Translations under genes and position numbers: made by a program | Notes under the pieces: generated by a model | Seen by the model: only the letters and a program-made list of their open reading frames with translations | Told to the model about the DNA's origin: nothing | Database searches by the model: none | In this document: piece by piece, positions 1-64,000 of the stretch | How the letters are laid out: each line of letters starts with the position of its first letter | How positions within the stretch are numbered: position 1 is the stretch's first letter | Origin: Flavobacterium sp. | GTDB lineage: Bacteria; Bacteroidota; Bacteroidia; Flavobacteriales; Flavobacteriaceae | Assembly (NCBI RefSeq): GCF_025352425.1 | Contig: NZ_JANXTI010000031.1 | Coordinates: 1 to 64,000, forward strand | Length of the DNA: 64,000 bases | Reading direction: 5' to 3'

Positions 1-40
1 CTTCTAAAACTCTAAAATAATTTTTTACTATATTTGACAT

Positions 41-99
41 AGATATTGGTTTGTTTGGCGACATCAAGATACTGAATTTCAGTATCTTGACCAATATCT
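41..99. repeat. nested inverted repeats upstream of the first gene
   Basis: An inner inverted repeat has 13-bp arms at 64-76 and 78-90, separated by one base. An outer pair (AGATATTGG at 41-49 and CCAATATCT at 91-99) encloses it. A TATATTTG promoter-like box lies at 29-36. The structure could be a terminator or regulatory hairpin of a gene left of the window, or a small structured transcript. No coding sequence was seen in 1-218. Confidence 0.55.
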
Positions 100-195
100 A
101 ATCAATTTATTTTACTTCAAATAATTACACCCAACGGGTTATACATAATAATCTTATGTGTTGTTTTTATATTTCCTTAAAACTTAATCATTTCT

Positions 196-203
196 TACCT
201 TTG
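196..203 (+). promoter_or_regulatory. TAnnTTTG promoter box for the flavin/2Fe-2S reductase
   Basis: TACCTTTG lies 15 nt before the ATG at 219. It matches the Bacteroidota -7 consensus. Its position rules out the upstream in-frame ATG at 156 as the start. No clear -33 TTG was seen. Confidence 0.6.
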
Positions 204-218
204 CAAAAATTATTTTAC

Positions 219-1274
219 ATGCATTCATTTTATAAATTACAGATTAAGGAAGTAAAACACGAGACTCCTAATGCCATTTCTGTTGCTTTCAATATACCTG
301 CCGAATTAAAAGCTGCATACCAATTCACGGCGGGTCAATACGTAAACCTAAAACTAACTTTAGACGGACAGGAAATTCGTCGTGCCTATTCAATTTGTTC
401 TTCACCTAATAGTGGCGAATTGCGAATTGCGATAAAATCTGTTAGAGAAGGTCATTTTTCAAAATTTGCGAATGAAAATTTAAAGGTTGGGGATATTTTG
501 GAAGTTGGTCAACCGGAAGGAAAATTTACTTTCGAGCCATCGTTTTCTAACTTGAAAAACTATGCCGGTTTTGTTGCAGGTAGTGGCATTACGCCGGTTG
601 TGTCTATCCTGAAATCGGTTTTGGAAAGCGAACCAAAAAGTACTTTTGTTTTGGTTTATGGCAACAAAACTCCGGATGAAACTATTTTTTACAATGAGTT
701 ACACGAGCTGCAACTCAAATATGTTGGGCGCTTTTTTGTTCATTACGTTTTTAGCCAAGCTAAAGCCGATGGTGAGCTTTTTGGACGCATTGAGAAGTCG
801 ACCGTTAATTTTGTTTTGAATAATAAACACAAGGAAAAAGAGTTTGATAAATTCTATTTATGTGGTCCGGAAGCCATGATTAATTTGGTTTCTGATGTTT
901 TGGCAACCCACAATATTCTTGAGGAAAATATCAAATTCGAATTGTTTTCTACATCTACAACGAACGATAATCCAAGTGCTGAGACGCATACCGGACACAC
1001 CAAAATTACCGTGATGGTTGATGATGAAGAAACTATTTTTGAAATGTCGCAAAAGCAAACGGTTCTCGAAGCCGCTTTGAAACAGGGAATTGATGCGCCT
1101 TATTCCTGTCAGGGTGGAATTTGTAGTTCCTGCCTGGCGCGAATTACTAACGGAACAGCCGAAATGAAAAAGAATACTATTTTAACTGATAGTGAAATTG
1201 CCGAAGGATTGATCTTAACGTGTCAGGCACATCCCACTTCTGCAGCCATTTATGTTGATTATGATGATGTATAA
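219..1274 (+). CDS. ferredoxin-NADP reductase-like flavoprotein with C-terminal 2Fe-2S domain
   Basis: A 351-residue electron-transfer protein of the PaaE / class IA reductase type. NAD(P)H electrons would pass through FAD to a plant-type 2Fe-2S cluster and on to an unknown acceptor. The FAD domain carries RRAYSICSSP (RxYS-type motif). The nucleotide domain has GSGITP and YLCGPEAMI. The ferredoxin domain at about residues 265-351 has SCQGGICSSC and a later LTC, giving the four cluster cysteines. The start at 219 is preferred over 156 because a TAnnTTTG box lies between them. No phenylacetate-degradation genes flank it, so the native partner is unknown. It converges with the GT9 gene, with 41 bp between the stops. 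Confidence 0.85.
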   Translation: MHSFYKLQIKEVKHETPNAISVAFNIPAELKAAYQFTAGQYVNLKLTLDGQEIRRAYSICSSPNSGELRIAIKSVREGHFSKFANENLKVGDILEVGQPEGKFTFEPSFSNLKNYAGFVAGSGITPVVSILKSVLESEPKSTFVLVYGNKTPDETIFYNELHELQLKYVGRFFVHYVFSQAKADGELFGRIEKSTVNFVLNNKHKEKEFDKFYLCGPEAMINLVSDVLATHNILEENIKFELFSTSTTNDNPSAETHTGHTKITVMVDDEETIFEMSQKQTVLEAALKQGIDAPYSCQGGICSSCLARITNGTAEMKKNTILTDSEIAEGLILTCQAHPTSAAIYVDYDDV

Positions 1275-1315
1275 TTAGAGCAAGAAGCAAGAGAAAAGAA
1301 TATAGATTTCTTCTT

Positions 1316-2398
1316 TCAGCGAAGCGGTCTTGCTTCATACAGCAGATCGGTCTTGGCTCTAATTTTTTCAACAATAGCTTCAACAGGAATTGTTCGCATA
1401 GCCTCTTCATAACCTTTAACTTTCTTATTCCCATAAACCGATGTCGGCAATTGCGGAAACTTCTCTCTGTCGGAAACCAAACAGTTTTCCAACGGTTGAT
1501 TGAATGGTGCAAATCCCGCAAAAGGATGCGTTGCGCCCCAAAGCGTAATCACTTTTAACCCAAGCATTGCGGCAATGTGTGCATTCCCAGAATCCATAGA
1601 AAGCATTACATCAAGGTTAGAGATTAAATCCAATTCTTGTGGAAGTTTGAGTTTCCCGGCAACGTTAATGACGTTATCTTTTCCTAAAGCAAACAAATTC
1701 AGGATTTCACTTTCCTTGTTTCCTCCGCCAAAAAGAAAGATATTATTATTTGAATCTGATGACAATTCATCAATCACTTTCTGCATCAAATCCTGCGGAT
1801 AAACCTTACTGTCGTATTGGGCAAATGGCGCGATTCCTATCCACTTGTGATTTGCTTTTTCGCCTGAAATTTCTAAAATTTCTTTTGATAAATCCGCTTT
1901 TTGAGGAAACTGTGGATTAGATAAATCGAGTTTAAAACCCAGTTTTTTAAACGTTTCAACATGCCTTTCAATCATTGTTTTGGTTGGCTTGAAGACTTTA
2001 TTTTGGGCTCGGGTTAAAGCTCTTTTTTCTGCTCTGCCTTTATCCGTAAAAGCTACTTTTTTTCCGCTTAAGGCAAATAAGTTTCGGATAATTTGTGAAC
2101 GCAACACATTGTGCAAATCGGCAACAGCATCAATGTTTAATTTCTTTAAATCGGAATATAATTTCAATAAGCCCAGGAAACCTTTGTGTCTTTCTTTAAC
2201 ATCAACTGCAAAGAAATTCACATTTTCAATTCCGTCAAAAAAAGGTTTGAAAAACGGTCGGGAAACAACCGTGATTTTCACACTTGTCCCGACGCTTCGG
2301 GATTGTTCAACAAATGCTCTAATAACAGGAACTGTCATCGCGACATCGCCCATGGCAGATAATCGGATGACAGCTATATGTTCGATTGGTTTTGACAA
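1316..2398 (-). CDS. glycosyltransferase family 9 (heptosyltransferase-like)
   Basis: A 360-residue GT9 protein, the family that adds heptose or related sugars to the LPS inner core on the cytoplasmic face of the inner membrane. The N-terminal IAVIRLSAMGDVAMT and the C-terminal MDSGNAHIAAMLGLKVITLW followed by THP are the acceptor-side and ADP-sugar-binding signatures. It follows the DUF4254 gene by 12 bp on the same strand, an association often seen in flavobacteria, so the two are probably co-transcribed from the box at 3098-3105. Residues EQSRSVGTS coincide with a 16-bp palindromic repeat (2287-2302) in a variable loop. The exact sugar donor cannot be told from sequence. Confidence 0.88.
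   Translation of the reverse strand: MSKPIEHIAVIRLSAMGDVAMTVPVIRAFVEQSRSVGTSVKITVVSRPFFKPFFDGIENVNFFAVDVKERHKGFLGLLKLYSDLKKLNIDAVADLHNVLRSQIIRNLFALSGKKVAFTDKGRAEKRALTRAQNKVFKPTKTMIERHVETFKKLGFKLDLSNPQFPQKADLSKEILEISGEKANHKWIGIAPFAQYDSKVYPQDLMQKVIDELSSDSNNNIFLFGGGNKESEILNLFALGKDNVINVAGKLKLPQELDLISNLDVMLSMDSGNAHIAAMLGLKVITLWGATHPFAGFAPFNQPLENCLVSDREKFPQLPTSVYGNKKVKGYEEAMRTIPVEAIVEKIRAKTDLLYEARPLR
2287..2302. repeat. 16-bp palindrome TCCCGA-N4-TCGGGA, copy 1 (in GT9 gene)
   Basis: TCCCGACGCTTCGGGA forms a 6-bp stem with a 4-nt loop. The same design occurs at 29949-29964 and 33906-33921, each inside a coding sequence and each kept in frame. Confidence 0.7.
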
Positions 2399-2410
2399 AA
2401 GATTGCCGGT

Positions 2411-3016
2411 TTATTTTTTATTTTGGTACAAAACCGGATTCAAATCATCATCGTTGTACATTTTCATTTGCTTGTACACTTTCATAAATTTGTCGCCATT
2501 TTCAATATCGGTCAATAAATCATCAATTGCTGTTGACAAATCGGTTCTTTGTTCCAATAAGACATTTAATTTTAACTGGCATTTATCTCGGTGTTCTTGT
2601 GAAGCTTCAGCACGATTGGCTTCTTCTGTCATATGGAAAATCTTTAATGCTAAAATGGATAGTCTGTCAATCGTCCAGGCTGGACTTTCGGAGTTTATTT
2701 TAGCGATATCTTTTACTTTAACATTGCTGTATTTTTGAAGAAAATAGCTGTCGATATATTCAACCATATCGGTTCGCTCCTGGTTGGAAGCATCGATTCT
2801 TCTTTTCAAAACCAAAGCAGCAACCGGATCAATGTTTGGGTCACGAATAATGTCTTCAAAATGCCATTGAACTGTATCAATCCAATTCTTAAAATACAAC
2901 AAATGTTCTATCTTCTCTTTTGGATACGGATTGTTAACCGGTTGGTCTACGTTGTCATGAACATGATAATCCCTGATGCTTTGTTCAAATATAGAATAGG
3001 CTAATTTTGAAAACAT
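2411..3016 (-). CDS. DUF4254 domain-containing protein
   Basis: A 201-residue cytoplasmic, mostly helical protein matching my recollection of the DUF4254 family. No biochemical function is known to me. It has no signal peptide or membrane segment. The central part (NQERTDMVEYIDSYF, then SPAWTIDRLSILALKIFHM) is the typical conserved stretch. It lies immediately upstream of the GT9 glycosyltransferase, which suggests a role linked to LPS core assembly, but that is inference from context only. The start at 3016 fits a TAnnTTTG box at 3098-3105 and a GC-rich hairpin-forming leader (CCGCTTTGGCGG at 3053-3064). Confidence 0.85.
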   Translation of the reverse strand: MFSKLAYSIFEQSIRDYHVHDNVDQPVNNPYPKEKIEHLLYFKNWIDTVQWHFEDIIRDPNIDPVAALVLKRRIDASNQERTDMVEYIDSYFLQKYSNVKVKDIAKINSESPAWTIDRLSILALKIFHMTEEANRAEASQEHRDKCQLKLNVLLEQRTDLSTAIDDLLTDIENGDKFMKVYKQMKMYNDDDLNPVLYQNKK

Positions 3017-3097
3017 AATTTTAAATTTTATTTATTTAACTTCGTTCGGTTCCCGCTTTGGCGGTTCGGGTTATAAATTCGACTAAAGTCTCGGGGG

Positions 3098-3105
3098 CAA
3101 AGATA
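3098..3105 (-). promoter_or_regulatory. TAnnTTTG promoter box for the DUF4254-GT9 operon
   Basis: On the minus strand the sequence reads TATCTTTG, about 80 nt before the DUF4254 start. The leader between them contains a CCGC-TTTG-GCGG hairpin, unusually GC-rich for this genome. Confidence 0.5.
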
Positions 3106-3145
3106 GTTTTTTATACTTTTACCTAAACATACAAATTCCACATTC

Positions 3146-3799
3146 ATGCAACTTCATAATATTTCGGAAAACAATAGTATCCTCAATCATTTTTTAGCCC
3201 AAATTCGCGATGTCAACATTCAAAAAGACAGCATGCGTTTCAGGAAAAACATTGAACGAATAGGTGAAATAATGGCGTATGAATTGAGTAAAACTTTAGA
3301 ATACAAAGCTATTGATGTTCAAACTCCGTTAGGCATTAAACACACCACAACCATTGCCGACAATGTAGTTTTGTGTTCCATACTTCGGGCCGGATTGGCA
3401 TTACATATGGGTTTTATGAATATTTTTGACAATGCGGAAAATGGCTTTGTTTCTGCCTATCGCCATCATTATAAAAACGATGATGATTTTGAGATTTTGG
3501 TTGAATACCAGGCTGCACCTTCTTTTGAAAATAAAAACCTCATTATGATTGACCCGATGCTTGCCACAGGCCATTCGATGGTGGCGGTTTTAAACAAGTT
3601 ACATTTGGAACAAAAACCAAAAGAAATCCATATTGCGGTTGTAATTGCGGCACCCGAAGGTATTGAATACCTGAAGCAAAATCTTCCGGATAGCTGCCAT
3701 CTTTGGATAGCTGCGATAGATGAAAAACTAAACGAGAAAAACTACATCGTGCCTGGCCTTGGCGACGCCGGAGATTTGGCGTATGGAAGCAAATTATAG
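3146..3799 (+). CDS. upp: uracil phosphoribosyltransferase
   Basis: A 217-residue enzyme that joins uracil and PRPP to make UMP in pyrimidine salvage. The PRPP-binding loop MIDPMLATGHSM and the C-terminal uracil-site segment GLGDAGDLAYGS are both present, and length is normal for the family. It is divergent from the DUF4254 gene. Its 3' end overlaps the last 6 bp of the convergent DUF6427 gene. The predicted product is cytoplasmic and looks intact. Confidence 0.93.
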   Translation: MQLHNISENNSILNHFLAQIRDVNIQKDSMRFRKNIERIGEIMAYELSKTLEYKAIDVQTPLGIKHTTTIADNVVLCSILRAGLALHMGFMNIFDNAENGFVSAYRHHYKNDDDFEILVEYQAAPSFENKNLIMIDPMLATGHSMVAVLNKLHLEQKPKEIHIAVVIAAPEGIEYLKQNLPDSCHLWIAAIDEKLNEKNYIVPGLGDAGDLAYGSKL

Positions 3800-4723
3800 C
3801 TGAGAAAAATAGCTAAAAAAACATCCCAAAATAATTAATAACAATACGATTTCCTGATACATTTTGTTTTGGGAAGATTCAATGTTTATGGTACACATTA
3901 CTGCTAATGGCATAAAAGTAAAAATCAACATGTCATTGTTTTTCTCAGGCGAAATCAGAAATATTGTTACTCCGATTATAACTCCGAAAATCATTTTTTT
4001 ATAAGAAGCTTGTAAAATCAAAGGTTTGTTGGTCAGGGAAAAAATCAATGATGACAGAAAATATAAGGCAATAACAACAAAAAATGAAAGAGCAATATTT
4101 TGATAATTATTGCTAAAATAATCCAATTCAAAATTAGTTTGGGTTTGATTTAAAATGTGGGTTATCCATGTTTGATCAAATGCTAAAGCACCAACCATAA
4201 ATATAATCGCGGTTGCAAAAAAAGCTAAAAATGGCAAAAGCCAGTTCCTGTAATCTCTTGAAACGTGAAAAATAATGGAGATATATACCAATAAAATAAA
4301 GAGAATGCACCAAAAATGAAATAAGCTGGCTATGAAAATCCACATCGAAGCATCGAAAATCTTTTCTTTTGGCGCTTTTAACGTTTGCAGTGAAATCATT
4401 CTTCGGATAGCCAGGAGAAGAAAAAAATTGGCAAACAATAAATTAGAATTATTAAAAACAGCCGGAAAAATGAGCAGAAACAATAAGAAAAATAAAATAG
4501 TATAACTGCTATTTCTCGTAAGGTTGTTCTTTTTTACCGTAAAGTTTACCAGGAAAAAGGAAGCCAATAATAGCAAAACAAGAGCTGCCGTTTTATAAAA
4601 TCCATTGGAAAAAATCGTTGTAAGCAAATCACTTGATTGATACATAAAAAAGAAAAGAAGCAGCAGAACGACCACCAAAGCATTATTAAGCAATGTAGAT
4701 TTTTTAAAAACGCTTGTTATCAT
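3794..4723 (-). CDS. multi-pass membrane protein, DUF6427 type
   Basis: A 309-residue protein made almost entirely of hydrophobic segments (about eight to nine predicted helices from residue 15 on). I recognise it as resembling the flavobacterial DUF6427 family, of unknown function. Its neighbours upp, a DUF6341-type small protein and purD form an arrangement I recall as common in flavobacteria. Its start codon lies inside the divergent promoter of the DUF6341-type gene. Its 3' end overlaps upp by 6 bp. No catalytic motif is visible. Confidence 0.75.
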   Translation of the reverse strand: MITSVFKKSTLLNNALVVVLLLLFFFMYQSSDLLTTIFSNGFYKTAALVLLLLASFFLVNFTVKKNNLTRNSSYTILFFLLFLLIFPAVFNNSNLLFANFFLLLAIRRMISLQTLKAPKEKIFDASMWIFIASLFHFWCILFILLVYISIIFHVSRDYRNWLLPFLAFFATAIIFMVGALAFDQTWITHILNQTQTNFELDYFSNNYQNIALSFFVVIALYFLSSLIFSLTNKPLILQASYKKMIFGVIIGVTIFLISPEKNNDMLIFTFMPLAVMCTINIESSQNKMYQEIVLLLIILGCFFSYFSQL

Positions 4724-4743
4724 AAGGATATTTTATACATTTG
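4714..4743 (+). promoter_or_regulatory. promoter (TTG-N19-TACATTTG) for the small membrane protein
   Basis: TTG at 4714-4716 and TACATTTG at 4736-4743, 19 nt apart, fit the flavobacterial promoter consensus. The ATG at 4769 follows at normal distance. This shows that an in-frame start at 4637 is not used. Confidence 0.65.
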
Positions 4744-4768
4744 TGCTGTAAATATAACATTTTATAAA

Positions 4769-4999
4769 ATGAGAGCATTTTTTGAAGGTATTCAATCTTT
4801 ATTTGTAGATTTTTTATTCAAACCACTTGATTTTTTGCGTTCTTTAGAGTTAAGCAGTTGGTGGTTGGCTAACCTTGTTAGCTGGATTATGATAATAATT
4901 TGTGGATATTACATTGTTTACTGGTGTAAACAATTAACCATCCACCGCGCTAACAATGAAGAAAACCAGGATACCACGGCCCATTCTTTCTTAAAGTAA
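4769..4999 (+). CDS. small membrane protein, DUF6341 type
   Basis: A 76-residue protein starting MRAFFEGIQSLFVDFLF. One strong transmembrane helix (about residues 34-53, LANLVSWIMIIICGYYIVYW) is followed by a short polar tail. It resembles the small flavobacterial DUF6341 family of unknown function. The start is fixed by the promoter at 4714-4743. Its last codons overlap the 3' end of purD (convergent) by 9 bp. Conserved position beside the DUF6427-type gene hints at a shared membrane role, but there is no direct evidence. Confidence 0.75.
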   Translation: MRAFFEGIQSLFVDFLFKPLDFLRSLELSSWWLANLVSWIMIIICGYYIVYWCKQLTIHRANNEENQDTTAHSFLK

Positions 5000-6265
5000 G
5001 TCGAATCCAATATCTTTTCTAAAATACATCTTATCAAAATGCAGCTTGACTATATTTTGGTAAGATTTTTTTATGGCTTCTTGGAAGTCATCGCCAAACG
5101 AAGTGATTGCTAAAACTCTTCCGCCATTGGTTATTACTTTCCCATTTTCTATTGTTGTTCCTGCATGGAAAACAAGAGAATTTTCAATATTGTCCAGTCC
5201 TGAAATTTCGTAGCCTTTTCCATAATCTTCAGGATAACCACCGGAAACTATCATAACTGTGGTAGCGCTTCTTTCATCAATTTCCAACGACATTTCATCT
5301 AATTTCTCATTGCTTACAGCCTGAAATAATTCCACTAAATCAGATTTTATTCTCGGAATTACAACTTCCGTTTCGGGATCACCCATTCTAACGTTGTATT
5401 CAATTACTATTGGTTCCCCATTAACAATGATTAATCCAATAAAAACAAAACCTTTATATTCAATTCCGTCTTTCTGTAAACCCTGAATGGTTGGTTTTAC
5501 AATTCGGGTTTCAATTTTTTCCAACAAAACAGCATCTGCAAATGGAACTGGAGAAATTGCTCCCATACCACCGGTATTTAAACCCGTGTCTCCTTCACCA
5601 ATTCGTTTATAATCTTTAGCCGTTGGCAGAATTTTGTAATTTTTACCGTCTGTCAATACAAAACAACTTAATTCAATTCCGTCCAGAAATTCTTCAATAA
5701 CTACTTTGCCACTTGCATTGCCAAATTTTGCATGAACCAACATATTTCGTAATTCTGTTTTCGCTTCTTCTAAATCGTGAAGAATTAAGACGCCCTTTCC
5801 GGCGGCTAAACCATCCGCTTTTAATACATAGGGCGGGTGTAGGGTTTCTAAAAATTCGCATCCTTTTTCAATAGTTGCTGCCGTAAAACTATCATACGCT
5901 GCGGTTGGGATTTCATGTTTTACCAAAAATTCTTTGGCAAACTCTTTACTTCCTTCCAATTGAGCGCCAACTTTTGATGGTCCAATAACCGAAATATGAT
6001 GTAATGCAGAATCATTTTTAAAGAAATCATAAATTCCTGACACTAATGGATCTTCAGGGCCAACGACAACCATTTCAACTTTTTCCACAATGGCAAATGA
6101 TTTTAAAGCCGTAAAATCGGTCGGAGTGATGGAAATGTTAGTTGCTATTGCGGATGTTCCGGCGTTTCCTGGCGCTACAAAAAGTGTTGAACATTTTGAA
6201 CTTTGAAGGATTTTATATGCTAAAGCATGTTCTCTTCCGCCGGAGCCAAGTAGTAAGATGACCAT
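4991..6265 (-). CDS. purD: phosphoribosylamine-glycine ligase
   Basis: A 424-residue ATP-grasp enzyme of de novo purine synthesis, making GAR from phosphoribosylamine, glycine and ATP. Diagnostic segments are GSGGREHALA at the N terminus, GPEDPLVSGI, LKADGLAAGKGV (ATP-grasp), NTGGMGAISP and YNVRMGDPETEVV. The full domain set and normal length are present. A minus-strand TATTTTTG box at 6283-6290 gives a short leader. No other purine genes are in the window, so it stands alone here. Confidence 0.95.
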   Translation of the reverse strand: MVILLLGSGGREHALAYKILQSSKCSTLFVAPGNAGTSAIATNISITPTDFTALKSFAIVEKVEMVVVGPEDPLVSGIYDFFKNDSALHHISVIGPSKVGAQLEGSKEFAKEFLVKHEIPTAAYDSFTAATIEKGCEFLETLHPPYVLKADGLAAGKGVLILHDLEEAKTELRNMLVHAKFGNASGKVVIEEFLDGIELSCFVLTDGKNYKILPTAKDYKRIGEGDTGLNTGGMGAISPVPFADAVLLEKIETRIVKPTIQGLQKDGIEYKGFVFIGLIIVNGEPIVIEYNVRMGDPETEVVIPRIKSDLVELFQAVSNEKLDEMSLEIDERSATTVMIVSGGYPEDYGKGYEISGLDNIENSLVFHAGTTIENGKVITNGGRVLAITSFGDDFQEAIKKSYQNIVKLHFDKMYFRKDIGFDLL

Positions 6266-6282
6266 CTTTTTAATTTTGATTG

Positions 6283-6290
6283 CAAAAATA
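6283..6290 (-). promoter_or_regulatory. TAnnTTTG promoter box for purD
   Basis: TATTTTTG on the minus strand lies 17 nt upstream of the purD ATG. The divergent T9SS-protein promoter at 6326-6352 lies only 36 bp away. Confidence 0.55.
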
Positions 6291-6325
6291 ACCTTTTCTC
6301 TATTAAAGATTTAATAAAATTTAAG

Positions 6326-6352
6326 TTGGTTAAAATAAAAATGTTATTTTTG
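6326..6352 (+). promoter_or_regulatory. promoter (TTG-N16-TATTTTTG) for the BNR-repeat secreted protein
   Basis: TTG at 6326-6328 and TATTTTTG at 6345-6352 precede the ATG at 6379 by 26 nt. Confidence 0.5.
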
Positions 6353-6378
6353 TTTTCAATTATTTAAAACTAAAAACT

Positions 6379-7737
6379 ATGAAAAAATTATTACTTACTT
6401 TTTCTTTAATTGCTTTAACCTCAACAATAAACGCTCAGTGGATTTCTCAGGAAACGGGCTTTCCTGACGCGAGCAGAGGTCTAAGCCAAATTAGCATTAT
6501 CGATGCTAATACTGTATGGGCATTAGCCTACGATGGTTCTGGTCTTGGTGCTAATATTCAAGAATTTACAAGAACAACTGATGGCGGAACTACTTGGACT
6601 CCGGGAATTATAGATGTGGGAAATACGGTTTGGGAAATAAATAATATATCTCCTGTTAGCGCAGAAATTGCCTGGGTTTCGGCTATAAACAATATCTCCG
6701 GGGACGCAAATAATGGTGTTGGTTATATTTATAAAACTGCCGATCACGGTATGAACTGGACGCAACAATGTGCAACATGTTTTCAAACTGCTGGTTCGTC
6801 TTTCTTAAATGGGGTTTACTTTTTTAATAATCTTGTTGGTGTTGCCTATGGTGATCCTGTAGGTAGTGAATTTGAAATTTGGAGAACTACAAATGGTGGT
6901 ACTAACTGGACTCAGGTGCCAGGTGCCAGCATAACAAATCCGTTAAGTGGAGAATATGGGTATAATAGTACGCCAATTGCTGCAGGAGGTACATTATGGT
7001 TCCCAACAAATAAAGGAAGATTATACAGAACCACTGACCAAGGAGCTACTTGGACAGCTGCTCAAGCGCCATTGACTGATTTTGGTGCTGCTTTACCGGC
7101 AAATAGTGGAAGTGCAATTTTTAGTAGTGCTACCAATGGTTATTTATTAAAAACATCGGGAACCGTTGCTACTCCTGTTTATACTTACTATACTACTACA
7201 AACGGTGGAGCTCTTTGGTCTGCAGGAACAACTTTTACAGGTACTCGTAGAATTCTTAATTACATTCCCGGAACTACAAATATCGTTGCTACTTCCCAAG
7301 CTGCACCCGTTGGGACATCTATTAGTACAAATAACGGGGGGGCCTGGACTGATCTTGAACCAACTGGGACAACTCAAAGAGGAGCCTCAGCATTTTTAAC
7401 GGCATCTGTTGGTTGGAGTGCCGGTTTTAGTGATGGTGATCCACTTGGTTCGGCGGGTATTTTTAAATTATCTGGTCCTTTAGCAACGCCAGGTTTTGGA
7501 AACGCTGCTAAATATAAAGTATACCCTAATCCTGCTACTTCAGTAGTAACCATTTCTACTCCGGATGTTGATACTGCAAATTTATCAGTAACTGATTTAT
7601 CAGGTAAAGTAGTGATGACTAAATCATTAAACGGAATTGAAAATACGGTAGATATTTCTAACCTTTCTACTGGTGCTTATTTCTTCGAAGTAAGTTCTAA
7701 CAACAAAAAAGAAGTGGTAAAGATTCTTAAAAATTAA
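6379..7737 (+). CDS. secreted BNR/YCF48-like repeat protein with T9SS type A sorting domain
   Basis: A 452-residue secreted protein. Residues 1-19 are a Sec signal peptide ending INA-Q. The body has about six Asp-box-type repeats (TTDGGTTW, TADHGMNW, TTNGGTNW, TTDQGATW, TTNGGALW and a degenerate NNGGAW), predicting a beta-propeller. The last about 75 residues, beginning KVYPNPATS and ending VVKILKN, are a type A sorting domain for the type IX secretion system. It would be exported across the outer membrane and released or anchored. The ligand is unknown. A terminator at 7760-7789 follows, so it is likely monocistronic. Confidence 0.88.
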   Translation: MKKLLLTFSLIALTSTINAQWISQETGFPDASRGLSQISIIDANTVWALAYDGSGLGANIQEFTRTTDGGTTWTPGIIDVGNTVWEINNISPVSAEIAWVSAINNISGDANNGVGYIYKTADHGMNWTQQCATCFQTAGSSFLNGVYFFNNLVGVAYGDPVGSEFEIWRTTNGGTNWTQVPGASITNPLSGEYGYNSTPIAAGGTLWFPTNKGRLYRTTDQGATWTAAQAPLTDFGAALPANSGSAIFSSATNGYLLKTSGTVATPVYTYYTTTNGGALWSAGTTFTGTRRILNYIPGTTNIVATSQAAPVGTSISTNNGGAWTDLEPTGTTQRGASAFLTASVGWSAGFSDGDPLGSAGIFKLSGPLATPGFGNAAKYKVYPNPATSVVTISTPDVDTANLSVTDLSGKVVMTKSLNGIENTVDISNLSTGAYFFEVSSNNKKEVVKILKN

Positions 7738-7759
7738 TTCCAAATAAAATAGTATTTTT

Positions 7760-7789
7760 AAGGGCTGACATTTGTTAGCCCTTTTTTTA
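7760..7789 (+). terminator. intrinsic terminator after the BNR-repeat gene
   Basis: AAGGGCT (7760-7766) pairs with AGCCCTT (7777-7783), followed by a T-tract. Confidence 0.75.
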
Positions 7790-7796
7790 TTGTCTT

Positions 7797-9110
7797 ATGT
7801 TCAATTTTTTCAATTTATCGCTGCGGTTAAATGGTTTTCCTATAAAGGAAGCGTCTGCCGAATTGAAAAAGATTATGACTATTTCAGAAATTGATTATGG
7901 CAATTATAGCAATCAAAAGAAAAAGGAAATTGTTGATTATCATTTGCGACACAACAAATCATATCAAAATTTTGTTGGAAAAACATCTGTTGACCATTGG
8001 GATGAACTTCCCATAATGACTAAAAAAGATTTTCAAAAACCCCTCGCAGAAAGACTTTCGGAAGGATTTACTCCAGCAACCGTCTACGTAAACAAAACCT
8101 CAGGTTCTAGTGGCGATCCTTTTATTTTCGCAAAGGATAAATTTTGCCATGCCTTAACCTGGGCAAATAACATTCGTTGTTTTAGCTGGTTTGGAATTGA
8201 TTTTAATTCATCGTTGCAAGCACGTTTTTATGGAATCCCATTAGATTTCATTGGCAACAAAAAAGAGCGCCTTAAAGACTTGCTGAGCAATCGTTATCGC
8301 TTCACTATTTTCGATTTGTCGGATGAAGTTTTGGAAAAAGTATTACTGAAGTTTGAAAAGAAAAAATTTGATTATATCAATGGATATACTTCTTCCATAG
8401 TTTTATTTGCTAAATTTTTACAAAAGAAAAATGTTGTTTTAACAACAGTGTGCCCAACATTGAAATGTTGCATCGTAACTTCTGAAATGCTTTTTGATGA
8501 TGATAAAATTTTGCTTGAAAAACAATTTGGTGTTCCGGTTATCAATGAATATGGAGCTTCTGAACTCGATTTGATAGCGTTTCAAAATGCTGCTGGTGAA
8601 TTACAAGTAAATTCAGAGACGTTATTTGTGGAAATTTTAGACAATAGTAACAATGTTTTGCCATTTGGAAAAGAAGGAAGAATTGTGATAACTTCATTAT
8701 ACAATAAAGCACATCCTTTTATCAGATATGATATTGGCGATGTTGGAATTTTAGACGAAAAAAGTACCACAAAGAAACCTATTCTTAAGAAGTTAATTGG
8801 CCGAACCAATGATGTGGCGGTTTTACCAAGCGGGAAAAAATCACCAGGATTGACCTTTTATTATGTTACAAAAAGCATCATTGAAGACGATGGTAATGTG
8901 AAGGAATTTGTGATTAAGCAAACAAAAATCGACACTTTTAACATTGAATATGTAAGTGAATTTGAGTTAACCGAAATTCAGATTCAACAAATTGAAAAAG
9001 CCATTACAACTTATTTAGAAAATGGTCTGACTTTTTTATTTGTCAGAAAAGATAAACTAGAACGTAGCAAAAGCGGAAAATTAAAGCAATTTGTTTCATT
9101 AGTTAAATAA
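7797..9110 (+). CDS. PaaK/CapK-like adenylate-forming enzyme
   Basis: A 437-residue member of the phenylacetate-CoA ligase-like (PaaK/CapK) branch of adenylate-forming enzymes. NKTSGSSGDPFIF is the phosphate-binding loop. NEYGASE and the segment IRYDIGDVG are the adenylate-binding and hinge motifs. The C-terminal lid domain ends with KSGKLKQFVSLVK. CapK-like members often sit next to polysaccharide clusters and are thought to activate an acyl group. Its 3' end abuts (6 bp) the first gene of the minus-strand polysaccharide island. The acyl substrate cannot be assigned, and a role in capsule modification is inferred only from position. Confidence 0.85.
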   Translation: MFNFFNLSLRLNGFPIKEASAELKKIMTISEIDYGNYSNQKKKEIVDYHLRHNKSYQNFVGKTSVDHWDELPIMTKKDFQKPLAERLSEGFTPATVYVNKTSGSSGDPFIFAKDKFCHALTWANNIRCFSWFGIDFNSSLQARFYGIPLDFIGNKKERLKDLLSNRYRFTIFDLSDEVLEKVLLKFEKKKFDYINGYTSSIVLFAKFLQKKNVVLTTVCPTLKCCIVTSEMLFDDDKILLEKQFGVPVINEYGASELDLIAFQNAAGELQVNSETLFVEILDNSNNVLPFGKEGRIVITSLYNKAHPFIRYDIGDVGILDEKSTTKKPILKKLIGRTNDVAVLPSGKKSPGLTFYYVTKSIIEDDGNVKEFVIKQTKIDTFNIEYVSEFELTEIQIQQIEKAITTYLENGLTFLFVRKDKLERSKSGKLKQFVSLVK

Positions 9111-9116
9111 AACAAT

Positions 9117-9884
9117 TTATATTTTCTTACTATATCTTGGTTTAATAATAAGTTGTGTGAAAATAAATAGCATAATACAACCAAATGAAGCAAAATAATT
9201 CATTTTATGGAACTTATGGTAAACATTGAAATTGAACTTTAACAAATCCATTTTTGAAGACGAAATCGAATTATTCCTTATTCTGTAATAGGCCAGAACT
9301 TCGGGCACAGGTTGGGCAGCTTTTATTTTTTTTACAATGGTAAGCCACAACATCCAGTCCTGTCTTTTCCTTATTTGATTTATAGGGATTTTTCCAAGAA
9401 TTTCCGCATTATAAATTACTGTAGAATTCCCAATGTAGTTACAAAAAAACAATTTTTTATAGGTCGTAAGGCCCGGTGCTTCTTTTCGTATATTTAAATC
9501 AATTCCTGCATCATCAATACATTCATAGAAACTAAAAGTAAATAGTAAATTGTTTTCTTTCATGAAATTCAATTGCCTTTCAAGTTTATTTGGCTTCCAT
9601 AAATCATCCGAGTCCAGAAAAGAAATGTAAGATCCTTTGGATTTATCAACGCCATGGTTTCTTGCTACACCTGTGCCTTCATTTTTTGTTAAAGAATATA
9701 GCTTGATTCTAGCATCTGATTTAATTTCATTATTGATAATCTCAACCGTTTTATCGGTTGAAAAATCATCAATTATAATCAATTCCCAGTTTGAGTAGGT
9801 TTGTTTTTGAACCGATTGAATTGTAGCAGAAATGAATTTTTCAGAATTATACGTTGGTGTTATTATTGATACCAAGCTATCCAT
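9117..9884 (-). CDS. glycosyltransferase family 2
   Basis: A 255-residue GT-A fold transferase using a nucleotide sugar, cytoplasmic face of the membrane. SIITPTYNSEKFISATIQS, then IIIDDFSTDKT and the metal-binding FLDSDDLW are classic GT2 motifs. A hydrophobic segment near residues 228-245 (FASFGCIMLFIFTQLII) may attach it to the membrane. It is the last gene of the polysaccharide island, 1 bp after the sugar transferase gene, and probably adds one sugar to the lipid-linked repeat unit. Donor and acceptor are unknown. Confidence 0.88.
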   Translation of the reverse strand: MDSLVSIITPTYNSEKFISATIQSVQKQTYSNWELIIIDDFSTDKTVEIINNEIKSDARIKLYSLTKNEGTGVARNHGVDKSKGSYISFLDSDDLWKPNKLERQLNFMKENNLLFTFSFYECIDDAGIDLNIRKEAPGLTTYKKLFFCNYIGNSTVIYNAEILGKIPINQIRKRQDWMLWLTIVKKIKAAQPVPEVLAYYRIRNNSISSSKMDLLKFNFNVYHKFHKMNYFASFGCIMLFIFTQLIIKPRYSKKI

Positions 9885-9885
9885 T

Positions 9886-11253
9886 TTAATAAGCTTTATC
9901 TTCTCCCCTAAAGATATTAAATACCGTTTGGAAAATGATTTTAATGTCCATGATTAACGACCAGTTTTCTATATAAAAAACATCAAGTTTTATACGGTTT
10001 ACCATATCTTCTTCGGTTTCAATTTCTCCTCTGAACCCTTTCACCTGAGCCAAACCTGTAATTCCTGGCTTTACATAATGACGAACCATATATTTCTTTA
10101 TTTTACTGGCGTAAGCTTTGTTTTGTGACCATAAGTGTGGCCTTGGTCCCACAACTGACATATCGCCAAGCAATACATTAAAAAACTGTGGCAATTCGTC
10201 CATACTTGTTTTTCTCATAAATTTGCCCATTCTAGTAACCCTTGGGTCATTTTTTGAGGCTTCCTGTTCGGTAAATCCGTTTACCTGCATGGAACGAAAT
10301 TTATAACAGAAAAATTCCTCTTCATCCATTCCTGGTCTGCCTTGCATAAAAAATACCGGCCCTTTTGACTCCAGTTTTATTAATAAAGCCAATAAGGGAA
10401 TAAGCCAGGAAAGTAGAAATATAATCACTAACAACGAAAAGCAAATATCAAAGCCTCTTTTTAGACCTTTTATGAACGGGTGATGAAGTTGTGTTTTTTG
10501 AAGCGAAAGAACAGGAAACAATTCATAGTAATCTATTTTAAGATTTTTGGAATAAATCTCTTTTGTATCCGGGATAAATTTTATCGCTTTTTTATTATCA
10601 TCGGCAAACTCAACTAATTCCTTTAATTTTTCATTTGAGATTTCATTTAATGAGCAATAGATTTCGTCTACTTTGTTGTCAATCACAAATTGCTCTAAAT
10701 CTTCTATTTTTCCTTTAACTTCCGGATTTTGCTTTTTATCTGAAAAGTACCCTAAGAATCTATAACCATAATCTTTTCTGGTTTCAAATACTTCTTTTAG
10801 TCTTATTGCTTCTGGTGTAAATCCAATTATAACAGCATTTCTAAAATTGCTTCCTGTTACAATTCTGTATTTTTTCAAGTAGAAAAACCAAAAATATTTG
10901 AAAGTTACAATAACGAGAAAACTTACGGTCATAAAAATTGCAATTGCTTTTCCGCTAAAGATTGTAGTTTTAGCAAAAGGGAAAAAAGCAATAACAACCA
11001 ATAAAAAAACACTAAATTGTTTAACTAATTTAGTGACGATTTCTACCGGCGTTGTAAACCTGTAGACCTCATAATATTTTACAAGTACGGCGATAACAAT
11101 CCAGGTGAAAGTTTGATACAACAAATAGTAAAACTGATTAAGATTCAGTTCTTTAAAGGAATATAAGCTCAATGAAGTGATAATGGCCAAATCGAAAAGT
11201 ATATTTATCGGCCTTATATATTTTGAGTATCTACCTGTTTGTTGTGCAACCAT
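9886..11253 (-). CDS. polyprenyl-phosphate sugar-1-phosphate transferase (initiating enzyme)
   Basis: A 455-residue WbaP/WcaJ-type protein that starts the repeat unit by moving a sugar phosphate to undecaprenyl phosphate. The N terminus has about four transmembrane segments (to residue about 130), then a Rossmann-like domain (about 140-260). The catalytic part begins with KRGFDICFSLLVIIFLLSWL. It carries FCYKFRSM, TSMDELPQFFNVLLGDMSVV with GPRPHL, and KPGITGLAQVKGFRGE. All family motifs are present. It lies 6 bp after the UDP-glucuronate decarboxylase gene and 1 bp before the GT2 gene. The first sugar is unknown. Confidence 0.92.
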   Translation of the reverse strand: MVAQQTGRYSKYIRPINILFDLAIITSLSLYSFKELNLNQFYYLLYQTFTWIVIAVLVKYYEVYRFTTPVEIVTKLVKQFSVFLLVVIAFFPFAKTTIFSGKAIAIFMTVSFLVIVTFKYFWFFYLKKYRIVTGSNFRNAVIIGFTPEAIRLKEVFETRKDYGYRFLGYFSDKKQNPEVKGKIEDLEQFVIDNKVDEIYCSLNEISNEKLKELVEFADDNKKAIKFIPDTKEIYSKNLKIDYYELFPVLSLQKTQLHHPFIKGLKRGFDICFSLLVIIFLLSWLIPLLALLIKLESKGPVFFMQGRPGMDEEEFFCYKFRSMQVNGFTEQEASKNDPRVTRMGKFMRKTSMDELPQFFNVLLGDMSVVGPRPHLWSQNKAYASKIKKYMVRHYVKPGITGLAQVKGFRGEIETEEDMVNRIKLDVFYIENWSLIMDIKIIFQTVFNIFRGEDKAY

Positions 11254-11259
11254 ATACTT

Positions 11260-12243
11260 CTAATGAATATATCCTTTAAAGTCTTTGTGTTCTTCTTTTA
11301 AAAGTTCTTCAGACGAAAGTGATTTGAAATATTCGTAGGTCAGTTTCATTCCTTCTTCTCGTGAAACTTTGGCTTCCCAACCTAAAATATTTTTGGCACG
11401 TGTGGTATCGGGCTGTCGTTGCATGGGGTCATTGATAGGCAGTGGATGGTAAACAACTTTTTGATTGGTACCTGTCAATTTTATAATTTCATCGGCAAAG
11501 TCCTTAATTGTAATTTCGTTCGGGTTTCCAATGTTAACTGGTTGTTCATAATCAGAATGAAGTAGTCTGAAAATTCCCTCTACCTGATCGGTAACATAAC
11601 AAAACGAACGGGTTTGACTTCCATCTCCAAAAATGGTTAAGTCTTCGCCACGCAATGCCTGGCCAATAAATGCGGGAATAACACGTCCATCATTTAATCG
11701 CATCCTTGGTCCATAAGTGTTGAATATCCGAACGATCCGGGTTTCTACACCGTGAAAAGTGTGGTAAGCCATTGTGATTGATTCCTGAAAACGCTTAGCT
11801 TCATCATAAACACCTCTTGGTCCAATGGTATTTACATTACCATAATACTCTTCAGTTTGCGGATGAACCAATGGATCTCCATAAATTTCAGAAGTGGATG
11901 CAATAAGGATTCGGGCTTTTTTTACCCTAGCCAATCCTAAAAGATTGTGAGTTCCGAGAGAACCAACTTTTAAAGTCTGTATTGGGATTTTCAAATAATC
12001 TATTGGACTTGCAGGCGATGCAAAATGAAGAATATAGTCCAAATTTCCAGGCACATGAACAAACTTGGTTACATCGTGATGATAAAACTCAAAGTTTTTG
12101 AGTTTGAATAAGTGTTCAATATTTTTTAAATCTCCGGTAATCAAGTTATCCATTCCGATAACAAAATATCCTTCCGCAATAAAACGATCACAAAGATGCG
12201 AACCTAAAAACCCCGCAGCACCCGTAATTAATATTCTTTTCAT
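11260..12243 (-). CDS. UDP-glucuronic acid decarboxylase-like SDR epimerase/dehydratase
   Basis: A 327-residue extended SDR enzyme. The NAD-binding motif is [11 protein letters not shown]. The catalytic YDEAK, with STSEIYGDP before it and [19 protein letters not shown] near the C terminus, marks the UXS branch, which turns UDP-glucuronate into UDP-xylose. This would supply a pentose donor to the island's glycosyltransferases. It overlaps the preceding polymerase gene by 4 bp, implying translational coupling. It is not a dTDP-glucose 4,6-dehydratase, so it does not fill the missing rfbB step. Confidence 0.88.
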
Positions 12244-13607
12244 ATAATTTTTTCGGATTTGGAATTATTCTGTATAATTCCTGAATTAAAAAGGCAGTAT
12301 AATAAAGTAAAAAACACAACACCTCTTTGTCTCCATAAAAATGATTCGGTCAAAAATAAACTTATCATTAGAACTGCGAAAGTAAAATGAACAAAATCTT
12401 TTGATTTAATTGCATTTTTAATGTTAGCTATCAACATAATTAACAACAATATTAAGCCAAAAATACCTAATTCAGAAAAATTTTGGATATATTGATTGTG
12501 AAAATTTTTTGATTGATAACCGCTGTCTGAATCATTTTTTTCTCCCATATAGAGATTGTAATGAATGGCTTTTTCTTTAATTTTTGGATAGGATGCGTTC
12601 AATCCAAAGCCTGTTAAGAATACCTTGTTTTCATTGATTAACTCAATAAAAATTCGCAATTGATATACCCTAAATGCCGTTCCGTTGAAGTAATCATTCG
12701 GCGTAAATGTTGGATTTGACCAAGCTTCTTTCAAACTCACATAATGAACGCCTGATGGAATACCTTCAACGACATTGGCACTTAAGCTTTTGTCTGTATT
12801 GGTTTGAAATTCGACTTTAAATCTGTCTTTTATCCTTCCTATTGAAAAGATTATTCCTAATAACAATCCAAAAATAATTAAGTTTCTAAGCCTTAATTTA
12901 TGGGCAGTTTTAGAAAAAAAGAAAATGTTTATCAGCAAAAGAAATAAAACAACGAGTATGATGTTTTTGGAAGATAAAAGTAATATAAATCCAAAAAGCA
13001 AAACCGAAAGTAAGGTATCGGTTTTTGATTTTATTTCTTTGGTAAAAAAATAAAAGAAAGCAACCGCAACAAAAACTGACATGTGTATGGCATTCAGCAA
13101 TTTTGGTACCAGTCCGAAGTCTTTGTCGTTTTCACCATGATAAAAGAACATTCTTGCATCTCCAATTATTAAATAGCGAATTATGGCTCTTACTGAATAA
13201 TATAAGACAAATGCAACGATGACATAACTATAATATTCAATAATCTTTCTTTTTTGCTCCGAAGTATTTGTTTTAAAAATCAGAAAACCAAGAGGAATTA
13301 AAAGCAACGGTACTTCCTTTGACAAAGCGGAAAGTGTTGCTTTTGAATCTATGGACCAGAAATAGGAGATTACCATTAAAACGTAGAGCAGAATAGGAAA
13401 AATCAACTCTTTTTGAAGTTTGAAGTGTTCCCTTTTTAAAGAGATAAAAGCAACTAACAAAAATATTCCCAAAGAAACATTGTTTATCGCAAAACTAAAA
13501 GGAATGGTAAAAAGGACTAAAAGTATTGGAATAAAAGAACTGTTACTTTTGTTTTCTTTTATTAGATTTTGAATAACATTCTTCGAAAAGTTGTAAATAT
13601 TCCCCAT
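12240..13607 (-). CDS. O-antigen ligase/polymerase family membrane protein
   Basis: A 455-residue multi-pass protein with about ten to twelve hydrophobic segments. A large extracytoplasmic loop (about residues 255-365) holds charged residues and ends near [13 protein letters not shown]. The histidine-containing [18 protein letters not shown] is typical of the Wzy/WaaL family. It would polymerise repeat units or ligate them to lipid A-core in the periplasm. The ATG at 13607 lies 65 bp inside the upstream gene. No other ATG is near and the first transmembrane segment starts only about 20 residues in, so this long overlap may be real or a non-ATG start may be used. Confidence 0.82.
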
Positions 13608-14655
13608 TTATTTTTTCCCAATTAAATTCATTCACAATCGAATCAAAATTGTTTTGAACTAATTGCAAGTTATCATTTTTTTTGATTGTATTCAGAATAT
13701 TTTTTACTTCAAGTGCACTCGAGAAATAGTGGCTGTTTTCCTTTAAAATTCCTTTGTTGAAATCATTGTTATGTGCAATTACTAAGGCTCTGGAGGCCAT
13801 CGCTTCCAGTAAGGATGGATTGGTTCCGCCAACAGAATGCCCATGAAAATACAAATTAGAAAAATAACGAAGATTATTCAAATGTTCGAGGTTATAGATT
13901 CCTCCCACGAATCGAATATTCTCGTGGCCTTTGAATTTATTTTTTAAATACTCCCCATATTTAGTCATGTGCTTTCCAATGACCAAAATTGGTGTCTTAT
14001 CTTCATTCAAGGCTACTCCTTCAAGAACCATATCCATATTGTTTTCGGGTTCAAAGCGTGCCATAATCATATTGTAGTTTCCTTTTTCTACATTATATTC
14101 CTTTAAAAATTCTTCATTTGGAGAGGAAAAAGGATAGGCTCCATAAGCGATATAGGTAGATTCTTTTTTATATTTTTTTTCAAGAAACTTTTGAATCCCT
14201 AGTGAATCTGAAACCAAAAAGTCACTATTAATTGCCGCCAGTCTCTCAGCAAACTTTAAAAATTGTTGCACAGGTTTAGAGTATTTTGTTCTTTTCCACT
14301 CTAATCCGTCCATATTAGTAATAATGATTGATTTTTTAGGCAGTAAAAAATGCCAAACCGAATTGCTCGTATATCCCAATTGTAAAATGATATCGAAATC
14401 TCTTTTGCGTGAATCTATAATGCAATTGAAATCATAAACGAATTGCCCAAAGGTTCCAAATTTGTATTCAGGATCATATTGATGAATAATATTTACCCCG
14501 TTAAAATTCTGATTCTGAAAAGGATGATCGTGTGAGTTATAGCAATACACTTCGTGCCCTTGTTTGGCAAGATATACTGAAAAAAATTCAGCAAACTGCT
14601 CAAATCCCCCATAATAATTGGGCACACCACGAGTTCCTAGTATGGCTACTTTCAT
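13543..14655 (-). CDS. DUF1972-type glycosyltransferase (GT4-like)
   Basis: A 370-residue GT-B protein of the DUF1972/rhamnosyltransferase-like group. AILGTRGVPNYYGGFEQFAE is the hallmark N terminus. The C-terminal donor-binding half has HGHSVGGTNPSLLEAMA, with a conserved glutamate. It probably transfers a deoxysugar such as rhamnose onto the lipid-linked intermediate, fitting the rfbACD genes nearby, but specificity is inferred. Its 3' end overlaps the polymerase gene by 65 bp. Upstream lies a 375-bp spacer with an opposite-strand aminotransferase relic. Confidence 0.88.
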   Translation of the reverse strand: MKVAILGTRGVPNYYGGFEQFAEFFSVYLAKQGHEVYCYNSHDHPFQNQNFNGVNIIHQYDPEYKFGTFGQFVYDFNCIIDSRKRDFDIILQLGYTSNSVWHFLLPKKSIIITNMDGLEWKRTKYSKPVQQFLKFAERLAAINSDFLVSDSLGIQKFLEKKYKKESTYIAYGAYPFSSPNEEFLKEYNVEKGNYNMIMARFEPENNMDMVLEGVALNEDKTPILVIGKHMTKYGEYLKNKFKGHENIRFVGGIYNLEHLNNLRYFSNLYFHGHSVGGTNPSLLEAMASRALVIAHNNDFNKGILKENSHYFSSALEVKNILNTIKKNDNLQLVQNNFDSIVNEFNWEKINGEYLQLFEECYSKSNKRKQK

Positions 14656-14788
14656 TGAAATCTAAACTTAGTGTGCAAAAATAACTTTTTTAGTAGTTTA
14701 AAAAAATTATTGCCGGTGTACTTTGATTTCTTTTTTATACTCTCTTCAAAAATCGCAATAAAGTTTGATAAAAGTATTTCTATAATAA

Positions 14789-14950
14789 ACCATATACAAC
14801 AAAAATGAAGTGTTGAAATTCTTTGATTATGAAATTTTCGGAGAAATGAAAAACGCGCAATATTTGGATAAAAACGGATTTTTTGTTGGTAATCACCAAG
14901 TTCCGTTAACCGAAGAAATGAAACATTTATATACCGTTTTATTGTTTTAG
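14789..14950 (+). pseudogene. C-terminal relic of a DegT/DnrJ/EryC1/StrS aminotransferase
   Basis: Within the 375-bp gap between two minus-strand glycosyltransferase genes, the plus strand encodes about 53 codons ending at TAG 14948-14950. They contain KNEVLKFFDYEIFGEMKNA and then NGFFVGNHQVPLTEEM. This is the characteristic C-terminal end of DegT-type PLP sugar aminotransferases (RfbH-like). A stop (TAA 14786-14788) precedes it and no start or catalytic part remains. It is best read as a fragment left when an older gene was deleted from the locus. Family assignment is from memory of the motif, not from a search. Confidence 0.65.
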
Positions 14951-15030
14951 GAAATGGCTTTTTTGAATTGTTCCGCTGCGAATTGCCATGTGAATTTCTA
15001 TTCCAAATAAACATATTCATTTTTTTTGTT

Positions 15031-16200
15031 TTATTCAAATAAGCTCTCAAAAATGTCCTCGAATTTTTCAACGTGTTTTTGTAATGAAAAATGATTAACG
15101 GTTCTGGTATAGCCATTTTCGCCAAAAAGCTTTCTCTTTTCACCATCCACTATAATGCTTTCTATAGCGCTGGCCAACGAAGCAGAGTTGTTTGGTTTGA
15201 ATAATATGCCTGTTTCATTAGGCAATACTATTTCGGTCAAACCGCCGTGATTGGCTGCTATTACCGGTTTTTTGGAAAGCATGGCTTCAATAGCCACCAT
15301 TCCAAAAGGTTCCGGTTCCGTTGAAGGCACGACTGCAATATCAATTGAATCCCAAAATTTCCAAATCCCTTCCTGAAAAGGAATGATCACGACTCTTTCT
15401 GTAAGGGCAAAATCGATTATTTTATGCTTTAAATCTATTTCAAAAACTTCTTGGTTTGGCGGTGCTGAACCAATAAAAACTAATTTGGTGTTTTGGTATT
15501 TGTCGGCAATTTTGTGAAATGCTTCCAATAATAACTGTTGTCCTTTCCAGCTGTTAATCCTTCCGACAAGTGCTATAACCAGCTCATTATTGCTGACTTT
15601 AAAATACTCTTTCCTAATCGCTGCAATCTCTTCTTGGGTGGTGTTTTGCTTTTGGGTTACATCCAAACCATTCCAGACAAAATGGGATTTTTTGGTCAAT
15701 TTCTCATTGTCTTTTATCCAAAATTCCATCGTGGTTTTCGAATCATAAGCCGCTACATGATTGCAATCCAGCGACAATAATTTCACGAATCCTTTGTTGA
15801 ATATTACCGGTTTGGCAATAATCTCCTGAACATGCCAAAGGTGTTTGATTTTGTTCTTTCGGGCAAAAATAATGCCTATCAACGCCGCCAAAGTATGTGA
15901 ATATACGATGCTGAAGTTGTATTTTTTGTGAAGTGCATTAAGGGTTTTTAGTCCGTCGCGGTATTCTTTGAAAAAATTTAAGATGCCTTTGGGGGTAACC
16001 ATTTTTCGGTAAAGCTTCAAAACCGGAGCAATAACGACTTCAATACCATTCTTTTCAAATTCTCTTTTTAATGATCCGTCAAATGGTAGAATCACTACTG
16101 ACTTGTATTTCTGTTTATCCAAACTGGAGATAAACATTAAAATCGTTTTGTCGGAACCGTAAAGTTCGGCCGATTGATGTATAAAAAGGATGCTTTTCAT
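15031..16200 (-). CDS. glycosyltransferase family 4
   Basis: A 389-residue GT-B transferase. The N-terminal acceptor motif is HQSAELYGSDKTILMFISSL. The donor domain has VALVGRINSWKGQQLLLEAF, and EPFGMVAIEAMLSKKPVIA holds the EX7E-type signature. It probably extends the repeat unit on the cytoplasmic side. It overlaps the upstream membrane gene by 4 bp and is followed by a 375-bp spacer. That spacer is the only large gap in the island south of 19.4 kb and holds the aminotransferase relic. Confidence 0.9.
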   Translation of the reverse strand: MKSILFIHQSAELYGSDKTILMFISSLDKQKYKSVVILPFDGSLKREFEKNGIEVVIAPVLKLYRKMVTPKGILNFFKEYRDGLKTLNALHKKYNFSIVYSHTLAALIGIIFARKNKIKHLWHVQEIIAKPVIFNKGFVKLLSLDCNHVAAYDSKTTMEFWIKDNEKLTKKSHFVWNGLDVTQKQNTTQEEIAAIRKEYFKVSNNELVIALVGRINSWKGQQLLLEAFHKIADKYQNTKLVFIGSAPPNQEVFEIDLKHKIIDFALTERVVIIPFQEGIWKFWDSIDIAVVPSTEPEPFGMVAIEAMLSKKPVIAANHGGLTEIVLPNETGILFKPNNSASLASAIESIIVDGEKRKLFGENGYTRTVNHFSLQKHVEKFEDIFESLFE

Positions 16201-17423
16201 TGATTATTGATTTTCTCTCTATAGGCAATTAAGAATCCTATTAGTATTGATTTGGTTTCTGTTAAATTATAAAACCCTAAAAATACCCAATTGGATACTA
16301 AAAGGAAAACACCTGTTCCAATAAAAAGCAGGTTGATATTGGAGACTATCGGTTTATTGGTTTTCATTTTTCGAAAGAAAAAGATCATGGTAAACAGATA
16401 AATAAAAATGCCTAACAAGCCCGATTTCAAGAAGACAATCATAAAACCATTGTGAAGAATGGAAATAAATCGGAGATTCATATCGCCCAACCAAACTTCT
16501 TGTTTTAAATCGATTTGAGAACCGATTCCTTTACCAAAGATTGTTGGTGTCAATCCGTCATTGGTCACTTGCCGAATGGTCATAATATTTTCATAGGAAC
16601 GATAATTATCGTTGAAATCTTTATAATCTTCTCTGTTAATTTTGGTTTTGAACGGCTCCATCGGCGCCACTTTTATTTTATACAAAAATCCTTCAAGTCC
16701 TTCTGCGTTACGTCTTGGATTGGTTGAGACAATAATAAAATAACCAACCACAGAAGTGATTACAATACTAGCGATAATGGTTAGTGATTTTTTATTGATA
16801 ACCAAATAACCTTTTACCGCTAAAAACAGAATAACGAATTGGATAAAATTGGTTCTAGCCAAATACATAAAAGCAGAAAACCCGACAATTAAAGTGAATA
16901 TCCTTAATGTTTTTTTGGAATAATCAAGTTGAAACTGTTTATGAAACAATAAAATGATAAAAGTATAAACCTCATAATCACTGAAATAACCCGAAATATA
17001 TCTGATTTCTGCTACGGTCGCTGCTCGGTAAATCAATACGGCGCTAAACAATGTTATGAAGTGACAAATCGCTATAAAAACACCCGTTTTCACAATCAAT
17101 CTAAAGGCATTCTGAAAATTACGACCACACAATTGGTAACCCAAAAAGAAGCCTATCATTGGTTTGCAGAGATAGGTTATATCTCTAATGATTAAGTATT
17201 TTTGATAGTCGAAATTAAACGAAACTACTGTGGCAATAAGTAAAATTAAAGCATAAGGAATAACTAGTTTAAATAGCGAAATCGAATATCTTTTCTGGAT
17301 TGTAAGTACAAAAGCTAAGCTCCATACTGATATGGTCAACTCAAAAATATCTAAATAAGGTACGGCAATACAGAGTATAAAAAGGAATTGATGAAACCAA
17401 TTGTTAGGAATGGTTATTTTCAT
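16197..17423 (-). CDS. Wzy-like polysaccharide polymerase membrane protein
   Basis: A 408-residue protein with about ten hydrophobic helices and a long polar loop (about residues 230-310, containing NREDYKDFNDNYRSYENIM). Its architecture resembles O-antigen polymerases and oligosaccharide-repeat polymerases, though sequence signatures are weak. Together with the other ligase-like gene (12240-13607) the island encodes two such proteins, so one may polymerise and the other ligate. It overlaps neighbours by 1 bp (acyltransferase) and 4 bp (GT4), consistent with one transcript. Confidence 0.75.
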   Translation of the reverse strand: MKITIPNNWFHQFLFILCIAVPYLDIFELTISVWSLAFVLTIQKRYSISLFKLVIPYALILLIATVVSFNFDYQKYLIIRDITYLCKPMIGFFLGYQLCGRNFQNAFRLIVKTGVFIAICHFITLFSAVLIYRAATVAEIRYISGYFSDYEVYTFIILLFHKQFQLDYSKKTLRIFTLIVGFSAFMYLARTNFIQFVILFLAVKGYLVINKKSLTIIASIVITSVVGYFIIVSTNPRRNAEGLEGFLYKIKVAPMEPFKTKINREDYKDFNDNYRSYENIMTIRQVTNDGLTPTIFGKGIGSQIDLKQEVWLGDMNLRFISILHNGFMIVFLKSGLLGIFIYLFTMIFFFRKMKTNKPIVSNINLLFIGTGVFLLVSNWVFLGFYNLTETKSILIGFLIAYREKINNQ

Positions 17424-18100
17424 TAGGCTAACGTTTTGATTACTTTGGCCGGTATTCCACCAATAACGACATTATCGGGATAGCTTCCGTTTACCACAGC
17501 ACCAGCGGCAACCACAGAATTATTGCCAACCGAGCAACCGTCTAAGAAAGTAACTTTGGCACCAACCCAAATATTATTGCCCAACTTAATGCCTTTAGAC
17601 GTTATGCCTTGTTCTCTGATTAGTTTGGATGTATCGGTGAAATTGTGGTTTTCCGAATGAAAAGAAATATAAGAACCCATGATAACATCGTTTCCGATTT
17701 CAATGCCACCCGGCGCGCCGAAATGCGTAAAATCGCCTATGGCCGAATTGTTTCCCATCGTCAATCCCTTTCCGAATTTTGAAAAATGACTGGTAGAAAG
17801 TAATTTAGAATAGCATCCAATTTTGACACAATCACCTAAGATTATTTTTTCGGAAGCAAAACCGTCAATATCACAATGGCTTCCGATAGTAACGTTTCTG
17901 CCAAAAACTATGTTCCTGGAATTTAAGATTCTCGTGTTACTGCCAATGAATACTTTTTTCCCCGTTTTCAAAAACCCTCTAATCAACATTATCATGCGAT
18001 TATAAAGAACCGAATAAATCAGTTTGGATGGAATTCGGTCATCAATTTGATAACTTTTTCCGGAGTTGGCCAGCATTTTTTTAAATAGTCTTTTAATCAT
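17423..18100 (-). CDS. left-handed beta-helix acyltransferase
   Basis: A 225-residue hexapeptide-repeat protein (LbH fold, trimeric in known members). Many [LIV]G-x4 repeats run from about residue 60 to 210. The C-terminal GNNIWVGAKVTFLDGCSVGN followed by AAGAVV is the usual final coil region. HSENHNFTD contains the probable catalytic histidine area of maltose/galactoside O-acetyltransferase-like enzymes. It probably O-acetylates a sugar of the polysaccharide, using acetyl-CoA in the cytoplasm. The next gene starts 1 bp inside its stop. Confidence 0.88.
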   Translation of the reverse strand: MIKRLFKKMLANSGKSYQIDDRIPSKLIYSVLYNRMIMLIRGFLKTGKKVFIGSNTRILNSRNIVFGRNVTIGSHCDIDGFASEKIILGDCVKIGCYSKLLSTSHFSKFGKGLTMGNNSAIGDFTHFGAPGGIEIGNDVIMGSYISFHSENHNFTDTSKLIREQGITSKGIKLGNNIWVGAKVTFLDGCSVGNNSVVAAGAVVNGSYPDNVVIGGIPAKVIKTLA

Positions 18101-18142
18101 CTAAGCGCAATTTTACTAAACGTTTCAAAAATACAATAGTTT

Positions 18143-19408
18143 TTAACTTGGGCGAAGAAATAAGCTGTTTTTAATCGTTTTGAAAAAAACGAATGAGGTA
18201 ATAATTTCGGTGGCAATTAAGGCTATAAGCACACCTAAAACATGGTAAATTGGTGTAATCAGCAGAATAATAACCAAACTGATTATCGTAATAATCATGG
18301 TAACTTTAACATATCCACTTTGCTTGTTGGAAGCCAAAACCAATTGTTTCAGAGGAATTGTTATGCCTTGCAATATCGGAATAATGGTAGCAATTTTTAG
18401 CAAATTGCTTATAGTGGTTATTTCTTTAGGATTAAAATAGGTGACAATTTCAACCGAAAAAAATATAATGCCCATCATGGATAAAACGATAAAAAGAAAG
18501 TTCAAGCCATTGTAAAGTTTCCAGAAACGAAGCGCTTCATCGGTGCTTTTTTCTAATAAATAACACACTCTCGGATAAACAAAATTGAAGAAAAGTAAAA
18601 TATAGGTTTTAAAAATGACAATGATTTGGTCGATGATTTTGTATTGTCCGGCCATCACATTTCCGCCAAAAAAACTGATTAACACTATGGGTGAATACAT
18701 TTGCAGAGAAACAAAAATCTGAGAAGAAAAGATGGAGAAATTTGCTTTAATCATTTTGATTACTTCGGACTTCTTTGCATTCGAGAAAGAAAAAGAATGA
18801 TGAAAAAGAATATAAAACCAAGTAATTGCGTAGGCAACAATCATCCCGATTCCCCAAAGGAGATTGCAGTAAACATAATCTTCTGCTTTGTTGATAAAGA
18901 GAAAAACACCGATTAGGTAAATTACTTTTGACAGAATATTGAGAATGGTTATCCATTTGAAATTTTCGATACCTTGTAGAAACCATGTTGGGTTGATATA
19001 TTGCCCAACTACCATAGACAAGCTGAAAAAGAAAAGTGTTTTTTCTTGGCTGAAATAAGGAATAATATAGAAGAAGATTGAAGCCAAAACCAACATTGCT
19101 GTCAACAATAATAGCTTCGCCAAATAAGTGGTAACAAAAATACGCTCTAACTCCGCATGATTTTCCCGATTAATAGCGACCTCTTTTACCCCTACAATTT
19201 CGGAACCATAATCAACAAAAACCATAATAAAAAAGGCCAATGCCATTCCTACGCCTATTTTACCATAACCTTCTTCACCACAAATAGAAACAATATACGG
19301 AATGACCAGCAAAGGCGTTATCAAATTAAACCCTTGCCCAAAACCATAGATTATAAGATTTGAGAATTGTTTTTGATTTTTAAAAAGAGAGATTCCTTTT
19401 TGGAGCAT
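18143..19408 (-). CDS. oligosaccharide flippase (Wzx-like)
   Basis: A 421-residue MOP-superfamily exporter with about 12 transmembrane helices. The N-terminal YGFGQGFNLITPLLVIPYIV is typical of polysaccharide flippases. It would flip the undecaprenyl-linked repeat unit to the periplasmic face for the Wzy-like proteins. It starts 29 bp after a strong palindromic terminator (19438-19474), so its transcription depends on read-through or on a promoter I could not identify. A 42-bp gap separates it from the acyltransferase gene. Confidence 0.88.
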   Translation of the reverse strand: MLQKGISLFKNQKQFSNLIIYGFGQGFNLITPLLVIPYIVSICGEEGYGKIGVGMALAFFIMVFVDYGSEIVGVKEVAINRENHAELERIFVTTYLAKLLLLTAMLVLASIFFYIIPYFSQEKTLFFFSLSMVVGQYINPTWFLQGIENFKWITILNILSKVIYLIGVFLFINKAEDYVYCNLLWGIGMIVAYAITWFYILFHHSFSFSNAKKSEVIKMIKANFSIFSSQIFVSLQMYSPIVLISFFGGNVMAGQYKIIDQIIVIFKTYILLFFNFVYPRVCYLLEKSTDEALRFWKLYNGLNFLFIVLSMMGIIFFSVEIVTYFNPKEITTISNLLKIATIIPILQGITIPLKQLVLASNKQSGYVKVTMIITIISLVIILLITPIYHVLGVLIALIATEIITSFVFFKTIKNSLFLRPS

Positions 19409-19437
19409 TTCTAAGAAATTTTTTATAGCTTGAAACT

Positions 19438-19474
19438 AAAAAACCATAAATTGAAATTCAATTTATGGTTTTTT
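19438..19474. terminator. strong bidirectional palindromic terminator inside the island
   Basis: Arms of 18 bp (19438-19455 and 19457-19474) flank a single base, and the stem ends in A6/T6. It ends the lipoprotein unit on the minus strand and lies directly before the flippase gene. Confidence 0.75.
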
Positions 19475-19495
19475 AAAATTTATAATACTTATTAA

Positions 19496-20035
19496 TTATC
19501 TTGTTATCTTAATTAATTCTTCTTCTAATGTTGTGTGAGGATAAATTGAAGGTGCGGTAACTTGGTCAACTGTTTTTCGTTTTAAAACTCCTGTAGATTT
19601 ATCAACAATAGTGTTTTCTTGATTTGGATAAAAATAATTGAAAATATCAGCACCTGAAGCAACAAACATTTTGTCTAAATAATTGAATGTCATTTTCTTT
19701 AAAACAATCTCTGTTTGTTCAACATTTTTGCCATATCCAAGGTCTATTCTAAAATCTGTTGGAATAACATCTTCGGGTAATTTAAAAACAACTTGTTGTA
19801 CATTATCACTACCTTTTATTTGAGCCCAAACCGATTCTGTCTCTTCAAAATTAATAGATTTATCTTGAGTGTAGTAAAGATGCATATTATCATCTTTTTT
19901 AGCAATCAAATCTAATGTTACTAAAAACTGTTTTTCTTTAACTTCAGCAGGTTTTGCTTCTTCTGCTTGTTTTACATCATTTTTACATGAAAGTAAAGCG
20001 ATGAGTGGTAAAAAAAATAAAACTTTATTTCTCAT
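19496..20035 (-). CDS. hypothetical lipoprotein
   Basis: A 179-residue protein with a lipoprotein signal peptide: MRNKVLFFLPLIALLSCKND, with the lipobox cysteine at residue 17. The mature part is soluble, with a mixed alpha/beta look. I do not recognise a family. It has its own TATATTTG box (20055-20062) and a strong terminator (19438-19474), so it is a separate small transcription unit set within the polysaccharide operon. A link to polysaccharide export is possible but only from position. Confidence 0.75.
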   Translation of the reverse strand: MRNKVLFFLPLIALLSCKNDVKQAEEAKPAEVKEKQFLVTLDLIAKKDDNMHLYYTQDKSINFEETESVWAQIKGSDNVQQVVFKLPEDVIPTDFRIDLGYGKNVEQTEIVLKKMTFNYLDKMFVASGADIFNYFYPNQENTIVDKSTGVLKRKTVDQVTAPSIYPHTTLEEELIKITR

Positions 20036-20054
20036 ATTTTAAGTATATAATCTG

Positions 20055-20062
20055 CAAATATA
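20055..20062 (-). promoter_or_regulatory. TATATTTG promoter box for the lipoprotein gene
   Basis: On the minus strand TATATTTG lies 19 nt before the ATG, with TTG 15 nt further upstream. Confidence 0.6.
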
Positions 20063-20090
20063 AATTTTAATTTAATTCAAAACATATTAA

Positions 20091-21938
20091 TTATTCAAAA
20101 CTAAAATTTTTATCTGTTAGGAACAGTCCTTTTTTATTATTTTTAGTATCTATAATATATAAAGCAAGCACATAGGTTCCTTTATTAAAATCCGATTTTG
20201 AGAAAGTAGCATTAAAACCACAATTGGATATGTCATAACTGCTCTTAAAATAGCTTGTTACATCATCTCTTTTTACATTTTCACTTAAAATAATCCTGTT
20301 TTCATTATCTTTTATTGCCAACAATTGTATTTTGGTGCTTTCTGAACTTTGATCTAAAAAATAGGCCCATCCACTAATCGTTATTTGATTTGATTTTTCT
20401 TCAAACTTTTCAATATAAAAATTGATGTTATCTCCATTCTTTTCCTGAAAAGGGATAAAAGAAGAAAGATCAACAGTTGGTTTGTAATCACTTTTTATAA
20501 CATAGTGTTTCACAAATGCATCAAAGTATTCGACGCTTTCATCAAGAAAATAATTCTTTTCTAAAAATGCTTTAGTTTCATGTGTTGGCTTAAAGACAGG
20601 TGTATGTCCATCAAAATACCAAAAACTTTTTAAATGTAGCGTATCGGCTTTTATACTTGTAACATAACCATTTATATCGTTTTCTATTACAGGTTTGTAA
20701 TAGTTGTTTTGATTTAAATAATAGTTAAGATAAAAGCCGCCAAGTCTTGCTACAATTGTCTCATTTGCGTGTTTTTGAACCATATAGATGATAGCATGGC
20801 TAAATTGTGTTTTATAATAACTTGAGTAGAATTTTTTATCGTAAATCAAGTTTTTAATAGAAAAAAAAGAAAACAACAACAATACTGCTATTTGCAGGTA
20901 TTTATTTTTAAAAGTACTAATTGCCATTGCAAGCAAGATTATAACCATAGGAAGAATGCAAATGTAATATCGGCTTACAACTATTGGTAGTAAAACATAA
21001 GAATAAATTAATGGAAATATGATGGTTATTACTATCAATAACAAAAGTAAAAGAACTGGATTAATAATCACTCTACCATCTTTTTTATTGATGCCTTTTT
21101 TATAGCCAATGAACGATAATACTATTGAAGCTATAAAAACGACAATTATAATGATGTTCAATATAGAATTGAATCCAAAGAATTCCTTAAACATCATTTC
21201 ATAAGTATCCCATGTTGGCAGTTGAATCCAGATGGAGTCGCGTTTCGGATTTAATAAAACAATTATTATTGCCGGAATGTAAAGGATTGTAGTAATCAAA
21301 CCTGCAAAAACGGATAGTTTTAGTCTTTTAAACAACTGATTTTTTCCATCCTTAAAGATAAAATACAAGAGTATAAAATAAAAGGAAATCAATACAAATA
21401 CACCAAAAAACTGACTGTAAATCATTAACGATGAGCCAATAACAAATAAAATCATCGTCTTATAGTTGGGTTTTTTTAGGAATTTTATCAAAGTATATAA
21501 TGCTATACATGTGGTGAAAAACAATAAGGAATACATCCTGCCTTCCTGAGAGTAGTATATCTGAAAGTAATTTATTGAGGTTAAGAATGCGGCTATTAAA
21601 CCTACCTTCTTAGTAATTAATTCTTTACCTGCATAGAAGATGGAAAAAATTCCTAAAATTCCTAAAATTGCAGAAAAAAGTTTTAAAACCAAGGTAGTAT
21701 ATCCAAATAATAAGAAAAATATATGAACCAAAAAATAATATAACGGTGGATGCGGATCATGGTCTCTTAAAAAAGCATAAATGAATTGAAAATCATATTT
21801 AGGATCAGCAATATTTACCGTAAAAATCTCATCAATCCAAAGACTTTGAAAATCTAACTTATAAAACCTAAATAGCGCTCCAATAAAAGCAATGGCCAAT
21901 AAGATTTTATTACTCTTTATCCAATCGATAATTTTCAT
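20091..21938 (-). CDS. glycosyltransferase family 39-like membrane protein (ArnT/PMT-like)
   Basis: A 615-residue GT-C type transferase. About 10-12 transmembrane helices fill residues 10-375. The first extracytoplasmic loop has DEIFTVNIADP and the paired acidic region LRDHDPHPPLYYFLVH, typical of GT39/ArnT-like enzymes that use polyprenyl-phosphate sugars in the periplasm. The last about 230 residues form a soluble domain, ending with a beta-rich part containing ITISGWAYFLDQ. The adjacent GT2 gene is DPG-synthase-like and could make its lipid-linked donor. The two stand 2 bp apart. Confidence 0.85.
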   Translation of the reverse strand: MKIIDWIKSNKILLAIAFIGALFRFYKLDFQSLWIDEIFTVNIADPKYDFQFIYAFLRDHDPHPPLYYFLVHIFFLLFGYTTLVLKLFSAILGILGIFSIFYAGKELITKKVGLIAAFLTSINYFQIYYSQEGRMYSLLFFTTCIALYTLIKFLKKPNYKTMILFVIGSSLMIYSQFFGVFVLISFYFILLYFIFKDGKNQLFKRLKLSVFAGLITTILYIPAIIIVLLNPKRDSIWIQLPTWDTYEMMFKEFFGFNSILNIIIIVVFIASIVLSFIGYKKGINKKDGRVIINPVLLLLLLIVITIIFPLIYSYVLLPIVVSRYYICILPMVIILLAMAISTFKNKYLQIAVLLLFSFFSIKNLIYDKKFYSSYYKTQFSHAIIYMVQKHANETIVARLGGFYLNYYLNQNNYYKPVIENDINGYVTSIKADTLHLKSFWYFDGHTPVFKPTHETKAFLEKNYFLDESVEYFDAFVKHYVIKSDYKPTVDLSSFIPFQEKNGDNINFYIEKFEEKSNQITISGWAYFLDQSSESTKIQLLAIKDNENRIILSENVKRDDVTSYFKSSYDISNCGFNATFSKSDFNKGTYVLALYIIDTKNNKKGLFLTDKNFSFE

Positions 21939-21940
21939 TT

Positions 21941-22654
21941 TTAATAATTTTTAATCAATAAATACAGTTCTTTCAAGATTTTAAATGCCGTTTTCCAACC
22001 CAGCTTTGAACCATCAACATCTTCCCAGTTGTACACCGGAATTTCCCTTCCTTTACTTAGCAGGCTTTTCTGTTTTAACCGAACAAAAATTTCTACATCA
22101 AATAACCAGGAAGTTTTAAATGGTTTATCAAAAACTTGTTTTAAAATGGCACTCGAAAATATCTTTGCGCCACATTGGGTGTCGTATATGCCTAACTTGA
22201 ATTTTAGGTTTATAAATGTAATGATAACCCTTCCAATGATATGGCGATGATATTTTCTTTTTATCCCAGAATTCAGTAAAAGTATCCTTGAACCTAATAA
22301 AAATTCTGTCTCACCCTTTTCAATCTCAACTAACAATCTTTTGACCTCAGATTCTGGAGTCGAAAAATCCGCATCAAAATAACCTATATAATCATAATTG
22401 TTTTTTTCTAGTAATAGATTAACTGATTTAAAGATTGTATTTGCTTTTCCTTGGTTTTGTTTAAAATTAAGCACAAAACATCTTTCTTCGTTTTTTAATG
22501 CAAAGTCAGTTATAACGTCTAATGTACCATCTTTACTACCGTCATTTGCCAAGTATATATCAATGCTTGTGTTTTCTATCAAATAGATTAATGAAGAGGT
22601 TTTTAACCTTTTTTCTTCGTTATAACACGGAATTATAATTGCTATTTTTTGCAT
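21941..22654 (-). CDS. dolichyl-phosphate glucose/mannose synthase-like GT2
   Basis: A 237-residue GT2 enzyme. MQKIAIIIPCYNEEKRL, LANDGSKDGTLDVI and YIGYFDADFSTPESEV fit polyprenyl-phosphate-hexose synthases of the DPG/DPM type. It would load a sugar onto undecaprenyl phosphate, feeding the GT-C transferase just downstream. An upstream ATG at 22666 exists, but MQKIAIIIPC at 22654 is the standard family N terminus. With this start it overlaps the methyltransferase gene by 13 bp. Confidence 0.86.
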   Translation of the reverse strand: MQKIAIIIPCYNEEKRLKTSSLIYLIENTSIDIYLANDGSKDGTLDVITDFALKNEERCFVLNFKQNQGKANTIFKSVNLLLEKNNYDYIGYFDADFSTPESEVKRLLVEIEKGETEFLLGSRILLLNSGIKRKYHRHIIGRVIITFINLKFKLGIYDTQCGAKIFSSAILKQVFDKPFKTSWLFDVEIFVRLKQKSLLSKGREIPVYNWEDVDGSKLGWKTAFKILKELYLLIKNY

Positions 22655-23400
22655 AAACAATAACAAGAAAGTCCAGGAATAGTCATTCCAAGTTTTTTCA
22701 ACAATAAGCTTATCTCAAAATCTATGGTCAACATCGTGTTTATTGCAGCTGTTTTTAGTTTTCCGGCTTTCCAATTGTCTATGGATTCATCTAGGTCCTT
22801 TTTAAGGAACTTATCCAGCTTTCTAAACAGCAGTAAAGAAGTGAAATAATATCCTTTGTCAATTATTGTAAACTCGTTTTTATCTAAAACGTTTTTTAAT
22901 TGATTAAGCGAATATCTTCTATAATGACCTAATAAAACATCGTGGCTAGAAAAAACAGACTGAAAAGCCGGGACTGCAAAAAAGAAATAATTACTTTCTT
23001 TTGCCTGTAAATCATCAAGGATAATTTTCTCGTCTTCTAAATGTTCCAAGACATCCATACACAAATACAATGTTGGTGCTTTTTGTGTTATTGTTGTCAG
23101 ATATTCATTGAGATTCTGGAAATAAACAACCTGACTGTTGTTGTTATTTGCTTTTAATTGTGCGATGACTTCGGGAGTGTAGGCCGTATCAATCGCATAA
23201 TATTCTTGAGCCAAATTTTTATCTACTAAGGTGTGGATTATAAATGCATCACCACTGCCAATATCAACAATTCTGTCAATTGGAAATTTGATTTCTGATT
23301 GTTTTAAAAAGGTATGCAAAACATTCTTCCTCGAGGTTTCCCAAGGATGTCTGCTGTAATTACTCTTGTCATTTAATCTTGTGAACTCTGATATATCCAT
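22642..23400 (-). CDS. class I SAM-dependent methyltransferase
   Basis: A 252-residue protein with a Rossmann-fold methyltransferase core. IVDIGSGDAFIIHTL is the SAM-binding motif I, AIDTAYTPE follows, and LYLCMDVLEHLEDEKII is motif II/III with the Asp-Val-Leu-Glu-His signature. The position between rfbD and the GT2 gene suggests sugar or lipid-intermediate methylation, but no substrate can be named. It has 3 bp to rfbD and a short overlap with the GT2 gene. Confidence 0.82.
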   Translation of the reverse strand: MDISEFTRLNDKSNYSRHPWETSRKNVLHTFLKQSEIKFPIDRIVDIGSGDAFIIHTLVDKNLAQEYYAIDTAYTPEVIAQLKANNNNSQVVYFQNLNEYLTTITQKAPTLYLCMDVLEHLEDEKIILDDLQAKESNYFFFAVPAFQSVFSSHDVLLGHYRRYSLNQLKNVLDKNEFTIIDKGYYFTSLLLFRKLDKFLKKDLDESIDNWKAGKLKTAAINTMLTIDFEISLLLKKLGMTIPGLSCYCLCKK

Positions 23401-23403
23401 TTG

Positions 23404-24291
23404 TTAATGCTTAAGCTGTTGTAAACTGTCTTCCCAGTTTTTGATTTGAATTCCAAATGTAGTCTTCATTTTGGTCTTATCCAAAACACTAAACTTTGGT
23501 CTCATAGCTGGAGTTGGAAAACTTGAAGTAGGAATGGGCTGTAAATTTATAGTTATATTATTGACTTCAAATATCTTTTTTGCGAAATCATACCAACTGC
23601 ACTGCCCTTCGTTGCTGAAGTTGTAAATGCCAAAGTTGAATGCTGGGTGTTGCACTTCGACAAGCTCAGTCTGACAAATTATTTTTACTAAACATTCGGC
23701 TAAATCAACGGCATTTGTTGGAGTTCCTATTTGGTCATTAACCACGGAAATCGAATCTTTTTCCGAAGCCAATCTCAACATGGTTTTCATAAAATTATTT
23801 CCAAATTGGGAATAAACCCATGAGGTTCTGATGATGTAATAGCTTTTAAGAGTCGCCTGAATAGCTTTTTCTCCGTCTAATTTGGTTTGCCCATAAACTC
23901 CAGTTGGATTTGGAATATCGTCTTCCGTATATCCTTTACCATTTTTCACACTGAGCGCAGTCGAAGTGCCATCAAAAACAAAATCGGTGGAAATATGAAG
24001 TAAAACCGTTGAATATTCTTTGCAGACTTGAGCTAAATTTTTAGCGCCGGTAACATTAATCAAATATGCTTTTTCGGGCTCGCTTTCGGCTTTGTCAACA
24101 GCAGTGTAAGCTGCGGCATTTATGCAATAGTTAGGTTTTATTTTAGAAAAAGTGGATTCGCAATTTTCGATATTGGTTATATCTAAGTCAGCAGAAGAGC
24201 AAAAAACAAAATGTAGTTCAGGATAATTTGGCGCAATAAATTGCAAACTCTGTCCTAATTGCCCATTGGCTCCTGTGACTAAAACTACCAT
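23404..24291 (-). CDS. rfbD: dTDP-4-dehydrorhamnose reductase
   Basis: A 295-residue SDR enzyme, last step of dTDP-L-rhamnose synthesis. VTGANGQLGQSL binds the nucleotide. HISTDFVFDGT and YGQTKLDGEKA (catalytic YxxxK) are intact. Two short inserts relative to my recollection of the family, TALSVKNGK after DFVFDGTS and CQTELVEVQH after LVKII, coincide exactly with two copies of a palindromic repeat (23945-23968 and 23653-23676). The enzyme thus seems to tolerate repeat insertions in surface loops. It overlaps rfbC by 7 bp. Confidence 0.9.
   Translation of the reverse strand: MVVLVTGANGQLGQSLQFIAPNYPELHFVFCSSADLDITNIENCESTFSKIKPNYCINAAAYTAVDKAESEPEKAYLINVTGAKNLAQVCKEYSTVLLHISTDFVFDGTSTALSVKNGKGYTEDDIPNPTGVYGQTKLDGEKAIQATLKSYYIIRTSWVYSQFGNNFMKTMLRLASEKDSISVVNDQIGTPTNAVDLAECLVKIICQTELVEVQHPAFNFGIYNFSNEGQCSWYDFAKKIFEVNNITINLQPIPTSSFPTPAMRPKFSVLDKTKMKTTFGIQIKNWEDSLQQLKH
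23653..23676 (+). repeat. REP-like element (CACTTCGAC..GCTCAGT) in rfbD, copy 1
   Basis: The core CACTTCGACAAGCTCAGT matches, in inverted orientation, the element at 23945-23968. In the rfbD frame it encodes TELVEV. I recall this motif as a dispersed repeat in many Bacteroidota genomes. Its family name was not checked. Confidence 0.7.
23945..23968 (-). repeat. REP-like element (CACTTCGAC..GCTCAGT) in rfbD, copy 2
   Basis: On the plus strand it reads CACTGAGCGCAGTCGAAGTG, the reverse complement of the copy-1 type. In rfbD it encodes STALSV. The two copies lie in opposite orientation 270 bp apart inside one gene. Confidence 0.7.
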
Positions 24292-24836
24292 ACTTTTTTG
24301 GCGTTTTCTAATGTAGGTTGGACTTTATCCTTTTCTGAAATGATTAATTCCTCAACGGGAAAATCCCAATTAACATTTATGGTTTTATCATTATAGCTAA
24401 TGCCACCTTCAGACTCTTTGTTATAAAAGTTATCACATTTGTAGAAAAAAGTCGCTGTTTCACTCATCACTAAAAACCCATGGGCAAATCCTCTTGGGAC
24501 AAAGAACTGTCTCTGGTTTTCCCCGGATAAAACTACAGCTTCATATTGCCCAAATGTTTGCGAACCAGGTCTGATATCAACGGCAATGTCTAAAACTTCT
24601 CCATGTAATACGCGAACTAACTTGGCCTGAGCGTGCGCTCCTGTTTGATAATGCAAACCGCGTAAAACGCCTTTGGATGAAAACGATTGATTGTCCTGAA
24701 CAAAATGTACTTGTTGATTAACTCCTTTTTGAAAAGTGTCTTCGTTGAAGCTTTCCATAAAATAACCACGTTCGTCTTTGATGATTTTTGGTTCAATGAT
24801 AAAACAGCCTTGAAGTTTGGTTGGAATAAAATTCAT
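24285..24836 (-). CDS. rfbC: dTDP-4-dehydrorhamnose 3,5-epimerase
   Basis: A 183-residue cupin-fold epimerase. ERGYFMESFNEDTF, VQDNQSFSSKGVLRGLHYQ (catalytic His region) and VPRGFAHGFLVMSE are the family hallmarks. It converts dTDP-4-keto-6-deoxyglucose to the rhamno form that RfbD reduces. It stands 3 bp from rfbA and overlaps rfbD by 7 bp, consistent with a tightly coupled rfbACD block. Confidence 0.94.
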   Translation of the reverse strand: MNFIPTKLQGCFIIEPKIIKDERGYFMESFNEDTFQKGVNQQVHFVQDNQSFSSKGVLRGLHYQTGAHAQAKLVRVLHGEVLDIAVDIRPGSQTFGQYEAVVLSGENQRQFFVPRGFAHGFLVMSETATFFYKCDNFYNKESEGGISYNDKTINVNWDFPVEELIISEKDKVQPTLENAKKVW

Positions 24837-24839
24837 GTC

Positions 24840-25697
24840 TTAAATCAAGCTAAGTAAATGTGTACCGTAACCACTTTTTAACAAAGGCTGGGCTAATTTT
24901 TCTAATTGTTTTGAATCTATATAACCCATTCTATAAGCGGCTTCTTCTATAGCGCCAATTTTTAATCCTTGACGTTCTTCAATAACCTGGACAAATTGTC
25001 CCGCCTGCATTAACGATTGGAATGTTCCCGTGTCTAACCAGGCTGTGCCTCTGTCGAGAATGCTCACTTTGAGCTTTCCTATTCGTAAATACTCTTTATT
25101 GACATCGGTGATTTCAAGTTCTCCCCGATGGCTTGGTTTAATATTAGCCGCGATTTCGACTACGTTATTATCATAAAAATAAATACCGGGAACGGCAAAA
25201 TTTGATTTAGGATGTTCCGGTTTTTCTTCTATAGAAATTACTTTCCCGTCTTTATCAAAATCGACAACTCCATAACGTTCCGGATCCTGAACATGGTAAG
25301 CATAAATGATTCCTCCATCAGGATTATTATTAGTTAACAACAAATCTGAAAGTCCTGTTCCGTAAAAAATATTATCGCCAAGAACTAAGGCAACTTTATC
25401 GTTACCAATAAACTCTTTTCCAATAATAAACGCTTCGGCAAGGCCATTTGGATTTTCCTGTACAGCATACTCAAATCGACATCCCAAGCTTTTCCCATCG
25501 CCTAATAATTGTCTAAATAATGGTAAGTCATGAGGTGTTGATATGATTAAAATTTCATTAATACCGGACCACATCAAGGTTGACAACGGATAATAAATCA
25601 TTGGCTTATCATAGATCGGCATCAACTGCTTACTAACCGCCAATGTCAATGGATGCAACCTTGTTCCCGATCCACCAGCTAAAATAATTCCTTTCAT
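24840..25697 (-). CDS. rfbA: glucose-1-phosphate thymidylyltransferase
   Basis: A 285-residue nucleotidyltransferase making dTDP-glucose from dTTP and glucose-1-phosphate. [17 protein letters not shown] is the nucleotide-binding signature, [15 protein letters not shown] and [10 protein letters not shown] follow, and [19 protein letters not shown] is the sugar-binding region. Length is normal. It is the first rml gene of the island. The dehydratase gene rfbB, usually adjacent, is missing from this window. Confidence 0.95.
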
Positions 25698-25700
25698 AAT

Positions 25701-26681
25701 CTAACTTTTCAATTTTGCCATTTGGGTTTTGTAATACGATTTGAGGTACCCACCTAATACAAATAAAAATATAAACAATAATGGCAATATTAATTTCATT
25801 TTCCCGTTGACAGCCTTGTTGCTTTTAACATTTAATGTCGCACTGCTTTCCTTTATTATTTTGTCAAGATTAACCAATTCCAAACGGTGTGCACCTTGTT
25901 CATTAACCAGCTGATCTTTAATTTTAATGACTTCGTTTAATTGTGAATTTTCGTTGTAGTAAACCAGTTTATCACTTTTTTGTGATCCATTTGTAGTGTT
26001 TGAAAAAGCATTTAAAAGTCCGTTAATTTGAGAAATTATCGAATCATTCTCAGCCATTTTAATTTTAATGTTATTCACATATTCCTTCTGGATTATTTTA
26101 TAGTAATCAGAATTATTAAGATAATTCAAAATAGGCTGAACCGTTTTTTCGTCTGAGGTTTCGTTAAGTGTCGAAAATGAAATAATATGATATGGGTAAT
26201 TTTTACTTGTCAAACTTTCGTTTACAATCTTCTTAATGTCGCCGTCTTCTGCCATCAGTTTTATCAATTCAAAATTTTGAGCTTTATTGTCAATGAACTT
26301 ATAGACGTCTGTAATTGGTATAATAGTAATTGCTTTGAGGTTTCTAGTCTCTTTAATTCCGATAATGTCTTTCAGGAATAGCGTGTCGTTATCTTCAATT
26401 TTGGAATTAATCAATTCAACTTTTGCATACAAATAATCTACTGCACCAAAATTTGGGCTTACAATAATCTGACTATCATATATTTTTGAAGTTTTATCAA
26501 GATACACCCCTAATCCGGCTCCAAGAACAAATAGTATTCCGATCCAAAGAATGTTTCTTTTAAAAAACAAAAATCCCCTGAAAATACTCGTTGAAATGTT
26601 CTCTAAAAAGTTGCCAATTTTCTTGGAAATCTGTGACAAATCTATTTCCTGATTGTCATTATTTTGAGATGTTGCACTCAT
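25701..26681 (-). CDS. Wzz-like chain-length determinant protein
   Basis: A 326-residue inner-membrane protein with two transmembrane helices (about residues 45-62 and 299-317) bracketing a large periplasmic domain. The periplasmic part is helical with a coiled-coil stretch around residues 190-280. This is the polysaccharide co-polymerase layout. No Walker kinase domain is fused, so it is Wzz-type rather than Wzc-type. It would set polymer length together with the Wzy-like proteins. It lies 3 bp before rfbA and 9 bp after the DUF6909-type gene. Confidence 0.78.
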   Translation of the reverse strand: MSATSQNNDNQEIDLSQISKKIGNFLENISTSIFRGFLFFKRNILWIGILFVLGAGLGVYLDKTSKIYDSQIIVSPNFGAVDYLYAKVELINSKIEDNDTLFLKDIIGIKETRNLKAITIIPITDVYKFIDNKAQNFELIKLMAEDGDIKKIVNESLTSKNYPYHIISFSTLNETSDEKTVQPILNYLNNSDYYKIIQKEYVNNIKIKMAENDSIISQINGLLNAFSNTTNGSQKSDKLVYYNENSQLNEVIKIKDQLVNEQGAHRLELVNLDKIIKESSATLNVKSNKAVNGKMKLILPLLFIFLFVLGGYLKSYYKTQMAKLKS

Positions 26682-26690
26682 AAAGAATAA

Positions 26691-28385
26691 TTATTTTACG
26701 TTAAAAATTTGTTCTAATATCTTAATTGTAATCAAATAGGTGGGCTTTACTCCTGTCGTTCCCAAACCTCCTGAAGCCAAAGTGCTTCCTGTCTCTAAAG
26801 GATTATCAGAAGCATAATATGCATACCTTACTTTTACATTTTCCGGTATGCTTTTTCTGATTTTAGATGCCGATTGAATGGCTTTTTGATAATAGGCACC
26901 TTCCATCTCAAGTCCGATAACTTCCCATGTTGATTCGTGAAAAAACTTCAATAAATCTTTATTTTGAAGAGATGTCCCCAAAACCGTTACCATTGGTCCT
27001 GAACAAACAGGAATTCCGTTTCCTTCAAACATTTCTAAAGTCAGTTCATTTTCAAACGGATAGTTATCTGCTGTTCCTTCATTGATATGTGCGGACGGAA
27101 TCATAATGTCACCTTTTCCGCCTTCCAGAATCCCGGCTTTACCCATTATCGAAACAGATTCAACATCCAAATGCGTTCTGATTTTTCCTTCTTTGTATGG
27201 TTTTAATAATTCGTCAATCGTTTCAAATGCCTGTTCGCCAAAAGCATAATCCATCACAATAAGTACCGGTGCTTTTTTGCCAACAACTGCCTTTGGAAAA
27301 CTAGACTTCGCCCAATCAATTTTGGCGGTGTCAAATATCTGAACATCTATGTTGGTTCCTGAAAAGACATCCGGAAGCGAAATCATCCCTTGCTTTACGG
27401 CTACTTCTTCCACCTTGTTTCGAACGTCTTTTGCTCCCGATTTGCTTAATTCTTCATAAATAAAGAAATCTGATTTGTCCTTGAACTTCGTTTTTAAAAC
27501 GTTTGTGGCAAATATCGAATTCATCACGCTATGCATGTTGGCACTGATAATGTGGATTGGCCGTTCCAGAAGATCATTGGCTTTCAAGGCTTCCTTAATA
27601 TTGTTCGCCCAAATCTCTCCGTGGATATGATGACCTAATCGTTCCCTTAAAATCGGGCTAAAGGTGATAGTCCTTTTATTGTTATGGATAATTTCATCTA
27701 TCGCCAATTTTCCTAACCAATAAACAACATGTAAAAAGCGATCTGGTTTTTCTTTGGTTCCAAAATCATCATAAATAGCTAATACTTCTGAAAAACTTCT
27801 ACCTAAAACATTCGCCGCGTGAGATATTGCAATTTCCTTTTCCGTAAGCGACATTTTTTTGTTCTGTAAAACGGCTTCTTCCAGCTTTTCCCAATCGCGG
27901 GTTAGTTCTACTTCAAGCTCATCTAGCAAAACCCTGTCTTTTATTTTATGTGATTCGATAAAAATAAAAGTCAAATGCGTCAAAATATCATAAATGTCCG
28001 AACGTCCGCGTGTGATTTCCACATTCATTTGTTCGTTATCAATGCGATAACAGTTTCTTCTACGTTTTGGAGGAACAATCGGCTGAAAATGTGATTTTGA
28101 ATATCCTTCGTCTGAAGTTAAGTTGATAAAACGGCATTCTTCAATGCCTACCGGAAGTCTTTCAATTACGTAAAGCAAACCACTAAGTTCTACTTTTTCT
28201 TCTGCAATGCTTCCATAAATTTCCGGTCGTAAAGAAAGCAAGGCTTCTCTTAAAGTTTCTCCCGAAACACCCATTGGTTTATAGAAACCTCTGTTGAATA
28301 AATGTCTCATGGTAATGTACAATCGTTCGATAGCAGCCGACGATTCTTGCGCTCTTGAGCGCGAAATGTTTTTAATTTCTTTCAT
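26691..28385 (-). CDS. DUF6909-type protein with nucleoside-phosphorylase-like C-terminal part
   Basis: A 564-residue cytoplasmic protein that I recall as a conserved flavobacterial family (DUF6909) without assigned function. The N-terminal half is helical. The C-terminal half (about residues 370-564) has GGKGDIMIPSAH, GTSLQN, then IGLEMEGAYYQKA and YYASDNP. This order resembles nucleosidases/phosphorylases, in which the Glu-Met-Glu segment binds ribose. An enzymatic role in nucleotide or nucleotide-sugar metabolism is therefore possible but unproven. It has its own TATATTTG box (28405-28412) and lies 9 bp upstream of the Wzz-like gene, so it may head the polysaccharide transcript. Confidence 0.75.
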   Translation of the reverse strand: MKEIKNISRSRAQESSAAIERLYITMRHLFNRGFYKPMGVSGETLREALLSLRPEIYGSIAEEKVELSGLLYVIERLPVGIEECRFINLTSDEGYSKSHFQPIVPPKRRRNCYRIDNEQMNVEITRGRSDIYDILTHLTFIFIESHKIKDRVLLDELEVELTRDWEKLEEAVLQNKKMSLTEKEIAISHAANVLGRSFSEVLAIYDDFGTKEKPDRFLHVVYWLGKLAIDEIIHNNKRTITFSPILRERLGHHIHGEIWANNIKEALKANDLLERPIHIISANMHSVMNSIFATNVLKTKFKDKSDFFIYEELSKSGAKDVRNKVEEVAVKQGMISLPDVFSGTNIDVQIFDTAKIDWAKSSFPKAVVGKKAPVLIVMDYAFGEQAFETIDELLKPYKEGKIRTHLDVESVSIMGKAGILEGGKGDIMIPSAHINEGTADNYPFENELTLEMFEGNGIPVCSGPMVTVLGTSLQNKDLLKFFHESTWEVIGLEMEGAYYQKAIQSASKIRKSIPENVKVRYAYYASDNPLETGSTLASGGLGTTGVKPTYLITIKILEQIFNVK

Positions 28386-28404
28386 TAATTTATTTTCTAA
28401 CCCG

Positions 28405-28412
28405 CAAATATA
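28405..28412 (-). promoter_or_regulatory. TATATTTG promoter box, probable head of the polysaccharide operon
   Basis: On the minus strand TATATTTG lies 19 nt before the DUF6909-type ATG. From here to 20091 the same-strand genes are spaced by at most 9 bp or overlap. Confidence 0.6.
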
Positions 28413-28424
28413 GGGTTTTTGTCG

Positions 28425-29300
28425 TTAGTTGGTGAGAATAAGGTTTATTGCAGGTTCGTATACTTTCATTTTATCTGATGGATTGGCAATATCCTCTTTG
28501 GTTTGTTTATTCCATTTTCCGCCAGAGAAGGTGTAGATAAATTCTCTTTCTACATAATTATATAACACAAAAGGAAAGTATGTTTTTTGTATTGTTGTCT
28601 TATTGGTATTCGAATCTTTAACTTCTTTTTCCAATTTATTCTTTTCGATTATTAGCTTTTCAAAACCTACAAAGATGCCGGTTTTTGGCATTTTTAGTCC
28701 AAAATCGGTAACATCAAAGTACGATTTCTTAACGCCTTTTTTTACCGAAACCAAAAAGTCTTTATTCAGTAATTCATCTCCGGGAGAACCATCAGGATTA
28801 ACCGAATAAAGATGGATTTTAAAAGACGCGCTTTCTAATTGGCTGTCTGTGAAAAAATTTACTTGTTTGATGTATCTTGTTCTTTTGTATTTTGGATTAT
28901 ATGGGAAAAATTTAGCGTCAATTCTTGGTGCGTTGTCAAAAGCCTGATAGTTTTCATTTTTAACTTTTCCAATTTCAATTATCCTGGTTTCAAATCTTTT
29001 GGCAATCACAACTTCTAATAGTTGAAACGCGTTTACTTTCAAAATAACTTTTCCTGCATCGGCAGCTTTAACCGTTTTCTTTTCATAGCCCATCGATGAA
29101 AAAATCAAATTTTTATTTGGCAAACAGTTAATAATAAACTCTCCATTTTCCTCGGAAGTAGTGCTGTTGTTTTCATTTTCAACCCAAATATTTACATATG
29201 AAATTGGTTTGTTAAATTCATCAACAACAATGCCTTTAACTTGGGCAGAAACCGCAGAAACCATCAACAACACCAACCATAACAATCTTTTTTCTTTCAT
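28425..29300 (-). CDS. secreted protein with CarboxypepD_reg-like domain
   Basis: A 291-residue exported protein. Residues 1-19 are a signal peptide ending VSA-Q. Residues about 20-95 (VKGIVVDEFNKPISYVNIWV, then FSSMGYEKKTV) form the carboxypeptidase regulatory-like beta-sandwich that is common on Bacteroidota cell-surface proteins. The rest is beta-rich with no family I recognise. It ends a four-gene minus-strand unit (M23 peptidase, SdpI, GH3, this gene), with 7 bp to GH3. It is probably periplasmic or outer-membrane associated. Confidence 0.8.
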   Translation of the reverse strand: MKEKRLLWLVLLMVSAVSAQVKGIVVDEFNKPISYVNIWVENENNSTTSEENGEFIINCLPNKNLIFSSMGYEKKTVKAADAGKVILKVNAFQLLEVVIAKRFETRIIEIGKVKNENYQAFDNAPRIDAKFFPYNPKYKRTRYIKQVNFFTDSQLESASFKIHLYSVNPDGSPGDELLNKDFLVSVKKGVKKSYFDVTDFGLKMPKTGIFVGFEKLIIEKNKLEKEVKDSNTNKTTIQKTYFPFVLYNYVEREFIYTFSGGKWNKQTKEDIANPSDKMKVYEPAINLILTN

Positions 29301-29307
29301 CTTTATT

Positions 29308-30807
29308 CTAAAAAGTTTTTAACAAATCGGCAATTTTTCTATCGTTACTCAATCGCGGAATTTTATTTTGTCCGCCCAATTTCCCTATCGATTTCATATA
29401 CTCCTGAAAACCATTTTTTGAAACTTTTGAAACAACCAATGTTTTCAATACTTTCCCAACAATCAAGTCGTCGTAGTAGCTGTTTTGTTTTCGCATTTCG
29501 TTGTCAATTTTTAAGGCAAATGCTGCAGGATTTTCAGGTTCGTTTTCAAATTCTATAAACCATTCGTGATAGGGTAATCCCGATTCTGGTGCAATTTGTG
29601 GCGCTACCGTAAATTCATTTACTCGAATGCTGGTGTTTTCCATTGCCTCTTTCAAAGCACATTCCACTTCTTTACCAATAACGTGTTCGCCAAAAGCAGA
29701 GATATAATGTTTGATTCGGCCGGAAACGATAACGCGATAGGGTTTTAAACTGGTGAACTGAATGGTGTCGCCAATATTGTAAGCCCAAAGTCCGGCATTC
29801 GTAGAAATGATTAAAACATAATTGACATTCAACCCCACTTCCCCAATCGTATAACGTCTTGGATTATTCGTAAAAAACTCATCTGATTTTACAAATTCAT
29901 AGAAAATTCCCGAGTTCAAAAGCAGCAGCATTCCATCTTCATTTCTGCTCCCGAAGTTTCGGGACTGATAGGCAAAAAACCCTTCAGAAGCCGGAAAAAG
30001 CTCAATTGAGTCTACTTTTCTTCCGATAAGGTTTTCAAATTTTGCACGATACGGCTCGTAGTTTACGCCGCCATAAATAAACAAATTGAAGTTTTTGAAA
30101 ATGTCGCCAACGGCTTTACCTCCTTTTTGTTCCAATTTTTCAAAATACATCTGAACCCAGGAAGGAATTCCTGAAATCACCGTCATATTTTCGTTAAAGG
30201 TTTCGGCAACAATCGCATCAACTTTGGTTTCCCAATCTTCAATGCAATTGGTTTCCCAGCTTGGCATTCGATTTTTCTGCAAATATTTCGGAACAAAGTG
30301 CGCTACAATTCCGGAAAGTCTTCCAAGGTTAATTCCGTTTTTTTCTTCCAAAATTGGACTTCCCTGCAGGAAAATCATTTTGCCGTCAACAAATGCTGTT
30401 TTTCCGGTTTCGTGAATGTAATTTAGAATGGCATTTCGCGCTGCTTCAATATGAAATGGCATGGATTCTTTGGTCAACGGAATATATTTCGCGCCCGAAG
30501 TTGTGCCCGAAGTTTTGGCAAAATAAATCGGTTTTCCCTTCCAAAGAATATCTTCTTCGCCTTTTACAACGCGGTCAACATAAGTCCGTAAATCTTCATA
30601 ATCCCTAATGGGAACTTGATTGGCAAAGTCTTCAAAGTTTTTTATTTTAGAAAAATTATGGTCTTTTCCAAACTGGGTGTTTTTGGCTGAAGCCAGAAGA
30701 TTTTGAAAAACTTTCTGCTGGGTTTCAATAGGATTCTGAACCCATTTTTGAGTTTTCCTGTGGATTATATTCGCAAATATTTTGGCCGCAACCGATTTTA
30801 CAGACAT
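29308..30807 (-). CDS. GH3-type acyl-adenylate-forming enzyme
   Basis: A 499-residue member of the GH3 auxin-responsive-promoter superfamily, which in plants couples acyl-adenylates to amino acids. FAKTSGTTSGAKYIPLT is the ATP phosphate loop, FPASEGFFAYQ and NIGDTIQFTSLKPYRVIVSG are the other core motifs. The bacterial substrate is unknown. Residues SRNFGSRNE in a loop coincide with a 16-bp palindromic repeat (29949-29964). It is 3 bp downstream of the SdpI gene and 7 bp upstream of the CarboxypepD-like gene, in one operon with an M23 peptidase. Confidence 0.88.
   Translation of the reverse strand: MSVKSVAAKIFANIIHRKTQKWVQNPIETQQKVFQNLLASAKNTQFGKDHNFSKIKNFEDFANQVPIRDYEDLRTYVDRVVKGEEDILWKGKPIYFAKTSGTTSGAKYIPLTKESMPFHIEAARNAILNYIHETGKTAFVDGKMIFLQGSPILEEKNGINLGRLSGIVAHFVPKYLQKNRMPSWETNCIEDWETKVDAIVAETFNENMTVISGIPSWVQMYFEKLEQKGGKAVGDIFKNFNLFIYGGVNYEPYRAKFENLIGRKVDSIELFPASEGFFAYQSRNFGSRNEDGMLLLLNSGIFYEFVKSDEFFTNNPRRYTIGEVGLNVNYVLIISTNAGLWAYNIGDTIQFTSLKPYRVIVSGRIKHYISAFGEHVIGKEVECALKEAMENTSIRVNEFTVAPQIAPESGLPYHEWFIEFENEPENPAAFALKIDNEMRKQNSYYDDLIVGKVLKTLVVSKVSKNGFQEYMKSIGKLGGQNKIPRLSNDRKIADLLKTF
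29949..29964. repeat. 16-bp palindrome TCCCGA-N4-TCGGGA, copy 2 (in GH3 gene)
   Basis: TCCCGAAGTTTCGGGA has the same stem as the copies at 2287 and 33906. It encodes SRNFGS in the GH3 frame, in what appears to be a variable loop. Confidence 0.7.
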
Positions 30808-30810
30808 AAA

Positions 30811-31164
30811 TTATTTATTTGAAAAATTCTTTTTTAATGCTCGTTCTGTTGTGAGCAATAAATAAATACCTACTATAATCAAGGCGGTTATACTTATCGG
30901 CATTTCTATATCAACCGAAAAAGCAAATGCCAATTTCAAAAAAGAAAAAAGCATCAAAAACAATCCTCCTTCAATCATTCTTAAAGAAGAAAATCTTTGG
31001 GCAAAGTTCCATCGTTCTTGGCTTTTCATTGAAGACGAAGTTCTATAACCATAAAGCGAATTAATTTCTTTGGGTGGATAATAATACATGATTAATGCTA
31101 CAAAAAAGAAAATTAAACCCGTCAAAAAAGGCATTCCCATTACATATTCCGCTATTCTATCCAT
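30811..31164 (-). CDS. SdpI-family membrane protein
   Basis: A 117-residue protein with three hydrophobic helices. Between the first two lies NSLYGYRTSSSMKSQERWNF, the conserved SdpI/YhfL segment (YGYRT..S and W-F). SdpI in Bacillus gives immunity to the SDP toxin, but most homologs are uncharacterised. Here it sits within an operon with an M23 peptidase and GH3, so an envelope role is plausible. Spacing is 10 bp from the M23 gene and 3 bp to GH3. Confidence 0.85.
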   Translation of the reverse strand: MDRIAEYVMGMPFLTGLIFFFVALIMYYYPPKEINSLYGYRTSSSMKSQERWNFAQRFSSLRMIEGGLFLMLFSFLKLAFAFSVDIEMPISITALIIVGIYLLLTTERALKKNFSNK

Positions 31165-31174
31165 AGTTTAAAAA

Positions 31175-32044
31175 TTATTCAAATTCAATAAAAATACTCG
31201 GATCAATGGAATATCCATCCTTCCATAATTCAAAATGCAGATGCACTCCGGTAGATTCTTGTCCGGTTGAACCAGCCAAAGCAATAACTTCCCCCGTTTT
31301 TACCACATCGCCTTGCGAAACAGTTACTGAAGCCGCGTGTTTATAAACCGAAATAAATCCGCTGTTGTGTCTAATGATTACAACGTTACCGGTAGTTGGG
31401 GTCCAATCGGCAAAGATTACTCTTCCGCTCATGATGGATTTTATCGGAGTGTTTTTTGCCAAAGCAATATCAACCGCATAATGTTTGTTTGAAGGATTGT
31501 ATTTTCCGGTTATGATTCCTTTCACAGGCGGAAATAAAACCGCGGTAACTTTTGGCTTTGCTTTTCCAAAAAGATTGTATTTATCATCTCTTTCCACTTC
31601 TTCCCTTAACTTTAAATCGGCATTTGAGGGTTTTAAATCCTCTTCAGAAACATGTTCTGAAGTGTTTGCCATAATAGAATCCTTATTGAATTTCGCATAT
31701 TGCAAATCGCCCGTTAAAACCTTCTTAATTGATTCTATGTACGCTTCATTTTTCTTTAGCGCGTGATTTAATGAATCTGATTTCAGGGCTAATTCGGTAG
31801 CGTCCTTTTTTAATTGTGTGGAAGCATAACCTGGAATATATTCTCTCAAGGGCGTAAAAGCAATGATGTATGTAGTAATGAAAATAATTAAAAACGCACC
31901 AATTGTGGCTACTACAAAAACATTCATTAGCGTTAACCGAAGCGAAAAAATTTCTTCAAAAGTGTCTTCGTTCAATATAACCAAGCGGTTTTTTGTGAAG
32001 AGTTTTTTTTTGATTCGTTTTCGTTTGAGCCGTTTTTCGGACAT
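31175..32044 (-). CDS. M23-family metallopeptidase
   Basis: A 289-residue envelope protein with an N-terminal cytoplasmic basic stretch, one membrane anchor (about residues 38-62), a coiled-coil linker, and a LytM/M23 domain at about residues 170-289. The zinc ligands HYAVD and HLHFE are present, so the peptidase should be active rather than an EnvC-like pseudo-enzyme. It would cleave peptidoglycan cross-bridges or guide division. A TATATTTG box at 32063-32070 starts the operon, which continues through SdpI, GH3 and the CarboxypepD-like gene. Confidence 0.9.
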   Translation of the reverse strand: MSEKRLKRKRIKKKLFTKNRLVILNEDTFEEIFSLRLTLMNVFVVATIGAFLIIFITTYIIAFTPLREYIPGYASTQLKKDATELALKSDSLNHALKKNEAYIESIKKVLTGDLQYAKFNKDSIMANTSEHVSEEDLKPSNADLKLREEVERDDKYNLFGKAKPKVTAVLFPPVKGIITGKYNPSNKHYAVDIALAKNTPIKSIMSGRVIFADWTPTTGNVVIIRHNSGFISVYKHAASVTVSQGDVVKTGEVIALAGSTGQESTGVHLHFELWKDGYSIDPSIFIEFE

Positions 32045-32062
32045 ATTTGCTTGAATGTGCTA

Positions 32063-32070
32063 CAAATATA
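32063..32070 (-). promoter_or_regulatory. TATATTTG promoter box for the M23-SdpI-GH3 operon
   Basis: The minus-strand TATATTTG lies 18 nt before the M23 ATG. The four following genes are 3-10 bp apart. Confidence 0.6.
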
Positions 32071-32159
32071 GAAAATAAGTTGATTTCGTCTTTTTTACTG
32101 TTAACGATGTTTAACTTATATTTATTATGTCGAAATCCAAAAGAGTGTTATTTTCTTTT

Positions 32160-32167
32160 TACCTTTG
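32160..32167 (+). promoter_or_regulatory. TAnnTTTG promoter box for tatA
   Basis: TACCTTTG lies 45 nt before the tatA ATG at 32213. Confidence 0.5.
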
Positions 32168-32212
32168 TTGAAGTTTATTTAAAATAATTCGCGAAAGCAA
32201 AAAATTAATATC

Positions 32213-32407
32213 ATGGGGAAATTCGGAATCACAGAAATTGTACTTATTCTCGCTGTAGTTTTATTACTTTTTGGAGGTAAAAAAATTCCGGAGTTAATGA
32301 AAGGATTGGGCTCAGGAATAAATGAATTCAAAAAAGCGTCTAAGGGAGAAGATGAGGCTCATGCTGCTTCTAAAAAAGAACAAGAAGTAAACGAAGAGAA
32401 AAAATAA
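32213..32407 (+). CDS. tatA: twin-arginine translocase subunit TatA/TatE
   Basis: A 64-residue protein with one N-terminal transmembrane helix, the FGG hinge ([17 protein letters not shown]) and an amphipathic helix, then a charged tail. It forms the pore-like part of the Tat pathway for folded proteins. Length is typical of flavobacterial TatA. It is divergent from the M23 gene and convergent with tex. tatC is not nearby, which is common in this group. Confidence 0.93.
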
Positions 32408-32471
32408 TTTTCTTTCAAATCATCAAAAATACAAATCTCAAATTCCAATAATGGTGTTTGGGATTTCTGTT

Positions 32472-34637
32472 TTATAAAATCATTGTCAACTGAATACGTT
32501 TCCGTTCTTCGTCGACCTCAACGACTTTCACCTGAACGTGCTGATGCAGCTTCACGACTTCATTCACATCGGAAACAAAGCCGGCTTTGAGTTGCGAAAT
32601 GTGAACCAATCCGCTTTCTTTAATTCCGATATCGACAAAACAGCCAAAAGCCGTAATGTTATTCACAATTCCGGGTAAAATCATTCCGGTTCTGACATTT
32701 TTTATGGTCGTAACGGTTGGGTCAAATTCAAAAACTTTTGCGGCTTTTCTTGGGTCAAGTCCTGGTTTTTCCAATTCTTTAACGATATCTTTCAATCCAA
32801 GAATTCCAATTTCCGGAGTGATGTAATTTTCTAATTTTATTAGGGATATCTTTTCTCTGTTTGCAATCAAATCATTGGTCTTTAAACCCAAATCCTTTGC
32901 CATTTTTTCCACAATTGGATAGGCTTCAGGATGTACAGCTGAATTATCCAAAGGGTTTTTTCCATTATGTATCCGAACAAAAGCTGCCGCTTGTTGGTAC
33001 GCTTTATCTCCTAAACGCGGCACTTTTTTAATTTGCTTCCTGTCTTCAAATGGACCATTTTCTGAACGAAACGCTACAATATTTTCAGCCATTTTTTCTC
33101 CAATTCCGGAAACATAACTCAACAGCGATTTGCTGGCCGTATTGATATTTATTCCGACTGAATTCACACAACGCACTACAACCGTATCCAATTCTTCCTT
33201 CAATTTTGTTTGGTCAACATCGTGTTGGTATTGCCCGACGCCAATTGATTTGGGGTCAATCTTTACCAGTTCAGCCAAAGGATCAGAAAGTCGCCTTCCG
33301 ATAGAAACAGAACCGCGAACCGTTACGTCATATTTCGGGAATTCCTCACGGGCAATTTTACTTGCGGAGTAAACGGAAGCGCCAGCTTCAGAAACTATAA
33401 AAACCTGAACCGGTTTGGCTTCGCCCTGTTCGCCTTTGGCTCGAGTGTCAAAAGCAATTTTCTTGATAAAGAATTCCGTTTCACGGCTTGCCGTTCCGTT
33501 TCCGATAGAAATTGCCTCAATGTTATAGGCATTAACCATCGAACGGATTTTTTTCATCGCCATCGCGCTTTCGTTTTGTGGTTGATGCGGATAAATGGTT
33601 TCATTGTATAATAAATCGCCTTTTTCATCGAGGCAGACTACTTTACAACCGCTTCTAAATCCGGGATCAATAGCCAAAATTCGCTTTTCTCCCAATGGCG
33701 GTGCCAATAAAAGCTGGCTCAAATTGCCTGCAAAAACATCAATTGCCTTACTATCGGCTTTTGCTTTTGCATCCTGTAGTGTTTCGTTTGAAATAGCTGG
33801 TTCGAGCAATCGCTTGTAGCAGTCTTTGATGGCTAATTCAATGTGATTGGTTGTGTCATTTTGGGCTTTTATGATTTCGTTTTCGATGAAAACAATCGCT
33901 TCTTCTCCCGACCCTTCGGGATTCAAATCAATATTTAATTTTACGAAACCTTCTGATTCTGCACGTAACATTGCCAATAACCGATGTGATGGTACTTTTG
34001 ACATAGGCTCAGCCCAATCAAAATACTGGGAATATTTTTGAGCCGCTTCTTCGTCTTTTTTGGTTTTTACCACTTTAGTAGCTACAATCGCTTTCCGCTG
34101 GAACAATCCGCGAAGATTTTTTCGGATGTAACTATTTTCATTAATCCATTCTGCAATAATATCCCTCGCGCCCTGCAATGCTTCGTCTTCGTTTTTGATT
34201 TTGTCATTAATATATTGAGTTGAAATGAACTCGATATCGTCTTTTCCTTGTGCAAAAATGATTTTTGCCAAAGGTTCCAATCCGTTTTCACGCGCAATGT
34301 CAGCACGGGTTTTTTTCTTCTTCTTATAGGGTAAATACAAATCTTCCAATTCCGTCAAATTGAAACTTTCTTTAATTTTCCTAGCCAATTCCGGAGTAAG
34401 CTGACCCTGTTCGTCAATCGTTTTAAGAATAGATTCTTTTCGCTTTACAATTTCATCGAATTGTTTCGAAAGCTTGGCAATTTGTTCAATTACCACTTCG
34501 TCGAGATTTCCTGTTTGGTCTTTACGGTAACGTGAAATAAATGGGATGGTGCAATCTTCGGAAAGTAATTTTAAGGTTGCTTCAATGCTTTTTGGCGAAG
34601 CGGTAACCTGGCTCTGGATAAATTGTATGTTGGTCAT
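32472..34637 (-). CDS. tex: Tex-family transcription accessory RNA-binding protein
   Basis: A 721-residue nucleic-acid-binding protein. It has the helical N-terminal domain, a YqgF/RNase H-like domain (ILAIDPGFRSGCKVVCLDEK), helix-hairpin-helix repeats (VSGIGEKMAENIV, KVPRLGDKAYQQAAAFVRI), and a C-terminal S1 domain (GMILPGIVNNITAFGCFVDI). Length is a little shorter than the 770-plus residues of gammaproteobacterial Tex, so the tail after S1 is absent. Residues NPEGSGE around 230 coincide with a palindromic repeat (33906-33921). Confidence 0.93.
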   Translation of the reverse strand: MTNIQFIQSQVTASPKSIEATLKLLSEDCTIPFISRYRKDQTGNLDEVVIEQIAKLSKQFDEIVKRKESILKTIDEQGQLTPELARKIKESFNLTELEDLYLPYKKKKKTRADIARENGLEPLAKIIFAQGKDDIEFISTQYINDKIKNEDEALQGARDIIAEWINENSYIRKNLRGLFQRKAIVATKVVKTKKDEEAAQKYSQYFDWAEPMSKVPSHRLLAMLRAESEGFVKLNIDLNPEGSGEEAIVFIENEIIKAQNDTTNHIELAIKDCYKRLLEPAISNETLQDAKAKADSKAIDVFAGNLSQLLLAPPLGEKRILAIDPGFRSGCKVVCLDEKGDLLYNETIYPHQPQNESAMAMKKIRSMVNAYNIEAISIGNGTASRETEFFIKKIAFDTRAKGEQGEAKPVQVFIVSEAGASVYSASKIAREEFPKYDVTVRGSVSIGRRLSDPLAELVKIDPKSIGVGQYQHDVDQTKLKEELDTVVVRCVNSVGININTASKSLLSYVSGIGEKMAENIVAFRSENGPFEDRKQIKKVPRLGDKAYQQAAAFVRIHNGKNPLDNSAVHPEAYPIVEKMAKDLGLKTNDLIANREKISLIKLENYITPEIGILGLKDIVKELEKPGLDPRKAAKVFEFDPTVTTIKNVRTGMILPGIVNNITAFGCFVDIGIKESGLVHISQLKAGFVSDVNEVVKLHQHVQVKVVEVDEERKRIQLTMIL
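33906..33921. repeat. 16-bp palindrome TCCCGA-N4-TCGGGA, copy 3 (in tex)
   Basis: TCCCGACCCTTCGGGA has stem arms identical to the other two copies and a different loop. It encodes part of LNPEGSGE in tex. Confidence 0.7.
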
Positions 34638-34679
34638 TATTTGATTTAGGAATTTGGGGCTAAAGAATTCAAAGAATAT

Positions 34680-35582
34680 TTAATCCTGAACGATAAAATC
34701 TTTTGGGTCTTTCTTTTTGAATTCAGGTTGGATGTTGGTATGGTTAATGTTGAATTTCTTTAACAAAACCATTTCGATTTTCTCTAACAAAATATTGAAT
34801 TCGCTCATTTTAATATCTTCAGAGCAGTCAAGATGTGCTTCAAGATGCAGTTCGTCATCATTTAGGTTCCAAACATGGATGTGGTGTAATTTAGTAACAC
34901 CTTTTATTTTGTGAACTTCTCGAACCAACTTTTTAATATCGATATAATCCGGAGTGAAAAGCATCAGCATTTTTGTTGCGGACTTGATTAAATCATAGCT
35001 TATATAGATAAGATAAAGTGCAATTAATAAAGTCATTACGCTATCAACCCAGAACCAACCATAAAATTTCATTAGGATTCCGCCAACCAAAACTCCCACC
35101 GAAGCCATCATATCACTTAATAAATGCAAATAAGCAGACTTCATATTTAAATTGTGTTCAGAATCTTTTTTCAGTAATAAAACCGAACCTCCGTTCACCC
35201 CGATTCCCAATAAAGCTAACCAAATGACTAAACCCGACTTAATAGGTTCCGGATGAAATACTCTTGTTGAAGCTTCATACACTAAAAATAATGCTACAAT
35301 AATCAATGTTATTGCATTAATGAAAGCAGCAATCAATTCGGCGCGTTTGTATCCGAATGTATTGTTTAATGAAGCTTTTCTTTTGGATAATTTATGCGCT
35401 ATCAAGCTAAAAACCAATGAAAGCACATCAGAAAAATTGTGTAATGCATCCGAAATTAGGGCTAAGCTTCCTGAAATAATTCCGCCTACAACCTGCGCAA
35501 TAGTAATGAGAAGATTCAGTAAAATGGAATAAATCAGATTTCTTCCTTTGACTTCGTGTTTGTGAATGTGATTGTGGTCCAT
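34680..35582 (-). CDS. cation diffusion facilitator transporter (CzcD/ZitB-like)
   Basis: A 300-residue inner-membrane metal/H+ antiporter. Six transmembrane helices span residues about 20-215. Metal-site segments are ALISDALHNFSDVLS (D..HN..D) and HLLSDMMASVGV (H...D). A cytoplasmic C-terminal domain with HHIHVWNLNDDELHLEAHLD dimerises and senses metal. A short His-rich N terminus (DHNHIHKHEVKG) suggests zinc handling. It starts 1 bp after the rpiB stop, so it is co-transcribed with rpiB. Confidence 0.92.
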   Translation of the reverse strand: MDHNHIHKHEVKGRNLIYSILLNLLITIAQVVGGIISGSLALISDALHNFSDVLSLVFSLIAHKLSKRKASLNNTFGYKRAELIAAFINAITLIIVALFLVYEASTRVFHPEPIKSGLVIWLALLGIGVNGGSVLLLKKDSEHNLNMKSAYLHLLSDMMASVGVLVGGILMKFYGWFWVDSVMTLLIALYLIYISYDLIKSATKMLMLFTPDYIDIKKLVREVHKIKGVTKLHHIHVWNLNDDELHLEAHLDCSEDIKMSEFNILLEKIEMVLLKKFNINHTNIQPEFKKKDPKDFIVQD

Positions 35583-36014
35583 TTATTGGCAGGCAATTTT
35601 GTTAACCCGGTTGGCGTGTCTTCCGCCCTCAAAATTGGTGTTTAAAAAAATATCTACCATTTCAACAGCTTGTTGGATTGATGTAAATCGTGCCGGAATG
35701 CTAATAATATTGGCATCATTATGCTGACGTGCCAATCCGGCGATTTCTTTCGTCCAACACAATGCCGAGCGAATCTCTTGGTGTTTATTAACTGTCATAT
35801 TAATTCCGTTTCCCGAACCGCAAATTACAATACCAAAATCGGCTTTTCCGGTTTCTACATCTAGTGCTACAGGATGTCCAAAATCAGGATAATCTACACT
35901 GTCGAAAGTATCCGTTCCGTGATTGACTATTTCGTGTTCTCTCTCTTCTAAAAAGGCAACAATTGCTTTCTTGTAATCTGGTCCGGCGTGATCATTTCCA
36001 ATTGAGATTTTCAT
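35583..36014 (-). CDS. rpiB: ribose-5-phosphate isomerase B
   Basis: A 143-residue RpiB/LacA-type enzyme interconverting ribose-5-P and ribulose-5-P in the pentose phosphate pathway. SIGNDHAGPDYKKA, VICGSGNGI (active-site Cys loop) and RQHNDANIISIPAR are diagnostic. The upstream ATG at 36041 is rejected because the promoter box at 36039-36046 overlaps it. MKISIGNDHAG at 36014 is also the canonical N terminus. It leads directly into the cation efflux gene. The AT-rich gene-free gap lies just upstream. Confidence 0.93.
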   Translation of the reverse strand: MKISIGNDHAGPDYKKAIVAFLEEREHEIVNHGTDTFDSVDYPDFGHPVALDVETGKADFGIVICGSGNGINMTVNKHQEIRSALCWTKEIAGLARQHNDANIISIPARFTSIQQAVEMVDIFLNTNFEGGRHANRVNKIACQ

Positions 36015-36038
36015 GGTGTTGTGAATATATATAGAAGG

Positions 36039-36046
36039 CAAATTTA
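36039..36046 (-). promoter_or_regulatory. TAnnTTTG promoter box for rpiB
   Basis: The minus strand reads TAAATTTG, 24 nt before the ATG at 36014. It overlaps the alternative start at 36041 and so decides the start. Confidence 0.6.
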
Positions 36047-36741
36047 CGGAAAGTATTGATTGTATTTTTGTTTATTGTAAGTGTTTGATTTTTAAAAGAT
36101 AAAGTTTATTAAGGTAATAATTATTTTATAACTATTTGAAAATAAATAAATTAGCTGAAATTGAGGTGCTGAAATCTGCAATTGTTAATTAATTTTTTTA
36201 ATTCGTTGATAATCAGTTAACCTTAAATTAACATTAATTGTTAACAACTTCGGATAGAATTTTAGAAGTTTTTCTTGAATGTCGGGTTTAAAATTGTAAT
36301 CAAAAACCCGATTGGATAAAACAAATTTAGTTTGGATAATTTGTAGAAAAGTTATTAATACAAAATTGCATCCTTTTAAACACAAATCAACAAAAAGTTG
36401 TCTACAAAAAACAGCTTTTCTTAGTTGTCAACAACTGTTAACTAAATCTTAAAAAGTGCTTAAAATGAAGGATTTAATTTCTTAAAACTATGTTAACAAA
36501 TTAGTATAACAAAAGATAATTCTAGAATCTAATTTATATCAATAAAGTTATTGTACAAATTAACACGCTATAATAACCATCATAAATTTAAATTTAAAAA
36601 TCTTTTCTTTTTGTTATTTTTAATATGTGTTGATAACATTCTTTTTATAAATTATAAAAGTTATCTTTTCTTAAATTCTTAAAACTTATTCTGATATCTT
36701 AATACTTCTTCGTAATTTTCAGCATTAATTAGAAATTAAAA
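36047..36741. other. 695-bp AT-rich gene-free region, candidate replication origin
   Basis: No credible gene lies here. DnaA-box-like motifs are TTATCAACA (complement of 36628-36636), TTATCAACG (complement of 36204-36212) and TTGTCAACA (36425-36433). Palindromic GTTAAC occurs four times (36216, 36240, 36437, 36492). Leftward genes are mostly on the minus strand and rightward genes mostly on the plus strand, so transcription diverges from here. mnmG and two parS-type sites lie about 18-20 kb to the right. No dnaA gene is in the window. The origin assignment is inference. Confidence 0.45.
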
Positions 36742-38925
36742 ATGAGTAAAAAACCTAAAAAGTTCGGAAAGAATGAAAAAACTTTTTCCGAGAAAATATT
36801 TAAGATACTTTCAAAGAACGCAAATAAGCCCTTTAACTACAAACAAATTGCGGCTATTTTAGAATTAGATGATACCAAAAGCAGGAATGAAATAATAAAG
36901 GATTTAAAAATTCTCGCAGCTCAAAAACTAATCATCGAATCTGAACCGGGAACCTATCTTGTCAAAGCATCAAGCCAGCAATATTACGAAGGAATCGTTG
37001 ATATGACTTCGAGAAAATCAGGTTATTTTGTTTGTGATGAATTAGAAAACGATGTCTTTATTCCGTTTATAAATCTGAATCACGCTTTGGATAAAGATAA
37101 AGTGAAAGCCTACGTCTATAACCGAAGAAGTTCAAGAAAACCGGAAGCCGAAGTTATAGAAATCATCGAAAGAAATAAAACAGAATTCGTTGGTGTAGTT
37201 GATATTCAAAAGAATTTCGGATTTGTAACAACTGCCAATGCCAAAATGTATACCGATATTTTTATTCCAAAAAATAAATTAGCCGAAGCCGAACATGGTG
37301 ATGTGGTTTTGGTAAAATTGGAAGATTGGCCGGCAAAAGCTGATTCACCTTTTGGTTCCGTTATAAAAGTTCTTGGAAAGCCAGGCGAACACAATACCGA
37401 AATTCATGCCATCTTAGCCGAATATGGTTTACCATATGATTTCCCTATTGAAGTTGAAGCGTATGCCAATAAAATTGATACTTCAATTACACAAGCGGAA
37501 ATTGACAAACGTCGCGACATGCGAAAAGTATTGACATTTACAGTTGACCCAAAAGACGCAAAAGATTTTGATGATGCGTTGTCATTTCAAGTGTTGGAAA
37601 ATGGTAATTTTGAAATTGGTGTCCACATTGCTGATGTTTCCCATTATTTAAAGGAAGGAACGATACTTGACGATGAAGCTTATAACAGAGCGACTTCTGT
37701 CTATTTGGTTGATCGCGTTGTACCGATGCTTCCCGAAGTGTTGTCAAATTTTGCCTGCTCGCTTCGTCCACATGAAGAAAAGTATACATTTTCAGCTATA
37801 TTTCAGCTGAATGCAAAGGCGGAAGTTTTAGATTCCTGGTTCGGAAGAACCATAATTTATTCAGACCAGCGTTTTGCTTATGAAGAAGCGCAGCATATTA
37901 TTGAAACTAAAAGCGATGTTATTCCGGCTGAGATTTCGTTAACAGGAAAAGAATATAAGGTTCCCGCGGAGATAGTAGCTGCGACTTTAAAGCAGGATGA
38001 ATTGGCTAAGATTCTGAGAAGAAAAAGAATGGCTGATGGTGCTATATCTTTTGATAAGGTAGAGGTAAAATTCAATCTGAATGAAGAATCAGAACCTGTT
38101 GGTGTTTTCTTTAAAGTTTCTAAAGATGCTAATCACCTGATTGAAGAATTCATGTTGTTAGCCAACAGAAAAGTGGCGGAATTTATAGGAAAACAAAAGA
38201 AAACTTTTATCTATCGAATACATGACGAACCAAACCAGGATAAATTAATTAATCTGCAAACAGTGATTTCTAAATTTGGTTACGCTATAAATATGAAGTC
38301 AAAAAAGGAGATTTCACAATCATTGAATAAATTATTGAATGACGTCAACGGAAAAAAAGAACAGAATTTAGTTGACACACTGACAATCAGAAGTATGAGT
38401 AAAGCCAAATATTCTACCGAAAATATTGGACATTACGGATTAGCTTTTGATTATTACAGTCATTTTACTTCGCCAATTCGCCGTTATCCGGATGTTATGG
38501 CTCACCGATTATTGCAATATTACCTCGACGGAGGAAAGTCAGTCGATGCTGATGTTTACGAAGACAAGTGTGAACACTCCAGTAATATGGAAGGTTTAGC
38601 AGCACAAGCAGAAAGAGATTCAGTAAAATACATGCAGGTAAAATACATGCAGGATCACAAAGACCAAGAGTTTCTTGGAGTAATTTCAGGAGTTACGGAA
38701 TGGGGAATTTATGTTGAAATTATCGAAAATAAATGCGAAGGAATGGTTCGTATTCGGGAAATAAAAGAAGATTATTATACGTTTGATGAAAAGCAATATG
38801 CCTTGGTTGGTCAGGCAACACAAAGTATTTTGCAGCTTGGTGATGAAGTGTTTGTAAAAGTAAAAACCGCTGATTTAGTTAAGAAACAATTGGATTTTAA
38901 TTTTATAAGAAGAAATCAGAATTAG
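36742..38925 (+). CDS. rnr: ribonuclease R
   Basis: A 727-residue 3'-5' exoribonuclease of the RNase II/R family. It has an N-terminal winged-helix-like segment (about 15-75), cold-shock domains, the RNB catalytic domain (about 250-575, with DPKDAKDFDDALSF supplying the metal-binding aspartates and HYGLAFDYYSHFTSPIRRYP near its end), and an S1 domain (about 640-720). It degrades structured RNA and helps rRNA quality control. The lysine-rich tail seen in E. coli RNase R is short here. It is preceded by the 695-bp AT-rich region. Confidence 0.95.
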   Translation: MSKKPKKFGKNEKTFSEKIFKILSKNANKPFNYKQIAAILELDDTKSRNEIIKDLKILAAQKLIIESEPGTYLVKASSQQYYEGIVDMTSRKSGYFVCDELENDVFIPFINLNHALDKDKVKAYVYNRRSSRKPEAEVIEIIERNKTEFVGVVDIQKNFGFVTTANAKMYTDIFIPKNKLAEAEHGDVVLVKLEDWPAKADSPFGSVIKVLGKPGEHNTEIHAILAEYGLPYDFPIEVEAYANKIDTSITQAEIDKRRDMRKVLTFTVDPKDAKDFDDALSFQVLENGNFEIGVHIADVSHYLKEGTILDDEAYNRATSVYLVDRVVPMLPEVLSNFACSLRPHEEKYTFSAIFQLNAKAEVLDSWFGRTIIYSDQRFAYEEAQHIIETKSDVIPAEISLTGKEYKVPAEIVAATLKQDELAKILRRKRMADGAISFDKVEVKFNLNEESEPVGVFFKVSKDANHLIEEFMLLANRKVAEFIGKQKKTFIYRIHDEPNQDKLINLQTVISKFGYAINMKSKKEISQSLNKLLNDVNGKKEQNLVDTLTIRSMSKAKYSTENIGHYGLAFDYYSHFTSPIRRYPDVMAHRLLQYYLDGGKSVDADVYEDKCEHSSNMEGLAAQAERDSVKYMQVKYMQDHKDQEFLGVISGVTEWGIYVEIIENKCEGMVRIREIKEDYYTFDEKQYALVGQATQSILQLGDEVFVKVKTADLVKKQLDFNFIRRNQN

Positions 38926-38945
38926 TATTCAGTAAACAAAAATTT

Positions 38946-39611
38946 ATGAGAAAAGCAGCTTTTAGTTTATTGGTTTTTAATTCGATGGCTTTTGGGCAGA
39001 TTGAAAAAAAAGTAGGCGATTTTAACAAAGTAACTTCGTTTGATAGAATTGATGTAATGTTAATTCCTGGTAATGAAAACATTGTGCAGCTGGAAGGTAA
39101 AGAAGCAGAAGAAGTTGAATTAATCAATAAAAATGGGGAATTAAAAATCAGGATGCCATTGACTAAGTTATTGAATGGAGAGAATATTTCTGTAACTGTT
39201 TTTTATAAAAAACTTACTGCGGTAGAGGCTAACGAAGGTTCCAGAATTGCTAGTGGCGATAAAATTAGTTCGGTTGTCTTTGACGTTAGTGCAAAAGAAG
39301 GTTCTGAAATAAAATTGATTTTAGATGTTGAAAAATTGAATGTGAGAACAGCAAACGGATCAAAGGTTTTACTAGAAGGAAACGCTGATATTCAAGATGT
39401 TTTAGTTAATTCGGGTGGCATTTACGAAGCGGAAGGATTAGAGTCACAAATAACTACTGTTTCTTGCAACGCTGGGGGTGAAGCAGCAATTTTTGCGACA
39501 AATATTGTTGACGCTAAAGTAAGGGCAGGTGGAAATATTGTAATTCACGGGCATCCGAAGCAAATTAATCAAAAAGTAATCGCAGGCGGGACCATTAAGG
39601 AAGCCAAATAG
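38946..39611 (+). CDS. secreted DUF2807 (head GIN domain) protein
   Basis: A 221-residue exported protein. MRKAAFSLLVFNSMAFGQ is the signal peptide. VTSFDRIDVMLIPGNENIVQ and the following pattern of short beta strands rich in Gly, Asn and Ser match the putative auto-transporter adhesin head GIN domain (DUF2807). This fold is a right-handed beta-helix-like stack. Function is not established. The gene is 20 bp after rnr on the same strand and may be read with it. Confidence 0.82.
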   Translation: MRKAAFSLLVFNSMAFGQIEKKVGDFNKVTSFDRIDVMLIPGNENIVQLEGKEAEEVELINKNGELKIRMPLTKLLNGENISVTVFYKKLTAVEANEGSRIASGDKISSVVFDVSAKEGSEIKLILDVEKLNVRTANGSKVLLEGNADIQDVLVNSGGIYEAEGLESQITTVSCNAGGEAAIFATNIVDAKVRAGGNIVIHGHPKQINQKVIAGGTIKEAK

Positions 39612-39665
39612 ATTTATTCTAGATTGTAAATTTTAAATTCTAAATTGCTGAGTCAAATTTTAAAA

Positions 39666-40361
39666 ATGATATTACTTCAGGATATTTTATCTGCCATTCC
39701 GCTTGGTTTCTTTCTAAGTTTTATGATTGGGCCGGTTTTCTTTGTATTGCTTGAAACCAGTGTTGTTAAAGGATTTAGAGCAGCAATTGTTTTTGATTTA
39801 GGAGTTGTTTTGGCAGACATTGTGTTTATTACCATTGCTTTTTTTAGTAGTTACCGATTAATTCAGAGCATCAAGGATGACCCGGCTTTGTTCATTTTTG
39901 GAGGCTTGGTAATGCTTACTTATGGGATTATTTCTTTTGTAAATAACAGAAAGGAAGCCAAAAAAAGCAAGCTTGATGAAATCGACCCAAATGAATTGGC
40001 TAAAACCAATTATTTATCACTATTCATTAAAGGTTTTTTCCTCAATTTTATCAATATTGGCGTACTGGGTTTTTGGTTGGCAATTTTAATAACCATTGGG
40101 CCCCAGCTTGAGTTGAAAACCCCACGGATGTTAACTTTCTTCTCTACTTTAATTGTCACTTACTTTATAACCGATATTTTCAAAATACTGTTAGCGAAGC
40201 AATTAAGAAGCAAGTTGAACCCAAAAAACATCCTTTTAATTAAGAAGCTAATCAGTATTGTTTTGATTCTTTCGGGCGTATTTCTTTTAACTCAGGGTTG
40301 GTTTCCAAAAGAGCAAAAAATGGTCAATAAAGCGTTTGAGAAGCTGGAGCATAAGAAATAA
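39666..40361 (+). CDS. LysE/RhtB-family transporter
   Basis: A 231-residue, six-helix inner-membrane exporter. The N-terminal LSAIPLGFFLSFMIGPVFFV contains the conserved G-P motif of LysE-type amino acid exporters, and GVVLADIVFI is the second helix signature. The middle loop carries charged KEAKKSKLDEIDPNE. The ATG at 39666 is preferred to an in-frame TTG at 39645 because MILLQDILSA fits the family start. The substrate, probably an amino acid or similar small molecule, is unknown. Confidence 0.85.
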   Translation: MILLQDILSAIPLGFFLSFMIGPVFFVLLETSVVKGFRAAIVFDLGVVLADIVFITIAFFSSYRLIQSIKDDPALFIFGGLVMLTYGIISFVNNRKEAKKSKLDEIDPNELAKTNYLSLFIKGFFLNFINIGVLGFWLAILITIGPQLELKTPRMLTFFSTLIVTYFITDIFKILLAKQLRSKLNPKNILLIKKLISIVLILSGVFLLTQGWFPKEQKMVNKAFEKLEHKK

Positions 40362-40405
40362 AAAAGAGCTATTATTTCTCGTAACTCTTTTGAAACATTT
40401 ATCCC

Positions 40406-40459
40406 TACTCGAACATAACTTTAATTAATTTTCCTTAAAATTTATAAATAAAAAACCTC
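40406..40459. repeat. degenerate tandem copy A of the tRNA-Cys 3' flank
   Basis: This stretch (TCGAACATAACTTTAATTAA and then AAAAAACCTC) is about 80 percent identical by eye to copy B at 40515-40567. Both begin with the end of a T-arm-like sequence (TCGAAC) and end in a terminator-like AAAACCTC. Confidence 0.65.
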
Positions 40460-40510
40460 CAAGTTTGTTTTGCCAGTTCGCAGCGCTTGTGTATTTGAAG
40501 GTTTTATTGT

Positions 40511-40567
40511 CCGGATTCGAACATAGCTTTAATTAATTTGTTCTAAAAATTTACAATAAAAAAACCT
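40511..40567. repeat. copy B of the tRNA-Cys 3' flank with a T-arm remnant
   Basis: It begins CCGGATTCGAAC, identical to the T-arm of the intact tRNA-Cys (40602-40613), then follows the copy A flank. It looks like the 3' end of a lost tRNA gene. Confidence 0.65.
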
Positions 40568-40584
40568 CTCGTAAAGAGAGGTTT
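40558..40584 (-). terminator. intrinsic terminator of tRNA-Cys
   Basis: AAACCTCTC (40562-40570) pairs with GAGAGGTTT (40576-40584) around GTAAA. On the minus strand a T-tract follows. Confidence 0.8.
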
Positions 40585-40592
40585 AAATTCCG

Positions 40593-40663
40593 AGGCATCG
40601 TCCGGATTCGAACCGGAGTAAACGGTTTTGCAGACCGGTGCCTAGCCGCTCGGCCACGATGCC
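40593..40663 (-). tRNA. tRNA-Cys (GCA)
   Basis: The minus strand folds as a 71-nt tRNA. The acceptor stem is GGCATCG with CGATGCC, the D-arm is GCCGAGCGGCTAGGC, and the anticodon loop CTGCAAA has GCA (40629-40631). The T-arm is CCGGTTCGAATCCGG and the discriminator base is U, as expected for tRNA-Cys. CCA is not encoded. Confidence 0.95.
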
Positions 40664-40741
40664 GTTGGTGGGCAAATATACTAAAAAAGTTAAAAGGCAA
40701 ATGGCAAAAGTCAAAAAGTTTTCTTTTCGTAATTCGTAATT

Positions 40742-41101
40742 TTAACTTCTGTATTCTTCCATCTCAATCGTTACAGCTTCAACATCACCTCCAATTGGTG
40801 GATTGAGTTTAGAAACCGCTAATAAAATCCTTGAAACCGAAGGAATCTCGCTAAAAATTCGTGATATAATTCGGTGAGCAACACGTTCTAATAATTTGGA
40901 TCGAATCGCCATTTCTTCCACCACTATTTTATTTAAAAGTACATAATCAACTGTATCATTGAGTTCATCAGATACAGAGGACTTTCTTAAATCGGCTTTT
41001 ATTTCCAAATCCACGCGATAATCCGAACCAATCCGTGCTTCCTCTTCCAAACAGCCATGAAAGGAAAATGTTCTTATATTTTGAAGTTTAATTGTTCCCA
41101 T
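40742..41101 (-). CDS. folB: dihydroneopterin aldolase
   Basis: A 119-residue enzyme of folate synthesis that splits dihydroneopterin into 6-hydroxymethyl-dihydropterin and glycolaldehyde. IRTFSFHGCLEEEARIGSDY is the substrate-binding N terminus, and LNDTVDYVLLNKIVVEEM and the C-terminal KLNPPIGGDVEAVTIEMEE fit the family. Length is normal. It is divergent from glnS and downstream of the tRNA-Cys promoter region on the opposite side, with no other folate gene nearby. Confidence 0.92.
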   Translation of the reverse strand: MGTIKLQNIRTFSFHGCLEEEARIGSDYRVDLEIKADLRKSSVSDELNDTVDYVLLNKIVVEEMAIRSKLLERVAHRIISRIFSEIPSVSRILLAVSKLNPPIGGDVEAVTIEMEEYRS

Positions 41102-41193
41102 TTATTTAGTGTTCATTGTTCGGTAATTAGTGTTCAGTCTTTATGGTTTTAATAATAGCGCATCTGTTGTCTATTATCTATCATCTAAATTTT

Positions 41194-41201
41194 TATCTTT
41201 G
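41194..41201 (+). promoter_or_regulatory. TAnnTTTG promoter box for glnS
   Basis: TATCTTTG lies 17 nt before the glnS ATG. Confidence 0.6.
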
Positions 41202-41218
41202 CTAAAATTACAAAAATA

Positions 41219-42904
41219 ATGGCTACAGAAGAGAAGTCGCTTAATTTCATTGAACAAATAATAGAAGAAGATTTGAAAAAAGGTTTGTCTGCTGACAAAT
41301 TACGTTTTCGTTTTCCACCTGAACCTAACGGGTATTTGCATGTTGGTCATGCCAGCGCTATTTGTTTAAACTTCGGCTTAGGACTTGATTACCAGTCACC
41401 GGTGAATTTGCGTTTTGATGATACAAATCCGGCAAAGGAAGAGCAGGAATATGTTGACGCTATCAAAAAAGATATTGAATGGCTGGGTTACGAATGGAGT
41501 AATGAATGTTACGCTTCTGATTATTTTCAGCAATTATATAACTGGGCAGTTGAATTTATCAAGAAAGGAAAAGCCTATGTTGATAGTCAGTCTTCAGAAG
41601 CCATGGCAATCCAAAAGGGAACGCCAACAAGCCCTGGGACGGACTCGCCTTATAGAAATCGTTCCGTTGACGAGAATTTAGATTTGTTTACCCGAATGAA
41701 AAATGGCGAATTTCCAAACGGAACACATATTCTTCGTGCGAAAATAAGCATGGGCGCCAACAACATGTTGATGCGTGACCCAATTATGTACCGAATACTT
41801 CACGCACATCATCACAGAACAGGAAATGATTGGTGCATTTATCCAATGTATGACTGGGCTCATGGCGAAAGCGATTATCTGGAGCAGATTTCACACTCGT
41901 TTTGTACGCTTGAATTTTTGCCACACCGAGAATTATACGATTGGTTTTTAGATCAGGTTTATGATGAGAATAAAGTGCGTCCAAAGCAAAGAGAATTTGC
42001 ACGTAGAAACTTGTCACATACGGTAGTTTCGAAAAGAAAGCTGTTGCAATTGGTCGAAGAAAAACATGTTACATCTTGGGATGACCCAAGGATGAGTACC
42101 ATTTCCGGAATGCGTCGTCGCGGTTATCCCCCGATGGCAATACGGAATTTTGCCAATACTATTGGAATTGCAAAACGCACAAACTTAATCGATGTTTCGC
42201 TTTTGGAATTTTGTGTTCGCGAAGTTTTGAATAAAGCGGCTCCAAGAGTTATGGCAGTTTTGAATCCCGTGAAGTTGGTTATTACCAATTATCCCGAAGG
42301 AAAAGAAGAAATTCTTGATGCCGAAAACAGTCAGGAAGATGAAAGCTTAGGCTTCAGAAAAGTTCCTTTTTCAAGAGAATTGTACATTGAAAGAGAGGAT
42401 TTTCAGGAAGAAGCTAATAAGAAATTTTTCCGCTTGACATTAGGAACTGAAGTTCGTTTGAAAAATGCGTACATCATTAAAGGTGAATCTGTAGTAAATG
42501 ACGCTGCAGGAAACATAATAGAAATTCATTGTACTTATGATGAAGATTCCCGAAGCGGAAGCGGAACAGAAGCTTCTCAACGAAAGGTAAAAGGAACCAT
42601 TCATTGGGTATCTATTAATCACGCCATTAAAGCAGAAGTCCGTATTTACGACAGACTTTTTACTCATGAAAATCCGGATGGAGACAAAGAAGTGGATTTT
42701 AAAGAGTATATCAATCCAAACTCACTGGAAGTAATTACAGGGTATTTGGAACCAAGTCTGGCGACATCTATAAACGGAGCGCGATTCCAATTCCAACGGT
42801 TAGGATATTTTTGTGTTGATAAGGATTCTTCTTCTGAAAAATTGGTTTTTAACAAAACGGTTGGTCTAAGAGATACTTGGGCAAAAGTGGAAAGTAAAGA
42901 CTAA
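41219..42904 (+). CDS. glnS: glutamine-tRNA ligase
   Basis: A 561-residue class I synthetase charging tRNA-Gln. FPPEPNGYLHVGHASAICLN holds the HIGH-type motif and HTVVSKRKL the KMSKS-type loop. The C-terminal beta-barrel anticodon domains are complete. With gltX also in this window, the organism should use direct glutaminylation, as known for many Bacteroidota. It has its own promoter box and ends in a hairpin terminator at 42928-42956. Confidence 0.96.
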   Translation: MATEEKSLNFIEQIIEEDLKKGLSADKLRFRFPPEPNGYLHVGHASAICLNFGLGLDYQSPVNLRFDDTNPAKEEQEYVDAIKKDIEWLGYEWSNECYASDYFQQLYNWAVEFIKKGKAYVDSQSSEAMAIQKGTPTSPGTDSPYRNRSVDENLDLFTRMKNGEFPNGTHILRAKISMGANNMLMRDPIMYRILHAHHHRTGNDWCIYPMYDWAHGESDYLEQISHSFCTLEFLPHRELYDWFLDQVYDENKVRPKQREFARRNLSHTVVSKRKLLQLVEEKHVTSWDDPRMSTISGMRRRGYPPMAIRNFANTIGIAKRTNLIDVSLLEFCVREVLNKAAPRVMAVLNPVKLVITNYPEGKEEILDAENSQEDESLGFRKVPFSRELYIEREDFQEEANKKFFRLTLGTEVRLKNAYIIKGESVVNDAAGNIIEIHCTYDEDSRSGSGTEASQRKVKGTIHWVSINHAIKAEVRIYDRLFTHENPDGDKEVDFKEYINPNSLEVITGYLEPSLATSINGARFQFQRLGYFCVDKDSSSEKLVFNKTVGLRDTWAKVESKD

Positions 42905-42927
42905 TTTAAAATAGATTTTACAAATCA

Positions 42928-42956
42928 AAGCTCACTTTTTTTAGTGGGCTTTTTTA
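42928..42956 (+). terminator. intrinsic terminator of glnS
   Basis: GCTCACT (42930-42936) pairs with AGTGGGC (42943-42949, one G-U), followed by TTTTTT. Confidence 0.75.
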
Positions 42957-42981
42957 TTATTTATAAATCTTATAAGAATTT

Positions 42982-43042
42982 AAAAACGCATAAATTTTAG
43001 TAATTAAAATCAGCCTTCATAAATTGATTTTAAGGCGTTTTT
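42982..43042. repeat. nested hairpin upstream of the YtxH operon
   Basis: The outer arms AAAAACGC (42982-42989) and GCGTTTTT (43035-43042) enclose an inner 9-bp stem, TTAAAATCA (43004-43012) with TGATTTTAA (43025-43033). It lies 138 bp before the YtxH start and may be a regulatory leader or a second terminator. Confidence 0.5.
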
Positions 43043-43179
43043 AAAAAATGAATAAGCCAATACATCATTTCATTCTTAAACTTAGCATCTCGCTCCTAAT
43101 TAAGTTTCGATTGTTTAACAACGTTTTAGTACGCCGTATCTCTAAAATTCGTAAATTCCCTAAAATTAAATTTAAAATC

Positions 43180-43509
43180 ATGTCTGGTAATAATAGAAAA
43201 AGTACGCTTGCACTTTTAATAGGTGCAGCAATCGGAGTCGGAATCGGAATTTTATTTGCACCGGATAAAGGTTCGAAAACGAGAGGAAAAGTAAAAAACA
43301 GAATTGACGATTTGAAAGATCAGGCAAAATCTAAATTGGACTTTCTAGATGATGAAACAAAAGAAAAAATCTCGAATGCTAAGGATGATTTAAAAGTAAA
43401 AGTGGAAAGCTTTCTTTCGGACACAAGTTACAAAGCCGAAGAAGCTATTAACTTTTTGGAAGAGAAATTAGCTGAACTTAAAAAGCAAAACTCCAAACTT
43501 CAAAAATAA
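43180..43509 (+). CDS. YtxH domain-containing protein
   Basis: A 109-residue protein. TLALLIGAAIGVGIGILFAP is the glycine-zipper-like transmembrane helix of YtxH proteins, followed by DKGSKTRGKVKN and a long lysine/glutamate-rich helix (coiled coil). YtxH is a general-stress protein family in Bacillus, but molecular function is unclear. The in-frame ATG at 43048 would add a basic, low-complexity 44 residues without family support, so 43180 is chosen. The stop codon shares one base with the next start (TAATG). Confidence 0.85.
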   Translation: MSGNNRKSTLALLIGAAIGVGIGILFAPDKGSKTRGKVKNRIDDLKDQAKSKLDFLDDETKEKISNAKDDLKVKVESFLSDTSYKAEEAINFLEEKLAELKKQNSKLQK

Positions 43510-43859
43510 TGTTGGAAGAATTAAAAGAAAACGTAGAAGACATTCAGGAAAACGCCAAAGCCTACATTGAAAGCAATATTTCATACTATAAACTTTGGGG
43601 TTTTAAAGTAGCGATGAAGTCAACGACTTTAATTTTTAAATTTCTACTGATTGCAATTTGTTTAGTGATTTTCCTGTTGTTTATTTCTGTTGCCGGAGCA
43701 TTGGTAATAGGGAAAGCTTTAGATAATTACGTTTTAGGATTTCTGGCTGTAGCCGGAATTTATCTGGTTGCCGCATTTCTTTTATTTTTGGTAAAAGATA
43801 AAATTGTCGAAGGACCAATCTTGGAGAAATTCTCAGAAATATTTTTTAACGAAGACTAA
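43509..43859 (+). CDS. holin-superfamily-like small membrane protein
   Basis: A 116-residue protein with a cytoplasmic amphipathic N terminus (ENVEDIQENAKAYIE) and two transmembrane helices (about 40-68 and 74-97). This layout matches what is annotated as the phage holin family (PF07332-like), widespread in bacterial chromosomes next to YtxH genes. It is not evidence of a prophage. It follows YtxH by a one-base overlap and precedes a small hypothetical gene by 2 bp, so the three genes form one operon. Confidence 0.8.
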   Translation: MLEELKENVEDIQENAKAYIESNISYYKLWGFKVAMKSTTLIFKFLLIAICLVIFLLFISVAGALVIGKALDNYVLGFLAVAGIYLVAAFLLFLVKDKIVEGPILEKFSEIFFNED

Positions 43860-43861
43860 CT

Positions 43862-44116
43862 ATGGAAACGAAAAAATATTCATCCTACGCCGAAATAGAT
43901 CACGATATAAAAGCTTTGAAAGCTGAAAGAGATTTTCATTATCAAAAAATAGTGCAGAGTATTGATAAAACGAAGCAGAGCATCATTCCTTCAAAGTCGG
44001 TTTCTTTAGTCGGAGAAATTTATAAAAAAGCAACTGGTGGAATAATTGGAACCGTCTTAAAGATAGCAGTTCCTTACGCCGTTAATTGGTTTATAAACAG
44101 AAAAAGAGGCAATTAA
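43862..44116 (+). CDS. small conserved protein of the YtxH-holin operon
   Basis: An 84-residue protein with a charged N-terminal helix (SYAEIDHDIKALKAERDFHY) and a C-terminal hydrophobic helix (IGTVLKIAVPYAVNWFI) ending in basic NRKRGN. It may belong to a small flavobacterial DUF family (possibly DUF6327), which I cannot confirm. Its stop codon (44114-44116) lies in the loop of the terminator hairpin. Co-transcription with YtxH and the holin-like gene suggests a joint envelope-stress role, by context only. Confidence 0.72.
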   Translation: METKKYSSYAEIDHDIKALKAERDFHYQKIVQSIDKTKQSIIPSKSVSLVGEIYKKATGGIIGTVLKIAVPYAVNWFINRKRGN

Positions 44117-44126
44117 GCCTCTTTTT
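44101..44126. terminator. bidirectional terminator with the stop codon in its loop
   Basis: AAAAAGAGGC (44101-44110) pairs with GCCTCTTTTT (44117-44126), loop AATTAA. It serves the plus-strand operon and probably also the convergent SPFH gene ending at 44145. Confidence 0.8.
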
Positions 44127-44144
44127 AATTAAATACAAATAAGA

Positions 44145-45131
44145 TTATTTTGCTGGTTCTTCCGGGTTAGAAGTGTCGGATGGATTATAATCTAACGAAG
44201 AATGATTTCCTGATTTCTTAACTCTTTTTGGCTGGTTTTTCATTTGTTCACCCATAATGCTTGACGCGGTAAAACTTGTTACCATATTGTTCAACATATC
44301 ACTCGCGGCCTGAGGAGAATTTGGCAACAAAATCAAATTTGAATTAGTATCCGCACCAATTGCCTGAAGCGTGTCATAATGTTGGGTAATTACAATCAAA
44401 GCCGAAGCTTCCTGCGAATTGATACCAACTTTGTTTAAAACATCAACACTTTCCACCAAACCTTTTGCAATTTCCCTACGTTGGTCGGCAATACCTTGAC
44501 CTTGTAATTTTTTGCTTTCTGCTTCTGCTTTGGCTTTGGCAACAATTCGGATTCTTTGCGCATCTGATTCGAACATGGCTGCAGTTTTTTCTCTTTCGGC
44601 AGCGTTGATTCTGTTCATTGCATTTTTAACCTGAATATCCGGATCGATATCGGTAACCAAAGTATTGATAATGTCATAACCATACGTTGTCATTGCTTCG
44701 TTTAATTCGCGTTTTACAGCAATGGCTACATCGTCTTTTCTAACAAAAACGTCGTCCAAAATCAACTTTGGCACTTCGGCACGAACTACGTCAAATACAT
44801 AAGCCGTGATTTGATCATGCGGATATTCCAATTTGTAGAATGCTTCATATACATGCTCAGGAATTACCTTAAACTGTACAGAAACTTTCATTTTAATAAA
44901 AACATTGTCTTTGGTTTGTGTTTCAATCATAACATCCAATTGCTGAATCCTTAGATTCACTCGACCGGCGATTCGATCAACAATTGGAAGTTTTAGCTGC
45001 AAACCAGAATTTCGGATACTTAAAAACTTCCCGAATCGCTCAACAACGACCGCCGTCTGTTGTTTTACCGTAAAGAAAGAAGAAAATAAAATAATAACAC
45101 CAAGAAAAAGAATGATGAAGATAAATGGCAT
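44145..45131 (-). CDS. SPFH/band-7 (stomatin-like) protein
   Basis: A 328-residue membrane scaffold protein. One N-terminal hydrophobic helix (about 2-22) is followed by the band-7 domain (AVVVERFGKFLSIRNSGLQL, then RVNLRIQQLDV) to about residue 190. A long coiled coil rich in Ala and Glu (INAAEREKTAAMFESDAQR, KAKAEAESKKLQGQG) follows. It would form oligomeric microdomains (QmcA/HflK-like) at the inner membrane. No NfeD partner gene is adjacent. It converges with the YtxH operon. Confidence 0.9.
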   Translation of the reverse strand: MPFIFIILFLGVIILFSSFFTVKQQTAVVVERFGKFLSIRNSGLQLKLPIVDRIAGRVNLRIQQLDVMIETQTKDNVFIKMKVSVQFKVIPEHVYEAFYKLEYPHDQITAYVFDVVRAEVPKLILDDVFVRKDDVAIAVKRELNEAMTTYGYDIINTLVTDIDPDIQVKNAMNRINAAEREKTAAMFESDAQRIRIVAKAKAEAESKKLQGQGIADQRREIAKGLVESVDVLNKVGINSQEASALIVITQHYDTLQAIGADTNSNLILLPNSPQAASDMLNNMVTSFTASSIMGEQMKNQPKRVKKSGNHSSLDYNPSDTSNPEEPAK

Positions 45132-45158
45132 AATTTTGTAAATTAAAGGTTAGTAAAG

Positions 45159-45185
45159 TTGTTGTACGAAAAAAATGTATGTTTG
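45159..45185 (+). promoter_or_regulatory. promoter (TTG-N16-TATGTTTG) for the beta-barrel gene
   Basis: TTG at 45159-45161 and TATGTTTG at 45178-45185 precede the ATG at 45210. They exclude the in-frame start at 45159. Confidence 0.6.
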
Positions 45186-45209
45186 TTACAAATTAAAAGT
45201 TACGAATTC

Positions 45210-45854
45210 ATGAATAAAAAAATGACAATCCTTTTGTTGATGATTTCATCATTTGGATTTGCACAAACAGGCTACCGGGACGGAAACCGAATTGGGCTTT
45301 CGGCCGGGCTTTCACAAACAACATTATTCACAAATAATTTTGATGCTAAGCCCGAATTAGGTTTTTCCGGTGGACTTTCGGTAAGAGGAAATTATTATAA
45401 TAACTGGAGCATGATTTATGGTATGCAGTTTTTCTCAAATAATTTTTCTTTGGAATCTTCTTTCGACCAAAAAATTAAATACAATATTCAGGGAGCTAAG
45501 GTTCGATTATTATTAAGCTATAATGTGATTGAAGATCATGTTTCTATTGATTTTGGCCCAGTTTTACAGATCAACGGGAAATTACAGCTTTCAACTTCTG
45601 ATGAAAATATGACTATTAAAGGCACGATGCTCAAAGCGAATGACATTGTTGATGTTTCTCCCGTTAGCGGAAATTTTTATTTAGGCGTTTCTGCAGGAAG
45701 CAAAGTAATACGCGCCGTGCTCTTTTATGAATATGGATTTACTAACTTTCTGAATAAACTCAATAAGAATCAGAGCTTACAAGCTTTGAATAATGGCGAT
45801 AGTTTTAAAGGAAATTTGGGAACGATAAATGGTCAGGTGATTTTTAATTTATAA
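45210..45854 (+). CDS. outer-membrane beta-barrel protein
   Basis: A 214-residue exported protein. MNKKMTILLLMISSFGFAQ is the signal peptide. Alternating amphipathic strands (for example GFSGGLSVRGNYY, YNIQGAKVRLLLSYNV) and the C-terminal GQVIFNL suggest a PorT-like/OmpA-like eight-strand barrel. Ligand or role is unknown. The promoter at 45159-45185 fixes the start. The next gene follows after 30 bp. A diverged copy of this gene's last 25 codons occurs at 47485-47559. Confidence 0.8.
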   Translation: MNKKMTILLLMISSFGFAQTGYRDGNRIGLSAGLSQTTLFTNNFDAKPELGFSGGLSVRGNYYNNWSMIYGMQFFSNNFSLESSFDQKIKYNIQGAKVRLLLSYNVIEDHVSIDFGPVLQINGKLQLSTSDENMTIKGTMLKANDIVDVSPVSGNFYLGVSAGSKVIRAVLFYEYGFTNFLNKLNKNQSLQALNNGDSFKGNLGTINGQVIFNL

Positions 45855-45884
45855 AAAATCAATAAACTCATAAACAATAATATT

Positions 45885-46949
45885 ATGAAAAAGAACTATT
45901 TAGTTAAAGCTACTTTTTTTGCAGCAATACTTTTTGTATCTACAACAAAATTATATTCTCAAAAATCATTTATTGTAACTAATGACAATGAGAAAATAAT
46001 TGTTGATGATAACTTTTTTGACATTCAGCTTTCGCAGGAGAAAACAGTATATAAAACTCCAAATAATGATAGCAAAGAATTGATAAAATTCAAGAATATC
46101 AATTCGGGTATTTTAGGAGAATACAATATGAAGCGAATGAAACTGGCAGATGAAAAGCATGATGAGCTTTATTTCACCCTTGCTGAGTTAAAAGGAAAAA
46201 AAATGACCGGATACAATAAAATAAATACTACAGCAAACACAGGCCCTAATTTAGATCATGGAGGAGGAGCTATGGTTAAATTCATTTGTTACATATTAGA
46301 TGAAAATGACAAGGTTCTGGAAAAAATGGAGACATCTTCATTGTCAGGAGAGAAATATGAAAAAATTAGAAAAACAACAGAAGATAAAATAACAAGATAC
46401 TTTTCAGATTGTAAAGAAGTGATGGATAGGCTTAATAATGGTCTTGTAAAAAGACAGGAAAACACTAAATATTCAAAAAGCGCTGGTAAGATGTTAGATC
46501 GTTTGGCATCAGTTATGTCAAATATAGATGAGTTTTTTTCAACTCCAATCTATAGTAATTGCGACAAACCAAAACAAGAGAATTTATCAACTCAAACAGA
46601 TGTTGAAGCACCAGTTTCCTTAGCAGAACAAAAGTATTACTTTGGAAAGATTAGCGCCACTCCTATGGGTAGTAACGGAACAAAAATGACAGATTATAGC
46701 TTTAAAGGAACCATAGTCATTAAGGATGGCTCAATCTCTTTCATAACCAAAGATGTTGAAACAAAATATAAAATAATAAGTTATCAGGACGGGATTATTA
46801 AATGTGATGATAATGGTAAAATCCATGCTATTACTATTACAAGCGAAACAGGAAAAAAAGGAAGTTTTGCCTACGACACAAAAATTACCTTTTTGTTAGA
46901 CAAAAAAATGGGAGGTTCAACTTCATATTATTGGTGTAATGAAGAATAA
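45885..46949 (+). CDS. secreted protein of unknown function
   Basis: A 354-residue exported protein with signal peptide MKKNYLVKATFFAAILFVST and cleavage after about YSQ. The mature part is lysine-rich and soluble. I do not recognise a domain. The C-terminal third (about residues 240-350) is beta-rich and compact. It lies 30 bp downstream of the beta-barrel gene and ends in a strong terminator (46955-46987), so it is probably the second gene of a two-gene unit. It is unrelated by eye to the exported protein at 47637-49067, which occupies the matching position before gltX. Confidence 0.7.
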   Translation: MKKNYLVKATFFAAILFVSTTKLYSQKSFIVTNDNEKIIVDDNFFDIQLSQEKTVYKTPNNDSKELIKFKNINSGILGEYNMKRMKLADEKHDELYFTLAELKGKKMTGYNKINTTANTGPNLDHGGGAMVKFICYILDENDKVLEKMETSSLSGEKYEKIRKTTEDKITRYFSDCKEVMDRLNNGLVKRQENTKYSKSAGKMLDRLASVMSNIDEFFSTPIYSNCDKPKQENLSTQTDVEAPVSLAEQKYYFGKISATPMGSNGTKMTDYSFKGTIVIKDGSISFITKDVETKYKIISYQDGIIKCDDNGKIHAITITSETGKKGSFAYDTKITFLLDKKMGGSTSYYWCNEE

Positions 46950-46954
46950 GACAT

Positions 46955-46987
46955 AAAAAAGCCCCGATTTAGTCGGGGCTTTTTTTT
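46955..46987 (+). terminator. terminator after the secreted-protein gene
   Basis: GCCCCGA (46961-46967) pairs with TCGGGGC (46973-46979), flanked by A6 and T8. It is near-identical to the terminator at 49067-49096. Confidence 0.85.
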
Positions 46988-47011
46988 ATAAACAAAGTGG
47001 TTCTTTATTTA

Positions 47012-47347
47012 GTCATTACTCGATAACCAATAAGCGTTACTCAATAACTAATAAGCGCTACTCAGTAACTAATAAACGTTACTCTATAACTAATAAGCAT
47101 TATAGAATAACTAATAAGCGTTACTCAGTAACTAATAAACGTTATCGAATAACCAATAAGCGTTACTCAATAACTAATAAGCGCTACTCAGTAACTAATA
47201 AACGTTATCGAATAACTATTAAACGTTACGGGATAACTAATAAGCGTTACTCTATAACTATTAAATGTAACGGGATAACTATTAAGCGTTATCGAGTAAC
47301 TAAAAAACGTTATCGAATAACTAGTAAACGGTATCAGATAACCAACA
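47012..47347. repeat. 16 tandem copies of a 21-bp noncoding dyad repeat
   Basis: Sixteen units of exactly 21 bp begin at 47012, 47033 and so on to 47327. Each unit is 3 bp (AGC, AAC or similar), a 13-bp dyad of type GTTAC-TCA-GTAAC or GTTAT-CGA-ATAAC, and 5 bp (TAATA or similar). The right half TAAC is kept in all 16 units and GTTA in ten. All six frames contain stops. There is no unique spacer, so it is not CRISPR. It lies between a terminator and a gltX fragment. Confidence 0.9.
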
Positions 47348-47364
47348 AGCAAATGAAGTTGGGT

Positions 47365-47484
47365 TTATAGGCTGCTGATTGCCTTTTCTAAACGTTTAAT
47401 GGTTTCATCCTTCCCAATCAGTTCTACAATATTGAAAAGATGAGGGTCTTTCAGGGCGCCAACCAAGCTCAAACGGAAAGGCTG
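47365..47484 (-). pseudogene. gltX: duplicated 3' end of gltX
   Basis: This 120-bp stretch aligns without gaps to 49095-49214, the last 40 codons of gltX, with about 13 differences by eye (near 89 percent identity). Its frame is open and encodes QPFRLSLVGALKDPHLFNIV and ends LEKAISSL. It has no catalytic part and is not a gene. Its 5' edge abuts the beta-barrel gene fragment at 47485. Confidence 0.9.
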
Positions 47485-47559
47485 AAAGCCTTCAATAACG
47501 GCGATTGCTTCAAAGGAAACCTTTGGACAAATATTGCGCAGGTTATTTTTGATTTGTAA
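47485..47559 (+). pseudogene. duplicated 3' end of the outer-membrane beta-barrel gene
   Basis: The plus strand encodes KAFNNGDCFKGNLW..IAQVIFDL and a stop at 47557-47559. It matches QALNNGDSFKGNLG..NGQVIFNL at the end of the beta-barrel gene (about 45780-45854). It joins the gltX fragment directly, as expected for the junction of a tandem duplication. Confidence 0.85.
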
Positions 47560-47586
47560 CCAATAAGGAAAATACATTAATACTCT

Positions 47587-47594
47587 TATATTTG
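47587..47594 (+). promoter_or_regulatory. TATATTTG promoter box for the gene at 47637
   Basis: TATATTTG lies 42 nt before the ATG. It gives this gene its own promoter just after the duplication scar. Confidence 0.5.
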
Positions 47595-47636
47595 ATGAAT
47601 CCTAATTGAAAATCAATATTTAGAACGAATTAATTT

Positions 47637-49067
47637 ATGAAGAAAATTATAACTATTTGTTTTGCATTTGTTTGCGTGTCTGCAACAGCCCAAATCACAG
47701 TGTATGAGTCAAATTTAGACAAAGTAAAATCTTTAATAAAATATGACTATTTACCATTTAAGAACAGACTTGTAGTTTTAGAAGCTTTCAAAAGAACCTC
47801 CACAGTTAGACCTCCTTTCTATAACGCGATTTCAATAGACGAAAATGGCAAAAGTGAATTAGTAATTGACAACGAAAAATTCAGATATTTTAATTATTCT
47901 TCCAAAAATGACGCCCTAAAGGGTATCTATCAAGATGGATTTGACGCCAAAGAAGGGTTCGTAATTGAAAATTCCAAAAAGCAAATTATAGATAATAAGG
48001 ACTTTATCAATTTTAATCAGTATGATAATTTTTTCGATGATAAATACATCGTTATACTTACTGATGATAAAGGTAAAGGGTCGATAAACATCGAAAAAAA
48101 AGATATCTATCTTACAAAATACGATATAGCCAAAAAGACCATGAATACCGTTGCTCTTGAGAAGGTAGATATTCAGAGATTGCAAACAAAAGATATTAAA
48201 ACTCCAAAAAGAGTATCCTTTAGACCTATTTTTAATACCGATAGTAATATTGAGATTATTACAAAATCAATATCTAAAAATAATAATTCAAGTGTTCTTT
48301 ACAGAACAATTTATGATTTGAACGGAAAGAAAATCAATGACTATGCATATAAGACCACTTTGACAAAAGGGTTTTTATCTTATTTTGCTACATTTTCGAC
48401 TACGCAAAACGAGATAAATGCTCCGGATAATGCTGATACATCTGTAATTCCAACGAAAGATTTAGATTTTAATGAATTCTACGTTGATAACAAAACAAAC
48501 GAGGTTTATGTTTACGGGGTGGAGATGAATTCTAAAAAAGACCCAATCGGTTTCTACATCAACAAATTTTCTAGAGAAGGTAATTTAATTTGGGAGAAGT
48601 TCTATCCAGTAGACGATGATAAGAAAGGCTTTAATGATTTCAAATTGTTATGGAAATTTTCAAGTATTTATCTTTATGAGTTTATGGATGATGATAACGT
48701 TGTCATTTCGATTAGTGGAGAAAAGGGCGGAATGACCGACCTTTACAATCATTTCTTTGTAATCGACAAATCCTCGGGAAAACTAGTGAAAAGATCTTTT
48801 ATGAGCGGCGATTTAAGAACCCGCAAAATGTATGCATATGGTGAGGATATGAATTCGGTTTTTGCTCAAATTAAAATTGGAACTGATAGGTACTGTAGCC
48901 GAAGCACTCTAATCGCCTTGGGCTTAAATCCGAAAGTCGACAAATATGTCAGAGGAGTTGTTAAAAAAGGGGATGTTTTTTTCGATAGTTTTATTACATC
49001 CAAGGGTGTTTGGTTAATGGAGAGCGACGATGCAACGTATTTCAAGGTAACCCTATTTAAGGAATAA
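47637..49067 (+). CDS. secreted protein of unknown function
   Basis: A 476-residue exported protein. MKKIITICFAFVCVSATAQ is the signal peptide. The mature protein has many short beta strands with aromatic and acidic residues and several NGK or DKSSGK turns. This could suggest a propeller-like or beta-rich fold, but no family is recognised. It has its own promoter box and a terminator (49067-49096) almost identical to that of the other secreted-protein gene. It stands between a fragment of the beta-barrel gene and intact gltX. Confidence 0.7.
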   Translation: MKKIITICFAFVCVSATAQITVYESNLDKVKSLIKYDYLPFKNRLVVLEAFKRTSTVRPPFYNAISIDENGKSELVIDNEKFRYFNYSSKNDALKGIYQDGFDAKEGFVIENSKKQIIDNKDFINFNQYDNFFDDKYIVILTDDKGKGSINIEKKDIYLTKYDIAKKTMNTVALEKVDIQRLQTKDIKTPKRVSFRPIFNTDSNIEIITKSISKNNNSSVLYRTIYDLNGKKINDYAYKTTLTKGFLSYFATFSTTQNEINAPDNADTSVIPTKDLDFNEFYVDNKTNEVYVYGVEMNSKKDPIGFYINKFSREGNLIWEKFYPVDDDKKGFNDFKLLWKFSSIYLYEFMDDDNVVISISGEKGGMTDLYNHFFVIDKSSGKLVKRSFMSGDLRTRKMYAYGEDMNSVFAQIKIGTDRYCSRSTLIALGLNPKVDKYVRGVVKKGDVFFDSFITSKGVWLMESDDATYFKVTLFKE

Positions 49068-49096
49068 AAAAGCCCCGATTATTCGGGGCTCTTTTT
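49067..49096. terminator. bidirectional terminator between the secreted-protein gene and gltX
   Basis: GCCCCGA (49072-49078) pairs with TCGGGGC (49083-49089), flanked by A-rich and T-rich arms. It ends at the gltX stop and can serve both genes. Confidence 0.85.
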
Positions 49097-50600
49097 ATAA
49101 AGTATCGATTGCCTTCTCTAAACGTTTAATGGTTTCATCCTTCCCAATCAATTCAACAATATCAAAAAGATGAGGGCCTTTCAGGGCGCCAACCAAGCTC
49201 AAACGGAATGGCTGCATAACTTTTCCCATTCCTATTTCGTTTTGAGTCATCCAGTCTTTTACATTGGTTTCAATATTTGCGGAAGTAAAATCGTCAATAG
49301 TGTCTATGACCAAAATCAATTCACTCATCAATGCGGATGTGTCTTCCTTCCAGTTTTTAGCTGCTTTTTCATCATAGGACGTTGGTGCTTCAAAAAAGAA
49401 ATTGCTCATTTCCCAAAATTCGGAAACAAAATTCGCGCGTTCTTTTATTAGTGAAACAATCTTTGTTATGGTTGTAAAATCGGTATCAATTCCTTTTTCA
49501 TACAGAATTGGAGCAAAACTTTTTGCCAGGCTTTCGTCGTCTTGCTTTTGTAAATATTGATGATTGAACCATTTGTTTTTATCAGGATCAAATTTTGCTC
49601 CAGCTTTATGAACTCTGCTCAAATCAAATTTCTGAACCAATTCTTCCAATGAAAATAATTCCTGGTCAGTTCCGTCATTCCAGCCTAATAGAGCCAAAAA
49701 GTTAATCACTGCTTCCGGAAAAAATCCTTTTTCCCTATAACCTGAAGAAACACCTTCTTCACTTTTCCATTCCAAAGGAAACACCGGAAAACCTAATTTA
49801 TCGCCGTCACGCTTTGATAATTTCCCGTTACCAATAGGTTTCAAAATCAATGGTAAATGAGCAAATTCAGGCGCTTCCCAACCAAATGCTTTATATAATA
49901 ATGAGTGTAGAGGCATCGATGGTAACCATTCTTCACCACGAATTACATGTGAAGTTTCCATCAAATGATCATCAACAATATTCGCCAAATGATACGTTGG
50001 CATTCCATCAGATTTAAATAGCACCTTATCGTCTAACAAATTGGTTTCAAAACTAATATCACCACGAATGATATCATGCAGGTGCAAAGTCTCGTTTACC
50101 GGCGTTTTAAAACGCACTACATAAGTTTCGCCAGCAGCAATTCTTTTTTCTGTTTCTTCTTCAGAAATTACTAAGGAAGTATCCAGTTTTTCACGATTAT
50201 GCCAATTGTAGATGAAAGTCTTTCCTTGTTCTTCGTGTTGTTTTCTTTCTGAATCCAAAGCTTCCGCTGTATCAAATGCATAATATGCCCAACCCGAATT
50301 GATTAGGAGATCAACGTATTTTTTGTACAATTCCTTTCTTTCGGATTGACGGTATGGTCCAAACTTTTCATTCTTTCCGACGGTTTCGCTTGGCGCGATT
50401 CCTAACCATTCCAAAGCTTCGAAAATATAGTGCTCAGCTCCCGGAACAAAGCGGTTTTGGTCAGTATCTTCTATTCTCAGATAAAAGACACCGGTATGTT
50501 TTTTGGCAAATAAATAATTGAATAATGCAGTTCTGACTCCACCAATATGCAAAGGTCCGGTTGGACTTGGTGCAAAACGAACTCTTACAGGTCTTGACAT
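49095..50600 (-). CDS. gltX: glutamate-tRNA ligase
   Basis: A 501-residue class I synthetase. FAPSPTGPLHIGGVRTALFN carries the HIGH-type motif and GKLSKRDGDKLGF the KMSKS-type motif. The anticodon-binding C-terminal helices are complete. It charges tRNA-Glu, and because glnS is also present it is probably discriminating. A minus-strand TATCTTTG box at 50618-50625 drives it. The last 120 bp exist in a second diverged copy at 47365-47484. Confidence 0.96.
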   Translation of the reverse strand: MSRPVRVRFAPSPTGPLHIGGVRTALFNYLFAKKHTGVFYLRIEDTDQNRFVPGAEHYIFEALEWLGIAPSETVGKNEKFGPYRQSERKELYKKYVDLLINSGWAYYAFDTAEALDSERKQHEEQGKTFIYNWHNREKLDTSLVISEEETEKRIAAGETYVVRFKTPVNETLHLHDIIRGDISFETNLLDDKVLFKSDGMPTYHLANIVDDHLMETSHVIRGEEWLPSMPLHSLLYKAFGWEAPEFAHLPLILKPIGNGKLSKRDGDKLGFPVFPLEWKSEEGVSSGYREKGFFPEAVINFLALLGWNDGTDQELFSLEELVQKFDLSRVHKAGAKFDPDKNKWFNHQYLQKQDDESLAKSFAPILYEKGIDTDFTTITKIVSLIKERANFVSEFWEMSNFFFEAPTSYDEKAAKNWKEDTSALMSELILVIDTIDDFTSANIETNVKDWMTQNEIGMGKVMQPFRLSLVGALKGPHLFDIVELIGKDETIKRLEKAIDTL

Positions 50601-50617
50601 TTTTTGTAAATTTTCGA

Positions 50618-50625
50618 CAAAGATA
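50618..50625 (-). promoter_or_regulatory. TAnnTTTG promoter box for gltX
   Basis: The minus strand reads TATCTTTG, 17 nt before the gltX ATG. Confidence 0.6.
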
Positions 50626-50730
50626 AAATTTAATTAGCCACGAAATCACGAATTTTCTTTGGCAAACTTTTAACGCTTAGGTATTCGGTAAAAATTGTAC
50701 ATTTATCGGTTATAAAAAGAAAGTATAAAA

Positions 50731-53700
50731 TTGGACAATTCAAAAATAATATATCAAAAATTAGAAGGCTTTATCAATAAGTATTATACTAATCAACTGC
50801 TGAAGGGATTCATTTTCTTTGTCGGAATTGGTTTGCTATATTTCCTGTTTACTTTGTTCGTAGAATATTTCCTGTGGCTTAAGCCAACGGCAAGAACGGT
50901 ATTGTTTTACACCTTTGTTCTCGTTGAACTCTTTTTGTTTTTTCGGTTTATTTGTTTTCCGGTATTCAAATTAGCTAAGCTTCAAAAAGGTATTGATTAT
51001 GAAGAAGCTTCAATTATTATTGGAAATCATTTTGGCGAAATAGAAGATAAGCTGACTAACTTTTTACAGCTATCTTATGACAGGAACAAATCGGAATTGT
51101 TAGCGGCATCAATCGACCAAAAAGCAAATACATTACAGCCAATACCTTTTGGAAACGCCATAAACCTCGGAAACAATAAAAAATATTTGCCTTTGGCGAT
51201 AATCCCGATATTGTTTTTTGCGTTCTTTTATCTTTCTGGGAACAGCAATCTGATTTCACAAAGTTTGAATCGTGTGGTGCATTTTAAACAGCAATTTTTA
51301 CCACCCGCGCCATTTGAATTTGAAGTCTTGAACAGTAATTTACTAGCAGAACAGAACAAGGATTTCCTTTTAAAAGTAAAAACCGTTGGAAAAGTTATTC
51401 CAGAAAATGCTATGATTTTCATTGGCGAGGAAAGTTATTATATGGAAAGTAATAAGGCCGGTGAATTTGAATTTGTTATTCCGAAACCATCTGAAGATTT
51501 AGAATTTCATATTGAAGCCAATGATGTTTCTTCACATGATTATGAATTGAAAGTGGTTACAGTTCCATCGATTGCCAATTTTGAGATGGCGCTGAATTTC
51601 CCTAATTACCTAAACAAAAAATCAGAAGTCATCAAGGGAACCGGTAATGCTATCATTCCCGAAGGAACACAGGTTACATGGAGAATGAATACTTTGGCCA
51701 CGCAAAAAGTAGATTGGGTAAACGAAAGTGCGCATTACACTTTTGCTAAAAACGACAATATGTTTTCGTTGACTAAAAGCATTCTTCAGAACGTGGATTA
51801 CCAAATTCTAACATCAAATAACAAAGTTCAGAATTATGAAAAACTGAATTATCAGATTTCGGTAATTAAAGATCAATATCCGACAATCAATGTAAACAAT
51901 GCGCCAGACAGTTTAAAAGTAAATAAAAACTTTGTTTTAGGGCAGGTTTCAGATGACTACGGCTTGTCTAAACTGCAAATTGTGTATTATCCAAAAGACA
52001 CTCCGAATCAAGCTAAGAAAGCTGCGATTTCGGTCAAGAGAGATATCTATGATCAGTTTGTGTTCTCTTTTCCGAGTAATCTTCCGGTAGAAGAAGGTGT
52101 TTCGTATGAATATTATTTTGAAATTTTTGATAACGATGCAATTCATAATTACAAAAGCACTAAATCGTCTGTTTTTAGTAACAGAATTTCAACTGAAACT
52201 GAAAAGCAGGACGAAATAATGCAACAGCAAAATGAGAATATCAACTCCATGTCAAAATCATTAAAAGCGCAAGACAAGCAACTTTCGGAATTGGATAAAT
52301 TGCAAAAAATGGGCAAGGAAAAAGACAATTTAGAATACAAAGAACAGCAGAAAGTAAACGACTTTATTCAGCGTCAAAAGCAACAGGACGAAATGATGAA
52401 AGAGTTTTCAGAGAAGATGAAGGATAATTTAGAGCAGTTTAAATCAGAAAAGAAGGATGAGAAGAAAGAATTGCTTCAGGATAGATTAGAAAAGTCAAAA
52501 GAAGAAATAGAAAAAAATAAAAAGCTATTAGAAGAACTTCAAAAGTTGAATGATAAGATCAGTAAAGAGGAGTTGTTTGATAAAATGGAGAAATTCGAAC
52601 AAGCAAGTAAAAATCAGACTAAGAGTTTAGAACAGTTGGTAGAACTGACTAAGCGTTATTATGTTGAGAAAAAGGCGCAGCAAATAGCAGATAAAATAAA
52701 TAAACTTGCAGAAAAGCAAGATAAGTTAGCCGACAAAACGGATGAGAACAACGCAGAAAAGCAAGACGAAATCAATAAGGAATTTGATAAAATTAAGGAT
52801 GAATTAAATGATTTAGAAAAAGACAATAAGGAACTTAAATCTCCGATGGATTTGCCTAAATCAGATGATAAGGAAAAGAGCATCGATGAAGATTTAAAAG
52901 ATGCAAAAGATCAATTGCAGAAACAGCAAAAAGACAAGGCCAAGCCCAAACAGAAAAGTGCTTCAAAAAAAATGAAGCAAATGGGACAAAAAATGCAGGA
53001 GCAAATGGAGTCTGGAGATATGGAACAGATGGAAGAAGATGTAGCGATGCTGCGTCAGATTTTGGATAATCTTTTGGCATATTCGTTTTCTCAGGAAGAA
53101 GTAATGAAGCAGTTTAAGAATCTTAAACGCGGCCCCCCGTCATTTAATAAGAATCTAAAAATCCAGCAAGATTTAAAACAACAATTTAAACATGTTGACG
53201 ATAGTTTGTTTGCGATGTCATTGCGAAATCCAAAAATAGCGGAAGACATTACTAAAGAAATTGGGAACGTTCAGTATAACGTTGATAGGGCCATTGAAAC
53301 GTTGGCAGAAGCTAACGTTCCAAAAGGAAATTCTCACCAACAATATGCGGTTTCGTCTTCTAACAAGTTGGCCGATATGTTAAGTGATATTTTAAATGGA
53401 ATGCAGATGCAAATGTCGGGTTCAGGAGCCGGAAAACCAAAACCTGGGCAAGGTGAGGGGCAAGGTATGCAATTGCCGGATATTATTAAGAAGCAAGAAG
53501 GTCTTGGAGAAAAGATGAAAAAAGGAATGAAAAAAGGCGATAAACCCGGCGAGGGGCAGGAAGGAAGTCAAGGAGAAAAAGACGGACAAGGACTGGGCGG
53601 TCAAAAAGGAAGCAATGGGAAGAGCGACGGTAAAGGTGAGGGCGGGAATGTAAAAGGCAATAAACCAGGTGGCGAGAATGGTCAGGAAGGAGAAGGCGAC

Positions 53701-54105
53701 GCAAAAGCTATAATGGAAATTTACAAAGAGCAACAACAATTACGTGAAGCCCTGGAAAAAGAATTGAAGAAGCAAGGAGTTGGAGGTAACGGTCAAAATT
53801 CTTTGGATCAAATGAAGCAAATTGAAAAGCAATTGTTGAATAAAGGTTTTAATAATGAAACGCTTCAAAAAATTTTGAACGTAAAATATGAATTGCTTAA
53901 ATTAGATAAAGCATTACAGCAGCAAGGGCAAGATACGAAGCGGCAATCCGAAACCAATAAGAAAGAATTTAATAATCTCGCAACTCCGTTACCAAGCAAG
54001 CTTCAGGAATATTTGAACAGTATTGAAATTTTAAATAGACAAAGCTTACCTTTGCGCTCAAATTTTAACCAAAGGGTTCAAGAATATTTCAAAACCAATG
54101 ATTAG
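50731..54105 (+). CDS. DUF4175-type large membrane/coiled-coil protein
   Basis: A 1124-residue protein with two or three N-terminal transmembrane segments (about residues 24-45, 55-75 and 140-158), then a beta-rich periplasmic part to about 490. A very long Lys/Glu/Gln coiled coil (about 500-790) follows, then a Gly/Lys/Gln low-complexity stretch (about 900-1000) and a final helical part. It matches the DUF4175 type, of unknown function. The start must be TTG at 50731, because no ATG occurs before the first membrane segment. It overlaps ybeY by 8 bp. Confidence 0.85.
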   Translation: MDNSKIIYQKLEGFINKYYTNQLLKGFIFFVGIGLLYFLFTLFVEYFLWLKPTARTVLFYTFVLVELFLFFRFICFPVFKLAKLQKGIDYEEASIIIGNHFGEIEDKLTNFLQLSYDRNKSELLAASIDQKANTLQPIPFGNAINLGNNKKYLPLAIIPILFFAFFYLSGNSNLISQSLNRVVHFKQQFLPPAPFEFEVLNSNLLAEQNKDFLLKVKTVGKVIPENAMIFIGEESYYMESNKAGEFEFVIPKPSEDLEFHIEANDVSSHDYELKVVTVPSIANFEMALNFPNYLNKKSEVIKGTGNAIIPEGTQVTWRMNTLATQKVDWVNESAHYTFAKNDNMFSLTKSILQNVDYQILTSNNKVQNYEKLNYQISVIKDQYPTINVNNAPDSLKVNKNFVLGQVSDDYGLSKLQIVYYPKDTPNQAKKAAISVKRDIYDQFVFSFPSNLPVEEGVSYEYYFEIFDNDAIHNYKSTKSSVFSNRISTETEKQDEIMQQQNENINSMSKSLKAQDKQLSELDKLQKMGKEKDNLEYKEQQKVNDFIQRQKQQDEMMKEFSEKMKDNLEQFKSEKKDEKKELLQDRLEKSKEEIEKNKKLLEELQKLNDKISKEELFDKMEKFEQASKNQTKSLEQLVELTKRYYVEKKAQQIADKINKLAEKQDKLADKTDENNAEKQDEINKEFDKIKDELNDLEKDNKELKSPMDLPKSDDKEKSIDEDLKDAKDQLQKQQKDKAKPKQKSASKKMKQMGQKMQEQMESGDMEQMEEDVAMLRQILDNLLAYSFSQEEVMKQFKNLKRGPPSFNKNLKIQQDLKQQFKHVDDSLFAMSLRNPKIAEDITKEIGNVQYNVDRAIETLAEANVPKGNSHQQYAVSSSNKLADMLSDILNGMQMQMSGSGAGKPKPGQGEGQGMQLPDIIKKQEGLGEKMKKGMKKGDKPGEGQEGSQGEKDGQGLGGQKGSNGKSDGKGEGGNVKGNKPGGENGQEGEGDAKAIMEIYKEQQQLREALEKELKKQGVGGNGQNSLDQMKQIEKQLLNKGFNNETLQKILNVKYELLKLDKALQQQGQDTKRQSETNKKEFNNLATPLPSKLQEYLNSIEILNRQSLPLRSNFNQRVQEYFKTND

Positions 54106-54520
54106 TTTTAATTACGAGTTAGACTTCAAACTAGCAGATGAAACCGCATATTCAGACTGGCTTTCCAAAGTAATCAGTTCTGAAGTAAAGATGGAAGGAG
54201 AGATTAATTATATCTTCTGTGACGATGATTATTTGTTGGAAATTAACCAACAATACTTAGGTCACGACACCTTGACAGACATCATTAGCTTTGATTATTC
54301 CATAGGAAACGAGCTACATGGAGATATTTTTATTTCTATCGAAAGAGTACGTGAAAACACTATTGATTTCAATGTTGATTTTGAAGACGAACTAAAACGT
54401 GTAATTGTACACGGAGTTTTACACTATTGTGGTTACAAAGATAAAAGCGAGGAAGACGAAAAACTTATGCGTCAAAAGGAAGAAGAAAAAATGAGTATGT
54501 TCCACGTGAAACAAAATTAA
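54098..54520 (+). CDS. ybeY: rRNA maturation endoribonuclease YbeY
   Basis: A 140-residue zinc-dependent RNase for 16S rRNA 3'-end maturation. The motif HGVLHYCGYKD corresponds to H-x3-H-x5-H, but the third histidine is aspartate here. I believe this also occurs in other Bacteroidota homologs, but did not check. DTLTDIISFDY is the other family signature. The last residues MFHVKQ are encoded by a parS-type site (54498-54513), so the C terminus is shaped by that DNA element. It overlaps DUF4175 by 8 bp and stops 1 bp before mnmG. Confidence 0.93.
   Translation: MISFNYELDFKLADETAYSDWLSKVISSEVKMEGEINYIFCDDDYLLEINQQYLGHDTLTDIISFDYSIGNELHGDIFISIERVRENTIDFNVDFEDELKRVIVHGVLHYCGYKDKSEEDEKLMRQKEEEKMSMFHVKQN
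54498..54513. other. parS-type ParB-binding site 1
   Basis: TGTTCCACGTGAAACA matches all 16 positions of the known chromosomal parS consensus TGTTNCACGTGAAACA. It overlaps the 3' end of ybeY. Confidence 0.88.
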
Positions 54521-54521
54521 A

Positions 54522-56393
54522 ATGTTTTTAGAAAAGTACGATATAGTAGTTGTGGGCGCTGGTCACGCGGGTTGTGAAGCAGCAGCGGCATCAGCGAATT
54601 TGGGCTGTAGCACCTTGTTGGTTACTATGAGTCTGCAGAACATTGCCCAGATGTCATGTAATCCGGCTATGGGCGGAATTGCGAAAGGACAAATCGTGCG
54701 GGAGATTGATGCCCTTGGAGGATATTCCGGAATTGTTTCTGATAATACAGCTGTGCAGTTTAAGATGTTGAACAAATCAAAAGGACCGGCAATGTGGTCT
54801 CCACGAGTACAGTCAGACCGAATGCGTTTTGCTGAAGAATGGAGATTGAGATTGGAACAAACTCCTAATCTTGACTTCTATCAGGAAATGGTGAAAGGCC
54901 TTTTAATCAATAATAACAAGATTGAAGGAATTGTTACTTCGCTGGGAATCGAAATCAAAGCTAAAACTGTTGTGCTCACAAATGGAACTTTTTTAAACGG
55001 ATTAATTCATATTGGTGATAAACAATTTGGCGGAGGAAGGGCAGGTGAAAGTGCAGCATACGGAATTACAGACGACTTAGTCAAAGCCGGTTTTGAAGCC
55101 GGAAGGATGAAAACAGGAACACCGCCACGAGTCGATGGCCGTTCGTTGGATTATTCGAAAATGAGGGAAGAACCGGGTGATGATGTTCCAGATAAATTCT
55201 CATACTCTGATGAAACAAAACCCTTAGCAAAGCAACTGCTTTGTCATATGACCTATACTTCAAATGAAGTTCACAATATTCTTCGGGAAGGTTTTGATCG
55301 TTCGCCTATGTTTAATGGGAGAATTAAAAGTATTGGTCCAAGATATTGCCCATCTATTGAAGATAAAATTAATCGATTTGCTGATAAAGAGCGGCACCAG
55401 TTATTTGTTGAGCCGGAAGGCTGGAACACAGTTGAAGTATATGTGAATGGTTTCTCAACCTCATTACCAGAAGATATCCAATTTAAAGCCTTGCGTTCAG
55501 TGGAAGGATTTGGAAAGGTTAAATTCTTTCGCCCTGGTTATGCAATCGAATATGATTACTTTCCACCAACACAGTTAAAACACACGCTTGAAACTAAACT
55601 AGTGGAAGGTTTGTATTTCGCAGGGCAAATAAACGGAACAACAGGATATGAAGAAGCAGCTTCACAAGGAATGATGGCTGGAATTAACGCTGCCCTTAAA
55701 GTAAAAGAACAGGAGCCAATGATTTTGCGTCGAGATGAAGCTTATATCGGAGTTCTAATTGATGATTTAATTACAAAAGGAACTGAAGAACCGTATAGGA
55801 TGTTTACATCGCGTGCCGAATACAGAACGCTATTACGTCAAGACAATGCCGATTTTAGGTTAACACCAAAGGCTTATGGAATTGGATTAGCTTCTGAAAA
55901 AAGATTACGCAGAATGGAGCATAAGTTTAATGAAAGCGAAAAAATGGTAAATTTTTTCAAAGAAACGAGTGTTACACCAGAAGAAGCAAATCCAATTTTG
56001 GAAGCCAAAGAAAGTTCAGCAATGATTCAGTCTGATAAAATGTTTAAAGTATTTTCGCGTCCGCAAATCGAATTAGATGATTTTCTTAAGTTTGATAAAG
56101 TTAAAGATTACGTTGCGGAAAATGATTTAGATAAAGAGATTGTCGAGCAGGCGGAAATTCAGGTTAAATATTCCGGTTATATTGAAAAAGAAAGGAATAA
56201 TGCGGAGAAATTAATTCGATTAGAAGACATTAAAATCCCTGAGAATTTCGATTATCATAAAATTAAATCCATGTCGATAGAAGCGAAACAAAAGTTAAGT
56301 AATATTCGTCCTGTAACCATTTCACAAGCTTCAAGAATCAGCGGTGTTTCACCAGCCGACGTTTCTGTTTTATTAATTTACATGGGTAGATAG
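54522..56393 (+). CDS. mnmG: tRNA uridine-5-carboxymethylaminomethyl modification enzyme MnmG
   Basis: A 623-residue FAD enzyme that, with MnmE, modifies U34 of some tRNAs. VVVGAGHAGCEAAAASANLG binds FAD. GGIAKGQIVREIDALGG, RMKTGTPPRVDGR and YFAGQINGTTGYEEAASQGM are conserved. The C-terminal MnmE/tRNA-binding helices are complete. It is flanked by two parS-type sites, in line with the frequent origin-proximal location of gidA/mnmG. It starts 1 bp after ybeY. Confidence 0.96.
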   Translation: MFLEKYDIVVVGAGHAGCEAAAASANLGCSTLLVTMSLQNIAQMSCNPAMGGIAKGQIVREIDALGGYSGIVSDNTAVQFKMLNKSKGPAMWSPRVQSDRMRFAEEWRLRLEQTPNLDFYQEMVKGLLINNNKIEGIVTSLGIEIKAKTVVLTNGTFLNGLIHIGDKQFGGGRAGESAAYGITDDLVKAGFEAGRMKTGTPPRVDGRSLDYSKMREEPGDDVPDKFSYSDETKPLAKQLLCHMTYTSNEVHNILREGFDRSPMFNGRIKSIGPRYCPSIEDKINRFADKERHQLFVEPEGWNTVEVYVNGFSTSLPEDIQFKALRSVEGFGKVKFFRPGYAIEYDYFPPTQLKHTLETKLVEGLYFAGQINGTTGYEEAASQGMMAGINAALKVKEQEPMILRRDEAYIGVLIDDLITKGTEEPYRMFTSRAEYRTLLRQDNADFRLTPKAYGIGLASEKRLRRMEHKFNESEKMVNFFKETSVTPEEANPILEAKESSAMIQSDKMFKVFSRPQIELDDFLKFDKVKDYVAENDLDKEIVEQAEIQVKYSGYIEKERNNAEKLIRLEDIKIPENFDYHKIKSMSIEAKQKLSNIRPVTISQASRISGVSPADVSVLLIYMGR

Positions 56394-56398
56394 CTTTA

Positions 56399-56414
56399 CG
56401 TTCCACGTGAAACC
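56399..56414. other. parS-type ParB-binding site 2
   Basis: CGTTCCACGTGAAACC keeps the inner 14 bases of the parS consensus and differs only at the two outermost. It is intergenic, 5 bp after mnmG. Confidence 0.75.
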
Positions 56415-56447
56415 AAACTTGACAAGCCTTATCAATACAGTGTTTTT

Positions 56448-57305
56448 ATGAGTTTTCAAAACAATATTTTTTTTAAAAAAGTTAGAGATTATTCGGTTTC
56501 AAAAGAAATTTTCGAATTGCATCACAACCCGGAATATGATTTATTAATTACGTTTCCGAAGCCAAGTCCGGAAAAGTTACCGCGCTATTATGACAGTGAA
56601 GATTATATTTCCCACACTGATGGAAAGCGTTCATTATTTGAAAGAATATATCATTTAATTAAAAACATTGCGCTTAAAAACAAAGTAAAATTAATTAATG
56701 CGCAATCTCAAAAAGGGAAAATTTTAGACATTGGAGCAGGAACTGGAGATTTTTTAGTAGTAGCAAAAAAAGATGGATGGCAAATAATAGGCATCGAACC
56801 AAGCACAAAAGCAAAGGCAATTGCTCAAAATAAAGGAATAAACTTTGCAGATAAACTCTCTGATTTAGAAACTTATTCTTTTGACATAATTACAATGTGG
56901 CACGTTTTAGAACACGTAACTAATCTTGACGAATATATTTCAGAATTGAAAAGACTGTTAAAACCAAACGGAACAATTTTTATTGCGGTTCCAAACTTCA
57001 AATCTTTTGACGCTACTTATTATGGGAGATTTTGGGCAGGGTTTGACGTACCACGACACATTTGGCATTTTTCGAAAACGGCAATTGATAGACTTTTTGC
57101 AGAAAAGGAAATGAAATTAATTGGAGTACTTCCAATGAAATTTGACAGCTTTTATGTGAGCTTATTATCAGAGAAATATAAAACAGGCAAAATGAATTAT
57201 ATTAAAGCTTTTTTTGTCGGTTTAAAATCAAATCAAAGCGGAAACCAAACAAAAGAGTATTCTTCCCATATTTATATTATAAAAAACCATCAAAAAGCGA
57301 TATAA
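56448..57305 (+). CDS. class I SAM-dependent methyltransferase
   Basis: A 285-residue protein with an N-terminal segment (ELHHNPEYDLLITFPKPSPE) preceding the Rossmann core. ILDIGAGTGDFLVVAKKDGW is motif I and ITMWHVLEHVTNLDEYISEL is motif II/III. VPRHIWHFSKTAIDRLFAE fits the Methyltransf_23 group found with polysaccharide or quinone genes. Substrate is unknown. It lies 54 bp after mnmG with the second parS-type site between them. Confidence 0.85.
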   Translation: MSFQNNIFFKKVRDYSVSKEIFELHHNPEYDLLITFPKPSPEKLPRYYDSEDYISHTDGKRSLFERIYHLIKNIALKNKVKLINAQSQKGKILDIGAGTGDFLVVAKKDGWQIIGIEPSTKAKAIAQNKGINFADKLSDLETYSFDIITMWHVLEHVTNLDEYISELKRLLKPNGTIFIAVPNFKSFDATYYGRFWAGFDVPRHIWHFSKTAIDRLFAEKEMKLIGVLPMKFDSFYVSLLSEKYKTGKMNYIKAFFVGLKSNQSGNQTKEYSSHIYIIKNHQKAI

Positions 57306-57493
57306 AGCACAACACTGAGTTAAACGAAATCAGAACATGCATCAAGCCATTTCAAATAAGAAACGCTTTTAAAGGGCTTTATTTGAGGTTGATTTTAATA
57401 GCCATTACCTATAAAAAATATTTTTACAATAACTTAAAATTATCATACAAAAAACTCTAAAATTCAACTCTTAGCTAAATGAATTTTATTTTA

Positions 57494-57501
57494 TACTTTT
57501 G
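57494..57501 (+). promoter_or_regulatory. TAnnTTTG promoter box for the OmpH-like gene
   Basis: TACTTTTG lies 25 nt before the ATG at 57527. Confidence 0.5.
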
Positions 57502-57526
57502 AAACACAAATTAAATTTATCAAATC

Positions 57527-58117
57527 ATGATTAAAAAAACAGTTCTCCTTTTTACGTTTGTAATTGCAATTATTTCCTGCAATAAAACAACAGAAATAAA
57601 AGAATTTAAGACAGCTTACGTCGATACTTCAAAACTAATGGACGAATCAACAGAAGCTAAAGATATCGGAGCGAAATACAAAGACAAATCAAAAGTAATG
57701 GGTAATCAGTTAGAAGCTGAAGTAGCCCGTTTCAAATCAGAAGCGGCAAGTTTTAAGAAGAACGCGCAGGCAAATGGCCCAGCATGGGCACAACAAAAAG
57801 GCGCTGAATTGTCACAAAGAGAACAACAATTAAACTATGCACAACAGGCAATGCTGCAACAGTTGCAGCAAGAAAGCGGTAATGAAATAGACACGTTAGT
57901 TAGCAGCTATAGAAAGATGCTAAAAGAATATGGAAAGGAAAAAGGTTACGATTATATTTACGGATCAGGCGATGCATCACCATCAATTTTATATGCAAAA
58001 GACAACTATGATATCACCAAAGAAGTAATTAAGATGGTAAACGACAAATATAAATCTGCTGGCAAAAAAGAAGATTCAAGCCAAGCGAAACAAGCTCCAA
58101 AGGAAGAAAAGAAATAA
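57527..58117 (+). CDS. OmpH/Skp-like periplasmic chaperone, lipoprotein
   Basis: A 196-residue OmpH-family protein. The signal peptide ends with the lipobox IISC (Cys at 18), so it is probably a lipoprotein, unlike soluble Skp. AYVDTSKLMDEST is the family N-terminal strand, followed by a long Gln/Ala-rich alpha-helical hairpin (about 60-140) and a final strand region (YDYIYGSGDASPSILYA). It would bind unfolded outer-membrane proteins. Bacteroidota often carry several OmpH paralogs. A terminator follows at 58138-58166. Confidence 0.87.
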   Translation: MIKKTVLLFTFVIAIISCNKTTEIKEFKTAYVDTSKLMDESTEAKDIGAKYKDKSKVMGNQLEAEVARFKSEAASFKKNAQANGPAWAQQKGAELSQREQQLNYAQQAMLQQLQQESGNEIDTLVSSYRKMLKEYGKEKGYDYIYGSGDASPSILYAKDNYDITKEVIKMVNDKYKSAGKKEDSSQAKQAPKEEKK

Positions 58118-58137
58118 TATAATTTTTTTGTAAGAAT

Positions 58138-58166
58138 AAAAAGCCTCAATTTGTAGGCTTTTTTTT
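58138..58166 (+). terminator. terminator after the OmpH-like gene
   Basis: AAGCCT (58141-58146) pairs with AGGCTT (58155-58160), extended by A and T tracts. Confidence 0.75.
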
Positions 58167-58167
58167 G

Positions 58168-58198
58168 TTGTATGTTGAAATACAATGTTTTATATTTG
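58168..58198 (+). promoter_or_regulatory. promoter (TTG-N20-TATATTTG) for the PIF1-like helicase
   Basis: TTG at 58168-58170 and TATATTTG at 58191-58198 precede the ATG at 58217 by 18 nt. Confidence 0.6.
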
Positions 58199-58216
58199 CA
58201 TCTTAAATTATAAGCC

Positions 58217-60481
58217 ATGGAATCACTATCAGCCGAAGCAAACTATGTTTTGCAATTTATTAATCAAACCAATCGCTCCATTTTCCTTACGGGAAAAGCC
58301 GGAACAGGAAAAACCACACTTCTTAAAGAAATTATCAAATCAACACACAAAAACTGTGTCGTTGTTGCGCCTACAGGAATTGCAGCTTTAAACGCTGGCG
58401 GTGTTACTATTCATACGATGTTTCAGTTGCCTTTCGGAGGATTTATTCCCGATAATTCTACGCCTCAATTTTCAGAGAATTCTAAGTTTGAAACCAAGGC
58501 AACTTTACGCCGGCATTTCAAAATGAGTGGGTTGAAGAAATCTGTTATTCAGAATATGGAATTGCTAATTATTGACGAAGTCAGTATGTTGCGCTCCGAT
58601 TTGATGGATGCTATAGACTTTATGTTGCAATCTGTTCGAAGAAAAAATATACCTTTTGGGGGTGTTCAGATCCTTTTTATTGGCGATTTATTGCAATTGC
58701 CACCTATAATTCGCGACGACGAATGGCGAATATTACAATCTTATTACAAAGGAAAATTCTTTTTTCATTCGCACGTTATTCAGCAAAATCCACCTTTATA
58801 TATTGAGTTATCTAAGATTTTCCGGCAAACGGATGAACAGTTCATCTCGGTTTTAAATAACTTAAGGAATAATCAGATTTCGCAAAGCGATATTCAAATT
58901 CTCAATCAATTTGTACAACCCAATTTTGATTTGAAAGCCAATAAAGGCTACATCATTTTGACAACGCACAACGTTAAAGCCGATTCTGTAAATACACAAT
59001 CACTGATTGATTTAAAAGGAAATTCTAAAGTATACAAAGCGTTAATTGTGGATGATTTTCCCGATAAGATTTTTCCTTTGGAAGAGAAATTAGAACTAAA
59101 AGTCGGAGCTCAAGTAATGTTTATCAAAAACGATTTGTCTTTTGATAAAAATTATTTTAACGGAAAAATGGGTATCATTAAATCGCTTTCAGATGAAGAA
59201 ATCATGGTTCACTTCCCCGAAGAAAACAAAACCATTGAAGTAGAACGTTATGAATGGCAAAACATCCGCTATTATGTGGATGAAAACACCAAAGAAATCA
59301 ATGAAGAAGTACTCGGAACATTTACGCATTATCCAATAAAATTAGCTTGGGCAATCACCGTTCATAAAAGCCAGGGATTAACATTTGACAAAGCGGCACT
59401 CGATGTTTCGCAGGTTTTTCTTCCCGGACAAGCCTATGTGGCACTTTCACGATTACGTTCATTAAATGGCTTGGTGTTGTTTTCTCCATTGCAAATGAAC
59501 GGTATTTCCAGCGACCAGGATGTGATGCTCTACGCCGAAAACAAAGCTAATGAAGAACTTTTGAAAAACTCATTGAAGCAGGAAACCAAAAATTTTATTC
59601 ATAACTACTTGAGATCCAGTTTTGATTGGACAGATTTGGCTCAGGAATGGCGCAATCATCAGTTTAGTTATAACGAAAATTCAGAACTATCGGCCAAATC
59701 AAAGCATGCTGTTTGGGCAAAAAAGCAGACCGAATCTATCGAAAGTCTTTTGGATTCATCCCGAAAATTCATCGCACAATTAAACTCACTTTTTAAAGAA
59801 GAGGAAGTTGACTTTAAATTTGTTTTCGAAAGAATTCAAGCCGCTCATTCCTTTTTTTTAAAACCCTTAGATAATCTTGTTTATGAAATTCTGTGGAAAC
59901 TAGAAGAAGTAATTCGGATTAAAAAAGTGAAAGCGTTTTATGATGAATTAATTGTTTTGGAAACGCTGCAAACCAAGGCAGTTTTACAATTAATGAAAGC
60001 AAAATTGCTAATAGAAACTGTTGTAAAAGGTGAAACAATTTCTAAAGAAAAATTATCTTCGGATGCAATTAAATTTTACAAAATTAGAAAACTGGAAACC
60101 ATTCGGGAAGAATTTAAAGATTTAAATGTGACTTTAATTGAAGATGAAGTTGATTTAGAACGCTATACCAAAAAGAAAAAAACAGATAAAACTCCGAAAA
60201 AATCCACCGTTCAGGAAACCCATGAATTATGGCTCGAAAAGAATTCTATCAAAGAAATTGCCGCAATCCGTAAGCTTACTACCCAAACCATTGCTGGTCA
60301 TATCGCGAAACTTATAGAAACAGAAACCATCTCCATTTCAAATGTTTTGCCCGCAGAAAAAATTCAACAATTAGCCGAAGCCTTTAAAGGTTATAAAGAA
60401 GAAACCCTCAACGGATTGAAAGAGCAATATGGAGATAAATTCACTTGGGATGAATTGAAAATGTTTAAAGCAAGTTTGTAA
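58217..60481 (+). CDS. PIF1-like AAA helicase with C-terminal helix-turn-helix
   Basis: A 754-residue SF1B helicase. Walker A is GKAGTGKTTLL, Walker B is ELLIIDEVSMLRSDLMDAI, and FGGVQILFIGDLLQLPP with VHKSQGLTFDKAALDVSQVF are the PIF1/RecD2 motifs. About 150 residues at the end contain a helix-turn-helix/HRDC-like region (LWLEKNSIKEIAAIRKLTTQ). It probably unwinds DNA with 5'-3' polarity or acts at stalled forks or G-quadruplexes. It has its own promoter and stops immediately (0 bp) before the convergent DoxX-like gene. Confidence 0.9.
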   Translation: MESLSAEANYVLQFINQTNRSIFLTGKAGTGKTTLLKEIIKSTHKNCVVVAPTGIAALNAGGVTIHTMFQLPFGGFIPDNSTPQFSENSKFETKATLRRHFKMSGLKKSVIQNMELLIIDEVSMLRSDLMDAIDFMLQSVRRKNIPFGGVQILFIGDLLQLPPIIRDDEWRILQSYYKGKFFFHSHVIQQNPPLYIELSKIFRQTDEQFISVLNNLRNNQISQSDIQILNQFVQPNFDLKANKGYIILTTHNVKADSVNTQSLIDLKGNSKVYKALIVDDFPDKIFPLEEKLELKVGAQVMFIKNDLSFDKNYFNGKMGIIKSLSDEEIMVHFPEENKTIEVERYEWQNIRYYVDENTKEINEEVLGTFTHYPIKLAWAITVHKSQGLTFDKAALDVSQVFLPGQAYVALSRLRSLNGLVLFSPLQMNGISSDQDVMLYAENKANEELLKNSLKQETKNFIHNYLRSSFDWTDLAQEWRNHQFSYNENSELSAKSKHAVWAKKQTESIESLLDSSRKFIAQLNSLFKEEEVDFKFVFERIQAAHSFFLKPLDNLVYEILWKLEEVIRIKKVKAFYDELIVLETLQTKAVLQLMKAKLLIETVVKGETISKEKLSSDAIKFYKIRKLETIREEFKDLNVTLIEDEVDLERYTKKKKTDKTPKKSTVQETHELWLEKNSIKEIAAIRKLTTQTIAGHIAKLIETETISISNVLPAEKIQQLAEAFKGYKEETLNGLKEQYGDKFTWDELKMFKASL

Positions 60482-60868
60482 TTAGCTCAACCAAAAAACA
60501 GCTAATATGGCGGGAACAAAATAAATAGCAATCGTTCGCGCACCATCATAATCTTTAGCTAAACGTTGACCTAAAAGCAGTAAAATCAATGTAATGCAGG
60601 AAAAAACGGCGCCATAAAAACCAAATGCTCTTCCTCCGTTAATCAATAATTCAACACAACCAACCAACGTTAAAACACCTGTCAAAAGTTCCAGAATTAA
60701 AATAACTCCTAAAGAAAGAGGGACATGATTTTTTAGCAATGAAGTATGGGCAAAATGGCCTTTAAGCCAGTCTATATTTTCCTGCCAGCCAAAGATTTTA
60801 TCATACGCAGATTGCACAAAGGTAACCGCAAGAAAAAGCAAAACAAGTATGGAAGCAGTGTTCGTCAT
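60482..60868 (-). CDS. DoxX-like small membrane protein
   Basis: A 128-residue protein with four hydrophobic helices. VQSAYDKIFGWQENIDWLKG after the first helix is the DoxX-type segment. Function of this family is poorly known (oxidoreductase-associated in a few cases). It follows holB by 5 bp on the same strand, probably sharing its transcript. Its end touches the convergent helicase gene. Confidence 0.8.
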   Translation of the reverse strand: MTNTASILVLLFLAVTFVQSAYDKIFGWQENIDWLKGHFAHTSLLKNHVPLSLGVILILELLTGVLTLVGCVELLINGGRAFGFYGAVFSCITLILLLLGQRLAKDYDGARTIAIYFVPAILAVFWLS

Positions 60869-60873
60869 GGTGG

Positions 60874-62022
60874 TTAATTTTTATGAATTAATCGAGTAAG
60901 TTTTATCGATAAATCGGTTAATATAATTTTGGCATTCCCGTTCCGTTCAATGTGATAAATTGCCTCAGAGAGTTCATTGAAAATTGGATTAATGTTGTTG
61001 CCATTTACAAACGGAGCAAATTTATCAAATGTAAAGTTTTCCACTTGTGGTTCCACGTAAACCAGATTTTTCGTTTCGTAATTGTGCAGCAAAGCCTGGC
61101 GGAACATAACGATGCAATAATTCAAAAACTGCTTTTGTCCTTCGCGACCCAAACCCGCAATTTCTTCGCTCCATGAAATTAGATCCTGAATGGCTGAAGC
61201 ATTCTTTTTTGCAGTAAATGCAGCACGAACCCAAGCTACAAACCACTTTTCAAAAGGAAGATCTTCGGCATCATTTTTTACAATATGAAGTGCTTTATTA
61301 TAATTTCCTTGTGCCTGATGAGCCACTTTTGACGCTGAAGAATCATCTAAAAAATAGCCGACTTTTAATGCTTTTGAAATTTCAGTTTCAGGTAACGCTG
61401 CAAAATGGAGTACTTGGCATCGTGATCGAATTGTTTGAATAATATCTTCTTCGTTTTCAGAAATTAGCAGGAATAATGTTTTCTGAGGAGGCTCTTCCAA
61501 CAATTTTAGTAATTTGTTGGAGGCAGCGATGTTCATTTTATCCGCCATCCAAACAATCATAATTTTATAACCACCTTCATAGGATTTCAGCGCTAAAGAC
61601 TTTAAAATTTCCTGAGCGTCTTCTACGCGGATTTCACCTTGCTTGTTCTGAACGCCCAAATGCTTGTACCAATCAAATAGACTTCCGTAAGGATTTTGAG
61701 AAACAAACTCGCGCCAATCAATTATAAAATCAGCACTTTTTGGTTTTGTTTTCACATCTTCATTAGTCACATTTGGATACACAAAATGCAAATCAGGGTG
61801 TGATAATGATTGAAACTTTAGATTGCAACTTTCGTTTCCACCACTATTTTCCTGACCTTGATTACTGCACAAAACAAATTGTGCATAAGCAATCGCCATA
61901 GCCAAGGTTCCACATCCTTCCGGACCAACGAATAATTGGGCATGTGGAATTCGCCCCGACAATGCGTTTTTTATTAGATGATTTTTAATATAATCCTGAC
62001 CAAGTATGTCTGAAAACTGCAT
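60874..62022 (-). CDS. holB: DNA polymerase III subunit delta'
   Basis: A 382-residue clamp-loader subunit. FSDILGQDYIKNHL at the N terminus, then LFVGPEGCGTLAMAIAYAQF, where the Walker A lysine is replaced (GCGT-L), as expected for a non-ATP-binding delta' subunit. IRVEDAQEI and LLKLLEEPPQKTLFLLISE and IRSRCQ (SRC motif) are the delta'/RFC motifs. The zinc-binding cysteine cluster after Walker A is reduced. The promoter box is only 4 nt upstream of the ATG, so the mRNA may be leaderless. The DoxX-like gene follows by 5 bp. Confidence 0.9.
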   Translation of the reverse strand: MQFSDILGQDYIKNHLIKNALSGRIPHAQLFVGPEGCGTLAMAIAYAQFVLCSNQGQENSGGNESCNLKFQSLSHPDLHFVYPNVTNEDVKTKPKSADFIIDWREFVSQNPYGSLFDWYKHLGVQNKQGEIRVEDAQEILKSLALKSYEGGYKIMIVWMADKMNIAASNKLLKLLEEPPQKTLFLLISENEEDIIQTIRSRCQVLHFAALPETEISKALKVGYFLDDSSASKVAHQAQGNYNKALHIVKNDAEDLPFEKWFVAWVRAAFTAKKNASAIQDLISWSEEIAGLGREGQKQFLNYCIVMFRQALLHNYETKNLVYVEPQVENFTFDKFAPFVNGNNINPIFNELSEAIYHIERNGNAKIILTDLSIKLTRLIHKN

Positions 62023-62026
62023 AGAG

Positions 62027-62034
62027 CAAATATA
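62027..62034 (-). promoter_or_regulatory. TATATTTG promoter box abutting the holB start
   Basis: On the minus strand TATATTTG ends 4 nt before the holB ATG (62022), which would place transcription initiation at or near the start codon. Confidence 0.55.
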
Positions 62035-62151
62035 GAAGAAATTTAGAGGTTACTAAAAATGGCTCTCATTAAATCTGAAAATTAATCAAATTTCGCATTA
62101 ATTAAGTTACATTTCATTGGTAATAAAGTTTTTAACCCTTAAAATTTGATT

Positions 62152-62185
62152 AAAAATCATCGATAAAAGAACAAAAATCATCGAT
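62152..62185. repeat. direct repeat AAAAATCATCGAT, candidate pgk operator
   Basis: Two perfect copies of the 13-mer AAAAATCATCGAT occur at 62152-62164 and 62173-62185, with 21 bp between starts (two helical turns). They lie 15-50 bp upstream of the pgk promoter box. Confidence 0.65.
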
Positions 62186-62200
62186 GAAACTAAATTTTAT

Positions 62201-62208
62201 TATATTTG
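62201..62208 (+). promoter_or_regulatory. TATATTTG promoter box for pgk
   Basis: TATATTTG lies 28 nt before the pgk ATG at 62237. Confidence 0.6.
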
Positions 62209-62236
62209 CAATGACTCAAAACTATTGCTAGACAAA

Positions 62237-63424
62237 ATGAAAACAATTCAGGATTTTAATTTTAACGCCAAAAAAGCAATAATTAGAGTTGATTTCAATG
62301 TGCCGATTGACGAGAATTTTAAAGTTACTGATGCCAACAGAATAGAGGCAGCAAAGCCAACCATAGATAAGATTCTTGCGGATGGCGGCATTGTAATTTT
62401 GATGTCACATTTAGGAAGACCAAAAGGGAAAGAAGACCAATATTCGGTACGACATATTGTTGCAAAAGTAAGCGAAGTACTGGGTGTAAATGTTCAATTT
62501 GCTTCTGATTGTAGAGGAGAGATTGCGACAAGCGCCGCTCAAAATTTAAAGCCTGGCGAGGTTTTATTATTAGAAAACCTCCGCTTTTACGCTGAAGAAG
62601 AAGCTGGAGATGAAAATTTTGCTAAGGAATTGGCTTCATTGGGAGATATTTATGTAAATGATGCTTTTGGCACCGCTCACAGAGCGCATGCATCAACGAC
62701 AATAATTGCTAAATTTTTTCCGGACCGTAAATGTTTTGGATTGCTTTTAGCCAAAGAAATAGAAAGTTTAAATAGGGTTTTAAACAATTCGGTTAAACCG
62801 GTTACAGCGGTTCTGGGAGGTTCTAAAGTATCTTCCAAAATTACGGTTATCGAGAATATTTTAGACAAAGTGGATCACATGATTATAGGTGGCGGAATGA
62901 CATTCACTTTTATAAAAGCCCTAGGCGGAAAAATCGGCAATTCAATTTGCGAAGATGACAAACAAGAATTGGCATTAGAGATTTTAAGTTTGGCCAAACA
63001 AAAAAACGTTCACATACATATTCCGGTTGATGTTGTTGCAGCAGATGCATTTGCAAATGACGCCAAAACGCAAATAGTTGATGTAAGGGAAATCCCTGAT
63101 GGATGGCAAGGTTTAGACGCCGGACCAAAGTCATTAGCCAATTTTAAAGAGGTCATAATGAATTCTAAAACAATTCTATGGAATGGACCTTTGGGCGTTT
63201 TTGAAATGGAAAATTTTGCCAATGGAACCATTGAACTGGGAAATTATATTGCCGAAGCAACACATAATGGAGCTTTTTCACTTGTTGGCGGTGGAGATTC
63301 AGTCGCTGCGGTAAAACAATTCGGATTGGAAGATAAAATGAGTTATGTCTCAACTGGTGGCGGTGCGATGCTGGAGATGCTTGAAGGAAGAGTATTACCG
63401 GGAATAGCTGCCATTTTAAATTAA
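62237..63424 (+). CDS. pgk: phosphoglycerate kinase
   Basis: A 395-residue glycolytic enzyme, making ATP from 1,3-bisphosphoglycerate. [12 protein letters not shown] is the N-terminal signature, [13 protein letters not shown] and [17 protein letters not shown] the substrate domain, and [15 protein letters not shown] the ATP-domain glycine motif. The start is MKTIQDFNF at 62237, which is canonical. An in-frame alternative at 62225 adds four residues only. A pair of 13-bp direct repeats upstream may regulate it. Confidence 0.96.
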
Positions 63425-63522
63425 TTTGTCGGGCACAATAAAAAACAATAAAAAACGTTATTCAATTGAGCTTTCAATTATAACATACAGATTTAAAATA
63501 TACCACTTTATAAAATAAAGTT

Positions 63523-64000
63523 ATGACTATAAAAAAACTGACCACGTTTGCATTACTGATGGCTTCTTCGGCAATTTTTGCACAAGACGCAATCGTTGCT
63601 ACATCTGTAAAAAGAGAACCGCTCACCAGAAAAGAAGTTCTAGATTCTATAAAAGCCACATTTGTTCATGACAATCTGGCTTCGTGCATCGACAGTTTGT
63701 GGATGAAAGAAATGGTAAGTCTGGATTTATATTCGGACCTAACAACAGATATAAAAAATATAAATGTGGACGAAAAAGTCGACTACGAATTACCCACCGA
63801 ACTTCTGAAAGAAAGGTTAAAAAAAATGGACGAGAAGTCGCCATTTAACATTGAATATAATGTAGGCTTAGAAAATGTAATCAAATCTTTTTTAAAGAAC
63901 CGGAAAAAAGCATTTGAAAGATTGATGGGAATTTCCCAGTTTTATTTTCCAATGTTTGAAGAGTCGTTAGCAGCCCAAAATATTCCTTTGGAAATTAAAT
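63523..64000 (+). CDS. MltD-like lytic transglycosylase (5' part, cut by window end)
   Basis: The open frame runs from ATG 63523 to the window edge, 159 codons. Residues 1-20 (MTIKKLTTFALLMASSAIFA) are a signal peptide. The following KMDEKSPFNIEYNVGLENVI and the segment RLMGISQFYFPMFEESLAAQ with IPLEIK match the N-terminal part of Bacteroidota MltD-type lytic transglycosylases that precedes the catalytic SLT domain. The SLT and probable LysM domains would lie beyond the window. Confidence 0.78.
   Translation, partial: MTIKKLTTFALLMASSAIFAQDAIVATSVKREPLTRKEVLDSIKATFVHDNLASCIDSLWMKEMVSLDLYSDLTTDIKNINVDEKVDYELPTELLKERLKKMDEKSPFNIEYNVGLENVIKSFLKNRKKAFERLMGISQFYFPMFEESLAAQNIPLEIK

Follow-up and report, generated by a model that had tools for sequence, protein, structure and literature searches.

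The intergenic array of 21-bp units in this Flavobacterium DNA raises the question of whether its period of two helical turns and the dyads in its units mark a row of protein-binding sites, or whether it is a passive minisatellite. The window analysed here, that is, the whole stretch of 64,000 nucleotides, belongs to a contig of 181,504 bases in a genome of 2.72 Mb. The gene names used (gltX, glnS, ybeY and mnmG) are presumptive, save where a family search backs them. Overall, we consider it likely, with real room for doubt, that the array is a non-coding, passive minisatellite that grew in a neutral pocket; 20 arrays of 21 bp, this one included, occur in the sampled 56% of the genome.

Architecture of the array and its surroundings

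Tandem repetition in the array is certainly beyond chance. The repeat itself comprises two features:

47014–47349, unstranded: tandem array of 16 strictly 21-bp units, with CGTTACTCAATAACTAATAAG as the majority unit
47023–47081, unstranded: 59-bp block with an exact copy at +126 bp (47149–47207), a trace of multi-unit duplication

The initial annotation had described sixteen strictly 21-bp units, arranged head to tail without spacers around an invariant TAAC half-site, and this description was borne out. By column counts, TAAC occupies the identical position in each of the 16 units, its starts running from 47024 to 47339 at intervals of 21 with no net indel, and TRF called the array at 47016–47350 with 16.0 copies, reporting a 63-bp period as well. 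The units abut, and the unique spacers between repeats by which a CRISPR is recognised are thus absent. Identity within the array was 0.80 at lag 63 versus 0.76 at lag 21, 0.45 and 0.46 at lags 7 and 14, and at most 0.35 at the remaining lags below 21. Divergence from the majority unit is among the highest in the last four units (6, 6, 5 and 7 differences), with 5 differences in unit 10 as well. The higher identity at lag 63 than at lag 21, the exact 59-bp copy and the diverged last units together argue for multi-unit slippage or unequal exchange. A three-fold heptad would probably have given the original 21-mer (lag-7 identity 0.45), and growth between the terminator and the recombination scar may have proceeded by replication slippage or by unequal recombination involving blocks of several units.

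These flanking elements, between which the array had been placed at the outset, were both found. The features on either side are:

45885–46949, + strand: upstream gene (354 aa), without a match in Pfam or NCBIfam
46955–46985, unstranded: intrinsic terminator after the 354-aa gene
47364–47484, − strand: duplicated 3' end of gltX, 121 bp, 89% to 49094–49214, a recombination scar bordering the array
47637–49067, + strand: downstream gene (476 aa) between the scar and intact gltX, likewise without a match in Pfam or NCBIfam
49058–49099: second similar terminator, that of the 476-aa gene
49095–50600, − strand: intact gltX

The terminators of the 354-aa and 476-aa genes resemble each other (87% over 44 bp; 74% ungapped), and the translation of the scar matches gltX_bact weakly. 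Taken together, the duplicated gltX 3' end and the similar terminators are likely to reflect insertion of a cassette at the gltX 3' end; the scar would mark insertion or recombination in a variable pocket. Among the nearest neighbours scanned, the 231-, 354- and 476-aa products have no family in Pfam or NCBIfam, the gene that follows is Band_7, and no known replication initiator family was found; the 476-aa product has a 37% relative elsewhere in the genome. In many of 20 relatives gltX adjoins a gene resembling the one for the 231-aa product; for the 354-aa and 476-aa genes, only distant counterparts (24% in L098 and L108; 26% in L093) or none exist at the locus. An array that sits in such a variable pocket needs no function.

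Two landmarks lie further away. A parS had been noted near the array, and a parS-like site is indeed present at 54498–54513 (1 mismatch, 0.03 expected); this word lies at the end of ybeY and occurs once in the window, outside the array. The GC skew, in 4-kb bins, flips from negative to positive near 36 kb of the window.

A class of 21-bp arrays in the genome

Tandem arrays were censused with TRF in 100 further stretches of the host genome plus the window, 1,531,501 bases in all or 56% of the genome. Within this sample, 22 arrays had a period of 15–30 and at least 3 copies; 20 of them were exactly 21 bp, one was 20 and one 22. The density of 21-bp arrays is about 13 per Mb, and the window array is the longest seen in the sampled genome. 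The 20 arrays fall into 14 sequence groups, with seven related pairs (blastn E of 0.01 or less), the strongest joining L151 1205 and L178 18863 at 82% over 155 bases. The notion that all arrays are unrelated is thus untenable, and none of the pairs involves the window array, which has no relative among the other 19 at the same threshold and stands alone in its group. The 5- to 7-mers common to the array units were within the range reached by shuffles. According to a crude ORF-calling script, 12 of the 20 arrays overlap no ORF of at least 80 codons, and the other eight overlap TTG-started ORFs of 84–166 codons that look spurious.

Heptads as the origin of 21 bp throughout the class were rejected (combined p of 0.75 over 19 arrays). 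Only two of the 20 arrays rank lag 7 first, and 7-bp structure is seen in the window array (column-permutation p = 0.025) and in one more of the 20, the latter by rank only. AATTACG heptamer arrays also occur in the host (for example C68:39929–39963 and C80:10177–10204); a three-unit scan with at most 1 mismatch gave 24 overlapping host matches versus 0 for the reversed control, and such matches are present in 8 of 61 genus genomes, host included.

What could hold so many sequences to one length? A class-wide architectural role would have nucleoid or other proteins polymerise on two-helical-turn repeats of any sequence, with the genome keeping the arrays. That a length of exactly 21 bp is kept by 20 arrays from 14 sequence groups favours this proposal, and the authors of PMC8161180 put it forward for repeats of the same kind, as proteins polymerising on repeats of two helical turns. 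Against it, indels relative to substitutions are as frequent in the arrays as in a dispersed 130-bp repeat: 20 per 443 in the 20 arrays versus 11 per 194 in the dispersed repeat (Fisher p = 0.55). Eight of these 20 indels were introduced by the aligner as compensating pairs within the window array, whose net indel count is zero. A laxer gap penalty gave 44 indels per 407 substitutions, the window array then containing only compensating +1/−1 pairs. With an indel share not different from that of the dispersed repeat, no selection on length is seen beyond the control, and selection on length was dropped. The surroundings of gltX in 20 relatives also count against an architectural role, as given below, and we regard it as unlikely. 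Similarly unlikely, in our estimate, is the broader idea that a length-measuring process, either enzymatic or a polymerising DNA-binding protein, makes or keeps the arrays at 21 bp whatever their sequence, with 7 or 13–14 bp seen in the relatives sampled; the weak quasi-palindromes of several arrays (combined p of 0.0034 in one of four dyad tests) would be part of the measure.

The dispersed repeat lies between small genes, with 13 matches in 6 loci (L151, L118, L157, L176, L178 and L184); those in L151 (host contig C23) are at 999–1123, 1495–1660, 4225–4352 and 4976–5109. It folds as a long imperfect hairpin (z of −2.5 as DNA), and one gene among the repeats follows a DUF805 RNA motif. From their appearance, we take these loci to resemble a gene-cassette array with attC-like sites; an integron integrase model gave nothing over its cut-off in the host, and below-cut-off matches in all 14 control genomes. 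Three contigs that carry the dispersed repeat (L151, L176 and L178) account for seven of the 20 arrays.

The passive minisatellite, offered as a fallback in the initial annotation, is the best-supported reading: the array keeps a strict 21-bp register, it belongs to a period-locked class, it retains a block duplication, and no array lies behind gltX in the relatives sampled. On this reading the period would be set by how arrays arise and not by a bound protein, and the array would have no selected function. Counting against it are a class-wide dyad p of 0.0034, a folding that beats most column permutations and a synonymous share of 0.47 (all treated below), as does the lock on 21 bp across 14 groups, for which a neutral cause is only presumed. 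The array alone is ordinary; the point of interest is the 21-bp lock.

Relatives and other genomes

A scan of 3 kb behind gltX turned up no array of 3 or more copies in any of 20 relatives; it covered the full 3 kb in 18 of them, with L090 and L092 showing 210 and 128 bases only. In 365,388 bases around gltX of the 20 relatives there was no non-coding 21-bp array with 3 copies, and periods of 7 (7 arrays), 13 (5) and 14 (4) prevail. This contrast in period between the host and its relatives, the latter sampled in one region only, is suggestive, and it opens the way to a comparative test of how the period is set.

In the gap between ybeY and mnmG, 13–14-bp arrays were observed in L101 (4660–4848), L102 (15258–15370), L103 (14686–14945) and L104 (4649–4917), that is, in 4 of 18 relatives whose stretch holds both genes; the unit sequences differ. 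L105 has an array at its contig end (1–156). The host ybeY and mnmG ORFs are 1 base apart. The same place with a changing unit shows rapid turnover of tandem arrays in this gap.

The DNA of the window array had no match in 59 other genomes. Occurrence of the same dyad in relatives was not supported: three dyads in register, allowing at most 3 mismatches, were found in 26 of 299 genus genomes, compared with about 47 for the reversed control. Five genomes, including the host, have at least 10 such matches, and the control has one with 9. An exact two-dyad scan of named genomes, run without a control, gave 67 stretches, and in 21 of them the match coincides with a period-21 array of 3 or more copies; among these, as far as the matches listed go (20 of 67), are Flavobacterium amniphilum, with a 13-copy array of 21 bp in L245, Emticicia, other Bacteroidota, Cyanobacteria and SAR324. 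An array in another genome of the genus, G209, is identical to one in the F. amniphilum record. Weak matches occurred in four plasmid records, the best from Borreliella lusitaniae (56% covered, 67.5%, E of 0.002), and none of the plasmid records covered 80% of the array; a single weak match was found in phages.

The dyad

One of the units that carry the dyad in full is:

47120–47132, unstranded: unit with full dyad GTTACTCAGTAAC, 5-bp arms, 3-bp loop

Two statements about it proved too strong. Not every unit carries the 13-bp dyad: perfect 5-bp arms are present in 4 of 16 units and perfect 4-bp arms in 10 of 16. Nor do the central bases covary, as had been proposed, the pairs at positions 6 and 10 being C-A in 7 units, T-A in 5, C-G in 3 and T-G in 1 (Fisher p = 1.0).

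A locus-specific operator row would require a dimeric regulator that binds GTTAY-NNN-RTAAC dyads, the array acting as a sponge or a phased operator. Permutation of the 21 columns, which keeps composition and relatedness, speaks for it, the best dyad pairing being reached by 8 of 500 permutations and its location thus beating 492 (p = 0.025 with 200 permutations). The array also contains 10 exact sites of GTTAYNNNRTAAC in 336 bp, where 0.25 would be expected in the whole 64-kb window, although tandem copying of one site would yield an equal count. The whole genome has 24 places matching this wider form, so that 14 lie outside the array, compared with 30 for the reversed control. For the narrower dyad GTTACNNNGTAAC there are 4 places in the genome, one of them inside the array, versus 1 for the control; with the narrow form GTTAC-NNN-GTAAC thus at 3 places outside the array versus 1 in the control, the numbers are too few to tell. 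Against an operator row stand, besides the lack of covariation and the 14 places against 30, a conservation of the arms no higher than that of the linker (0.90 vs 0.87, p = 0.64) and a dyad that is ordinary among 4,000 intergenic 21-mers of the host genome (p = 0.53). Two tests with a shuffled consensus gave p values of 0.79 and 0.56. We consider an operator row very unlikely.

Over the class, the combined dyad p was 0.21 (20 arrays), 0.0034 (19 arrays), and 0.09 and 0.52 (20 arrays), all of these values being too sharp on account of the related arrays within the class. In the test that gave 0.0034, five of 19 arrays had a p of about 0.05 or less, including the window array (p = 0.025). The dyad as a selected site was rejected as the main reading: column permutations, and marginally folding, favour it, the other tests do not. 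It is doubtful that the dyad is beyond chance, and it is probably incidental. Phased protein sites of the iteron or centromere kind find no support, the dyad being at intergenic background and no commoner outside the array than the reversed control; the idea is weakened further by the lack of a match among the other 19 arrays and of an array behind gltX in 20 relatives. Of the proposed phase of two helical turns, the 21-bp period is real, but it is common to 20 arrays in 14 sequence groups and for that reason is no evidence for the dyad. More generally, a dyad or a helical phase in a single array of this type is weak evidence for a binding site.

Open frame and folding

The array had been said to have stops in all frames, which is not the case, since the forward frame from 47014 is open through all 16 units (112 codons, 0 stops):

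46957–47370, + strand: stop-free frame through the array, heptapeptide of the R-Y-S-I-T-N-K type, probably not a gene

The frame ends with a TAG at 47368–47370, and the preceding in-frame stop is at 46954; read by eye, there is no ATG, GTG or TTG start between that stop and the array. As a relic of a coding repeat, the frame would formerly have encoded the tail of a heptapeptide-repeat protein, and the uninterrupted 16 units agree with this, as does a synonymous share of codon differences of 0.47 (versus 0.13 and 0.12). Once all frames are allowed for, however, the synonymous excess has a p of 0.066; the frame lacks a usual start codon and comes directly after a terminator, and a 21-bp unit would easily leave some frame open. 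Of 19 arrays tested, one had p < 0.05, giving no class-wide coding signal. The coding repeat was dropped on the p of 0.066 and the missing start codon, and we find such a relic most improbable.

Equally hard to credit is an RNA or single-stranded DNA element in which neighbouring quasi-palindromic units pair into stems whose loops span 8 bases, and so yield a processed RNA or act as an additional terminator: the array folds well against dinucleotide shuffles (z = −4.65 on the + strand, −6.87 on the − strand) and has one terminator-like site inside it on the − strand, but such shuffles destroy its repetition, the excess is marginal against column-permuted arrays (4 of 100 and 7 of 100 fold equally well), and Rfam gave no family at gathering score over 46900–47700.

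Comparison with known systems

Iterons of plasmid origins are also short direct repeats with a spacing of roughly two helical turns. Unlike these, the array lies on a contig of 181,504 bases that carries gltX, with no initiator family among the scanned neighbours.

Heptamer repeats of TAACTGA have been described in Beggiatoaceae, Cyanobacteria and five Bacteroidetes by MacGregor (PMC4679880). As with these, the array is intergenic, occurs in Bacteroidetes and keeps a 7-bp structure (lag 7 = 0.45); it differs in having a 21-bp unit, and only 2 of the 20 host arrays rank lag 7 first. TAACTGA itself is absent from both strands of the array. Within Flavobacterium, a study of F. psychrophilum that chose units of 4–10 nt (PMC4501049) lists intergenic VNTR loci, and of six units considered in full, five are 7 nt and the sixth is 8 nt; the array is likewise intergenic with residual 7-bp structure but has a unit of 21 bp. 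A 69-nt family is also listed for F. psychrophilum in PMC6749651. Among the titles and abstracts of the open-licence papers surveyed, none dealt with 21-bp arrays in Flavobacterium.

The closest counterparts are the 20–21-nt repeats of Subirana and Messeguer (PMC8161180), which have a constant size and a variable sequence, are generally non-coding, and are found in Bacillus and said to be present in many other groups; the authors point to two helical turns and leave the function open. The host arrays resemble this class in a period common to several arrays of one genome (20 of 21 bp), in a sequence that varies between arrays (14 groups) and in a short invariant stretch in the repeat, which in the host is the TAAC of 16 of 16 units in the window array only. 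The published class is mostly non-coding; of the 20 host arrays, 12 are clear of ORFs of that length and eight fall in the TTG-started ORFs of 84–166 codons, with no class-wide synonymous excess. Unlike the Bacillus repeats described there, those of the host occur in Flavobacterium and are locked at exactly 21. The 21-bp class thus extends to Flavobacterium a published puzzle, that of bacterial repeats with a fixed size and a free sequence.
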